This document shows positions 1 to 43,742 of a DNA stretch of 43,742 bases, one piece after another. The stretch lies in contig NZ_BCNS01000165.1 of assembly GCF_001528745.1 (NCBI RefSeq), positions 1-43,742 on the forward strand, read 5' to 3'. The translations under genes were made by a program, and so were the position numbers. This stretch comes from Marinobacterium profundum (lineage in GTDB: Bacteria; Pseudomonadota; Gammaproteobacteria; Pseudomonadales; Balneatricaceae). The notes beneath the pieces are model-generated. The model had not been told where the DNA came from and did not search any database. It saw only the letters and a list, made by a program, of their open reading frames with translations. The first letter of the stretch is position 1. Each line of letters begins with the position of its first letter.

Positions 1-281
1 CGTCAGGTGTATACTGTGTGTAGGTGTTGTTTTGTGTGTATTGGTAGCCTTCACGAGAGGGTGTTGTTTGTTGTTTTTAATGGATACGTAGTGAATCGAG
101 TGTGACTGGTGGGGGGGGGTCGGCAGCGTCAGATGGGGATAAGGGACAGATGTGATAGTAGGGCGACACCGGATAAAGGCAAAGCGCGCTTTGCCCCGGT
201 GGCGCGACCGCAGCTTCTATTTAATGAGTAAATGGGCCTGCGGGACGGCTCGCCTGCGAGGCGCCAAGCATTTATTCAACG
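1..281. other. gene-free left edge
   Basis: No open frame here has a convincing start, ribosome site or recognisable protein. The stretch contains a run of nine G at 111-119 and a perfect 18-bp palindrome at 178-195. It looks like intergenic or decayed DNA; the gene that would flank it on the left is outside the window. Confidence 0.5.
178..195. repeat. perfect 18-bp palindrome
   Basis: GGCAAAGCGCGCTTTGCC reads the same on both strands. It lies in gene-free DNA and no neighbouring promoter was recognised, so its role is unknown. Confidence 0.6.
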
Positions 282-313
282 AAAACGCCTCAGCCTCTGG
301 TTGGGGCGTTTTT
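282..313 (+). terminator. rho-independent terminator
   Basis: Stem AACGCC (284-289) pairs with GGCGTT (305-310), and the inner CAGCC/GGTTG positions extend the stem. A short T run (309-313) follows on the plus strand and an A run precedes the stem, so it could also act on minus-strand transcripts. It probably ends the transcript of a gene lying left of the window, or of a decayed gene. Confidence 0.6.
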
Positions 314-417
314 GTATGTGGCATTTGAAAATGTAAAGCGTAAACGTCCGGGGAACCCATCTTGAGCCGGATATGGTAGTTATCTGATAGTGTCCACCTA
401 TTTTCAAGTGGGCACCT

Positions 418-588
418 ATGAAGCCCCGAATAAGTGTCGCCGGTACTCGGCCGAGTTCAAAGTCCGCATTATCGCTCTCTGCCAAAAACCGCATGCCTCG
501 GTCGCCTATCGGACTGGACTACGGGCTCAACGCTAACCTCGTTCATAAATGGATCCGCGCAGCCCGGCAGCCATCTGCCGAGACATAG
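418..588 (+). pseudogene. IS66-type TnpA (Orf1) remnant, frameshifted
   Basis: Two frames together resemble the small helix-turn-helix protein TnpA of IS66-family elements. The frame read through 441 gives RRYSAEFKVRIIALCQKPHA followed by SVA. A second frame from 517 gives DYGLNANLVHKWIR and ends at TAG 586-588. Intact relatives carry these two blocks in one frame as RRYSAEFK and a later GLNANLV-KWIR motif, so at least one frameshift and a few lost codons separate them here. The ATG at 418 is out of frame with the first block. No tnpB or tnpC partner follows, so the element is dead. The family call rests on remembered motifs, not on a search. Confidence 0.6.
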
Positions 589-943
589 TCTGCTTTTATC
601 TCGTTGGCGTTACCATCTCAGCCAGACCCGCAAGCCGCTTCTAGCCTTACCGACAGCATTCGCATCGAGATCCCGCGCTCGGGCGTGTGAACTGGCCCCT
701 GGCGCAGGCTGATCGCTGCCTGCCCTGGTTAGAGCAACTTCTCAATGATCCCTATGGATGAGACTTGGCTGGCTACTGCTCCGCTGGGCTGTACCTGGAT
801 AGGTCAGTCAGTACTGTTTTGAGGCGTGTACACGCGCGGTGGCGTTTGTGATTGTGAGGCTCGAGTTGATGGGGCATCGCAGCTTAGACGCTAGCGGAGC
901 TGGTACAACCAGGGGGGACTAGTCTTGGAGGGGGTAAGAAAGG
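589..943. other. gene-free stretch
   Basis: No supported gene. At 865-894 one frame reads LELMGHRSLD, which recalls the C-terminal ELMGHRSL motif of tyrosine recombinases, but no catalytic arginine or tyrosine context is seen. The stretch is probably decayed mobile DNA continuing from the IS66 remnant. Confidence 0.35.
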
Positions 944-966
944 TCAAACAGAATTTTCTGCAGCAC

Positions 967-1010
967 ATAAAAAAACGCCCCCGAACCATCCATGGCTCGG
1001 GGGTGTAAAA
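967..1010 (-). terminator. strong terminator reading leftward
   Basis: CCCCCGA-ACC (978-987) pairs with GG-C-TCGGGGG (994-1003) around a 6-nt loop. On the minus strand the stem is followed by GTTTTTTT (complement of 969-977). It would end a leftward transcript starting in or near the DnaA-box region. No convincing protein-coding gene is visible on that strand between here and 1478. Confidence 0.7.
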
Positions 1011-1146
1011 GTGAGGTGCTCATGGCATCCTTGCCGAGCTGGCTGCTTCCGTGCAACCTTCAGATCCTTCTGAATCCTCATGTAGCTAGTATGGACTTTT
1101 ACCGGGAAAGCTCTATAGGAAAAAGTCCTAAAGTCCGCTCCTGGTC

Positions 1147-1463
1147 TGTGAATAGTTGTTGCTGATCCTGTATGCACCGGTGTGCTAGCTGGGTCAGGTG
1201 TTATTTTTTAGGCCCCGACTCTATGTGTTGAATGTGTGTATTCTGTGTATAAGGTTTTTGTGGATAACATTGGCCAGGGTTGATCCCGGCTTGTTGTTAC
1301 ATCGGGTACAATTGCTGATCAGAATCTCTGATCCACCATAGTACGGCGCTTAGCGGTAGTTCACTGATAGTTGTTATCAGGTTATTCACAGGCTTGTGCA
1401 GGCTTTCTGTGAGCAGTTATCCCCTGAATCGAGCGTCAATTTATGCACAAGGTGTTATTCACA
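1147..1463. other. oriC: candidate chromosomal replication origin (oriC) / DnaA-box cluster
   Basis: Five 9-mers match TTATNCACA perfectly: TTATACACA (minus, 1244-1252), TTATCCACA (minus, 1259-1267), TTATTCACA (plus, 1382-1390), TTATGCACA (plus, 1441-1449) and TTATTCACA (plus, 1455-1463). A weaker CTATTCACA lies on minus at 1147-1155 and TTATCCCCT on plus at 1417-1425. Left boxes point left and right boxes point right, as R1 and R4 do in the E. coli origin. Several GATC sites (Dam sites, if the host has Dam) lie among and left of them, including two around 1317-1333. A T-rich tract sits at 1200-1209. oriC is the first reading; a datA-like DnaA-titration locus is the main alternative. dnaA and mnmG are not in the window. 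Confidence 0.6.
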
Positions 1464-1478
1464 GGCCCATCCGGGCAT

Positions 1479-2390
1479 CTACAGGGTGTTCAATTTTACG
1501 GTTTGGGCAGCGTGTGTTTCAGACAAAGGGATCTGACCAGGTGACGAGAACTGTGGGCTCTCTCTGATAGTTTGCGCGAGACGCTGCGTAGCCTCGTTAG
1601 TGTCCTCTGCGACGAAGAGGGTTGTGTCGGTCTTCGGCAGCGGAGGGAGGCCTGACTCTACAATGACCATGCCGGGCTCCAGTGTTGAGCGCGGAATTAC
1701 ACCGATCCCTATACCTGCCCGTACCGCAGCAAGTACTCCGGCGCGGCTCTGGCTGATAAAGGCGATGCGATACGCCTTGTCGGTTTGTTGCAGGGCGAGA
1801 CTGGCGGAGTCCCGGTGAAAGCAACCCTCGACAAAGACCGCCAGTGGCAGCGGGTCGCGTTTATGGACGTCGTGTCGCTCGGAGCGGATCCAGACCAGTT
1901 CGTCCGGTTGCAGACGCAGGCCGCCCTCGGATTGTGCCGGCATCTCAACCAGGGCGAGATCCAGTTTGCCTTCGTTCACCAGGGATGCGAGGTATTGGGG
2001 CCTGTGATCACAGGTCACCTCCAGTTGCGCTTGCGGGTACGACAGAACAAAGGCTTCGAGAATCGGGGTCAGGGTGCGTGTTGCATATTGATCGTGGGTA
2101 CCCAGGCGAACCTTGCCGGCAATATCGACGTTGTGGAACGAGCCCAGAATACGGTCATGCAGGTTAAGCAATTGATGTGCATGGCTAATTAGCTGCTCGC
2201 CGGCGGGCGTTAGGCGTACGCCGTGCTGCCCGCGAACCAGTAGCTGAGTGTCAACCAGGGACTCCAGACGGTTCAGCTGCATGCTGATAGTGGAGGGCGC
2301 ACGATGCAGTTGGCTGGCGGCGGCGGTGAGGTTGAGTGTCTGCGCGGTAATGACAAAGGTGCGGAGCAGGCCGATCGGCAATTCAGGCAT
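1479..2390 (-). CDS. LysR-family transcriptional regulator
   Basis: A 303-residue LysR-type regulator. The N-terminal winged helix-turn-helix occupies about residues 5-65 (LTAAASQLHRAPSTISMQLN is the recognition region). The C-terminal periplasmic-binding-like effector domain runs from about residue 92. It is divergent to the MFS gene at 2523 with about 130 bp between starts, so by LysR habit it probably controls that transporter and itself. The short intergenic region contains AT-rich dyads but no operator I would insist on. Its stop codon is only 16 nt from the last DnaA box of the candidate origin, so it converges on that region. The effector is unknown. Confidence 0.9.
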   Translation of the reverse strand: MPELPIGLLRTFVITAQTLNLTAAASQLHRAPSTISMQLNRLESLVDTQLLVRGQHGVRLTPAGEQLISHAHQLLNLHDRILGSFHNVDIAGKVRLGTHDQYATRTLTPILEAFVLSYPQAQLEVTCDHRPQYLASLVNEGKLDLALVEMPAQSEGGLRLQPDELVWIRSERHDVHKRDPLPLAVFVEGCFHRDSASLALQQTDKAYRIAFISQSRAGVLAAVRAGIGIGVIPRSTLEPGMVIVESGLPPLPKTDTTLFVAEDTNEATQRLAQTIRESPQFSSPGQIPLSETHAAQTVKLNTL

Positions 2391-2522
2391 TTTTCAGTTA
2401 TCAATAATGTTGAACGAGGTGATCAATATTTATCGATTTACCGAACAAAGGCAAGGAACTAATGTGGCAACTTGTCGGCTCCGCTATTGACGGAGCTTTT
2501 CGGTTCTGAGGAAATTTTAAGC

Positions 2523-3740
2523 ATGCGCATGGCAGCGATATTTGGCCTGAATCAGGTCGTAAGTCACGGTTTTGGCGTTTTCCTGTTTGCGGCGCTGCTG
2601 CCTCTGATGCGGGAATCGATCAGTATCTCCAACTGGCAGCTGGCCGCCATTGGCGCTTTGACGCAGCTGTCTTATCTGGCCGGCGCGCTGTTGCTGGGGC
2701 TTATTGGGCACCGTGTCGGTACAGTGCGTCTGGCACTGGTGACCACCAGCCTCACAACGACGCTGCTATTTCTGATGTCCCAGTTGCGTGATCCGCTACA
2801 CATCACGCTGGCGCTGATAATTCTCGCGGCCAGCGCGTCGATCAGCTGGGGCACGATCGTGGAAATTATCAGCCGCTATGCCAGCAAGGCAAGTTGTTCG
2901 ACCAGTATGTCCTGTGCATCCAGCGGAACCGCCTGGGGCTATGGCGCGAATGGTCTGTTGATATTGCTCGTCGTGCCCTTGTTTGGCTGGGAGAGCAGCT
3001 GGATTATCGCAGGTGTTATTGGCGTGGTGGCGCTGATGCTGAGCTGGAGACTGCTGAGAGGGTTCCAGCCCACTGTGGTTACTGCAGATGTGAGTGCAGA
3101 TTCTGCTGCGATTCCTGCCATGAAGCTGCTGGGGGTTATCCTTGGCGAGCGTACAGCCCTGTTTGCCTGCCTCATCTGCTTTCTGGTGGGCTTTAGCGCA
3201 ATGCCGTTCTCTGCCTGGCTGAATGTCTATCTGGATGAGCTGGGGCTTCCTGCGGCGCTGGGTGGCTACACCTGGACAGTGGTTGGGATTACCGGAATGA
3301 TCGCGGGCCTTCTTATTGGCAAGCTTGCTGATCGCAAGGGGCACGGCACTGCCTTTACGGTGATATTCAGCGGCTTTGCCATTGGCCTGCTGGCATTCAT
3401 GTTTGATCCGGCGCGCTGGGCGTTGCTGGCGGGGTTCGGTTACGGGTTGATGTATTTCCCGATGTGGGGCGTGGTGGCCGGCTGGGTGAGCCAGCATTAC
3501 GGTTCTACCGCAACCATGCAGATCAATGGCGTATGCATGGTCACGTTCGGCCTCGGTGGTGCTATCGGTAATCTGCTGGCGGGCTATCTGCGTGAAGCCA
3601 CAGGTTCACTCAATCTGGTGTACGACATCCTGACGTTGACGGCCTTGCTGCTGGTCGCGCTGGGTCTGTTTATCAGGCACACAGGTAAAGGTACTGCGGT
3701 TGCAGTGGGTAGTGTCCCTCAGTTGCCGGATGCGGCCTGA
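2523..3740 (+). CDS. MFS transporter
   Basis: A major facilitator superfamily carrier of 405 residues with about twelve hydrophobic segments. The loop between helices 2 and 3 carries GLIGHRVG, and the loop after the central hinge carries GKLADRKG; both are forms of the MFS motif A. I start at ATG 2523 because GAGGA at 2508-2512 lies 10 nt before it. An in-frame TTG at 2472 would add 17 residues but has only a poorly placed GGAA. The overall pattern recalls YbfB/YjiJ-type carriers; the substrate cannot be read from sequence. The divergent LysR gene is its likely regulator. Confidence 0.85.
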   Translation: MRMAAIFGLNQVVSHGFGVFLFAALLPLMRESISISNWQLAAIGALTQLSYLAGALLLGLIGHRVGTVRLALVTTSLTTTLLFLMSQLRDPLHITLALIILAASASISWGTIVEIISRYASKASCSTSMSCASSGTAWGYGANGLLILLVVPLFGWESSWIIAGVIGVVALMLSWRLLRGFQPTVVTADVSADSAAIPAMKLLGVILGERTALFACLICFLVGFSAMPFSAWLNVYLDELGLPAALGGYTWTVVGITGMIAGLLIGKLADRKGHGTAFTVIFSGFAIGLLAFMFDPARWALLAGFGYGLMYFPMWGVVAGWVSQHYGSTATMQINGVCMVTFGLGGAIGNLLAGYLREATGSLNLVYDILTLTALLLVALGLFIRHTGKGTAVAVGSVPQLPDAA

Positions 3741-3955
3741 TAGAACTGGCGGTATAGGGCATGAGCGGGGCTTGGGTCGGGTTTGTGCGTTTGCAGGTAG
3801 AGTGCTGCCAGGATGCGGGGGTGTATTCTAAATACCAAGTGCAGCGACGCTTACCCGAAGGGTTAGATACGGGATGTGGCTAATAACCCAACTCTGCTTC
3901 GATGGAGCCTCTGATAAAGGTGGAGGTGGGGAGGAGATCCAGCACTATTTTTTAG
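3741..3955. other. left edge of islet, no gene
   Basis: Gap between the MFS gene and the convergent LysR gene. It contains the left copy of the islet-flanking repeat (3841-3913). No terminator with a T run was found. Confidence 0.5.
3841..3913. repeat. left flanking direct repeat of islet
   Basis: About 73 bp beginning GCAGCGACG and ending TTCGATGGAGCCTCTG. It aligns along its length with 7157-7230: shared blocks include TTACCCGAAGGGTTAG, GTGGCTAATAA and TTCGATGGAGCCTCTG. The two copies are in the same orientation and bracket the lower-GC genes 3956-6965. Confidence 0.7.
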
Positions 3956-4834
3956 TCACTGATTGTTGGAAAACCACTGCTCAAGGAACTCTATACACTG
4001 GACAATTGTTGAGGGTACAAACTGTCGCGCAGGGTACAGGGCGTACAACGTTAGGTTGGGTTTTTTAGACTCCCTCAATACTTCAACAACCTCTCCCTTT
4101 TCAAACGCCTCACGGCACACAAAGTCCGGAATAAATCCTACGCCTTGGTTTCGCTTAATCGCCTCCATCATGAAAATAGTACTGTTAACCCGCAATGTTC
4201 CTTGAATGGCGACACCGTCTTCAATGGGCCAAATATTTTTCCCTTGGAAATAACTGTATACAAAGCAGTTATGTTCTTTCAGGTCCCGCGGCAAGTTAAT
4301 AGCGGGGTGGTTGTTTAAATACTCCGGCCCAACACAGACTCTGTACTTGAAGCGCGTCAGAGGGCGCCCGACGTAATTTGAATCGATTGGACGACTGGAT
4401 GCCCGAAACCCCAAATCAAAACCTTGCTCCACCAGGTCAATATTTTCATCTCCCAGGTGAATGTCTAGCTCAATGTCTGGATAAGACTGCATAAAGTCGG
4501 AAAATAATGTTGATAAATCAACGAGGCCTAGTGCCATTGGTGCATTGATCTTCAATTTACCACGGGGATGCTGTTGAAGGTTCTGCACAAAATTATCTGC
4601 TTCATCAAGCTTTTCTAGTATTTCCCGTGCCCGTTGCAAATACCCCATACCCACATGAGTCAACTGTAGATTGCGTGTTGAACGATGCAGTAAGCGAGCG
4701 CCCAGCGCATCTTCAAGGCGGCTAATTTCCTTGCTAATCATAGACTTGGACGAATTTGTCTGCTCTGCCACTCGGGTAAAACTTCCCAAATCAGCCAGAC
4801 GTACAAATAGTTGAAGGGCTCGTAGTTTATCCAT
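3956..4834 (-). CDS. LysR-family transcriptional regulator (CrgA/AaeR-like branch)
   Basis: A 292-residue LysR regulator starting MDKLRALQLFVRLADLGSF. The helix-turn-helix covers about residues 17-40 (EQTNSSKSMISKEISRLE) and the effector-binding domain runs from about residue 92 to the end. The N-terminal pattern is that of the large LysR branch containing CrgA and AaeR. It is divergent to the GST operon, with 186 AT-rich bases between the starts that hold a TGTT-N11-AACA dyad at 4867-4885, a good LysR operator form. Base composition is lower in G+C than the core genes, like the rest of the islet. The likely target is the GST-NTF2-DsbA-tautomerase operon. Confidence 0.9.
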   Translation of the reverse strand: MDKLRALQLFVRLADLGSFTRVAEQTNSSKSMISKEISRLEDALGARLLHRSTRNLQLTHVGMGYLQRAREILEKLDEADNFVQNLQQHPRGKLKINAPMALGLVDLSTLFSDFMQSYPDIELDIHLGDENIDLVEQGFDLGFRASSRPIDSNYVGRPLTRFKYRVCVGPEYLNNHPAINLPRDLKEHNCFVYSYFQGKNIWPIEDGVAIQGTLRVNSTIFMMEAIKRNQGVGFIPDFVCREAFEKGEVVEVLRESKKPNLTLYALYPARQFVPSTIVQCIEFLEQWFSNNQ

Positions 4835-4866
4835 AAAGATATTTCATCCAAGAAAAACAAAAAAAT

Positions 4867-4885
4867 TGTTTCCATATAGAGAACA
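4867..4885. promoter_or_regulatory. candidate LysR operator (TGTT-N11-AACA)
   Basis: TGTT (4867-4870) and AACA (4882-4885) form a dyad with exactly 11 nt between them, the classic T-N11-A spacing. It lies 33 bp upstream of the LysR start and 136 bp upstream of the GST start. The assignment to this LysR protein is inferred from position. Confidence 0.5.
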
Positions 4886-5020
4886 GGTGGTTTTCATTCT
4901 AGTTATATATGTGCACAAATAAAAGCCCTAAACTTTGTCATGTCGTCTTTAGTCATCGCTTCAAGTGGTACGTATACCAACGATTTAATCACAGATTCAA
5001 TCAAAAACGAGGGCAATACA

Positions 5021-5629
5021 ATGTACACACTTTATTATGTTCCCGGCGCATGCTCCCTGGCCACTCAAGTGGTTATTCACCAACTGAATCAAACTGTTGA
5101 AATAATTAGCAAGCAGCAGGTGAGTGACTTTAACGCCATTAATCCTACTGGTATGGTCCCGGTACTTGTCGATGACGGAAAAACACTACTGGAAGGAGCT
5201 GCTGTGATGTTATACCTGCTCAATAAACATCAGAATACCATGCTGCCTTCCACTGGCGCGGCTCGTGAGCAAGCAATTCAAGACATTATGTTTTCCAATG
5301 CCACCATGCATCCGGCCTATGGTCGTTTATTTTTTATCGCTCAGTACATTGCCGATGAGAAAGTCAAACAATCATCCTTCGAGGCGGCGGCCCAGTCTAT
5401 TACTAGTCTATGGCAGGTCGTGGAGCAGCAACTGGCCACGCAAAATTTTCTGGGCGGTGATCGGCCTTCGGCCGCTGATATTATGCTGACAGTATATTCC
5501 CGCTGGGGAGCAAGCTTTCCCGTCGAGATCCCGTTGGGGCATAACACCAGGAAAATGGTGAATGCGGTACAGGCAATGGCCAGCTTTCAACGTGCTCTTA
5601 CTGCCGAACAGCGCCAATCAGCTGCTTAG
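5021..5629 (+). CDS. glutathione S-transferase family protein
   Basis: A 202-residue cytosolic GST. The N-terminal thioredoxin-like domain (about 1-78) opens MYTLYYVPGACSLA, the usual opening of bacterial beta-class-like GSTs, with the catalytic-region Ser/Cys pair at CS. NPTGMVPVLVDDG contains the cis-proline before the glutathione-binding segment LLEGAAVMLYL. The C-terminal helical domain carries FLGGDRPSAADIML, whose Asp caps the N-capping box. ATG 5021 is preceded by GAGGG at 5009-5013. An upstream in-frame start at 4940 lacks support and would add 27 unusual residues. First gene of a four-gene operon, probably for conjugating or isomerising an electrophilic or aromatic compound (inferred). 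Confidence 0.9.
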   Translation: MYTLYYVPGACSLATQVVIHQLNQTVEIISKQQVSDFNAINPTGMVPVLVDDGKTLLEGAAVMLYLLNKHQNTMLPSTGAAREQAIQDIMFSNATMHPAYGRLFFIAQYIADEKVKQSSFEAAAQSITSLWQVVEQQLATQNFLGGDRPSAADIMLTVYSRWGASFPVEIPLGHNTRKMVNAVQAMASFQRALTAEQRQSAA

Positions 5630-5692
5630 AGCTATTGCCTGCGGATTCTTAGAATAGTCGCTCAAAGCGAATTGCGAGAGAAGGGAACATGC

Positions 5693-6088
5693 ATGGAAAA
5701 TACGGCATATACCGGTGATTTCGGCTCGAAAGAATTTGATTCAGTGATGACCCTTGTACGCGACTATTTTGATGGATTGCACTATGGCGAGGTATCGAAG
5801 TTAAGAGCCATTTTTCATACGGATGCGTTTCTTAAAGCGCCTGGCTTGCGACGTAGTCTTGATCAGTGGCTTGACGCTGTCGCCAGTCGACCTGTACCTG
5901 ATCAGCAAGGGCGGCCTTATGATTTCAAACTCATCTCCATTGAAATCATAAAAGACCAGGCCATAGTGAAACTAGAATGTCCACTATTTGATCACTTCTA
6001 TGTCGACTTCCTGAGTCTTCTGAAAGAAAACGGGCGTTGGTTAGTCGTCAACAAAATGTACTCTGATTTACAGGAAGATTTTCCATGA
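5693..6088 (+). CDS. NTF2-like / lumazine-binding-like protein
   Basis: 131 residues in the SnoaL/NTF2-like cone fold. The opening helix segment FDSVMTLVRDYFDGLHYGEV is followed by LRAIFHTDAFL, DFKLISIEI and WLVVNKMYS, the order seen in the 'putative lumazine-binding' family (PF12893-like). I start at ATG 5693, six bases after AAGGGA (5681-5686); the TTG at 5672 is less likely. Proteins of this kind act as small hydrolases, isomerases or ligand binders, and the substrate here is unknown. It overlaps the next gene by ATGA (6085-6088), which implies translational coupling. Confidence 0.75.
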   Translation: MENTAYTGDFGSKEFDSVMTLVRDYFDGLHYGEVSKLRAIFHTDAFLKAPGLRRSLDQWLDAVASRPVPDQQGRPYDFKLISIEIIKDQAIVKLECPLFDHFYVDFLSLLKENGRWLVVNKMYSDLQEDFP

Positions 6089-6743
6089 AAACGCTAAGGA
6101 TAGAAATGCTCCACAATCCGGTGTGTTCTTGGTGCCTAATAGGATATGCAAACCTGCAGCAAGCGCTTCGTAATCTGAGCATTGAGGCCTCTATCAATTT
6201 TTTGCCCTATGAGCTTAATCCCGACATTGGACCAAAGGGTGAGGATATTGATGATCATCTTGGACGGCGTAACCAATGGGGTCAATCGAAGCTGAATGAC
6301 TATCGCACAAGTTTATTAGCGGTGGCTAAACAAGCCGGTGTTTGTATCGATTTCTCTAAGCGAAGCCGCTATTGCAACAGTAACAAGGCGCACCTCTTGA
6401 TGCATGGTGCGAAGGATTTAACAGACAACAGGCACTGAATGAACTGATAATTGATGCCTATTTCAAACAGGGATTGGATATCAGCAATACGCAAGTACTA
6501 CTGGATCTCGTTGAGCAACTGGGTCTGGATCGATCAGAAGGAGAACAGATGCTGATATCGAATGAAATAAATCAACAGTTACTGCTTAAAAATCAGCGTG
6601 TGCAGAAATTAAAGCAACCCGGAATACCAGCATTCATTTTTAATGAAACCACTTTGGTTAGCGGTTCTAATTCGGTTGAGTATTTTGAAACAAACAATAA
6701 TAAGCGTAACGAAAAAGTCAGCCTAGCCTCAGATCTCCTCTAA
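6085..6743 (+). pseudogene. FrnE-type DsbA-family oxidoreductase, frameshifted
   Basis: The first part (6085 to about 6402) encodes the start of a FrnE-like DsbA-superfamily protein with the redox motif CSWC (NPVCSWCLIGYANL), then FLPYELNPD. The frame then runs into TGA at 6436-6438. Shifting frame near 6402-6410 restores HW-EGFNRQQALNELIIDAYF and continues through LLDLVEQLGL and GIPAFIFNE to TAA 6741-6743, the usual FrnE C-terminal half. A single missing base around CATGGT (expected CATTGG, encoding His-Trp) explains the break. Either the gene is newly broken or this is a sequencing or assembly error. Total length about 219 residues fits the family. FrnE-like proteins are cytosolic disulfide or glutathione-linked isomerases. 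Confidence 0.8.
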
Positions 6744-6758
6744 AAGAGAAGAAAAACT

Positions 6759-6965
6759 ATGCCCTACGTTAATATTAAAATAACCGATGAAAATGTCTCT
6801 AATGAACAAAAGCAGGCGCTCATTAAAGGCACCACTCAATTGTTAGTGGATGTGCTTAATAAAAATCCGAAAACCACCTTTGTTGTGATCGACGAGGTGA
6901 GTACTGATAATTGGGGTGTCGGTTACGATCAGGTAACGAAGATTCGCCACTTAGCGGATGAGTGA
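6759..6965 (+). CDS. 4-oxalocrotonate tautomerase-family protein
   Basis: 68 residues beginning MPYVNIKITDENVSNEQKQA. After removal of Met the N-terminal Pro is the catalytic base of 4-OT-superfamily tautomerases. The sequence has the expected beta-alpha-beta layout, KGTTQLLVDVL as the helix and TTFVVIDEV as the second strand. Typical members are 60-75 residues. AGAGAAG lies 9 nt before the ATG. It is the last gene of the GST operon. Tautomerases of this type keto-enol isomerise 2-hydroxydienoates; with GST and FrnE-like partners an aromatic or thiol-conjugate substrate is plausible but not shown. Confidence 0.85.
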   Translation: MPYVNIKITDENVSNEQKQALIKGTTQLLVDVLNKNPKTTFVVIDEVSTDNWGVGYDQVTKIRHLADE

Positions 6966-7105
6966 GAGGTACTCGAAGGGCGCGTTACATGGATGTAGCG
7001 ATGGCCCGCAGGTCGAACCCCGGTTCGATGGAGCCTCTGCCAAACGTCCAGATACAAAAAAGCCTCACTGTTACTAGCGAGGCTTTTTACGTTGGGTTGG
7101 TAGTG

Positions 7106-7122
7106 TGGTGCCCGGAGGCGGA
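7106..7122 (-). repeat. tRNA-Phe 3'-end copy A (att-like)
   Basis: TGGTGCCCGGAGGCGGA is identical to the 3' end of tRNA-Phe at 7420-7436, including the CCA complement. It is preceded by its own copy of the terminator hairpin at 7056-7088. Such copies are typically left by site-specific integration into a tRNA gene. Confidence 0.7.
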
Positions 7123-7156
7123 TCAAATTGCTGGGTGCAATTTGATATATCGGAGC

Positions 7157-7230
7157 GCAGCGACGATTACCCGAAGGGTTAGCCACAGGGACGTGGCTAA
7201 TAATCGAACCCTGGTTCGATGGAGCCTCTG
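7157..7230. repeat. right flanking direct repeat of islet
   Basis: Right partner of 3841-3913, same orientation and length. Its last 29 bases recur again at 7014-7042, so the element exists in at least three copies around the islet. Confidence 0.7.
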
Positions 7231-7296
7231 CCAAACGTTCAGACACAAAAAAGCCTCACTATCACTAGCGAGGCTTCCTGACGTATACAGGTAGCG

Positions 7297-7312
7297 TGGT
7301 GCCCGGAGGCGG
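7297..7312 (-). repeat. tRNA-Phe 3'-end copy B (att-like)
   Basis: TGGTGCCCGGAGGCGG repeats the last 16 bases of tRNA-Phe. Its terminator copy is at 7247-7276. Confidence 0.7.
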
Positions 7313-7379
7313 GCGCATTGCCGGGAGTATTTTTAACTCTAGGCGCCGTGACAATGACTTAGCAGGGTTTTCCAGACAC

Positions 7380-7409
7380 AAAAAAGCCTCACTATCACTA
7401 GCGAGGCTT
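7380..7409 (-). terminator. terminator of tRNA-Phe
   Basis: On the minus strand AAGCCTCGC and GTGAGGCTT form a stem followed by a run of T (complement of 7380-7385). It lies 10 nt beyond the tRNA 3' end. Copies of the same hairpin stand at 7056-7088 and 7247-7276. Confidence 0.75.
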
Positions 7410-7419
7410 CTGAGTAAGG

Positions 7420-7495
7420 TGGTGCCCGGAGGCGGAATCGAACCACCGACACGAGGATTTTCAATCCTCTGCTCTACCGACTGAGCTATCCGGGC
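7420..7495 (-). tRNA. tRNA-Phe (GAA)
   Basis: A 76-nt tRNA including an encoded CCA. The acceptor stem is GCCCGGA (7489-7495 read on minus) against TCCGGGC (7424-7430), with discriminator A. The D-arm contains AGCTCAGTCGGTAGAGC, the anticodon loop TTGAAAA gives anticodon GAA, and the T-arm contains GGTTCGATTCC. A consensus-like promoter lies immediately upstream. Its 3' end is the site of the tandem duplications described at 7106 and 7297. Confidence 0.97.
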
Positions 7496-7508
7496 ACAAC
7501 GGCGAACA

Positions 7509-7537
7509 ATTAAACACGCATGTTCGATTACTGTCAA
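7509..7537 (-). promoter_or_regulatory. sigma-70 promoter of tRNA-Phe
   Basis: On the minus strand TTGACA (complement of 7532-7537) is followed after 17 nt by TTTAAT (complement of 7509-7514). The expected start near 7502 is a few bases upstream of the tRNA 5' end at 7495. Confidence 0.75.
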
Positions 7538-7613
7538 TCCATAAGGCGAATATTTGTTAAATCAGGGGCTTAGGGGCTGTTGGCGTTTGGGGATGCGTTC
7601 TGTTGCTCTGCAA

Positions 7614-7688
7614 AACCCCTCAGACAATGAAGCGAACGCCGCTCAGGGTGGTTCCCTTTGCAAGTTCGCTGAAGCCTTATGAGGGGTT
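7614..7688. repeat. nested inverted repeat between tRNA-Phe and pyrE
   Basis: Outer arms AACCCCTCA (7614-7622) and TGAGGGGTT (7680-7688), inner arms AGCGAAC (7631-7637) and GTTCGCT (7664-7670), both perfect. It lies just past the pyrE stop codon, so it could fold as the 3' end of the pyrE mRNA. No T run follows, so I do not call it a terminator. Confidence 0.55.
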
Positions 7689-7701
7689 ATGCAGCGCAAT
7701 C

Positions 7702-8349
7702 CTAACCCTCGATGCCGTAATCTTTGCGGTAGTTCAGTATGGCGTCGATCTGTGACTCCATACCGCCTTTTTCCTGCAGGTAGGCGATCACATCGTTCAG
7801 GGTGACGATACTGGCCACTGGCATGCCGTAATCGCGCTCCACTTCCTGAATGGCGGAGAGTTCACCCTGGCCACGTTCCATGCGGTTCAGTGCAATGACC
7901 ACGCCTGCTGGTGTGGCACCGGCCTGTTGAATGATCTGCATCACTTCACGGATGGCGGTGCCGGCGGTGATGACATCATCAATGATGAGGATCCGGCCCT
8001 TGAGCTCGGCGCCGACAAGGTTGCCGCCTTCGCCGTGTGCCTTGGCTTCCTTGCGGTTGAATACGTAGGGTACGTCACGCTGGAAATCTGTGGCCAGGGA
8101 CACCGCTGCGGTAGTGGCGAGCGGGATTCCCTTGTAGGCCGGTCCAAACAGAACATCGAAGGGGATGCCGGCGTTTTCGATTGCCGCGGCATAGTATTTG
8201 CCCAGCCGGGCCAGAGCATCGCCACTGTTAAACAGGCCGGCATTGAAGAAGTAGGGGCTGGTTCGGCCGGATTTGAGTGTAAACTCGCCAAAACGCAATA
8301 CGCCGCGCTCGATGGCAAATTCGATAAAGGCTCTCTGGTAGTCCTGCAT
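7702..8349 (-). CDS. pyrE: orotate phosphoribosyltransferase
   Basis: 215 residues, the usual PyrE length. The enzyme joins orotate and PRPP to give OMP in pyrimidine synthesis. The PRPP-binding signature [10 protein letters not shown] is present at about residues 124-133. [18 protein letters not shown] (about residues 23-40) is the N-terminal substrate loop, and [12 protein letters not shown] is the mobile catalytic loop with its conserved Lys and His. GGAG lies 6 nt before the ATG. It is divergent from crc, the same pyrE/crc neighbourhood found in Pseudomonas. Confidence 0.97.
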
Positions 8350-8517
8350 GGGGCTCTCCGCACTAAAAACTGGTCGGCGCCTATGATATCAGCGCCTTTG
8401 GCTGCGCTCTATGGCGATTAAGGCCTGCAGAAATTTCAATTTCGGTCGCTAAGCTATACAATTCGTACTTTGTGTTAAGACATTCGCTATTTCGCGCGAT
8501 TTACAGGATCAACAGAC

Positions 8518-9288
8518 ATGCGTGTCATCACCTTCAATACTCAGGGTATTGAACAGGCTACTGATAGAGGTTTTTTCGATTGGATGATTCGCCAGGACGC
8601 CGATGTGGTGTGCCTGCAAAATCTGCGCGCGAAAGAATACCAGCTCGATGCCGATCGCTACCATCCAAAGGGTTACCATGCGTTCTTCTTCGATGCGTTC
8701 GAGGATGGCTATAGTGGTGTGGCGATCTATACCCGCGAGCTGCCCAAGGCGATCATGACAGGCCTGGGATTCGAGCTGTGCGACTCCCACGGCCGCTTTA
8801 TTCAGGCGGATTTCGACAAGGTCAGCGTGGCGTCCATGTCGATTCCTCCCGGTCTGAAAAGCCCGGAAGATCAGATCCGCAAGGAAGAGTACATGGAACT
8901 CTTCATGGGGCATTTGAAAAAGACATTGCGCAAGCGCCGTGACTTCATCTTCGCTGGTACCTTCCATATTGCCCACAAGCCGGTTGATCTGAGCAACTGG
9001 TACGCCAACCAGAGCGTTTCCGGCTTTCTGCCGCAGGAGCGTGTGTGGATGGAAGAAGTGCTGGATGAAATGGGGTTTGTCGATGCATTCCGTCGCGCCA
9101 ACAAGGCGGAGCGCCAGTACAGCTGGTGGCCTGATTACAACCGTGCCTGGAATCTGAACGAAGGTGCGCGGCTGGATTACCAGATCACCACCGCGAACCT
9201 GCGCAACAACGTCAAGGCGGCACGCATTTACCGTGACGAGCAGTTCTCGCAGCATGCGCCTGTCATCGTTGATTACAACATCGGCTAA
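8518..9288 (+). CDS. crc: Crc-like catabolite repression control protein (ExoIII fold, non-nuclease)
   Basis: 256 residues of the exonuclease III/AP-endonuclease fold, placed beside pyrE as crc is in Pseudomonas. Shared Crc blocks include FSQHAPVIVDY at the end, QYSWWPD, and TGLGFELCDSHGRFIQADFD. The nuclease residues are gone: the metal-binding Glu of ExoIII (LQE) is Asn in CLQNLRAKE, and the GDFN motif reads GTFH. That loss is characteristic of Crc, which in Pseudomonas works with Hfq as a translational repressor of catabolic mRNAs. SD-like AGGA lies 10 nt before ATG 8518. A bidirectional terminator follows at 9327-9358. The assignment as Crc rather than ExoIII is strong; conserved regulatory function in this host is inferred. 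Confidence 0.88.
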   Translation: MRVITFNTQGIEQATDRGFFDWMIRQDADVVCLQNLRAKEYQLDADRYHPKGYHAFFFDAFEDGYSGVAIYTRELPKAIMTGLGFELCDSHGRFIQADFDKVSVASMSIPPGLKSPEDQIRKEEYMELFMGHLKKTLRKRRDFIFAGTFHIAHKPVDLSNWYANQSVSGFLPQERVWMEEVLDEMGFVDAFRRANKAERQYSWWPDYNRAWNLNEGARLDYQITTANLRNNVKAARIYRDEQFSQHAPVIVDYNIG

Positions 9289-9326
9289 CGCTATGCCATT
9301 CGCGACCCTAAGAAGGTGTGCGACAT

Positions 9327-9358
9327 AAAAAAGGGAGCCTGTTCAGGCTCCCTTTTTT
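9327..9358. terminator. bidirectional terminator between crc and rph
   Basis: GGGAGCCT (9333-9340) and AGGCTCCC (9345-9352) form a perfect stem with A6 before and T6 after, so it serves both the rightward crc and the leftward rph transcripts. Confidence 0.9.
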
Positions 9359-9386
9359 CTTGCAGCTTGTATGGCAACCGCAGGGT

Positions 9387-10157
9387 TTAGCCTGCCAGTG
9401 CGGCCTTCTGTGCCTCAACCAGCTCACCGATACCCTTGCGCGCAAGATCCAGCATGGCGTTCAGTTCGTCCTGAGAGTAGGTCGCGCCTTCCGCAGTACC
9501 CTGAACCTCAACAAAGCCGCCGCTACCGGTCATGACCACGTTCATGTCGGTGTGGGCCTTGGAGTCTTCGGCGTAATCCAGATCCAGTACCGGTACGCCT
9601 TCATAGATGCCGACGGATACCGCTGCCAGCATATGCGCAATAGGGTCACCTTTCATGGCGCCGTTCTTGTCTTTCTTCAGCACATTGATGGCATCCTGCA
9701 GTGCGACAAAGGCGCCGGTGATGGATGCCGTGCGGGTGCCGCCGTCGGCCTGCAGCACGTCGCAGTCGATGGTGATGGTGTTCTCGCCGAGCTTCTTGAG
9801 GTTCAGTGCAGCGCGCAGTGAGCGGCCGATAAGGCGCTGTATCTCGACGGTGCGCCCGCCCTGCTTGCCGCGGGCGGCTTCACGGTCGGTACGGGTATTG
9901 GTGGAGCGAGGCAGCATGCCGTATTCGGCCGTTACCCAGCCCTGGCCACTGCCGCGCAGGAAACGCGGAACACCACGCTCAACGGTGGCAGTGCACAGTA
10001 CCTTGGTATCGCCGAACTCAATCAGCACCGAACCTTCAGCGTGTTTGGTGAAATTGCGCGTAATTTTGATATCACGCATCTGATCCGGCTGGCGTCCGCT
10101 CGGGCGAAGCTTTTTAAGTCCCAGGTCCTGCAGCTGGTCGGAGATGCTCGAGCTCAT
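9387..10157 (-). CDS. rph: ribonuclease PH
   Basis: RNase PH, a phosphorolytic 3'-5' exoribonuclease that trims tRNA 3' ends. It shows the family blocks [46 protein letters not shown] and [18 protein letters not shown], with phosphate-binding Arg residues in the [14 protein letters not shown] segment. Most orthologues begin MRPSGR; here that segment reads LRPSGR with a CTT codon, so translation must begin earlier. ATG 10155-10157 gives a 17-residue N-terminal extension and total 256 residues. AAGG stands 12 nt before it, rather far. Divergent from yicC, a common pairing. Confidence 0.95.
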
Positions 10158-10264
10158 TGTGATCTGTTACCTTCATCTTTGGAGAGAGCCCGGCGGTGTA
10201 GTGACGCAGGCCAGGCTGTTAGAATGGTTATCCGAACAGCCAATTCTAATCGAGATCGGACGAC

Positions 10265-11128
10265 ATGACACGCAGTATGACGGCCTTCACCCGCCAGGAG
10301 ACCCAGGGCGACTGGGGCAGCCTGATATGGGAAATTCGCTCGGTAAACCACCGCTACCTAGAACCCCACCTGCGCTTGCCGGACAGTCTGCGCGAGCTTG
10401 AAGGCAGTCTGCGCGAAAAACTGCGCATATCGCTGAGTCGTGGCAAGGTTGAATGCACGCTGCGTTTTGTGCCGGAAACCCAGCAGCAGACGCTAAGCGT
10501 TGACCGCGAGTATGCCGCCCAGCTGGTGGCGGCGGCTGAAGAGTTGGGTCAGATGATCAGCGATCGCCAGCCAATCAATCCACTGGAAGTGCTGCGCTGG
10601 CCCGGGGTGCTGCTGGAAAGCGAGCTGGATATGGATGCCGTCAAAAAGGAGGCATTAAAACTGTTCAATACAGCACTGGATGATCTTGCCCAGGGGCGCG
10701 GTCGTGAGGGCGCGGAGCTGGCGTTACTGATCGCACAGCGCCTGGACAGTATCGAGCTGGTGGTAATCCAGGTGCGGGGGCGTCTGCCCGAGATACTCCA
10801 GGGGCAGCGCAACAATCTGCGCAACCGCCTCACCGAGTTGCGGGCTGAGCTGGACGAAACGCGTATCGAGCAGGAGATCGCCCTGCTGGCACAGAAAGCC
10901 GATGTAGACGAAGAGCTCGACCGCCTCGATACCCATGTGCAGGAAGTGCGCCGCGTACTGCAACAGAAGGAGCCGGTGGGGCGTCGCCTCGACTTCCTGA
11001 TGCAGGAACTCAACCGTGAAGCCAACACCCTGTCATCGAAATCCATCGTTGCCGACACAACCCAGTGCGCCGTCGAACTCAAGGTGCTGATCGAGCAGAT
11101 GCGAGAGCAGATTCAGAACATCGAGTAG
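10265..11128 (+). CDS. yicC: YicC-family endoribonuclease
   Basis: 287 residues, the normal YicC length. The N-terminal domain opens MTRSMTAFTRQETQGDWGSL and contains EIRSVNHRYLEPHLRLP, both typical. The C-terminal DUF1732 part ends RRLDFLMQELNREANTLSSK, then DTTQCAVELKVLIEQMREQ. YicC proteins are metal-dependent endoribonucleases acting on small RNAs and structured mRNAs. Divergent from rph with 107 bp between starts; convergent with mepA, whose stop is 45 bp away with no terminator seen between them. Confidence 0.93.
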   Translation: MTRSMTAFTRQETQGDWGSLIWEIRSVNHRYLEPHLRLPDSLRELEGSLREKLRISLSRGKVECTLRFVPETQQQTLSVDREYAAQLVAAAEELGQMISDRQPINPLEVLRWPGVLLESELDMDAVKKEALKLFNTALDDLAQGRGREGAELALLIAQRLDSIELVVIQVRGRLPEILQGQRNNLRNRLTELRAELDETRIEQEIALLAQKADVDEELDRLDTHVQEVRRVLQQKEPVGRRLDFLMQELNREANTLSSKSIVADTTQCAVELKVLIEQMREQIQNIE

Positions 11129-11173
11129 TTCTCCTGGTGTTACGCCTCGGTTACAAAAGCTGTTGTCCTGTAT

Positions 11174-12043
11174 TCAGGGAGCGCGCAGTACCTGGGTGCA
11201 CTGCTGAGGCATGGGCGGAGGCGTGGGTTTGGGGGTTACTTTTGGCTTTGGTGGCGCCGTACCGCGCAGCTGGGCGTAGAACTCGTCGCTGAACCACCAG
11301 TCCAGATCTTCGCCACAGGGTGCGTTGAGCACTGGCTGCTGGGGCACGCAGTTCTTGTCGCCGGCGGGGCAGGCCAGGCGCACGTGGAAATGATAGTTGT
11401 GTCCCCACCATGGGCGTATCTTGCGCAGCCAGGCGTTATCGCTGCCAGCACTAGCGCACAGCTCGCGCTTGATGGTGGGGTGAACAAAGATTCGTTCGAC
11501 CCTGGGGTCTTCGGAGGCCAGGCGCAGTATGCGTGGGGTTCTCTGATCCCAGTTCGCTTCGATCAGGCGGTGCGCCTTTGCGTCGGCGAGGGGGACGGCG
11601 GAGATATTGTTGCGCTCCCACGCGGTCAGGGGGCGCTGCGACGTGCGTGCGTCCTGCGAGTACCAGATATCCGCATCCAGCCCCAGCTGATGACTGCGGT
11701 GGCCGTAGCTGAAGGGGCCGCCACGGGCCATGGACATATCGCCTATCTGCAGCTGACCAAGACCCTGCTGCGCCACCCGGGTGGAAAAGTCCTTCAGGAA
11801 ACCGATCAAGGCCGGATTGCCGTAATGGCGGTCACGCTCGGTGCGCATAAGCTGGAAACCCTCGCCGCGAGTCGGCATTTGCTCGGCGCCGCTGAGGCAG
11901 CCATTGGTGTACTGGCCAATGCTCGCGGAAGGCTGCGAGGACGGTGCCTTGACGCCTTCCCAGAGATTGGCGCCGCTGACTGCAGCGCCGCTGAGTACCA
12001 TGGCGCCGCCGACGAGTATCGAGTAAAGGGGTTTCATAATCAT
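11174..12043 (-). CDS. mepA: penicillin-insensitive murein endopeptidase MepA
   Basis: A periplasmic LAS-type zinc metallopeptidase that cuts the D-Ala-meso-DAP cross-links of peptidoglycan. An N-terminal signal peptide (about 25 residues ending GAAVSGA) is followed by the first zinc-ligand motif GHRSHQLGLDADIWY and the second, WWGHNYHFHVRLACP. These are the MepA forms of the H-x6-D and HxH signatures. Starts at GTG 12049, ATG 12043 and ATG 12037 are all in frame; I chose 12043, uncertain by two codons either way. Length about 289 against 274 in E. coli; the C-terminus adds a Pro/Lys-rich tail (KPKVTPKPTPPPMP). Confidence 0.92.
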   Translation of the reverse strand: MIMKPLYSILVGGAMVLSGAAVSGANLWEGVKAPSSQPSASIGQYTNGCLSGAEQMPTRGEGFQLMRTERDRHYGNPALIGFLKDFSTRVAQQGLGQLQIGDMSMARGGPFSYGHRSHQLGLDADIWYSQDARTSQRPLTAWERNNISAVPLADAKAHRLIEANWDQRTPRILRLASEDPRVERIFVHPTIKRELCASAGSDNAWLRKIRPWWGHNYHFHVRLACPAGDKNCVPQQPVLNAPCGEDLDWWFSDEFYAQLRGTAPPKPKVTPKPTPPPMPQQCTQVLRAP

Positions 12044-12201
12044 AAGCACTCTAGTGTCGGGTCCAGGCTCACAGTATAGAGCTGCATCTAACGCGTCTGA
12101 AAACGGGAACTGTTCCAGGCAGGGGCCCTCGCTGTTAGACGCGGATTAAGGGCCGTGTTTGACGGTGTGATCAACGAGGCCGCAAGCCAAATTCTCTGTG
12201 C

Positions 12202-13578
12202 CTATTCGGCCTGCCGCCAGAACGACGACTTGCGGCCGTGTCTTTCGCGCAGCGCCGTCTCGAAACCCGCCCGGTCAGAAAAAGGATGGTAGTTCGCAAT
12301 GTCGGTATCAAGCTGGGCGAGGTTTTTGTAGTAGCGGGCCGCGTGGCCATAGGCATTGCTGCGGCCGCTGTCGAGTATGTCTTCCAGCAGGGTGCGGTAG
12401 CAGATCGCAGCCGCCAGGGCGTGGCCGTTGTGGCTGAAGGTCTGCGCCCAGCGCGCCAGGGTGTTGTAGCCCACAGAATCCAGGCTGTCGGCCCGCTCCA
12501 GTGCCGTCCTGGCCGCCAGATCCTGTGCATCCAGCGCGATCAGGGTCGCAATGGCGCTGTAGAGGCTGCCGGCTGCCAGCGCCCTGTCGATAGCGCCGTC
12601 GCGCACGGCGTCTTTTTCGTGTTCGGGCAGTACGTCCAGCAGGGCCTGCAGCCTGTCGAAGTCGGGGTCGGCGTCATAGGCGCTGCGCCTCAGGCTGATC
12701 AGCTCGTCGGTCTGGCCGAGCAGCGACAGGGTTTTGTCGAGCAGGCGTCCATGGTCGGATGCGAAATGGGCGCTCCAGGGCTCCTGCAGCCATTTCAGCG
12801 CGCTCTGACCGTCGTCAATCGACAGGCAGAACTCGATAATACTGCGCTTTTGCTGCTCGTTTGGCTGCGGCGAGTGCAGCAGCGTTGCGCGTTCATACAG
12901 GCGAACATCGCCGAGTGCCTCGGCGACCGCGGTCAGTCCCAGGGTCGCCTGGAACTCTGCATGGTTGTAAGGATCATTGTTGTCATCTTTACCGGCGGCA
13001 CCTTTGATGTCTCCCTCGAAGCGCCAGGCCAACTGCGTGAGCTCCTCTTTGGATAGTAATGTCGCTGAGTTCGGTATCAGGTTGTCCCAGATGGCGTAGT
13101 CGTTGGCCTGAAAGCGGGCATAGATTTCCTGTGGCCAGTCGGTTTTGCAGCTGTTTGTCCGGCGCCATAGGGTCGCGGCACGCAGCCAAAGCTGGACCGC
13201 CTCGTGGTAGGCATCGCCAATCGAACCGCTGGAATCGTCGGCCCGGTCATAGCTGTTCGGGTGCGTGGCGCAGAACAGGTCTGCTAGCTCGAAGGCGGCC
13301 CTGGGGGCCTGCTCAAGCAGAGGTTCTATATCCGTGATAATGGCTTCAAGCGTCAGGCTGAAACCGTGGCTTTCCCGGTAGGGAATAAAACGTCGGCCGC
13401 GCTTGATCGACTGGATACGTTTTTTGAGCGACCGGGCGAGCGCTGTCGGGTCGCTGCGCAGCAGCTGGCTTTCGATACGGTGATCGATGTCCGCGTGCCG
13501 GCCATGGATAGACTCGATGAGATCCGCGAGGCTGTCCACCGGCATGGATCTGAGTAAGTGTTTTAGCTCTGCGTTCAA
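12202..13578 (-). CDS. DUF6880-like helical-repeat protein
   Basis: 458 residues, mostly alpha-helical, with repeated helix pairs in the C-terminal half reminiscent of TPR/HEAT solenoids. The start is TTG 13576-13578 (LNAELKHLLRSMPVDSLADL), because AAGGAG (complement of 13587-13592) lies exactly 8 nt before it. The much longer frame back to 13809 has no such support and would overlap the start of the next gene. A serine-protease or SWIM-type motif is absent. The family call is from memory of the opening segment and is tentative. Its function is unknown; it is divergent from the gamma-butyrobetaine dioxygenase gene but not obviously connected to carnitine use. Confidence 0.65.
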   Translation of the reverse strand: MNAELKHLLRSMPVDSLADLIESIHGRHADIDHRIESQLLRSDPTALARSLKKRIQSIKRGRRFIPYRESHGFSLTLEAIITDIEPLLEQAPRAAFELADLFCATHPNSYDRADDSSGSIGDAYHEAVQLWLRAATLWRRTNSCKTDWPQEIYARFQANDYAIWDNLIPNSATLLSKEELTQLAWRFEGDIKGAAGKDDNNDPYNHAEFQATLGLTAVAEALGDVRLYERATLLHSPQPNEQQKRSIIEFCLSIDDGQSALKWLQEPWSAHFASDHGRLLDKTLSLLGQTDELISLRRSAYDADPDFDRLQALLDVLPEHEKDAVRDGAIDRALAAGSLYSAIATLIALDAQDLAARTALERADSLDSVGYNTLARWAQTFSHNGHALAAAICYRTLLEDILDSGRSNAYGHAARYYKNLAQLDTDIANYHPFSDRAGFETALRERHGRKSSFWRQAE

Positions 13579-13798
13579 CAGACCGGCTCCTTTTGCTTGG
13601 GAGGCTGGACGAAAAGCCCGATGGTAACGGGTTGGCTTGCCGCCGTGAAGTAGTGTCTGTTTCCGGGTATTGCCTGCGCGGGTTGTCGTTTTGATGTCAT
13701 TGATTGTCGATTGAGTGCCATCCTGACCGGGGCGCTTCGCCTTAAACTCGTGCAGAGGCTGTCGCCTGGGCAGCTGCAACGACGTTAGGAACAGAGAC

Positions 13799-14977
13799 AT
13801 GATCGACAACAGTGCTGCTTTTGAAACCGCAGGCTACGGCCGTTACCCCGTGTCCCATCTGCCGCTTCGCATCGAGACGGGCCCCGAGTCTCTGCGTCTG
13901 GTCTGGGACGATGGCCGCGAGAGTGAGTTTCACTACCTGTGGCTGCGGGACAACTGTCCCTGCGCGAGCTGCGTATCCACGCTAACACGGGAGCAGCTGT
14001 TCGAGATCTGTGATGTGTCGCTGTCTATTCAGCCCTCGGAGGCGCGGCTGGATGACGACTATCTGACCATTCAGTGGCTGGGTGACGGACACAGTAGCCG
14101 CTTTCATCCCGGCTGGCTGCGCACCCATTGCTACAGCGAGCAGGCCCGGGCAGAGCGGCAGTGGCAGCCCGAAATTTGGGACAAGGCCGCGATCGAAGTC
14201 TGCCTGCCCAAATACGATTACGCCGACATGATGCAGGATGATGCAGTTTTACTGCGCTGGTTGCGAAAGCTGCGTGATTGTGGCATTTCCCTGCTGCAAA
14301 ATACCGATACAAGACCCGGCACTCTGCAGCAGGTGGCCGAGCGTATTTCTTTTATTCGGGAAACCAACTTCGGCACCCTGTTCGATGTGCGCTCCAAGCC
14401 CGATGCCAATACAGCGGCCTACACCACTTTGCGTCTGCCGCTGCATACGGATTTGCCGACACGGGAGCTGCAGCCTGGCCTGCAGTTTCTGCATTGCCTG
14501 GAAAATGATGCCAGCGGTGGCGAGTCGATTCTGGTGGATGGCTTTCGCATTGCCGAGCATATGCGTGAAGAATATCCCGACGACTTCGCTGCTCTCAGTC
14601 GCCTGCCGATGGATTTTTACAACAAGGATCGCAACAGCGATTACCGTTTCCGCGGGCCTGCGCTGGTGCTTGATGGTCAGGGGACTGTGATCGAGGTACG
14701 TTTTGCCAACTTCCTGCGGGGCCCGCTGGATGTGCCGGCCGATCAGGTAGTGCGGCATTATCGCGCCTACAGTACCTTTATCCGCCTGACCCGCGAGCCT
14801 CGCTTCCAGTTTGAATATCGTCTGGTGCCCGGCGACCTGCTGGTGTTCGATAACCGACGTGTGCTGCATGCGCGCCGCGCATTTGACCTGCAACAGGGCC
14901 AGCGTCATCTGCAGGGCTGCTATGTCGACCGTGACGAACTGCTGTCTCGCATTCGGGTGCTTGAACGCAGTCTATAG
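13799..14977 (+). CDS. gamma-butyrobetaine dioxygenase
   Basis: 392 residues. It is an Fe(II)/2-oxoglutarate-dependent dioxygenase that hydroxylates gamma-butyrobetaine to L-carnitine. The N-terminal zinc-binding DUF971 domain shows CPCASC (Cys53, Cys55, Cys58) and His103 in RFHPGWL. The TauD-like catalytic domain shows the iron triad as His216-x-Asp218 (LHTDLP) and His357 (LHARRAF), with RxF/R residues for 2-oxoglutarate nearby and the ending RHLQGCYVDRDELLSRIR typical of the family. AGGA lies 9 nt before ATG 13799. Trimethyllysine dioxygenase is the closest alternative, but bacterial context beside carnitine genes favours gamma-butyrobetaine. Monocistronic, convergent with the regulator gene at 15043. 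Confidence 0.9.
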   Translation: MIDNSAAFETAGYGRYPVSHLPLRIETGPESLRLVWDDGRESEFHYLWLRDNCPCASCVSTLTREQLFEICDVSLSIQPSEARLDDDYLTIQWLGDGHSSRFHPGWLRTHCYSEQARAERQWQPEIWDKAAIEVCLPKYDYADMMQDDAVLLRWLRKLRDCGISLLQNTDTRPGTLQQVAERISFIRETNFGTLFDVRSKPDANTAAYTTLRLPLHTDLPTRELQPGLQFLHCLENDASGGESILVDGFRIAEHMREEYPDDFAALSRLPMDFYNKDRNSDYRFRGPALVLDGQGTVIEVRFANFLRGPLDVPADQVVRHYRAYSTFIRLTREPRFQFEYRLVPGDLLVFDNRRVLHARRAFDLQQGQRHLQGCYVDRDELLSRIRVLERSL

Positions 14978-15010
14978 CTTGCCTGGATCGCAACCCGACA
15001 TGTTGTGATG

Positions 15011-15048
15011 TTGGGTTACGACCCTGCGGGCCTGCACCCAACCTACAT
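15011..15048. repeat. dispersed REP-like repeat
   Basis: TTGGGTTACG...CCTGCGGGCCTGCACCC followed by AACCTAC. Its reverse complement recurs, with changes, at 20279-20310 (GTAGG, TGCAGGCCCG, GGCGTAACCCAA). It lies between two convergent genes and overlaps the last codons of the regulator gene at 15043, a usual setting for REP-type sequences. Confidence 0.6.
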
Positions 15049-16128
15049 GGTACTGGTACTACGTCTTTGCTCCCCCGGTGTCATGTCGAAATGACGCCGG
15101 TAGCTGCGACAGAAGTGCGATGCGGATGCAAAGCCGCAGGCACCGCCCACCTCACACACACTCAGGTCCGTTTCCTGCAGCAGCTGCCGGGCGCGTTCGA
15201 GGCGCAGCCTCAGGTAATAGGCCGATGGCGATGCATCTAGAAAGCGCTGGCACAGACGTTCCAGCTGACGCAGGGAGATAAAGGCGCTGCGGGCCAGGTC
15301 CGCCGGCGTCAGGGGCGTTTCGATGTGCTGCTCCATCAGGCCCAGTACCCTGATCAGGCGTGGATGATGAATGTTGAGCTGACGCGGCAGGCCTATGCGT
15401 TGTTGATCCGAGGGCGGGCGTATGCCGTTCTTGATGCACTGATCACAAATCTGCAGTGCCAGTGCTGTGCCTGATTGTTGCTGAATCAGGTGCAGCATCA
15501 TGTCGGTGGCGGCTGTGCCGCCGGCGCAGGTGATGCGGTTGCGGCCGATTTCGAACAGTTCCGGGCTGATCAGAATGTCGGGGTAGGTTTCCTGGAATGC
15601 CGGTACGGCTTCCCAGTGCAGCGTGACCCTGTGGCCTTTGAGCAGGCCTGCACGGGCCAGCAGGTAGCAGCCGGTATCCAGCGCGCCCAATAGGCTGTTG
15701 CGCCGATTCAGGCGGCGTAGCCAGTCGACAGCTTCAGGGCTCTGATGGCGCTCGGGGTGAAAGCTGGCATTGACGAACAGATTGCGCGGCGTTTCGACCT
15801 TATGCATGTCCAGGTGCGTTTGCAGCGCCATCTGATTGCTGGCGACTACGGCCTGGCCATTTTCGCTCAGGCATTGCCAGCGATACAGCTCACGACCTGC
15901 CAGGCGGTTGGCGATGCGCAGTGGCTCTATGGCCGACAGCAGCGACACCATGGCGTATTCCGGCAACAGCAGAAAGGAGACAGTGGTAACGCCGTCAGCA
16001 TCGGGATGCAAAATGGGGGGCACAGTGGTTGCCACGGCAGGGCCTGCAAGTACCGGCGTTTTTGCGGTGGCTGAAGAGGTGCCTTGTGTGGCGGTTCTGG
16101 ATTGGGTAGAGAGTGCGGATGGGTGCAT
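15043..16128 (-). CDS. cdhR: GlxA/AraC-family regulator, carnitine cluster (CdhR/GbdR type)
   Basis: 361 residues with a DJ-1/PfpI-like glutamine-amidotransferase-type sensor domain (about 45-215; FLLLPEYAMVSLLSAIEPLR, GALDTGCYLLARAGLL) and a C-terminal AraC helix-turn-helix pair (about 255-350; SLRQLERLCQRFLDASPSAY and VCEVGGACGFASASHFCRSY). In Pseudomonas, CdhR and GbdR of this family sense carnitine or glycine betaine and activate catabolic operons. The N-terminal extension of about 40 residues resembles GbdR in length. GGGAG stands 5 nt before ATG 16128. It is the last gene of the minus-strand operon BKACE-dehydrogenase-BCCT-regulator, so it is probably self-activating. Confidence 0.88.
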   Translation of the reverse strand: MHPSALSTQSRTATQGTSSATAKTPVLAGPAVATTVPPILHPDADGVTTVSFLLLPEYAMVSLLSAIEPLRIANRLAGRELYRWQCLSENGQAVVASNQMALQTHLDMHKVETPRNLFVNASFHPERHQSPEAVDWLRRLNRRNSLLGALDTGCYLLARAGLLKGHRVTLHWEAVPAFQETYPDILISPELFEIGRNRITCAGGTAATDMMLHLIQQQSGTALALQICDQCIKNGIRPPSDQQRIGLPRQLNIHHPRLIRVLGLMEQHIETPLTPADLARSAFISLRQLERLCQRFLDASPSAYYLRLRLERARQLLQETDLSVCEVGGACGFASASHFCRSYRRHFDMTPGEQRRSTSTM

Positions 16129-16164
16129 GTGAACTCCCTGCTATTCCCTGTCGATAAACGCAGG

Positions 16165-16195
16165 GAGCCGCCACGATCTTGAATCACGGCGGCTC
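16165..16195 (-). promoter_or_regulatory. hairpin between BCCT carrier and cdhR-like gene
   Basis: GAGCCGCC (16165-16172) and GGCGGCTC (16188-16195) form a perfect 8-bp stem with a 15-nt loop, in the 98-bp gap between the two genes. There is no T run. It could be an mRNA processing or stability element that lowers expression of the regulator relative to the carrier. Inferred. Confidence 0.4.
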
Positions 16196-16226
16196 GGCTG
16201 CAGTTACTCAGTGACTCAACTGCCTG

Positions 16227-17888
16227 TTAGTCGCTCTGGGTCACAGGGCGTGGAGCTGGCACCGCACCCGACTCTTGCCACAGGGATTTCAGTACCCCGA
16301 AGGTCATGGCCAGAATGACCAGGCTCAGGGGCAGTGCTGCGGCCATCAATGCGGTTTGCAGGGCGCTCAAGCCCCCGGCCAGCAGCAGTACGGCGGCGAC
16401 CAGGCCAATGACCAGGCCCCAGAAGATGCGGAACAGTTTTGGCGGCTCGTCATTGCCCAACGACAGTATAGTGGTCAGCACCAGGGTGCTGGAGTCCGAT
16501 GAGGTGACGAACCAGCTCATCAGCAGGAACACCATCAGCGCCGAGATGATCCAGCCCAGGGTGCCTGTGCCTGCGATGCCATCGGAGCTGGCGAAGAGTG
16601 CCGCAGGCAAATTCCAGGCATTGACCAGATCAATCAGGCCGGCCGTACCGGGGCCGCCCGTAGCGTGCAGTTCCTGCCACAGGGCCGTGCCACCAAAAAT
16701 GCCCAACCAGATAAAGATCACCAGGGTTGGAACCAGCAGCACGCCGAGAACAAATTCACGCAGGGTGCGGCCACGGGAAATGCGGGCTATAAACAGGCCG
16801 ACAAAGGGAGCCCAGGCCAGCCACCAGCCCCAGTAAAATACGGTCCAGCCATTCTGCCAGGCTGCGGGGCCCGCTTCTTCCGGGAACCAGAGACCCATCT
16901 GCACAAAGTTGGCCAGATAATCCCCCAGGGATTCGGCAAAAACGCTCAGTAGCCAGCTGGTGGGGCCTGCGAACAGAAAGAAGCCGATCACCAGCACCGA
17001 GATAATGATGTTCCATTCGGAGATGATCTTGATTCCGCGGTTAACGCCGGAGATGGCCGACAGAATCGAGATAACGGAAATGACCGCGATCAGTATCAGC
17101 TGGGTATTGAGGCCAGGATCCACGCCGATCAGGCGCTCAAGCCCTACCGACATCTGGCTGACGCCAAGTCCCAGGGAGGTGGCGACGCCAAAGACGCAGC
17201 CCAGCACGCCGAGCAGGTCGACTACATGGCCGATGGGGCCGTAGATACGATCACCAATAAAGGGGTAGAGCGCGGAGCGCAGTGCCAGCGGCAGTTTCTT
17301 GCGGTAGGCGAAGTAGGCCAGTGACAGGCCAACGATGACGTAAACGGCCCAGCCGTGGAAGCCCCAGTGGAAGAAGGTGACGCGCAGCGCATCGACCGCG
17401 CGGTCGTGGCCGATGGCGGTGGCGCCGGCCATGTCGGCGTAGGGGTTGTTGGGGTAGCCAAAAGCGCCGCTGTTATCGAGGTAAAAGATGGGCTCGGCGA
17501 CGCCAAAAAACAGAATGCCAATACCGATACCGGCGGAAAACAGCATCGAGAACCAGGAAAAATTACTGAATTCCGGGCGGCTGTCGTCATCGCCCAGGCG
17601 GATACGCCCGTGGCGGCTGAATACGATGTAGCAGCAGGTGGCGATCAGGAAAACGATGGTGACCAGGTAGTACCAGCCAAAGGTAGCTTCGATCCAGCTG
17701 CGGGCACTGCCAAAAATACTGCTGGCAAGCTCCGCATTGAGGCCGGTGAAAAGTACGAAGGCGAGAACCAGGCCTGCTGCGGCCAGAGTCATGCCTTTGT
17801 GCATGTCTTTGAAAATGCCCTCGCGGGCCAGGGAGTCGGCCCTGAAAACGGGGCTGTCACTCTCTGGACTTTGTTGTTCTATCGACAT
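16227..17888 (-). CDS. BCCT-family betaine/carnitine/choline transporter
   Basis: 553 residues, twelve transmembrane segments, with the full BCCT signature: FYWGWWLAWAPFVGLFIARI in helix 8 supplies the tryptophan box that holds trimethylammonium groups. GWAVYVIVGLSLAYFAYRKK lies in helix 4. I start at ATG 17886-17888, since GGAG lies 9 nt upstream. A GTG at 17945 would add 19 residues but its AGGAG is only 3 nt away. Sodium- or proton-coupled import of carnitine, gamma-butyrobetaine or betaine is expected. It lies 118 bp after the carnitine dehydrogenase gene on the same strand and shares its operon, so carnitine is the most likely substrate. Confidence 0.92.
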   Translation of the reverse strand: MSIEQQSPESDSPVFRADSLAREGIFKDMHKGMTLAAAGLVLAFVLFTGLNAELASSIFGSARSWIEATFGWYYLVTIVFLIATCCYIVFSRHGRIRLGDDDSRPEFSNFSWFSMLFSAGIGIGILFFGVAEPIFYLDNSGAFGYPNNPYADMAGATAIGHDRAVDALRVTFFHWGFHGWAVYVIVGLSLAYFAYRKKLPLALRSALYPFIGDRIYGPIGHVVDLLGVLGCVFGVATSLGLGVSQMSVGLERLIGVDPGLNTQLILIAVISVISILSAISGVNRGIKIISEWNIIISVLVIGFFLFAGPTSWLLSVFAESLGDYLANFVQMGLWFPEEAGPAAWQNGWTVFYWGWWLAWAPFVGLFIARISRGRTLREFVLGVLLVPTLVIFIWLGIFGGTALWQELHATGGPGTAGLIDLVNAWNLPAALFASSDGIAGTGTLGWIISALMVFLLMSWFVTSSDSSTLVLTTILSLGNDEPPKLFRIFWGLVIGLVAAVLLLAGGLSALQTALMAAALPLSLVILAMTFGVLKSLWQESGAVPAPRPVTQSD

Positions 17889-18006
17889 TCTAGTGGTCTC
17901 CGATGAGCCATGATTTTGGGCAAGGTCAGTGCTATATGGATACACAATCTCCTGAGTGTTAAACGCACAAGGCGTGACGGCAGGGCTCTGTCGTCACGCC
18001 GTTATT

Positions 18007-18975
18007 TCAGCGGCGGATGCCGTGTTCGTCGCGGTATTCCTGCAGCGTTTGCATGATGCGGATCAGGCAGTCGTCACGTTCCTGGATCAGGTCGTTGATC
18101 GAGGCGCCATTGGCCTGGGTCAGACAGCCGGCGACCATATCGTCTTTGAGCTGCTGCGTCAGCTCGGGTGCTTCCAGTCGGGTCCAGGGTTCTTTGAGGG
18201 AGTCCTCAAAATGGTCCAGCAGGTGCGCCATGCCGCCTTGTCCGCCGCCCAGGTGGTAGGTCAGGCAGTGGCCCATGATGGCCCAGCGCAGACCCGGCCC
18301 GTAGGCGATGGCCTTGTCGATGTCTTCAACCGAGCATTCATTGTTGGCCACCATGTGCAGGGCTTCGCGCCACAGGGCTTCCTGCAGGCGGTTGCCGATA
18401 AAGCCCGGGAGTTCCTTGTCCATCTTGGCGACCTGTTTCTCGATCGCTTCGTAGAAGGCTGCGGTCCAGTCGACCACTTCCTGGCTGGTGCGCTTGCCGC
18501 CACAGACTTCGCAAAAAGGCACCAGGTAGGGCGGGTTGAACGGGTGACCTACGACGAAGCGGTCGGCCTGGTGTTGTACTTCAACGGCCATGTCGGACAT
18601 GGCAAAACCCGAGGTGCTGGAAATGATCACCACTTCCGGCGGTGCCAGGCGATCGAGTTCGACGAACAGGGCGCGCTTGGCTTCGAGGTTCTCCGGCGTG
18701 CTTTCCTGAATCACTTCGACGCTGTTGACCAGCTCTTCCAGGCTGTCGGCAAATCGCAGTCGCTGCGGGCTGGCACCTTCGCGCAGGCCGAGTTTCACCA
18801 TGGTTGGCCAGATATGGTCCACCATCGCCAGCAGTTTTTCGCGCGCATTGGGGCCTGGATCATAGGCGACCACATCCATGCCCATTCTCAGAAAGTGCAG
18901 CGCCCAGGCGCCGCCGATAACGCCGGTGCCGAGTACGCCGGCCTTGGTAACTTCAGTAGGTAAGGGACGATTCAT
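18007..18975 (-). CDS. cdhA: L-carnitine dehydrogenase
   Basis: 322 residues of the 3-hydroxyacyl-CoA-dehydrogenase fold. GVLGTGVIGGAWALHFL is the NAD-binding Rossmann glycine motif at about residues 13-29. HPFNPPYLVPFCEV carries the HPFNP active-site block with catalytic His, and WREALHMVANNECSVEDIDK and AYGPGLRWAIMG lie in the C-terminal helical domain. This combination is typical of L-carnitine 3-dehydrogenase (L-carnitine + NAD+ to 3-dehydrocarnitine), not of fatty-acid enzymes. It sits directly after the BKACE gene, 44 bp away, and before the BCCT carrier. It is the second gene of the operon driven from the 20018-20102 module. Confidence 0.93.
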   Translation of the reverse strand: MNRPLPTEVTKAGVLGTGVIGGAWALHFLRMGMDVVAYDPGPNAREKLLAMVDHIWPTMVKLGLREGASPQRLRFADSLEELVNSVEVIQESTPENLEAKRALFVELDRLAPPEVVIISSTSGFAMSDMAVEVQHQADRFVVGHPFNPPYLVPFCEVCGGKRTSQEVVDWTAAFYEAIEKQVAKMDKELPGFIGNRLQEALWREALHMVANNECSVEDIDKAIAYGPGLRWAIMGHCLTYHLGGGQGGMAHLLDHFEDSLKEPWTRLEAPELTQQLKDDMVAGCLTQANGASINDLIQERDDCLIRIMQTLQEYRDEHGIRR

Positions 18976-19019
18976 TTTGATTGTTCCGTAAGTGGCTGAA
19001 TGTGCAAGAGTTGCAGGCG

Positions 19020-19910
19020 TTACTGCGTGCCGCGCAAACGCAGCTTCTGGCGGGCTTCATTCGGGCTCAGAATGCGTGAGCCCATGTTCTCGACGATATT
19101 CACGGCACGCTCGACCAGCTGGCCGTTGGTAGCGAATTCGCCCTTGCCCAGGTAGAGGTTGTCTTCCAGCCCAACGCGGACATGGCCACCCAGCAGCGTT
19201 GATTGTGCCGCCCAGGGCAGCTGCTTGCGGCCCAGGGCAAAGGCGGTCCAGTTGGTGTTGGCCGGCAGCATGTCGACCATGCCCTTGAGCAGGCTCAGTT
19301 CCGGCGGAGTGCCCCAGGGGATGCCCTGGCACAGCTGGAACATGGCGTTGTCGTTGATCAGGCCTTCCTTCATCATCTGCAGCGCGAACCAGAGGTTACC
19401 GGTATCGAAGATTTCCAGCTCGACGGTGACATCCAGCTGCTGGATGCGGGCCGCGGCCTTGCGCAGCATGTCCGGCGTGGAGATGTACACCAGGTTGCTG
19501 TCGCCAAAATTGACCGAACCGCAATCCAGGGTGCAGATCTCGGGCTTGAGTTCTTCGATATGCACCAGACGCTCAAGGCCGCCGACCAGGTCGGTTTCGG
19601 GGCAGAAGGCGGTTGGGTTTTCTTCCGGGCCTATATACAGATCGCCCCCCATGCCGGCGGTCAGGTTGATGATGACGTCGCAGTCGGCGGCCCGCAGGCG
19701 CTCGCAGACTTCGGCGTACAGATCCAGGCGACGAGAGCACTGCTTGGTTTCGGGGTCGCGCACATGCATGTGGGCAATGGCGGCACCGGCGTTCCAGGCC
19801 TCAATGGCGGCATCGGCGATCTCTTTCGGCGTGACAGGCACATGGGGGCTGCGGTCGGCTGTATCGGCGGCGCCGGTAACAGCGCAGGTGATGATGACGT
19901 CCTGATTCAT
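19020..19910 (-). CDS. cdhC: 3-dehydrocarnitine cleavage enzyme (BKACE/DUF849 family)
   Basis: 296 residues of the beta-keto acid cleavage enzyme family, a TIM barrel with zinc. AHMHVRDP carries the two zinc-binding His residues, [13 protein letters not shown] carries the conserved Glu-Asp pair near the C-terminus, and [11 protein letters not shown] lies between. Family members condense a beta-keto acid with acetyl-CoA and release acetoacetate. With a carnitine dehydrogenase next door the expected reaction is 3-dehydrocarnitine + acetyl-CoA to betainyl-CoA + acetoacetate. First gene of the minus-strand carnitine operon; the shared promoter module ends 108 bp before its ATG. Confidence 0.92.
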
Positions 19911-20017
19911 GGCAATTCTGACTCTTGAAGTGTTTTGTTGTAGCGCCGGTGCTAGACCTAAGAGATCTTCGGTGCGCCCGGCTTGTGACTAAAGTTACGC
20001 GGATGAATGGGATGTTT

Positions 20018-20102
20018 TTGTCTGAAATCGCAGCTTAATTGCCTGTATGCGATTAGCCTTTCTCACTGACGTAATTGGATAAGACGAGTCTGTTTGCGAC
20101 AG
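20018..20102 (-). promoter_or_regulatory. shared carnitine promoter module, copy 1
   Basis: Upstream of the BKACE operon. Going from the gene outward (plus strand): TTGTCTGAAATCGCA (20018-20032), TGCGA (20048-20052), CTGACGTAA (20066-20074) and TTGCGACAG (20094-20102; the 13-mer CTGTTTGCGACAG spans 20090-20102). The same elements stand at the same spacings (15, 13 and 19 nt gaps) at 22936-23020. The half-sites share a TCGCA/TGCGA core in alternating orientation, as expected for a dimeric AraC-family activator. Which of the two GlxA/AraC regulators binds is not determined. Confidence 0.75.
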
Positions 20103-20504
20103 TCACAAGGGCGAGGGGCGAGGTGAAAAGCAGGTGCGAGGGGCGAGGTGAAAGGGACGAGGGAGCGAAGGGCAAGGCAGTTCGTAGCCTGGAATGAGCG
20201 AAGCGAATTCCGGGAAAAGAGCGAAACGAGTTTCGAGGGTAAAGCAGAAGCAAGGGGTGAGGCGAGGAACCCAACCAGGTAGGTGCAGGCCCGACGGGGC
20301 GTAACCCAATAATTGTCGTAACACAGCGCTGAGCCACCGATTGATGGGTTACGCTGCGCTACATCGCATCCTACTGTTAGGAAGTGGAGCCACGGGTAGG
20401 ACTGCAAGGAGCAGGCCTGATGTTCGCTACGAATAACGGCTTTTTAACCACCAGCGCAGCGCCGCTTGCCCTGCCAGTACAGCTGGGCAAACGACGCCCA
20501 ACGC
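20103..20504. repeat. gene-free stretch with repeats
   Basis: An 18-bp direct repeat GCGAGGGGCGAGGTGAAA occurs at 20111-20128 and 20136-20153, with a decayed third copy near 20250-20267. It is followed by a mosaic: GTAGCCTGGAATGAGCGAAG around 20187-20206, and a REP-like segment at 20279-20310 matching 15011-15048 in inverse orientation. Short open frames here are repeat read-through without ribosome sites. Confidence 0.6.
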
Positions 20505-21911
20505 TTAGTTGGATGCAGGCATATCAGCCGGTACCGCGGCGGGCTGCTGTGCCTGTTTATTGCGCCGGATCAGCAGCAGGAAAGCAGTACCCAAGGCAAA
20601 GATGCCGAAGGCGACCGGAATGGCGGCGACCGAGATCAGTGTCAGTATGACTTTGAAGATATCGCCGTCCAGCCAGTTGATGACCACGGCCAGGGCGGCC
20701 ATGGCGACAATCCAGAAGGCGCGCGAACGTGGCACTGTAAGCATTTCGCATACCAGCCCGGCCGAGTCTGCGCTGGTGACGAAGAACAGCAGGAGGTTGA
20801 TCGCCAGTATGGCCGAGAGTATGCCGTAGCTGTCGAGCGTGGTCATCAGCGTGAACACATCCTCGGAGCCTGTTTCAAGTCCGGCCAGGCCGAAGACGGT
20901 AAACCAGAGGCAGGAGAACAGGCTGGGTACCAGCATTACGCCCAGTACCAGCTGGCGTAGAGTGCGGCCTTTGGAAATGCGCGCGATGAATATCCCGGTG
21001 AAGACAAACCAGCCGTACCAGGATGCTTCGAAGGCATAGAGCCAGTCGGCGAGCCAGGCCTTGCGCTCCGGATCGCCCAGGCCAATGTCGGTAGCCATTG
21101 CCGGGTAGCTCAGAAGATATTCCGGTAGCAGTCGGCCAAAGGTCGTGAGGATTTCGCCCGGATTGGTCAGCAGGAAAACGCTGATCATGAGGCCAACGGC
21201 GAGCAGGGTGTTGTAGTTACTCAGCCACTTGATGCCGCGATTCAGCCCTGAGGTGCTGGAGGCAATGGCGAAACAGGACAGCACCAGGATGATCAGAGTC
21301 GTACTGACGTCGACCCCCAGGTACTGCGAGACGCTCTTTTGCAGTGGCGCGGCGGCGTAGGAAAAGGTCAGAGAAAGACCGATGACCGTCGAAACCACCA
21401 GACTCACCAGGTTCAGTTTGCTGAGGAAACCGCCGCCCAGCAGCGTCTCGGCGGGTTTGGCGATATTCAGGTTGTACATGGCGTGGGCGAAGATCACACC
21501 TATGGCCAAGTAGCCGGCCCAGGCCAGCAGACCCCAGTGGTTGAAGGCATAGAGCAGCGCCTGGTCGGTACTCTGGCCTGCCTCGACATGGTAGCGCGGT
21601 TCCAGTACGCCCCAGGTAAGAAGGCCGATACCCATGCCCGTGGCGAACAGCATCCCAAGCCAGCTCAGGGTGGAGAACTCCGCCGGGCCCTCGCCAAAAC
21701 GCAGGCGCCCCAGGGGTGTGAACATCAGGATAACGAAGCCCACCGAGACGGCGAAGGCCGGGTAGGTGAAGATAAAGCCCAGATTGCCGATGACGTTGAC
21801 CTTGATGGCATCGAGCAGAAACTGGAAGGTATTGGGGGCCAGGGTCGCGAATCCAATCAGCCCAACCACCGTAAGGATGGTCGCTATGCTGGTACCGAGG
21901 TTCTGTTTCAT
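20505..21911 (-). CDS. second BCCT-family transporter (divergent)
   Basis: 468 residues from ATG 21909-21911, which is preceded by AGGAG 8 nt upstream; about twelve membrane segments. BCCT membership is shown by GIFIARISKGRTLRQLVLG and SSTSGLNRGIKWLSN. The helix-8 tryptophan box is altered: where ordinary carriers read YWxWWxxWxPF, this one reads FEASWYGWFVF, keeping two of four tryptophans. Helix 4 reads NHWGLLAWAGYLAIGV. It is about 85 residues shorter than the other BCCT protein here, mainly at the termini. Substrate is probably a quaternary amine other than, or in addition to, carnitine. It lies about 110 bp after the hydrolase gene, same strand, one operon. Confidence 0.88.
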   Translation of the reverse strand: MKQNLGTSIATILTVVGLIGFATLAPNTFQFLLDAIKVNVIGNLGFIFTYPAFAVSVGFVILMFTPLGRLRFGEGPAEFSTLSWLGMLFATGMGIGLLTWGVLEPRYHVEAGQSTDQALLYAFNHWGLLAWAGYLAIGVIFAHAMYNLNIAKPAETLLGGGFLSKLNLVSLVVSTVIGLSLTFSYAAAPLQKSVSQYLGVDVSTTLIILVLSCFAIASSTSGLNRGIKWLSNYNTLLAVGLMISVFLLTNPGEILTTFGRLLPEYLLSYPAMATDIGLGDPERKAWLADWLYAFEASWYGWFVFTGIFIARISKGRTLRQLVLGVMLVPSLFSCLWFTVFGLAGLETGSEDVFTLMTTLDSYGILSAILAINLLLFFVTSADSAGLVCEMLTVPRSRAFWIVAMAALAVVINWLDGDIFKVILTLISVAAIPVAFGIFALGTAFLLLIRRNKQAQQPAAVPADMPASN

Positions 21912-22021
21912 GAAGATCTCTCCTGTTGCCATTGTCGTTATTTTTGAGCACAGGCGACATCAGTGACGCCGCATCCCTGCGCAGCTTGAGTGCCGGTGCT
22001 TGGCCGGTTAGGTCGGTGGGG

Positions 22022-22840
22022 TTAGTCCAGGCGCTGTTTGAGTGCCGCGCAAAACTGCCGCCAGGCGTGCGCCATTTCGGGCAGTGACTCCCGTGCGTGC
22101 AAACAGCCGTGCAGCATGTTGGGCGCCAGGTGATAGCCGACGTCGGCACCGCCTGCGCGCCAGGCCTGGATGGCGCTTTCCAGCGGAGCGGTTAGCGGGT
22201 CTAGCTCCACCGCCAGTACTTCAATGCGCTTTGCAGGCGGCTGGTGGCCGTTACCGGGAGGCGCGTCATCCCCGATGAGTGCCCAGGCCGCCAGAATATC
22301 CTCGCGGCTGAGCAGCGGCGCATCGGGCCCGAGGTTCGCTAACGTTGGTACACCCACCAGTGGATAGATGAGCCCCAGTAGCGGAACCAAAGGGGCGCCA
22401 GCTAGGGCATCCAGAATCAGGCGGGCACCGGCGCTGTCGCCAACCAGAGCAACAGGATCGCTGGCAAAGATTACCCGGCGGCAATCGTCAAGCACCTTGG
22501 AGTAGCGTGCATCCGGCATCAAGGGGTAGCCGATACTCAGAACCTCGCGTTCAAGTGCCTGTGCCAGACCGGCGGCGACACCCTGGTGGCTGTCCAGTGA
22601 CCCCAGGCTGTAGCCGCCACCGTGCACGTAGATCACAGTCCCCGGCCTGCATAGTGCAGGGCGGTGGCGGCGAACGGGTACTGTTGCAATGTATGTGTCG
22701 CTCAGGGTCATGCCGGTGGGAAGCTGTGGGGCAAAGGATGCACAGAGGCCGTCGTAGTGGCTGCGTGCAGCCCCAGGCGACATGCTGGCCATGGCATCCA
22801 GGCCAGCCTGGAAATGTTGCTCGAAGGTGGCGATGTCCAT
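22022..22840 (-). CDS. alpha/beta hydrolase, possible O-acylcarnitine esterase (HocS-like)
   Basis: 272 residues of the hormone-sensitive-lipase-like alpha/beta hydrolase branch. YVHGGGYSLGSLDSH is the oxyanion-hole motif, VGDSAGA contains the nucleophile Ser, VLAVELDPLT the acid Asp region and NMLHGCLH the catalytic His near the C-terminus. I start at ATG 22838-22840, with AGGAAA 8 nt before it; upstream frame to 22894 is unlikely. In P. aeruginosa an alpha/beta hydrolase (HocS) in the carnitine operon releases carnitine from short-chain acylcarnitines. The same role is inferred here from its place in a carnitine-type operon with a BCCT carrier. Confidence 0.8.
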   Translation of the reverse strand: MDIATFEQHFQAGLDAMASMSPGAARSHYDGLCASFAPQLPTGMTLSDTYIATVPVRRHRPALCRPGTVIYVHGGGYSLGSLDSHQGVAAGLAQALEREVLSIGYPLMPDARYSKVLDDCRRVIFASDPVALVGDSAGARLILDALAGAPLVPLLGLIYPLVGVPTLANLGPDAPLLSREDILAAWALIGDDAPPGNGHQPPAKRIEVLAVELDPLTAPLESAIQAWRAGGADVGYHLAPNMLHGCLHARESLPEMAHAWRQFCAALKQRLD

Positions 22841-23179
22841 GCTGGCGTTTCCTGTGCGGTGCCGCTGATGAGGGTGTCCGGTGTGTTGTAACACCGGCGA
22901 TGGATACTTAACTTACGTGGCTTATCCCAGCGTGGTTGTCTGGAATCGCATCTTTATTGTCAATTTGCGAATAATTTTGCGCGCTGTCGCAAGCAGGCAA
23001 GAAGTACCTGTTTGCGACAGGGTCGCGCCGTTTTTCTGCGTTCGGCAGGTATTTTTGGCGCCAGAAGGTTGCCGCAACGCCGGAGTTACACATCGCCTCG
23101 AGCACCCGTTTGGGTGCAGCCGGCTGGCAACAGCAGGACGCTCCGCGGCGCCCCTAGCAGGCGATTATTACCGCCGGAT
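22841..23179. other. intergenic regulatory region
   Basis: About 340 bp between the start of the hydrolase gene and the stop of the second GlxA/AraC gene. It holds the promoter module at 22936-23020; no gene seen in the rest. Confidence 0.6.
22936..23020 (-). promoter_or_regulatory. shared carnitine promoter module, copy 2
   Basis: Upstream of the hydrolase-BCCT operon: TTGTCTGGAATCGCA (22936-22950), TGCGA (22966-22970), CTGTCGCAA (22984-22992) and TTGCGACAG (23012-23020). The last pair is a perfect 9-bp inverted repeat with a 19-nt gap, and CAGG/CCTG form an inner pair. On the minus strand TTGACA (complement of 22958-22963) is a consensus -35, while the -10 is poor, as expected for an activated promoter. 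The module begins 96 bp before the hydrolase ATG. Spacing of all elements equals copy 1. Confidence 0.78.
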
Positions 23180-24136
23180 TCAGCGTTCCCGGCTGGGATT
23201 TTTGGCAAAGCGCTGCTGGTAACTGCGGGTGAAATGGGACAGGGAGACGAAGCCGCAGGCGACTGAAATGTCGGTGACGCTCTGGCTGGTTTGCTGCAGC
23301 ATCCAGCGCGCCTGATCCAGGCGCAGGTTGCGGTAGTAGGCGCTGGGGGTCTGTTGCAGGTAGTGGCGGAACAGGCGCTCGAGTTCACGCCCGGAGAGCT
23401 GCAGCTGGGTTGCGATTTCGCTGATGCGCAGCGGCTCCTCCAGGTTGTGTTCCATCAGTTGCACGGCCTCAACCAGGCGCGGATTGCGGCTGTCCAGGCG
23501 CTTTTGTATCGAGGTGCGCTGGGGATCGCTGTGGGCGCGCTTGTGGGTGTAGATCAGCTCGTCGGCAACCGTAGTCGCCAGGCCATTGCCGTGCTGGGTG
23601 CCGATTAAATAGAGCATCATATCGAGCCCCGACAAAGCGCCTGGGCAGGAAAAGCGGGCGCGATCCACTACCAGCAGTTCCTGCACAAAGGCCACTCGGG
23701 GAAAGGCCTCGGCGGTCGACTGCAGGTTCTCCCAATGCAGGGTGGCGCGGTAGCCATCAAGGATGCCGGCCGCGGCGGCAATGTAGGCGGCGGTGTCCTG
23801 GCAACCGATGTCGGCGCCATGACTGGCCTGCTGGCGGATAAAGCCCAGCAATGCCGGTGTGATGCGCGCCTGGGGGTCGTAGCCTGCGCAGATAATCAGG
23901 GTGTCGCAGGCGGGAGTCTCGCGAATGCCAGCATCGCTCATGATATCAAGATTGTCGCTGCTGGCGACCAGGCCACCTTTTTCTGAGATTAGCTGCCAGC
24001 GGTACAGCTCGCGGTTGCTGCTGTGATTGGCGTGGCGCAAGGGATCGAGCATCGCCGTCAGGCCGAACAGCGAGAAGCCTGGAATCAGCAGAAAGCTGAT
24101 GGTTTGCGGGTAGGTGCGGGGGCGGTCTCCAAACAT
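23180..24136 (-). CDS. second GlxA/AraC-family regulator
   Basis: 318 residues from ATG 24134-24136. The DJ-1/PfpI-like sensor domain opens ISFLLIPGFSLFGLTAMLDP and includes DIGCQDTAAYIAAAAGIL. The AraC DNA-binding part (about 215-310) shows LSGRELERLFRHYLQQTPSA and VTDISVACGFVSLSHFTRSY. A GTG at 24175 could add 13 residues but has no ribosome site. It is divergent from the thioesterase gene (131 bp between starts) and lies directly upstream of promoter-module copy 2. This is the same family as the regulator at 15043, so the cluster has two paralogous candidate activators. Which one corresponds to CdhR and which to GbdR cannot be told by eye. Confidence 0.87.
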   Translation of the reverse strand: MFGDRPRTYPQTISFLLIPGFSLFGLTAMLDPLRHANHSSNRELYRWQLISEKGGLVASSDNLDIMSDAGIRETPACDTLIICAGYDPQARITPALLGFIRQQASHGADIGCQDTAAYIAAAAGILDGYRATLHWENLQSTAEAFPRVAFVQELLVVDRARFSCPGALSGLDMMLYLIGTQHGNGLATTVADELIYTHKRAHSDPQRTSIQKRLDSRNPRLVEAVQLMEHNLEEPLRISEIATQLQLSGRELERLFRHYLQQTPSAYYRNLRLDQARWMLQQTSQSVTDISVACGFVSLSHFTRSYQQRFAKNPSRER

Positions 24137-24267
24137 GGATGCGCTGAGTCCTGGGCTGTTTTGGTGAAAACGCACATTTAATAAGCGGATTCAGGCAAGT
24201 TTTGTGGGGCGGACGGGTTAGCATTGCCCAAAAGACGCGTCGGCGCAATCCCAATCAGAGGTGCAAG

Positions 24268-24750
24268 ATGACAACTGAACTCACCGTGTTCGAGGGGCCC
24301 GTTCAGCCCGAGTGGATCGATTACAACGGTCATATGAACGATGCCTGCTATGTGCTGGTCTTCAGCCAGGCGATCGACGAATTCATGCTGCAGATTGGGC
24401 TTGATGCGACCTTTCGTGAGGCGCATCAGGTCTCGATCTATACGCTGCAGAGCATGGTGCATTACCTGCAGGAAGTGAGCCTGGATGAGCCACTGCGGGT
24501 AGAGGCGCGCTTGCTCGAAAGTGACGCCAAAAAACTGCGGGTCTTTTTTACCATGCGTCATGGTGAAACCGGTGCAGAACTGGCGGCGATGGAAACCCTG
24601 CTGCTGCATATGGACATGGCGGCACATCGCGCCGCACCCATGCTGCCTGACACCGCGGCGCGGGTCGAAGTGCTGCAGCAGCGCCACAGTGACGCTGCCT
24701 GGCCGGCGCTTGCCGGGCGCAGCATTGCCCTGACGCGGCCACGAGGCTAA
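24268..24750 (+). CDS. cdhB: betainyl-CoA thioesterase (hotdog fold)
   Basis: 160 residues of the 4HBT hotdog thioesterase family. EWIDYNGHMNDACYVLVFSQ carries the DYNGHMN active-site motif, followed by the central helix and the strands SIYTLQSMVHYLQEV and LRVEARLLESDAKKLRVF. ATG 24268 has GAGG 6 nt upstream; the frame back to 24202 has no support. In carnitine degradation a thioesterase releases glycine betaine from betainyl-CoA after the BKACE step. Position between carnitine genes and divergence from a GlxA/AraC regulator support that reaction here. Other short acyl-CoA substrates cannot be excluded. Confidence 0.82.
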   Translation: MTTELTVFEGPVQPEWIDYNGHMNDACYVLVFSQAIDEFMLQIGLDATFREAHQVSIYTLQSMVHYLQEVSLDEPLRVEARLLESDAKKLRVFFTMRHGETGAELAAMETLLLHMDMAAHRAAPMLPDTAARVEVLQQRHSDAAWPALAGRSIALTRPRG

Positions 24751-24778
24751 AGGCGCTGAGTTTGCGTGGTGACTGCGA

Positions 24779-25606
24779 TTATCCGGTTGTCGCCGCTCCT
24801 CTGCGACGTTGCACCAGATGCATGCCCAGCAGGGCGAGCAAGACCAGTGTGAAGGAAAACAGCGTCGTCAGGGTGCCCAGCGCATAGAGCACCGGGGTCG
24901 TGACGTTGGTGGTCATGCCGTAGATTTCCAGTGGCAGGGTGTTGAAGGTGCCTGCGGTCATCAGAGTGCGGGCGAATTCGTCATACGACAGCGTGAAGCC
25001 GAACAGGCCGACACCAATAAGGCTAGGAAGGATCAGCGGCAGCACCACCAGGCGAAAAGCCTGCCAGGGGGTGGCCCCCATATCGATGGCGGCGGCCTCA
25101 TAGGCCTTGTTGAAGCGATTGAAGACCGCAAACATGATCAGCAGGCCAAAAGGCAGGGTCCAGGTCAGGTGGGCACCGAAGGCCGAACTGTACCAGCCGG
25201 GTGCCAGGTTGAGCCGGTCGAACATGATGCCAATACCCAGACTGATCAGAATCGATGGCAGTATCAGGCTGACCAGCGTCAGATAGAACAGACAGTTCGC
25301 GCCGCGAAAATTTCGCCGGTAAGCCAGGCCCGCCAGCAGTGAAAATACGGTGGTGCAGAGCATGACCGACATTCCAAGCAGCAGCGAGCGCAGCAGTGAA
25401 CCACCGAAGTCGCCCACCTGCTGCTGCTCAAACAGCTGGCGGAACCAGTGCAGTGACACGCCGTTCAGCGGGAAGGTCAGGCCGCCGTTGGGTCCCTGAA
25501 AAGACAGGATGCCGATGGTCAGCGTGGGGCCGTAAAGAAAGATCAGGAAGAGTGCGAACAGCAACGTCAGCGGCACGAAACCCGGCTTGCGTGGGGAGGA
25601 TGCCAT
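24779..25606 (-). CDS. ABC transporter permease (PotC type)
   Basis: 275 residues, about six membrane segments, inner-membrane subunit of a spermidine/putrescine-type importer. YEAAAIDMGATPWQAFRLVV is the EAA loop that docks the ATPase. The start is ATG 25604-25606, with AAGGAG exactly 8 nt upstream. The open frame further upstream to 25846 only shadows the preceding gene. It starts 3 nt after the stop of the other permease gene. Last gene of the operon ATPase-binding protein-permease-permease. Confidence 0.9.
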   Translation of the reverse strand: MASSPRKPGFVPLTLLFALFLIFLYGPTLTIGILSFQGPNGGLTFPLNGVSLHWFRQLFEQQQVGDFGGSLLRSLLLGMSVMLCTTVFSLLAGLAYRRNFRGANCLFYLTLVSLILPSILISLGIGIMFDRLNLAPGWYSSAFGAHLTWTLPFGLLIMFAVFNRFNKAYEAAAIDMGATPWQAFRLVVLPLILPSLIGVGLFGFTLSYDEFARTLMTAGTFNTLPLEIYGMTTNVTTPVLYALGTLTTLFSFTLVLLALLGMHLVQRRRGAATTG

Positions 25607-25608
25607 GG

Positions 25609-26463
25609 TTACAGCTCCTTCTTGATATTGATAAAGCGGAACAGAATGCTGAGCATGAGCAGCACAGTCAGCAGCAGCACTATGGCCCCGGCTGCCGCAG
25701 CCGGGTATTGCAGCAGCGATATCTCGTTGTGAATCAGCACGCCGACCGAAGCGCTGAGGCCGCCGCTCATCAGCCGCACGGTAATGAAATCGCCCATGAC
25801 CAGGGTGACCACGAAGATTGAACCTATGGCGATACCGGACTTGCACAGCGGCACCACCACCTGAAACACCGTCTGTAGCGCACTGGCACCGGCATCCATG
25901 GAGGCTTCCATCAGGTTGCGGTCAATGCGCATCATCGAATTGAAGATGGGCACCACCATGAAGAGTGCATAGAGGTGCACGAACGCCAGCACCACGGCGA
26001 AGTCGCTGTACAGCAGCCATTCTATGGGTGCGTCTATCAGCTCCAGTTGCTGCAGGGCCGAGTTGATCATGCCATTGCGCCCCAGCAGTGGCATCCAGGA
26101 AATCATGCGGATAATGTTGGATGTCAGAAAAGGCACGGTGCAGAGCACGAAGAGTACGCTCTGCAGCAACGGGCTGCGGATATAGAAAGCCAGGTAGTAG
26201 GCCAGGGTGAACCCCAGCCCCAGGGTGATGGCCCAGGTGGTAAAGGCGTAGAAGAAGGTTTTCAGGTAGGCCTTGAGCGTGACGTCCGAGGTCAGCAGGA
26301 ACTGGTAGTTCTCGAAAATGAAGTCGGGTATCAGCTGGTAGGCATTAAAGTCCCAGAAACTCACCACCAGGATGGTCAGCACCGGGAACAGCAGAAACAG
26401 CAGTATCACCAGTGCCAGGGGCGTGACCTGCAGGTAGCTTGGGTTGTGCGCGAGGCTACGCAT
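25609..26463 (-). CDS. ABC transporter permease (PotB type)
   Basis: 284 residues with about six membrane segments. The EAA-loop equivalent reads MEASMDAGASALQTVFQVVV. NIIRMISWMPLLGRNGMINS is a block usual in PotB-type permeases. It follows the binding-protein gene by 54 bp and is followed almost without gap by the PotC-type gene, so the two permeases are made together as a heterodimer. Confidence 0.9.
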   Translation of the reverse strand: MRSLAHNPSYLQVTPLALVILLFLLFPVLTILVVSFWDFNAYQLIPDFIFENYQFLLTSDVTLKAYLKTFFYAFTTWAITLGLGFTLAYYLAFYIRSPLLQSVLFVLCTVPFLTSNIIRMISWMPLLGRNGMINSALQQLELIDAPIEWLLYSDFAVVLAFVHLYALFMVVPIFNSMMRIDRNLMEASMDAGASALQTVFQVVVPLCKSGIAIGSIFVVTLVMGDFITVRLMSGGLSASVGVLIHNEISLLQYPAAAAGAIVLLLTVLLMLSILFRFINIKKEL

Positions 26464-26517
26464 AATGGATGTTTCTCCGGCAACAGCGAAGGGGGCGACA
26501 GCGCCGCCCCCAGGGGA

Positions 26518-27858
26518 TCAGGACGCGATGAACTCGTTCCATTTGCGGATCATGTACTTGTTTTCGTCCATCACCGAGTTCCAGCAGGCCACTGAGCCCA
26601 TGCGGTCCCAGTAAGAACCACCATCGCGCAGGGTGCCGGCTTTTTCCATCAAGCGGCCATCGGTACCCAGGATGTCGCCCTGGGCCGGCTTGCCTTCAAT
26701 CCAGTAACCCCACTCATCTGCCGACAGGAATTCCTTGGAGGTGGACGGTGCGGCGCTGTAGTAACCCTGGCGATTGAGGTAGGCGCCGGCCCAGCCAGAC
26801 AGGTACCAATCGATATATTCGTAGGCCGCATCCAGCTCCAGGCCGGACAGGTGTTTGGCCATACCAATGCCGCCACCCCAGGCGCGATAGCCCTCAGCCA
26901 GCGGCTGGTATTTGCATTCGATGCCCTTGGCGCGTACAGCGGCCACGGCGGGGGACCACATCGACTGGATCACCACCTCGCCGGAGGACATGAGGTTGAC
27001 GGACTCGTCGAAGCTCTTCCAGAAGGCGCGGAACTGCCCCTGGGATTTGGCGGCCTTGAGAATTTCGATGGTCTTGTCGAGTTCCTCCCGGGTCATGTTG
27101 CCCTTGTCGCCGTACTGTATTTCGCCCATGGACTCGCAGATCATGGCGGCGTCCATGATGCCGATCGACGGAATGTTCAGAATCGAGGTCTTGCCCTTGA
27201 AGGCTGGATCCATGATGTCGCGCCAGTGAGTGATCGGGCGGCCCACCAGGTCCGGGCGAATTCCCAGGGTGTCGGCGTTGTAGATGGTGGGCACCAGGGT
27301 CATCCAGTTCGTCGGCTCGGAAGCAAAACGGGTGGAGTCCTTGCCTTCGGTAAAGCCCACGGTGTGGGGCGCGGTGCCCTGGGCGATGCTGGAGTCATCG
27401 GCCAGCTTGCCATTGATGAACAGCGGTGAAATCTTGTCGAAGTTTTTCAGACGCCGAACATCCATCGGTTGCATGACACCGGCCGGGAATACCTTCTTGC
27501 AGATCCAGTACTCGATATCGGCGATATCGTAGGAACGCGGCTGGGTTACGGCGCGCTGGGCGACGGCATCGGAATCCAGCGCGGTCAGCTCCAGCGTAAT
27601 GCCAAGATCCTCTTTCGCTTTCTGGGCTATATCGTTCAGGTTGGAGACGCCGGTGCCGAACTGGCGCAGCTTTATGTTCTTGATATTCTGGGCCCAGATC
27701 ATCGGGAAACCGGGTATGGCACCGGAACCCAGCGCTACCCCGCCCAGGGCGCCGGCGGCCTTGATCAGGCTGCGGCGGCTGAGGCCGGCGGAGGGTTTTT
27801 CATTATCGATTGGGGTATCGATACTGGCCTGCTGATCGTCTTTTTTGTCAAAGCTCAT
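26518..27858 (-). CDS. ABC transporter substrate-binding protein (Tat-exported)
   Basis: 446 residues, family-1/PotD-like periplasmic binding protein. The N-terminus contains the twin-arginine motif SRRSLIK followed by a hydrophobic stretch (AAGALGGVALGSGAIPG), so export of the folded protein by Tat is expected; this is preceded by about 26 polar residues, longer than usual. Later blocks include WPTLVP-like NWMTLVPTIYNADTLG, HWRDIMDPAFKGKTSI and SSGEVVIQSMWSPAVAAVRA. ATG 27856-27858 has GGAG 8 nt upstream. The ligand is not evident; a cationic amine is plausible from the family and neighbourhood. Confidence 0.88.
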   Translation of the reverse strand: MSFDKKDDQQASIDTPIDNEKPSAGLSRRSLIKAAGALGGVALGSGAIPGFPMIWAQNIKNIKLRQFGTGVSNLNDIAQKAKEDLGITLELTALDSDAVAQRAVTQPRSYDIADIEYWICKKVFPAGVMQPMDVRRLKNFDKISPLFINGKLADDSSIAQGTAPHTVGFTEGKDSTRFASEPTNWMTLVPTIYNADTLGIRPDLVGRPITHWRDIMDPAFKGKTSILNIPSIGIMDAAMICESMGEIQYGDKGNMTREELDKTIEILKAAKSQGQFRAFWKSFDESVNLMSSGEVVIQSMWSPAVAAVRAKGIECKYQPLAEGYRAWGGGIGMAKHLSGLELDAAYEYIDWYLSGWAGAYLNRQGYYSAAPSTSKEFLSADEWGYWIEGKPAQGDILGTDGRLMEKAGTLRDGGSYWDRMGSVACWNSVMDENKYMIRKWNEFIAS

Positions 27859-27907
27859 AGCACAGTCTCCTGGTGTCACTGGATGTCATAGGGGTAAATA
27901 AGGGGTG

Positions 27908-28999
<1,092 letters not shown>

Positions 29000-29036
29000 T
29001 TCCCGGCCTATTGCTAACAATGTTGTCAACGATAAA

Positions 29037-29052
29037 TGCAGGTGCTGTGCCA
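29037..29052 (-). promoter_or_regulatory. sigma-54-type promoter of ABC importer operon
   Basis: On the minus strand TGGCACAGCACCTGCA matches the -24/-12 consensus TGGCAC-N5-TTGCW at all specified positions but one (C for the first T of TTGC). GG and GC are at the required 10-bp spacing. Initiation would fall near 29025, about 25 nt before the ATPase ATG. A sigma-54 promoter requires an enhancer-binding activator, whose gene is not in the window. Confidence 0.65.
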
Positions 29053-29451
29053 ACTACAAGAAGGCTTTCTTTAGTTATTGAAACTATTGAGTTTTTATTT
29101 TTATCCGGATTATCGGGGGCATTTTTCATCCCTGTTTTTGATGCTAATCGCACAACAAGAGGGCGTTTAATCTGTTTCAGGTGCGCTCTGGTGGCAGCAT
29201 AGGGGCCGGCGTTAAACTTATCGTTAACTATTTGGTTAATGTTGATGATGGCGATATCGCCGGAGGAAGGTTGAGAGCGTTTTGCTCCTGCAAAGACGTG
29301 TTTAAGCACGTCGGATAAAGGCTCGGTGCTTTGCATTCTGCTAAATTTGTTATTGTTGCTGCAGTGCGCTCAATTACAAAACAACGACTTAGACGTCTAT
29401 CGGGACGCTGGTATGGCTATTGCATAATCCATTGTATGGAAAGGGGCTTTA

Positions 29452-29467
29452 TTAAAGGCGCCTTTAA
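29452..29467. promoter_or_regulatory. perfect 16-bp palindrome before hydrolase gene
   Basis: TTAAAGGCGCCTTTAA lies 12 nt upstream of the ribosome site of the isochorismatase-family gene. It is a plausible operator for a dimeric repressor, or a hairpin in the leader. The binding protein is unknown. Confidence 0.45.
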
Positions 29468-29492
29468 ATACAATCAAGCGGAGGACCGTATC

Positions 29493-30089
29493 ATGGTTGA
29501 TCTCTCCAAAACTGCTCTGTTGCTGATCGGATTCCAGAACGACTATTTTTCCAAGGATGGAATCCTGCATGGAGTCATCGAAGAGTCATCCCGTGTCAGT
29601 GGTGTGCTGCAAAATACCCTGGGTCTGCTCGATATTATCGGCGACGATTTCGGCCTGGTGGTCTCGACACCTATACACTTTACCGCAGGCTACGAGGAGC
29701 TGGCGGATCCTGTAGGTATCCTGAAAACGATAAAGGAAGTGGGTGCCTTCAAGGCCGGCTGCAAGGGCTCACGGTCCATTGATGAGCTGAAGCCCTTTGG
29801 GCGTCTGATCACTGAAGTGCCGGGCAAACGTGGCCTGAATGCGTTTTCCAACACACAGCTTGAAGATCTGCTGCGCTCAAAGGGCATTGAGCGGCTGGTG
29901 CTGGCCGGTACTGTGACGTCAATTTGTATCGACTCCACGGCCCGGCACGCCGCAGAACTTGGTTTTCGCGTGACTGTGCTGTCGGACTGCACCTCAGGAC
30001 GTACTATCTTTGAACAGGAGTTTTACTGCGACAGCGTGTTTCCCCTCTACGCCAGTGTCAGTCGGGCCGCTGACCTGATTACGGGCTGA
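29493..30089 (+). CDS. isochorismatase-family cysteine hydrolase
   Basis: 198 residues. The catalytic triad can be placed: Asp in LLIGFQNDYF, Lys in VPGKRGLNAFSNTQLEDLL, and Cys in GTVTSICIDSTARHAAELGF, with the usual cis-peptide just before the Cys. Family members hydrolyse amides or N-carbamoyl groups, or act as isochorismatases. The start is ATG 29493, with GGAGG 8 nt upstream; the 54-codon extension from 29331 is not supported. The hybrid kinase gene begins 22 nt after its stop, so they are co-transcribed. The substrate is unknown. Confidence 0.85.
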   Translation: MVDLSKTALLLIGFQNDYFSKDGILHGVIEESSRVSGVLQNTLGLLDIIGDDFGLVVSTPIHFTAGYEELADPVGILKTIKEVGAFKAGCKGSRSIDELKPFGRLITEVPGKRGLNAFSNTQLEDLLRSKGIERLVLAGTVTSICIDSTARHAAELGFRVTVLSDCTSGRTIFEQEFYCDSVFPLYASVSRAADLITG

Positions 30090-30111
30090 GCTGACTTGCC
30101 GAGGCTTATTC

Positions 30112-32664
30112 ATGAGTGCGACGGAAAGCGAACTGCAGCTGCAACTGCACAATAAAATGGTGGAAGAGCTCGGAGAGCGCCATAGGGAATTCAAGACCCT
30201 CACGGACATGCTCGAAGAAGTGGTGTTCCGCTGTGATGATAACGGCGAGTTGGCGCTGCTTAATGCGGCCTGGGAGCGCAAGACCGGCTGCCCGGCAGAT
30301 AGTTGCAAGGGACGCCGACTGATGGAGTTTCTGGACGCGGAGTCGGCGGCCTGGTTACTGAGTGGTCTTGCCGGCGGCGAGCCCATGGCGTTTGATGTCA
30401 GGTTGATGGGCCGCGCAGGCGATCACCGGCTGATGAGTTTGCGCGCGCGGCGCAGCGCCAACGCCTGGTACGGTTCGCTCTATGATGTGACCGAATTGCG
30501 CAGAACCGCCGATGCGCTGGAGGCGAGCCGGGACAAGGAGCGACAGCTGTCGCTGGTGGCCAGCCGTACCGATAACCTGGTCATCATATCCGATGCCCAT
30601 GGCTGCATTGAGTGGGTTAACCACAGTTTTGAACAGGTCACGGGATACAGCCTCGGAGAGGTTCAGGGTCGCCGTCCGGGTGATTTTCTGCAGGGTGAGG
30701 CAACCGATGCTGCCACAGTCGCCCAGATGCATCGGGGACTGGAGGAAGGCACCGGATTTAGCGTCGAGGTTGTCAACTACAGTCGCGCAGGCGAGCCTTA
30801 CTGGCTGGCTATCGACTGCACGCCGGTACTGGACGATGATGGCACTATCGTCAATTTCATCGCCATTGAGCGAGAGGTGTCCGAGCGCAAGCGTTCCGAA
30901 CAGGCGCTGCTGGATAGTGAACGGCATCACCGCACCATCCTGAATACGGTCAGCGAAGCGATTTTCTATTGCGACAGTACACTGCAGTTGCAGTTCGTCA
31001 ATCCGGCCTGGAGCGACATGACCGGCCACTGCCTTGGCACGGGCAAATCGGATTCACTGCTCGACTACATTCACCCCGAAGATATCCAGCGGGTACTGCA
31101 GGCGAGGGATAGGGCCAGTGGTGGCGAATCATCGGTGCGCGAGGAGTTACGGCTGCGGGATGCCGGCTGCGACTGGCGCCGTGTAGAACTGGTGCTGTCG
31201 AGCAATGCGTCATTGCCGAGCGATACAGGGTCGGATCTGACCGGTGCACTGGTGGATATTGATGACCGCTGGCAGGCGACTCAGACCATATTACGTGCCA
31301 AGCAGGAAGCTGAGGATCTGTCTCGCGCCCGCACGCGCTTCGTCGCCAACATGTCCCATGAAATTCGTACGCCCCTCAACGCCATTATTGGCATGACATC
31401 GGTGTTGCAGCAGACCGAGTTGAACGACGAACAGCGCGCCTGCCTGGATACGCTCTGTAATGGTGGCAAGGTGCTGCTGGCACTGGTGAACGATGTGCTG
31501 GATCTGTCGAAACTGGATTCCGAGGAAATTCAGCTGGAGTGCTCGGAGTTTGATCTGGCGGATCTGTGCGAGGAAGCGATCAACATAGTCGCGGCGGCGG
31601 TGGAAGAAAAAGGGCTTGTGCTGAGCCTGACCTGCGACCCCGGCGTACCTCGTCTGCTGTTTGGTGATGGGCATCGTATACGCCAGGTGTTGATTAACCT
31701 GCTGTCCAACGCGGTTAAATTTACCGCCCGCGGCGGTATTGGTCTGCGGGTCAGCTGGACGCCCGGTACGCCGCAGGGCGAGCTGGAGTTCGCGGTGCAG
31801 GACAGCGGTATTGGCATACCGGATGACCGTATTGGTCAGCTATTTGATGCCTTCAGTCAGGCTGATCTGTCCACCACCCGGCGTTATGGGGGGACCGGGC
31901 TGGGGCTGGCGATTTGCCGCCAGATCTGTAACGCCATGGGCGGGGCTATAGATGCCCAGAGTACACCCGGGAGCGGGTCTGTATTCCAGGTCAAGCTGCC
32001 ACTCAAGGCCCGGCATGAAGAGACTCCTGCGTCTTTGCAGCGCCTCCGTGGTCTCAATCTGGACACGCGTACCCGTGAGGTGGCTGATTCCCTGGCTCAC
32101 TGCCTGGGTATGAAAACCGAATTTGATGATGAGCCTGGTGCCGAGCCTGGCCTGACGCTGGTACAGGAAAATGGTGACAGGGTAACGCGACATCCGCCAT
32201 TCGGCGGTGCCGTGCTGACGCCAAACCGGCTATGGCAGCTGCTGTGTCCGCCGGTGCCTGAACCTAGCTTTTCCATTGCTCCTGGGCGTGAGGCCTCAGC
32301 GCTGCGGATACTGATAGCCGAGGATGTGCGCGCCAATCAGATGGTGATCGAGGCGATGCTCAAGATGCTGGGATATCAGCACATCACTATTGTGGAGAAC
32401 GGCCAGCTGGCGGTTAATGAATTTGGGCGCCAGTCTTTTGATCTGGTGTTGCTTGATCTGCACATGCCTGTGATGGATGGCCTGGAAGCGGCGGTGCAGA
32501 TACGCGAAACCCCGGCTGGCGAGAAGATACGCATAGTGGCGGTATCCGCCGATGTCACCACCGATTCGCGTCAGGCAACCAGCCATGCCGGCTTTGATGA
32601 CTGGCTGCCCAAGCCTTTCACGCGCGATGCGCTGGAGTCCCTGATGAAGAAGATGGCTTTCTGA
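30112..32664 (+). CDS. cytosolic PAS hybrid histidine kinase
   Basis: 850 residues with no transmembrane segment. Three PAS-type sensor domains occupy about 25-135, 145-260 and 265-390. The kinase core has its phospho-acceptor at His416 ([12 protein letters not shown]) and ATP-binding boxes LLSNAVKFT, DSGIGIP and [10 protein letters not shown] short degenerate region (about 650-730) looks like a reduced receiver. A C-terminal receiver (about 737-848) has the acidic pair in LIAEDVRANQ, Asp782 in LLDLHMPVMDG, and Lys in LPKPF. No HPt domain and no DNA-binding response regulator is adjacent, so its output partner must be elsewhere. Weak SD GAGG upstream; translationally close to the isochorismatase-family gene. 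Confidence 0.92.
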   Translation: MSATESELQLQLHNKMVEELGERHREFKTLTDMLEEVVFRCDDNGELALLNAAWERKTGCPADSCKGRRLMEFLDAESAAWLLSGLAGGEPMAFDVRLMGRAGDHRLMSLRARRSANAWYGSLYDVTELRRTADALEASRDKERQLSLVASRTDNLVIISDAHGCIEWVNHSFEQVTGYSLGEVQGRRPGDFLQGEATDAATVAQMHRGLEEGTGFSVEVVNYSRAGEPYWLAIDCTPVLDDDGTIVNFIAIEREVSERKRSEQALLDSERHHRTILNTVSEAIFYCDSTLQLQFVNPAWSDMTGHCLGTGKSDSLLDYIHPEDIQRVLQARDRASGGESSVREELRLRDAGCDWRRVELVLSSNASLPSDTGSDLTGALVDIDDRWQATQTILRAKQEAEDLSRARTRFVANMSHEIRTPLNAIIGMTSVLQQTELNDEQRACLDTLCNGGKVLLALVNDVLDLSKLDSEEIQLECSEFDLADLCEEAINIVAAAVEEKGLVLSLTCDPGVPRLLFGDGHRIRQVLINLLSNAVKFTARGGIGLRVSWTPGTPQGELEFAVQDSGIGIPDDRIGQLFDAFSQADLSTTRRYGGTGLGLAICRQICNAMGGAIDAQSTPGSGSVFQVKLPLKARHEETPASLQRLRGLNLDTRTREVADSLAHCLGMKTEFDDEPGAEPGLTLVQENGDRVTRHPPFGGAVLTPNRLWQLLCPPVPEPSFSIAPGREASALRILIAEDVRANQMVIEAMLKMLGYQHITIVENGQLAVNEFGRQSFDLVLLDLHMPVMDGLEAAVQIRETPAGEKIRIVAVSADVTTDSRQATSHAGFDDWLPKPFTRDALESLMKKMAF

Positions 32665-32714
32665 GGGCAGTGCGTCACAGCCCTGCAGTGGGCCTCTGTC
32701 ATGCCGTTGTCATC

Positions 32715-32761
32715 GAATCACTCTAGTTTGTTGGCCACTGTTATTTGTAGTGGAGTGATTC
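32715..32761 (+). promoter_or_regulatory. leader hairpin covering the ribosome site of the phytase-like gene
   Basis: GAATCACT (32715-32722) pairs with AGTGATTC (32754-32761), and inner CCACT (32735-32739) pairs with AGTGG (32749-32753). The GGAG ribosome site (32752-32755) lies within the right arms, 8 nt before ATG 32764. Folding would therefore hide the start site. Inferred translational control; no ligand-binding class recognised. Confidence 0.5.
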
Positions 32762-32763
32762 CG

Positions 32764-34938
32764 ATGTCCGAGCGATCTTTCAAGCGGGCGGCCCTGGCCC
32801 TGCTAGTTGCGACGGCTGCCTGTACGGCGCAGGCGCAGTCTTTCAATCGTATAGCCAGTTTCCCGGCGGCACAGAATTTTGCTGCCACTGAGGATGCTGC
32901 ACAGGAAACCTCGGCCGAAATTATAGCGGCTTCCGCTGATGGTCAGACGCTGATCTACTCGGACAGCCCGCGCGGCGGTTTGGGCTTTATCGATATCAGT
33001 GATGCAGCCAGGCCCCGCGGGGCGGGATTCGTGGATATGGGCGGCGAGCCGACCTCCGTGGCCACCGCTGGCGGCATGGTACTGGTGGGCGTCAATACCT
33101 CAGTAAGCTATACCACGCCCTCGGGTTTTCTGGCGGCGGTGTCCCTGCAGGATCAGACCGAAAAGGCACGTTGTGATCTGGGCGGGCAGCCGGATTCGGT
33201 TGCAGTGTCCAGAGATGGCCGTTTTGCCGCCGTGGCGATTGAAAACGAACGTGACGAAGAGCTGGGTGACGGTGCCCCCGGACAGTTGCCTGCGGGCTTT
33301 CTGGTTGTATTACCGTTACAGGATGGCATACCTCAGTGTTACGCGCTGCGCCGGGTCGAGCTGACCGGTCTGGCGGAGGTTGCCGGCGAGGATCCGGAAC
33401 CCGAGTTCGTGGATTTCAACAATAACAACGAGATCGTGGTCACGCTGCAGGAAAACAACCACCTGGTGATTCTGGCCGCCGAGAGCGGCGAGATCCTGCA
33501 TCACTTCAGTGCCGGGCACGTGAACCTTGCCGGCATTGATATCGCCAAAGACGGTCAGCTGGATTTCAGTGGCAGCCTGAATGGTGTAGCGCGTGAGCCG
33601 GATGCCGTGAAGTGGCTCGACGACGAGCGCTTCGTTACCGCCAACGAAGGCGATTACCAGGGCGGTTCCCGCGGCTTCAGCATCTTTCATAAAGATGGTC
33701 GGGTGCTATTTGAATCTGGTGCCGACTTCGAGCAGCGCATAGTGGCGGCGGGTCATTACCCGGAAAAACGCTCCGGCAAAAAGGGCGCCGAGCCTGAAGG
33801 TGTCGCAGTAGGCGTGTTCGGGGATGATCGTTATATCTTCGTGCTGTCCGAGCGGGCCTCAGTTATTGGTGTCTACCGCGATACCGGCGCCGCGCCTGAG
33901 TTCGTGCAGCTGCTGCCCTCTGGCATAGGTCCTGAGTCCGCGGTGGCAATTCCATCCCGCGGCTTGCTGGCCAGCGCCAATGAAAAGGATCTGATCGGGG
34001 ATGGCGGTGCCCGCGCTCACGTCATGCTCTATCGCCTGGAAGAGGCGGCCCCCACCTATCCGCAGCTACTGTCCGAACCTGATGCCAAGGGCATGCCGGT
34101 GGGCTGGGGCGCCTTGTCCGGCCTTGCGGCGGACCCCGGTGAACCCGGTCTGCTCTATGCGGTTAACGACAGCTTTTACAGTCAGCAGCCGACGATCTTC
34201 AGCATTGACGCCAACAGCACTCCGGCCCGCATCACAGCGGCGACTCTGGTGACCCGTGGGGGCAAGGCGGCGGAGAAACTGGATCTGGAAGGCGTCGTGG
34301 CCGATGGCGAGGATGGTTTCTGGCTCGCATCCGAAGGGCGTACGGACAAGGATATCCCCCACGCCATTTATCACACCAATGCCCAGGGCGAGATCGATCG
34401 CACTTTGAGCTTCCCGCCCGAACTGCTGCAGCATGAGAAGCGCTTTGGTGCTGAAGGTATCACCCTGATTGGTGACACTCTCTGGATTGCCCTGCAGCGT
34501 TCCTGGAAGGATGATCCGCAAAATACCGTCAAGCTGGTGTCCCATAACTTGAAAACTGGCCAGTGGGGCGCCGTGCGTTACCCGACCGAGACTGCCAAGC
34601 GCGGCTGGGTCGGGCTGTCCGAAATCAGTCTGGGGGAAGATGGCGTCTACATTATCGAGCGGGATAACCAGATCGGAGACCAGGCCCTGATCAAGCGGCT
34701 GTATCGGGTGGCGCTGGAAGAACTCAAGCCGGCGCCCCTGGGTTCGGAACTGCCGCTGGTCAGCAAGCAGCTGGTGCACGACTTTATCCCGGACCTCAAG
34801 GCGTTGAATGGCTTTGTGGTCGACAAGATAGAGGGCTTCGCACTGGATGCCGCCGGCAACGGCTTTGCGGTAACCGATAACGATGGTGTGGATGACAGCT
34901 CAGGCGAGACCTATTTCATCCGCACCGGAAAACTGTAA
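32764..34938 (+). CDS. secreted phytase-like esterase / beta-propeller protein
   Basis: 724 residues. A signal peptide (ALALLVATAACTAQAQ) is followed by an N-terminal beta-propeller region (about 40-410) with repeated strands such as GLGFIDISDAARPRG and DSVAVSRDGRFAAVAIENE. The C-terminal half (about 440-720) has the 'esterase-like activity of phytase' pattern: LDLEGVVADGEDGFWLASEG, HEKRFGAEGITLIGDTLWIA, LSEISLGEDGVYIIERDN and KIEGFALDAAGNGFAVTDN. Acidic residues in these loops are the expected calcium and substrate sites. ATG 32764 has GGAG 8 nt upstream. Likely periplasmic phosphoester hydrolysis; the substrate is not known. Followed by a clear terminator. Confidence 0.82.
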   Translation: MSERSFKRAALALLVATAACTAQAQSFNRIASFPAAQNFAATEDAAQETSAEIIAASADGQTLIYSDSPRGGLGFIDISDAARPRGAGFVDMGGEPTSVATAGGMVLVGVNTSVSYTTPSGFLAAVSLQDQTEKARCDLGGQPDSVAVSRDGRFAAVAIENERDEELGDGAPGQLPAGFLVVLPLQDGIPQCYALRRVELTGLAEVAGEDPEPEFVDFNNNNEIVVTLQENNHLVILAAESGEILHHFSAGHVNLAGIDIAKDGQLDFSGSLNGVAREPDAVKWLDDERFVTANEGDYQGGSRGFSIFHKDGRVLFESGADFEQRIVAAGHYPEKRSGKKGAEPEGVAVGVFGDDRYIFVLSERASVIGVYRDTGAAPEFVQLLPSGIGPESAVAIPSRGLLASANEKDLIGDGGARAHVMLYRLEEAAPTYPQLLSEPDAKGMPVGWGALSGLAADPGEPGLLYAVNDSFYSQQPTIFSIDANSTPARITAATLVTRGGKAAEKLDLEGVVADGEDGFWLASEGRTDKDIPHAIYHTNAQGEIDRTLSFPPELLQHEKRFGAEGITLIGDTLWIALQRSWKDDPQNTVKLVSHNLKTGQWGAVRYPTETAKRGWVGLSEISLGEDGVYIIERDNQIGDQALIKRLYRVALEELKPAPLGSELPLVSKQLVHDFIPDLKALNGFVVDKIEGFALDAAGNGFAVTDNDGVDDSSGETYFIRTGKL

Positions 34939-34966
34939 CCGGGAAGCACTTTTCGAATAGTCAGAG

Positions 34967-35000
34967 TCCGCAGTACCCTCCAGGGTGCTGCGGATTTTTT
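34967..35000 (+). terminator. terminator after phytase-like gene
   Basis: TCCGCAGTACCCT (34967-34979) pairs with AGGGTGCTGCGGA (34982-34994; one mismatched pair) and is followed by six T (34995-35000). It lies 30 bp after the stop codon. Confidence 0.88.
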
Positions 35001-35043
35001 CGTCTGAGGCCTTACAGGCTTTGCATGCGCATCGGGCTGGGTG

Positions 35044-35727
35044 TCAGGTCGGGCTGCGCAGCTGTAACCTGGCCAGACTCTCGGCCAGCGCCAGGGCGCT
35101 GACTACCGGGTCTATCACCGGCAGACCGAAGCTGCGCTGCAGGTCGGCTGCCCGGCCGGTGAGACCGCCGGAGCCCAGCACTATGGTTTTGGCGCCATCC
35201 TGCTCAATCGCAGTACGAATACAGGCGGCTATTTTTTCCGCGGCCTGAGCGCCATCGCCTGCCGCCTCGGCCACGCCAATGCCAGCGGCGTGTACGCAGG
35301 CCTGATCCGACGCGCCGTAGCGCGTCAGCATGCTCCTAATTCCGGGAACGGCGGCATGAACGGTTGTGACTATGGCAAAACGCCCTGGTAGCGCACGTGC
35401 GGCGAATAGGGCTGCCTCGCACAGGCCAATCACGGGTACCCGCATAGATTCGCGCAGTGACTGCAGTTCAATATCATCGAAACAGGCCAGGATCAGGGCA
35501 TCATAGCCCTGACAGGCGCGGCTGTTCACCAGGGTCTGCAACTGGATGGCGGCGGCATCTCGATCCGCTTTGCACTCGATGGCGTAGGGGCCGGCCGGCG
35601 GGTTGATGCAGTGCAATTCGGTTTCGGCCGATATGGTCGTGCCTGCCACCTGCTGCATCTGGCGAGTCAGTGCGGCATTGGTATTGGGGTTGATCAGCAG
35701 AAGCCGCAGCGGCGGGGGGTTGTTCAT
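35044..35727 (-). CDS. Asp/Glu/hydantoin racemase-family protein
   Basis: 227 residues. LLLINPNTNAALTRQM is the family opening and LILACFDD supplies the first catalytic cysteine. The second catalytic position, usually LGC-AG in hydantoin and allantoin racemases, reads VLGSGGLTGR, so the cysteine is replaced by serine. A two-base racemisation is therefore doubtful; a one-sided epimerase, lyase or decarboxylase-like activity is possible. The start is ATG 35725-35727, with GGAG 6 nt upstream; the long upstream extension is not supported. Convergent with the phytase-like gene and divergent from the molybdopterin-domain gene. Confidence 0.82.
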   Translation of the reverse strand: MNNPPPLRLLLINPNTNAALTRQMQQVAGTTISAETELHCINPPAGPYAIECKADRDAAAIQLQTLVNSRACQGYDALILACFDDIELQSLRESMRVPVIGLCEAALFAARALPGRFAIVTTVHAAVPGIRSMLTRYGASDQACVHAAGIGVAEAAGDGAQAAEKIAACIRTAIEQDGAKTIVLGSGGLTGRAADLQRSFGLPVIDPVVSALALAESLARLQLRSPT

Positions 35728-35956
35728 CAATATCTCCGGGCGAGTGCAGGCAGCAGACTGCGCCTGCTTTGCTGTTATTAGGTGTGCTTTGGCAGCAGGG
35801 TCTTTACGCCGGCGGCGAAGACGCAAGGATGCAGGGTTGATCGGGGTTTTATCCTGACTCATGAATCAGGATCGGAATTCAGTCAACTATTTATTTGCGA
35901 GATTTTCCGACTTTACCGATAATGAATGGACTTTATAAGGATATTGGGTCGCAATC

Positions 35957-36463
35957 ATGTATTTTGCGCGTTCTTTCGTAACGACCTGCCTGCTGTTGGT
36001 TTTGGGTCTTCAGACCATGGCAGATACTCTGCCGCAGCCTTCAGGTCCGGTGATTCTCACCGTGGAAGGAGCCCTGAGCAACACCAACGGCAACGGCGTT
36101 GCCCGCTTTGACCGTGAGATGCTGGAAGATCTGTCTTTGCACCATACGCGCACTGATACGCCCTGGACTGAAGGCATTGTGGACTTTGAAGGCCCGCTTG
36201 GGCGTCGTGTGCTCGATTTTGTCGGCGCCAAAGGTGAAACCCTGATAGTGACGGCTCTGAACGACTACAGCACGGAAGTGCCCTTAGCTGATTTCTATAG
36301 CTATGATGTAATCTTGGCGCTGAAGATGGATGGTCAATACATTCGTATTCGTGACAAGGGGCCGATATTTATTATCTATCCGTTTGCGGAGTTCCCCGCA
36401 CTGCAGACAGAAATTATCCATAACCGGTCGGTTTGGCAGCTTAAAAGCATCCGCGTACAGTAA
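35957..36463 (+). CDS. periplasmic molybdopterin-domain-like protein, kinase partner
   Basis: 168 residues. The first ~22 form a signal peptide (TTCLLLVLGLQTMA). The mature part resembles a single oxidoreductase molybdopterin-binding (sulfite-oxidase-like) domain, with ILTVEGAL at the front, LTVTALNDYSTEVPLADF-like strands in the middle and DKGPIFIIYPFAEFP at the end. The only cysteine is in the signal peptide, so the usual Mo-ligating cysteine is missing. It lies 30 bp before a membrane hybrid kinase on the same strand, a pairing that suggests a ligand-binding accessory rather than an enzyme. The ribosome site is weak. The family call is moderately sure. Confidence 0.7.
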   Translation: MYFARSFVTTCLLLVLGLQTMADTLPQPSGPVILTVEGALSNTNGNGVARFDREMLEDLSLHHTRTDTPWTEGIVDFEGPLGRRVLDFVGAKGETLIVTALNDYSTEVPLADFYSYDVILALKMDGQYIRIRDKGPIFIIYPFAEFPALQTEIIHNRSVWQLKSIRVQ

Positions 36464-36493
36464 TAGCTACGCACGGGTGGCGGAGGATAAAGA

Positions 36494-38797
36494 TTGCGAT
36501 TTCAAGTACCCGCATGGTCTTCTGCCAAACCCAGGCGTGGCTCCGTTTTAATTCTTCTGGTTGTTTCGCTGGTGTGTCTGCTGACCTCGCTGGCACTATT
36601 CAAAACGCTGGTGGATCGCCAGCAGGTGCTGTTCGAGGTCGCCACCGAAGAGGCGCTCTGGTCTGCCTACCAGATTGACCGCGAAAGCCTGAAACTTAAA
36701 AATGCCATTCACAACTATGCCAGTCATGAAGATGAGGAGTTGCTGGACGAGGTGGAGGTGCGTTTCGAAATTCTCTACAGTCGCGTCGGGTTGCTGGAGC
36801 AGGGCGAGCTGGGAGCGGTATATCGGCGCGAGGCGGAGCTTGCCCGCCGGGTAACGGGTTTTCGCACCGCGATCAGCGCCATGGAGGTGGTATTGCCGTC
36901 ACTGCGTGAGCAGGGGCCTGTTGCCACCGCCGGGCTGATCGCCATGGCGACCGAGATTAACGACAGTGCCGAGGCGCTGATCTTCAAGGTGCTGCAGCTG
37001 CGCGCCGAGCAAAAAACCGCCAGTCGTAACGAATTTTTCGAACTGCTGGGCTACCTCAGCAGCATGGGCACCCTGCTGCTGCTGGGCATTGGTTCCATCA
37101 TCGCGCTGCTGTTTCGACAGATGATACTTGAACAGCGCTCCCGCGAGCAGGCCGAACAGCTCAGTGAGAAGCTCAGAATCAGCGCTGCCGAAGCCGAAAC
37201 CGCAAACCAGGCTAAGTCCGAATTTCTGGCGACCATGAGCCATGAGATTCGCACCCCCATGAATGGCGTAATCGGCATGAGCAGCCTGCTGCTCGACACG
37301 CCGTTACAGCCACAGCAGCGTCATTATGCGAAAACCATCGGCGACTCGGCCGATGCCCTGCTGAAAATTCTCAACGATGTGCTGGATATCTCCAAGATGG
37401 AGGCGGGCCACCTTGAGCTGGAACAGGCGGAGTTTGATCTGCAGGAACTACTCGTCGGCAGTGTCGAATTACTGGCCGTATCACTCGACAGCAGCCAGGT
37501 TCACCTGAGTCTGGAGGCTGAGCCGGCCGTGCGCGGTCACTACTGCGGCGATGCCGGGCGTCTGCGCCAGGTGTTACTGAATCTGCTTGGCAACGCAGTG
37601 AAATTCACTGAACGGGGGCATGTGCGACTGCGGGTCAGTCCGGTGCCCGGTGAGCGACCGGGGTGGCAGAGTCTGCTGTTCGAAGTTGAGGACACCGGCA
37701 TAGGTATAACACCGGAGGCCCAGTCGCGGCTGTTTTCCATGTTTGTGCAGGGTGATGCCGGTACAGCCAGGCGTTATGGTGGCACCGGGCTGGGGCTGGC
37801 GATCTGCCAGCGCATTATCGAACAGATGCAGGGCACCATTGGCTTTGACAGCCAGGCGGGAAAGGGCAGCCGTTTCTGGTTCCGGATTGAGCTGGAGCAC
37901 AGTACCCCCGGTGAAATGACGGCTGCGGATGTCGATGAGGGGGCCATAGTCGCAGCGCTCAGAGCTCGCCCCATGCAGGTGCTGGTGGTCGAGGATAATC
38001 GGGTTAATCAGCAGGTGGCTCAGGGTATTCTGACTTTTCTTGGACAGCAGAGCACACTGGCCGAGGATGGTTTGCTGGCGCTGGAATGTCTTGAGCGTGA
38101 TCATTTCGATCTGGTGCTAATGGATGTGCAGATGCCGAACATGGATGGGCTCGAAGCTACCCGGGCGATCCGCAACCTGCCAGCGCCACAGAATACTGTG
38201 CCTATTATCGGTATGACCGCCAATGTCATGGAGGAGGACCAGCGTGCCTGCCGTGACGCTGGCATGGATGCCTGTCTGTCCAAACCGGTTCGACGCCAGA
38301 GCCTGGCCAGCATGCTGCATCGAATATGCCTGCAGCTCGAGCCGGCAACGGGTATCGAACCTGTGCCTGCAGGCATTGTCATTGAAGCACAAGAGAGTGA
38401 GCCCCAAGGTGCTTTGGATGTGGCCGCACTGCTGGATGCAAGTCGACTGGACACCGCCCTGCTTGGATCACTGGCGGATACCCTGGGTACCGACGACTGT
38501 ATTGATTTGCTGGCGGACTTTCGTGCCAGTTTGGCCGACTACCGGGCGCGCCTGGATACAGCGCTGCTACAGGCCGATCGGGGTGAAATAAAGCGCCTCT
38601 GTCATGGTGCGCGCGGGGCTGCATTGAATCTGGGCTTTGTGCAGCTGAGCCGTGAGCTGGCGGCAGTGGAGGCCGCCATCACCCAGGGGATAGATATCGA
38701 TGTACCGCTGGCACAGCTGCAACACGGCTTTGCCGCCGCCGAAGCCATTACGGCGCCGGCCATTCTGCGCCAGGTACTGGATGCCACTGATGTCTGA
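36494..38797 (+). CDS. membrane hybrid histidine kinase with receiver and HPt
   Basis: 767 residues from TTG 36494, chosen because GGAGG (36482-36486) is 7 nt before it and no nearer ATG fits. Two membrane helices (about 17-38 and 187-210) enclose a helical periplasmic sensor region. The cytoplasmic part has phospho-acceptor His250 ([12 protein letters not shown]), ATP-binding boxes [16 protein letters not shown] and GGTGLGLAI, a receiver with Asp544 ([11 protein letters not shown]), and a C-terminal HPt domain with His704 ([14 protein letters not shown]). It carries a full His-Asp-His relay and so needs only a final response regulator, which is not nearby. The preceding periplasmic protein is its likely sensory partner. 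Confidence 0.92.
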
Positions 38798-38867
38798 GGT
38801 TCGGCGCGGGGCCCGGATTGGTTTATCATGGGCGGCTGTCAGTCTTTTGTTTACCTGGAGCGGCTAA

Positions 38868-39505
<638 letters not shown>

Positions 39506-39551
39506 TCCCCGTCTTTTTGTTCGCAGTTTACTACCTTTTTTGAGGTTCAAG

Positions 39552-39764
39552 ATGGCACGAGTAACAGTTGAAGATTGCCTGGAAAACGTTGATAACCGTT
39601 TCGAACTCGTCATGGTTGCAGCTAAACGTGCGCGTCAGCTGGCCACTGGTGGTAAAGAAGCCAAGGTTGACTGGGAAAATGACAAGGTTACCGTCGTTGC
39701 CTTGCGTGAAATCGCTGAAGGTTTTACCGATAAAAGCGTACTGGAAGATCGGGAAGAAGACTGA
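39552..39764 (+). CDS. rpoZ: RNA polymerase omega subunit
   Basis: 70 residues. [20 protein letters not shown], then AAKRARQL and [13 protein letters not shown], are the standard omega sequence. Omega folds around the beta-prime C-terminus and contributes to the ppGpp site. ATG 39552 has GAGG 6 nt upstream; the in-frame ATG at 39540 adds four residues and is unlikely. Slightly shorter than the E. coli protein at the C-terminus. Confidence 0.97.
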
Positions 39765-39850
39765 TCTTCCAGAAAGCTTCGCGATACGGCATCATTTCAG
39801 GTAAAACTCGAGGGAATAGCCGACGCTAGCCCCGTATTACCGGAGTCTCG

Positions 39851-41974
39851 ATGCCAACCATAGACGCACTTTGTCAGCGACTGACCGAATATCTCGAGCA
39901 GGAACAGATCCGCAAAGTGCGGCGCGCCTACTATTTTGCCGAGCAGGCGCACGACGGGCAGCGGCGCAAGAGCGGCGAGCCCTATGTGACCCACCCCCTG
40001 GCGGCGGCCGGCATTCTGGCCGGCATGCACATGGACCATCAGAGCCTGATGGCAGCCATGCTGCACGACGTTATCGAAGACACCGAAATCAATTATGACT
40101 CCATTGAGTCGCAGTTTGGCAGTGCGGTGGCGGACATCGTCGACGGCGTTTCCAAGCTGACTCATCTGGAGTTTGAAACCAAGGCAGAAGCCCAGGCGGA
40201 AAACTTCCAGAAAATGGTGCTGGCCATGGCCGAGGATATCCGGGTTATCCTGGTGAAACTGGCTGATCGGCTGCACAACATGCGTACCCTCGGCGCCATG
40301 CCAGCGGTAAAACAGCGTCGCATTGCCCGCGAAACCCTCGATATCTACGCCCCCATTGCCGCCCGTCTGGGCATGCGTGACCTGCAAGTTGAACTGGAGG
40401 ACCTGGCGTTCCAGTCCTATTACCCGATGCGTGCCCGTTATATCCGCCGTGCGGTAGTGAAAGCGCGTGGGCAGCGTCGTGACATCATCACCGAAATTCA
40501 GCAAACAGTGCAGCGCAGACTGGATGAAGAAGGCCTCAAGGGTGTAGTCACCGGGCGGGAAAAACACCTCTACAGTGTCTATCGCAAGATGCGCCAGCAA
40601 CGCAAGTCCTTCTCTGAGATCATGGACATGTTTGCGTTTCGCATCGTTACCGACAAGGTGGACGACTGCTACCGCATTCTGGGTGCCGTGCACAATCTTT
40701 ACAAGCCGGTGCCGGGTCGTTTCAAGGACTACATAGCCATTCCCAAGGCTAACGGTTACCAGTCACTGCACACCGATCTGTTTGGCACCCGTGATATCGC
40801 ACTGGAGATGCAGATCCGCACCCGTGAAATGGATGCCGTTGCCAGCCAGGGCATCGCCGAGCACAGCCATTACAAGGCCTACGGCGGCTCCGACAGTGCT
40901 GTTGGCTCCTACAATCGGGCCCGCAAGTGGGTGCAGGGGCTGCTGGAAATGCAGCGTAACGCCGGCGACTCGATGGAGTTTATCGAACACGTTAAAAAGG
41001 ATCTGTTCCCTGATGAGGTTTATGTGTTCACGCCTCAGGGACGCATTCTTGAACTGCCGCGTGGCGCCACCCCGGTAGACTTTGCCTACGCCGTGCATAC
41101 CGATATTGGTAATTCCTGCGTGTCCTGCCGTATTAATCGGCGCCTGGCGCCGCTGTCCGAGCCTCTGTTCAGTGGCGCTACTGTCGAGATCATTACCACC
41201 CCCAGTGCCCAGCCCAACATGGCCTGGCTGAATTTTGTCGTCACCGGCAAGGCACGCGCAAGCATTCGCCATTTCCTCAAGAATCAGCAGCGTCACGAGT
41301 CGGTGGAGATGGGGCGGCGGCTGCTGAATCAGTTCCTGGGCAACTATGGCATCAGTCTGGACGGGGTGGAGCGCGGTCGCTTGGCGGCTGTGCTCAAGGA
41401 TGCGGAGCTGCGGGTGCTGGACGACCTGCTGGAAGATATTGGCATGGGCAATCGCATGGCCTATGTGGTTGCGCGGCGTCTGAAGCCCGAAACCCCGGTC
41501 GGGGAAGATGATCTTGCCGCGGTGCGCCGCGGCAACAAGCCGCTGGCGATTCAGGGCACCGAAGGCATGGTGCTGAATTATGCCAAGTGCTGCCACCCGA
41601 TTCCCGGTGACACCATCGTTGCCCATATCAGCACCGGCCGCGGCCTGGTGATCCATCGTACGGACTGTCGCAATATTGGCTATCTGCGCGATGATCCGGA
41701 AAAATGCATTTACCTCGAATGGTCCAAGAGCATTGATGATGAGTTCCGCGTCAGTCTCAGGCTCGAAGTCATGTCGCAGCGCGGTATTATCGCCAGCCTT
41801 GCGACTACTGTGGCGACAGCCGGTGCTAATATTATTAAGATCGACAGCGGCGAGAAGGACGGGCAGCTGAGTCAGGTGCAGCTGGATATCTCGGTGCAGA
41901 ATCGGGTGCATTTGGCCTCGGTGATGAAAAAGCTGCGTGTCATCAAGGCCGTGAATCATATCCAGCGGCAATAG
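39851..41974 (+). CDS. spoT: bifunctional (p)ppGpp synthetase/hydrolase SpoT
   Basis: 707 residues. Domains in order: HD hydrolase (about 20-160; HDVIEDT and KLADRLHNMRTL), synthetase (about 225-350; GREKHLYSVYRKM and YIAIPKANGYQSLHTDLFG), TGS (about 390-450; PVDFAYAVHTDIGNSC), a conserved Cys-containing region (YAKCCHPIPGD) and a C-terminal ACT domain. The HD residues are intact, so it is a hydrolase-competent SpoT and not a RelA. ATG 39851 has CCGGAG upstream. It follows rpoZ by 86 bp and is co-transcribed with it. Confidence 0.97.
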   Translation: MPTIDALCQRLTEYLEQEQIRKVRRAYYFAEQAHDGQRRKSGEPYVTHPLAAAGILAGMHMDHQSLMAAMLHDVIEDTEINYDSIESQFGSAVADIVDGVSKLTHLEFETKAEAQAENFQKMVLAMAEDIRVILVKLADRLHNMRTLGAMPAVKQRRIARETLDIYAPIAARLGMRDLQVELEDLAFQSYYPMRARYIRRAVVKARGQRRDIITEIQQTVQRRLDEEGLKGVVTGREKHLYSVYRKMRQQRKSFSEIMDMFAFRIVTDKVDDCYRILGAVHNLYKPVPGRFKDYIAIPKANGYQSLHTDLFGTRDIALEMQIRTREMDAVASQGIAEHSHYKAYGGSDSAVGSYNRARKWVQGLLEMQRNAGDSMEFIEHVKKDLFPDEVYVFTPQGRILELPRGATPVDFAYAVHTDIGNSCVSCRINRRLAPLSEPLFSGATVEIITTPSAQPNMAWLNFVVTGKARASIRHFLKNQQRHESVEMGRRLLNQFLGNYGISLDGVERGRLAAVLKDAELRVLDDLLEDIGMGNRMAYVVARRLKPETPVGEDDLAAVRRGNKPLAIQGTEGMVLNYAKCCHPIPGDTIVAHISTGRGLVIHRTDCRNIGYLRDDPEKCIYLEWSKSIDDEFRVSLRLEVMSQRGIIASLATTVATAGANIIKIDSGEKDGQLSQVQLDISVQNRVHLASVMKKLRVIKAVNHIQRQ

Positions 41975-42078
41975 GCGGCGTGGATGGCCGCTCAGGCCAG
42001 AGCCCAGAGCTCTGGTGACAATATGCCGTAGTGTCAGTTAACTCTAAGCTGGCCGAACAATCGAAGGGAGAAAGCGAT

Positions 42079-43404
42079 TTGGCAATTGGTGTACGTTCGC
42101 TGGAAGGTGACGCCCAGTATGAGGGTATAGCCCGTCTTCTGCTGATGCATGATGGTGACGGCAAAGTACTGGTGCTGCTGCCCTGGGAAGGCTTGCTGAA
42201 CCTTGAAGCCATCTGGAGGGGTTCGAGTCGGCAATTGCAGCCGGCCCGCAGTGAGGATGCCGTGCGTTTTTTCAGCCAGCCGGGGCTGAATCAGGAACTG
42301 GGTCTGCGCAAGCTGTTTTCCCTGCCGCTCTACATAGACCTTTCGCTGCAGTCCCGCGTTGAGCTTAAAGCCTACGAGCCCCATTCCGGCCGCACTTTTA
42401 GCCTTCCTGGTTCCTGGCTGAGCGAAGGCCATATAGAGGCGTATCCGCTGGCGCTGACCCGCGCCTATATTGATGCTTGCCAGCCTACCGGTGACGATCG
42501 CACGGTGATCACCCGGGCGGTGGAAAAATTCACCGCGCTGCGCATCCGGCAGCGGCTTGAAGATACCCTGGGATTACCCTCTTTTTCGCCCACCATGCAG
42601 AAAATTCTGATGATGCGCTGCGACCCTGAAGCCGGCGTCGATACGCTGGTACCTGTGGTGCGGCTGGATCCGAGCCTGTCGGCCCAGGTGATGAGCTGGG
42701 CGTCTTCATCCTACTATGCGGTACCCGGCAAGGTGCATTCGCTGGAGGATGCCATTATCCGCGTGCTGGGTTTCGATCTGGTGGTCAATCTGGCGCTGGG
42801 TGTGGCGCTGGGCAAAACGCTGCAGATGCCCAATGACACGCCCCGCGGTGCCACTGATTACTGGCAGGAGGCGGTCTATACGGCGACCCTGGCCGAGCGT
42901 CTGTGCCGCAAAATGCCGATGGCTGAAAGGCTGCGGCCTGGTCTGGCCTATCTGGCCGGGCTGTTGCACAACTTTGGCTATCTGGTGCTGGCGCATCTGT
43001 TTCCGCCACATTTCTCGCTGCTGTCGCGCTATATCGAGGCTAACCCGCATATTGGGACCGAATATATCGAGAAGCAGGTGCTGAACGTGACGCGTGAGCT
43101 GATGGGTAGCTGGCTGCTTGAAAGCTGGACGGTACCGGCGGAGGTCTGTGTGGCGGTGCGGCGTCAGAACGAGGTCGATTATGACGGCGAGCACTGCGGC
43201 TATGCCCGTCTGGTGCATCTGAGTAACCGTCTGTTGCGTGAGCAGGGGCTGAGCGACGGCCCCATCGAGAATATCCCGGCGGGGCTGACCGAATCCCTAG
43301 GACTGAGCCGCGGCGTGATCAGCGAAGCCATGGAGCACTTGCTGGAATCACGGGAAGTGCTGGGGGAAGTGACCCAGGTGCTGGGCGGGCAGCGCGCGAG
43401 TTAG
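42079..43404 (+). CDS. HDOD-domain protein with YbaK-like N-terminus
   Basis: 441 residues. I start at TTG 42079 because AAGGGAG (42064-42070) is 8 nt before it; the GTG at 42031 has no ribosome site. The N-terminal ~130 residues (IARLLLMHDGDGKVLVLLPW, FSLPLYIDLSL) have the pattern of a degenerate YbaK/aminoacyl-tRNA-deacylase-like domain. The HDOD domain follows (about 160-400): LPSFSPTMQKILMM, VVRLDPSLSAQVMSWASS, AIIRVLGFDLVVNLALGVAL and LLHNFGYLVLAHLFP. HDOD proteins lack most HD metal ligands and act as signalling scaffolds in stress, motility or biofilm control. The YbaK reading is tentative. Confidence 0.8.
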   Translation: MAIGVRSLEGDAQYEGIARLLLMHDGDGKVLVLLPWEGLLNLEAIWRGSSRQLQPARSEDAVRFFSQPGLNQELGLRKLFSLPLYIDLSLQSRVELKAYEPHSGRTFSLPGSWLSEGHIEAYPLALTRAYIDACQPTGDDRTVITRAVEKFTALRIRQRLEDTLGLPSFSPTMQKILMMRCDPEAGVDTLVPVVRLDPSLSAQVMSWASSSYYAVPGKVHSLEDAIIRVLGFDLVVNLALGVALGKTLQMPNDTPRGATDYWQEAVYTATLAERLCRKMPMAERLRPGLAYLAGLLHNFGYLVLAHLFPPHFSLLSRYIEANPHIGTEYIEKQVLNVTRELMGSWLLESWTVPAEVCVAVRRQNEVDYDGEHCGYARLVHLSNRLLREQGLSDGPIENIPAGLTESLGLSRGVISEAMEHLLESREVLGEVTQVLGGQRAS

Positions 43405-43454
43405 AGCAGCCTGCCTGCCTTTCCCTCGCGACGCTCAGCTAAGCCCTAAGGCTG

Positions 43455-43693
43455 CTAGGAGGCTGTCCGACAATACTCAACCTACTGCGAGCCACCTGAG
43501 TTTGGCTGTTTTTTGTGCTGTTTTGCGTTAAATAGAACCACTATTCACAAGCTACATCCCTGTAGCTTGCCCTGTGGGCAGCTAACGCTGTGTAAATCGG
43601 CAATCCTGCCGATTTATCGCCTTAAAACACCGCAAAAACCCGCTCAAATCAGTCGGCTCTCGCTACGGCTAGCATTCTCGGACAGCCTCCTAG
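43455..43693. mobile_element. 239-bp MITE-like element with perfect terminal inverted repeats
   Basis: CTAGGAGGCTGTCCGA (43455-43470) is repeated exactly in inverse at 43678-43693. If CTAG is the target duplication, the inverted repeat proper is GAGGCTGTCCGA, and a YTAR-type 4-bp duplication fits IS5-related transposition. The inside carries two perfect hairpins, CAAGCTACA/TGTAGCTTG (43548-43569) and AAATCGGCA/TGCCGATTT (43594-43615). It has no transposase; the short open frame across it has no ribosome site. It must be moved in trans. Confidence 0.75.
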
Positions 43694-43742
43694 TCGCTCG
43701 CCTCCAGGCTCTGCTCCAGTGCTTCTAGGGCTTCCTGCTGCT
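43690..43742 (-). CDS. C-terminus of a gene entering from the right edge (partial)
   Basis: On the minus strand the frame ending at TAG (complement of 43690-43692) reads QQEALEALEQSLEASD, 16 residues rich in Glu, Gln and Leu as in a coiled or helical tail. The other two minus frames contain stops or are unlike coding sequence. The stop codon lies inside the CTAG at the end of the MITE-like element, so the insertion may have supplied or preserved the stop. The family cannot be told from so short a piece. Confidence 0.5.
   Translation of the reverse strand, partial: QQEALEALEQSLEASD

Follow-up and report, generated by a model that had tools for sequence, protein, structure and literature searches.

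The two carnitine-type operons of the Marinobacterium profundum cluster are preceded by promoter modules of common design, in which a direct repeat (C1 and C2) is followed at a fixed distance by a -10-like hexamer and accompanied on its upstream side by an inverted repeat (U). The reading that we consider probable is a class II carnitine regulon, in which the regulator R2 would act on C1-C2 and U would provide an extra site.

Sequence features of the promoter modules

In the window (i.e., the whole stretch of 43,742 nucleotides analysed), both 85-bp modules were confirmed at the places given in the preliminary description, with all gaps equal between the copies. TTGTCTG(A/G)AATCGCA starts at 20018 in copy A and 22936 in copy B, and is followed in both by TGCGA (20048/22966, after 15 nt), CTG(A/T)CG(T/C)AA (20066/22984, after 13 nt) and TTGCGACAG (20094/23012, after 19 nt). 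The modules stand 108 bp before the start codon of the BKACE operon and 96 bp before that of the HYD-BCCT2 operon. Aligned without gaps, they are identical at 60 of 85 positions; the runner-up 85-mer match of either module on both strands of the window scores 43 (mean 21, sd 4), and pairs module B with the region of its own reverse complement. The earlier statement that little else is conserved proved too restrictive: a second box, GRCAA, is also common to both copies in all four half-sites, and CGTAA[CG]TTwAGT recurs downstream of the 85 bp with the same spacing in both. A blastn search of the whole genome (5.64 Mb) with module A returned module B at E 1.2e-4 and, beyond it, fragments only (E >1), and the spaced inverted pair occurs in the genome at just two places, namely the two modules.

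Read in the sense of the operons (minus strand), the promoter-proximal pair is a direct repeat, wherein TCGnATTTnGGCAA occurs twice with a period of 21 bp. The elements had previously been parsed as four alternating TCGCA half-sites; this parse is rejected because the aligned relatives show a direct repeat, and the TGCGA reading arose from the coincidence of a palindromic CG. The CG dinucleotides of U1, U2, C1 and C2 fall at relative positions 0, 27, 47 and 68 in the window. The downstream half-site lies next to the presumed -35 position at a fixed spacing from a putative -10 hexamer beginning with TA, which, in terms of sequence geometry only, resembles an AraC-type class II promoter. The features are compiled in Table 1.

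Table 1. Promoter elements and genes of the carnitine cluster in the window
Feature	Position	Strand	Remarks
Direct repeat of the second flavour, TGTCGTTTTGATGTCA-N5-TGTCGATTGAGTGCCA, in the gamma-butyrobetaine dioxygenase promoter	13684..13720	+	
TAAACT before the gamma-butyrobetaine dioxygenase	13743-13748	+	
Gamma-butyrobetaine dioxygenase	13799..14977	+	TIGR02409 over cut-off
R1, GlxA/AraC (GATR) regulator	15043..16128	-	HTH_18 over cut-off; DJ-1_PfpI just below; GbdR-like below
BCCT1 transporter	16227..17945	-	PF02028
L-carnitine dehydrogenase-like (cdhA type)	18007..18975	-	3HCDH; top NCBIfam L-carnitine dehydrogenase, below cut-off
BKACE, beta-keto acid cleavage enzyme (cdhC type)	19020..19910	-	PF05853
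Putative -10 hexamer TAACTT, copy A	19992..19997	-	20 nt past C2; same distance in relatives
C2 half-site, copy A (GCGATTTCAGACAA)	20018..20031	-	21 bp from C1
C1 half-site, copy A (TCGCATACAGGCAA)	20039..20052	-	
U element, copy A (CTGTCGCAA...TTACGTCAG), before the BKACE operon	20066..20102	-	37-bp inverted repeat; same place in relatives
BCCT2 transporter	20505..21932	-	PF02028
HYD, alpha/beta hydrolase	22022..22840	-	PF07859
Putative -10 hexamer TAAGTT, copy B	22910..22915	-	20 nt past C2
C2 half-site, copy B (GCGATTCCAGACAA)	22936..22949	-	
C1 half-site, copy B (TCGCAAATTGACAA)	22957..22970	-	Not detected by cmsearch
U element, copy B (CTGTCGCAA-N19-TTGCGACAG)	22984..23020	-	Perfect 9-bp arms
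R2, GlxA/AraC (GATR) regulator	23180..24136	-	Proposed C1-C2 activator; HTH_18 over cut-off; DJ-1_PfpI below
Thioesterase core operator, weak C1 24164-24177 and strong C2 24185-24198 (GCGGATTCAGGCAA)	24164..24198	+	
Putative -10 hexamer TAGCAT, thioesterase	24219..24224	+	20 nt past C2
Thioesterase (4HBT_2, cdhB type by position)	24268..24750	+	Divergent from R2

Conservation of the core in related genomes

When the promoters of orthologous operons were aligned, 31 of the 36 examined from relatives showed the core before cdhC/BKACE, in at least four families, with fixed geometry and strong scores in 28. The 36 promoters comprise those of 34 of the 77 loci and of two genomes of the genus; the BKACE promoters of the remaining loci (Streptomyces, distant MAGs and others) lay outside the alignment, and 11 Streptomyces loci were used as negative controls, the highest score among them being -18.5. 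All 31 aligned promoters carry a hexamer beginning with TA at exactly 20 nt, a count which is not fully independent because the profile that places the sites includes the -10. Some modifications are evident: the CG of C1 is lost in 10 of the 31 cores, two cores (L045 and L058) are weak, and that of L062 required a one-base shift. The locus and family counts overlap, since some named loci are themselves family genomes (e.g., L038 is G003). In most of the leaders a stem-loop is predicted, with a mean z of only -1.05 and 15 of 33 below -1; these values are too modest for a strong conserved RNA hairpin.

When the whole genus was withheld from training, 25 of the 28 BKACE sites ranked first in their own locus with both strands considered, and the other three ranked second. 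A profile trained without Marinobacterium placed the BKACE (49.7), HYD-BCCT2 (11.9) and thioesterase (-1.9) sites as the top three in the window, with the fourth place (-3.0) close behind, such that the thioesterase site ranks barely above background. With the core and U models on 44 sources, training sites match by construction and the window is the independent case. In its own genome the core model detected copy A at E 5.8e-11 (next match 0.135), and copy B was not picked up by cmsearch with this model. Among 20 genomes, all 19 core matches with E <1e-3 lie, by coordinates, inside loci of the compared set (14 BKACE, 2 HYD-BCCT2, 1 thioesterase, 1 ABC transporter and 1 TonB-BCCT promoter). 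Most matches of these 20 genomes between 1e-3 and 0.5 were treated as chance, as were, in the survey of family genomes, those in G032, G102 and G115 (E 0.004-0.009); five of the former coincide with known sites, i.e., the thioesterase promoters of L055, L060, L062 and the neighbour set of L064, and the TonB promoter of L090.

The notion that the two modules are a recent duplication with no function is highly improbable: they do lie in one cluster and one orientation, and the close relative G001 carries a single module and lacks HYD-BCCT2, but in a second genome of the genus (G004) both modules are present, with 72% identity between them, and the boxes and spacing persist although the identity of module A to those of the other genera compared is only 42-62%.

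Thioesterase and dioxygenase promoters

It had been stated that no copy precedes the thioesterase. This is true of the full module and not of the core, a copy of which is present with a weak first half-site, and the suggested limit of two operons was therefore wrong by at least one. The core recurs in the thioesterase promoters of most relatives, 24 of 32 R2-bearing loci scoring 13 or more, and in 27 of 32 a TAnnnT follows at 20 nt.

A separate repeat, also with a 21-bp period, stands in the dioxygenase promoter; it is related to the core and of a different flavour. The window was excluded from training of the dioxygenase profile, but G001, which is identical there, was included; of the 24 promoters, all but three (L041, L042 and L059) contributed to it. 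A CdhR-type repeat separates the regulator from the adjacent gene in two Pseudomonas cdh loci. The first half-sites of these repeats score 13.0 and 12.8 with the dioxygenase profile versus 4.6 and -1.2 with that of C1/C2, and the second half-sites are poor in both (3.9 and -3.6 versus -8.0 and -12.6, respectively).

The distal inverted repeat

The distal pair is an inverted repeat of 37 bp whose spacing to C1 hardly varies; it precedes C1 by 13 nt on a similar helical face, and the distance is the same in 18 of 19 pairs from relatives. Among promoters, U was seen only at those of cdhC and HYD-BCCT2. Its arms average 1.4 bits with the C1/C2 profile (38 arms) versus 14.4 for the C1/C2 training arms (n=60). 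Being inverted, and scoring poorly with both the C1/C2 and the dioxygenase profiles, U is not supported as a further copy of either half-site, and the poor scores of its arms mean that the U pair and C1/C2 do not emerge as four sites of one kind. U matches in G074, G080 and G003:C18 (E 0.003-0.006) were taken as chance. Co-occurrence does not support U as the site of R1 either: four core genomes without a U match (G008, G014, G020 and G069) possess R1, and G035 (71% complete) has U but no R1 reaching 54%. Most likely, U would take a second GlxA/AraC dimer (R1, GbdR or R2 itself), which may tune the cdhC and HYD-BCCT2 promoters.

One somewhat unlikely version of this is that U is a glycine betaine feedback site acting through GbdR. 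The genome codes for a GbdR orthologue over cut-off, and the betaine BCCT near gbdR is preceded by TGTCGTAAAAAGAATA-N5-TGACG, the first arm of which resembles the U arms. In P. aeruginosa, the carnitine operon is described as repressed by glycine betaine, with GbdR binding over the CdhR site (PMC5806209). Candidate GbdR-like sites are few, however, the two clear ones are direct repeats, and the U profile found no site in the genome beyond the known ones (next E 0.82).

Alternatively, one regulator might occupy all four sites, shifting between U and C1-C2 with its ligand in a compact AraC-like switch with no long loop. The fixed U1-U2-C1-C2 spacing, the TCG and G common to all arms at the same place, and the precedent of AraC, described as switching between araI1-araO2 and araI1-araI2 (PMC4760080), are consistent with this arrangement. 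The gap between the arm scores given above speaks against it, as does the lack of a detected U in thioesterase promoters and in those of Amphritea and other core promoters, and we consider it unlikely.

Assignment of the regulators

The earlier proposal of a shared operator of AraC/GlxA type (GbdR, CdhR), serving a narrow pathway regulon and conserved before orthologous operons, is supported. GATR regulators are encoded beside the operator, both R1 and R2 in the window, and R2 is near the promoter in the relatives listed as well. A strong core (E <1e-6) was found in 15 of 116 family genomes; all 15 have R2, which occurs in 23 (hypergeometric 1.8e-13, kinship ignored), leaving eight R2 genomes without a strong core. 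This association is partly linkage, because R2 sits inside the cluster. R2 is the likely activator at the core, which tracks it better than R1 (12 of the 15 genomes).

It is improbable that R1, as the counterpart of CdhR, binds the core in place of R2 or together with it. Besides its presence in those 12 genomes, R1 is favoured by tblastn, in which the Pseudomonas cdh-locus regulators are nearer to R1 (48 and 46%) than to R2 (42 and 43%); in the regulator tree, the two Pseudomonas cdh-linked proteins belong to neither the R1 nor the R2 clade, the root and some deep forks being weakly supported. However, no R1 reaching 54% accompanies the strong core of G034, G035 and G054 (where a 47% relative is present), and R1 occurs without a strong core in G011, G012, G019, G022, G036, G104 and G112-G114. 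Moreover, since the half-site of the dioxygenase adjoining R1 differs in flavour and is the better fit for the first Pseudomonas half-sites, R1 probably reads the dioxygenase repeat.

With R2 as the activator, each module would function as a rigid, activator-dependent promoter of the carnitine regulon. An R2 dimer would bind the direct repeat, its downstream half-site replacing a -35 box, and on sensing carnitine or a catabolite would recruit RNA polymerase to TAACTT or TAAGTT, 20 nt downstream. R2 would also activate the divergent thioesterase through the copy with the weak first half-site, and may control itself, as this copy begins 28 bp before the R2 start codon.

Comparison with known systems

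The footprinted CdhR site is GGTCGC-N15-GGTCGC (PMC5806209), and that of the Pseudomonas AraC-family regulator ArgR is a repeated TGTCGCN8AAN5 (PMC4997734); judged from its letters, the half-site described here is of this CdhR/ArgR type. With the operator of P. aeruginosa caiX-cdhCAB-hocS, the operator described here has in common the pathway genes, the protein subfamily, the direct repeat of 21-bp period and the TCGC core. The caiX promoter is designated class I in the available account, with a start site 25 nt before caiX (PMC5806209), whereas here the repeat ends 20 nt before the -10-like hexamer. Compared with the P. aeruginosa system as described there, the inverted U, the two paralogous regulators and the separate thioesterase and dioxygenase promoters are additional. 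In the two non-P. aeruginosa loci, a TAGCTT or TAGCGT hexamer follows the CdhR-type repeat at 21 nt. As in the described ArgR sites, the half-sites of C1/C2 and of the dioxygenase repeat consist of two boxes (TCG, then AA at equal distance) with a 21-nt period; unlike them, C1/C2 mostly lack the leading TG, prefer ATTTnGGCAA and serve other genes. The arrangement also recalls araI1-araI2 of araBAD, where a proximal half-site pair recruits polymerase and auxiliary sites lie upstream (PMC4760080), although here an inverted repeat beside the pair forms the auxiliary element. A literature search of partial coverage, in which absence is not proof, found this promoter treated in no paper other than those on P. 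aeruginosa CdhR.

These comparisons cast doubt on the class I label of the P. aeruginosa caiX promoter, the basis being the two other Pseudomonas loci and not P. aeruginosa sequence. Tentatively, the promoter may have two inputs, a carnitine-type GATR on the class II direct repeat and GbdR or R1 on the adjacent inverted repeat, with paralogues of diverged half-sites sharing out the pathway between a core, a thioesterase, a transport and a dioxygenase branch. The analysis delimits, by sequence, a carnitine regulon that extends over several families of marine Gammaproteobacteria, predicts its activator and start sites, and separates two operator flavours that may be assigned to two paralogous sensors.

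Architecture of the two promoter modules

The two equally spaced 85-bp modules of the preliminary description are exact, with 60 of 85 positions identical without a gap; the next best 85-mer match of either module, on both strands of the whole window, has 43 identities. A whole-genome search with module A retrieved module B at E 1.2e-4 and, besides it, no match below E 1. The spaced inverted pair likewise matched only the two modules in this genome, and the strict spaced pattern was absent from all six other genomes of the genus. Directly upstream of module A lie low-complexity GAGGGGCGAGGTGAAA-like repeats, and genomes G001 (locus L163) and G004 (locus L164, same genus) contain similar sequence. 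The hydrolase-BCCT genes (HYD-BCCT2) and their own module are present in the window and G004 and absent from G001, a difference that represents gain or loss of the cassette together with its promoter. The G001 BKACE is about 100% identical (rounded) to that of the window, and that of Marinobacterium rhizophilum (same contig as G003, a same-genus genome), on which the genus assignment rests, is 96% identical.

Features of the window, of the rest of its genome and of related loci (score: core profile trained without Marinobacterium)
Feature	Position	Strand	Score
Regulator R1 (GlxA/AraC, GATR type)	15043-16128	-	
Leader, copy A	19911-19990	-	
Module A (BKACE operon)	20018-20102	-	
Core, copy A	20052		49.7
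Low-complexity repeats	20103-20300		
Leader, copy B	22841-22905	-	
Module B (HYD-BCCT2 operon)	22936-23020	-	
Core, copy B	22970		11.9
Regulator R2 (GlxA/AraC, GATR type)	23180-24136	-	
Thioesterase site	24164		-1.9
Fourth GATR-type regulator	G000:C1:29305-30276		
Pseudomonas repeat, L066	6810		
Pseudomonas repeat, L081	6524		
GbdR-type repeat, L211 (own contig C158)	6724	-	

Conservation of the core and its promoter geometry

In the sense of the operons, the promoter-proximal half-module consists of two direct copies of TCGnATTTnGGCAA at a 21-bp period (half-sites C1 and C2, the core); TAACTT or a variant of it lies 20 nt further on. Alignment of 36 relatives' BKACE promoters (34 of 77 loci and two genomes of the genus), a comparison proposed in the preliminary description, revealed a recognisable core in 31: it is strong in 28, weak in L045 and L058, and apparent in L062 once shifted by one base. 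The core is doubtful in Oceanobacter and Aestuariicella, and none occurs at this promoter position in two Idiomarina and one Pseudomonas. Family labels of the aligned loci include Oceanospirillaceae, Balneatrichaceae, Aeromonadaceae and Vibrionaceae. All 31 promoters with a core carry a hexamer starting with TA at exactly 20 nt, located 79-91 nt from the start codon in 29 (65 and 96 nt in the others). C2 contains CG in 30 and [CA]AA in all 31, and C1 contains CG in 21.

With a core profile trained without the whole genus, the BKACE site scored highest of all positions in its locus, both strands counted, in 25 of 28 cases and second highest in three. The relatedness of the loci means that the profile and search figures overstate independence. 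The three second-ranked loci each contain another regulon site, which presumably outranked the BKACE site. With the Marinobacterium-free profile, an unrelated place in the window (-3.0) follows closely behind the thioesterase site. In the genome of the window the core model found copy A at E 5.8e-11 and missed copy B.

C2 occupies the position expected of a -35 box, and araBAD coordinates were used in comparison with the core promoter. A direct repeat of 21-bp period is also the known arrangement for CdhR (PMC5806209) and ArgR (PMC4997734). Because of this resemblance and the position of C2, activation through polymerase contact would be the best reading of the core promoters. In two Pseudomonas loci (L066 and L081), beside the regulator of the cdh locus, GGTCGC-N15-GGTCGC is followed after 21 nt by TAGCTT/TAGCGT; the sequence suggests class II geometry, in contrast to the class I reading reported for P. 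aeruginosa (PMC5806209).

The leaders of the two window copies and of the aligned loci are mostly 65-86 nt long, and in most loci a stem-loop of varying sequence (CCGGTGT...ACACCGG in copy B, for example) is predicted near the inferred start, with folding only mildly better than that of shuffles (mean z -1.05, n=33).

The distal U element

The distal half-module is a 37-bp inverted repeat, termed U, with the consensus TGTCGCAAACAGATA...TATCCATTTGCGACA. Searching 43 loci and the window with cmsearch located U at the BKACE promoters of 16 relatives and in copy A, at the HYD-BCCT2 promoters of three relatives and in copy B, and nowhere else up to E 10. In the genome of the window the U model found both copies (E 2e-5 and 1.6e-4; next match 0.82). 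U and C1 are equally far apart in 18 of 19 relatives' pairs and both window copies, and one base further apart in Balneatrix; the window copies have CG dinucleotides at 0, 27, 47 and 68, and CGTAA at 99. The U arms match neither the core nor the dioxygenase profile. A betaine-transporter site near gbdR partly resembles a U arm, so that U may take a glycine-betaine feedback input. At L211, a direct repeat of the GbdR type stands before the gene for a betaine BCCT; a long inverted repeat, TTGCGACAGTTACCGA...TCGGTAACTGTCGTAA, precedes this direct repeat and overlaps its first half-site.

Candidate regulators

The genome encodes four GATR-type proteins, namely GbdR, R1, R2 and a fourth; the last has a long branch in the regulator tree, where R1 is separate from R2 and two Pseudomonas proteins fall outside both. 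Among 116 family genomes, 23 carry R2 and 21 carry R1 (54% identity or more). A strong core (E below 1e-6) occurs in 15, all with R2 and 12 with R1 at this identity, and nine genomes have R1 but no strong core. The dioxygenase promoter carries a repeat unlike the core, TGTCGnnTnGGTGCAA-N5-TGTCGAyTnGGTryCA. It reaches a score of at least 20 in 21 of 24 promoters, and in 21 of 24 a TA-hexamer lies 22 nt after it. Their own profile was preferred by 41 of 42 dioxygenase arms and 59 of 60 core arms, arms that had also been used to train the profiles. The simplest assignment, we infer, is that R2 reads the core and R1 the dioxygenase repeat.

Extent of the regulon

The earlier proposal that the regulon may be limited to two operons does not hold, as the thioesterase promoter also carries the core; this copy had been overlooked because its first half-site in the window is weak. 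Before the thioesterase, the core scores 13 or more in 24 of 32 R2-bearing loci (99th percentile of random stretches of the same loci, 6.7), a count that omits two Pseudomonas loci (42-43% regulator); in L058 the thioesterase and R2 genes are not neighbours. A TAnnnT hexamer lies 20 nt past the core in 27 of these 32 promoters. The core also occurs at HYD-BCCT2 in Zobellella (weak), Oceanimonas, Oceanisphaera arctica and G004. Photobacterium has an additional copy directed at a set of ABC transporter genes, among them one for an OpuAC-type binding protein, and Parahaliea has one directed at the genes for a TonB receptor and a BCCT. The whole genomes of 20 related loci gave 19 core matches below E 1e-3, and by their coordinates all of these fall inside loci already collected. 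Together with the core at further promoters, this argues that the carnitine regulon, as judged from sequence, is narrow, yet wider than two operons.
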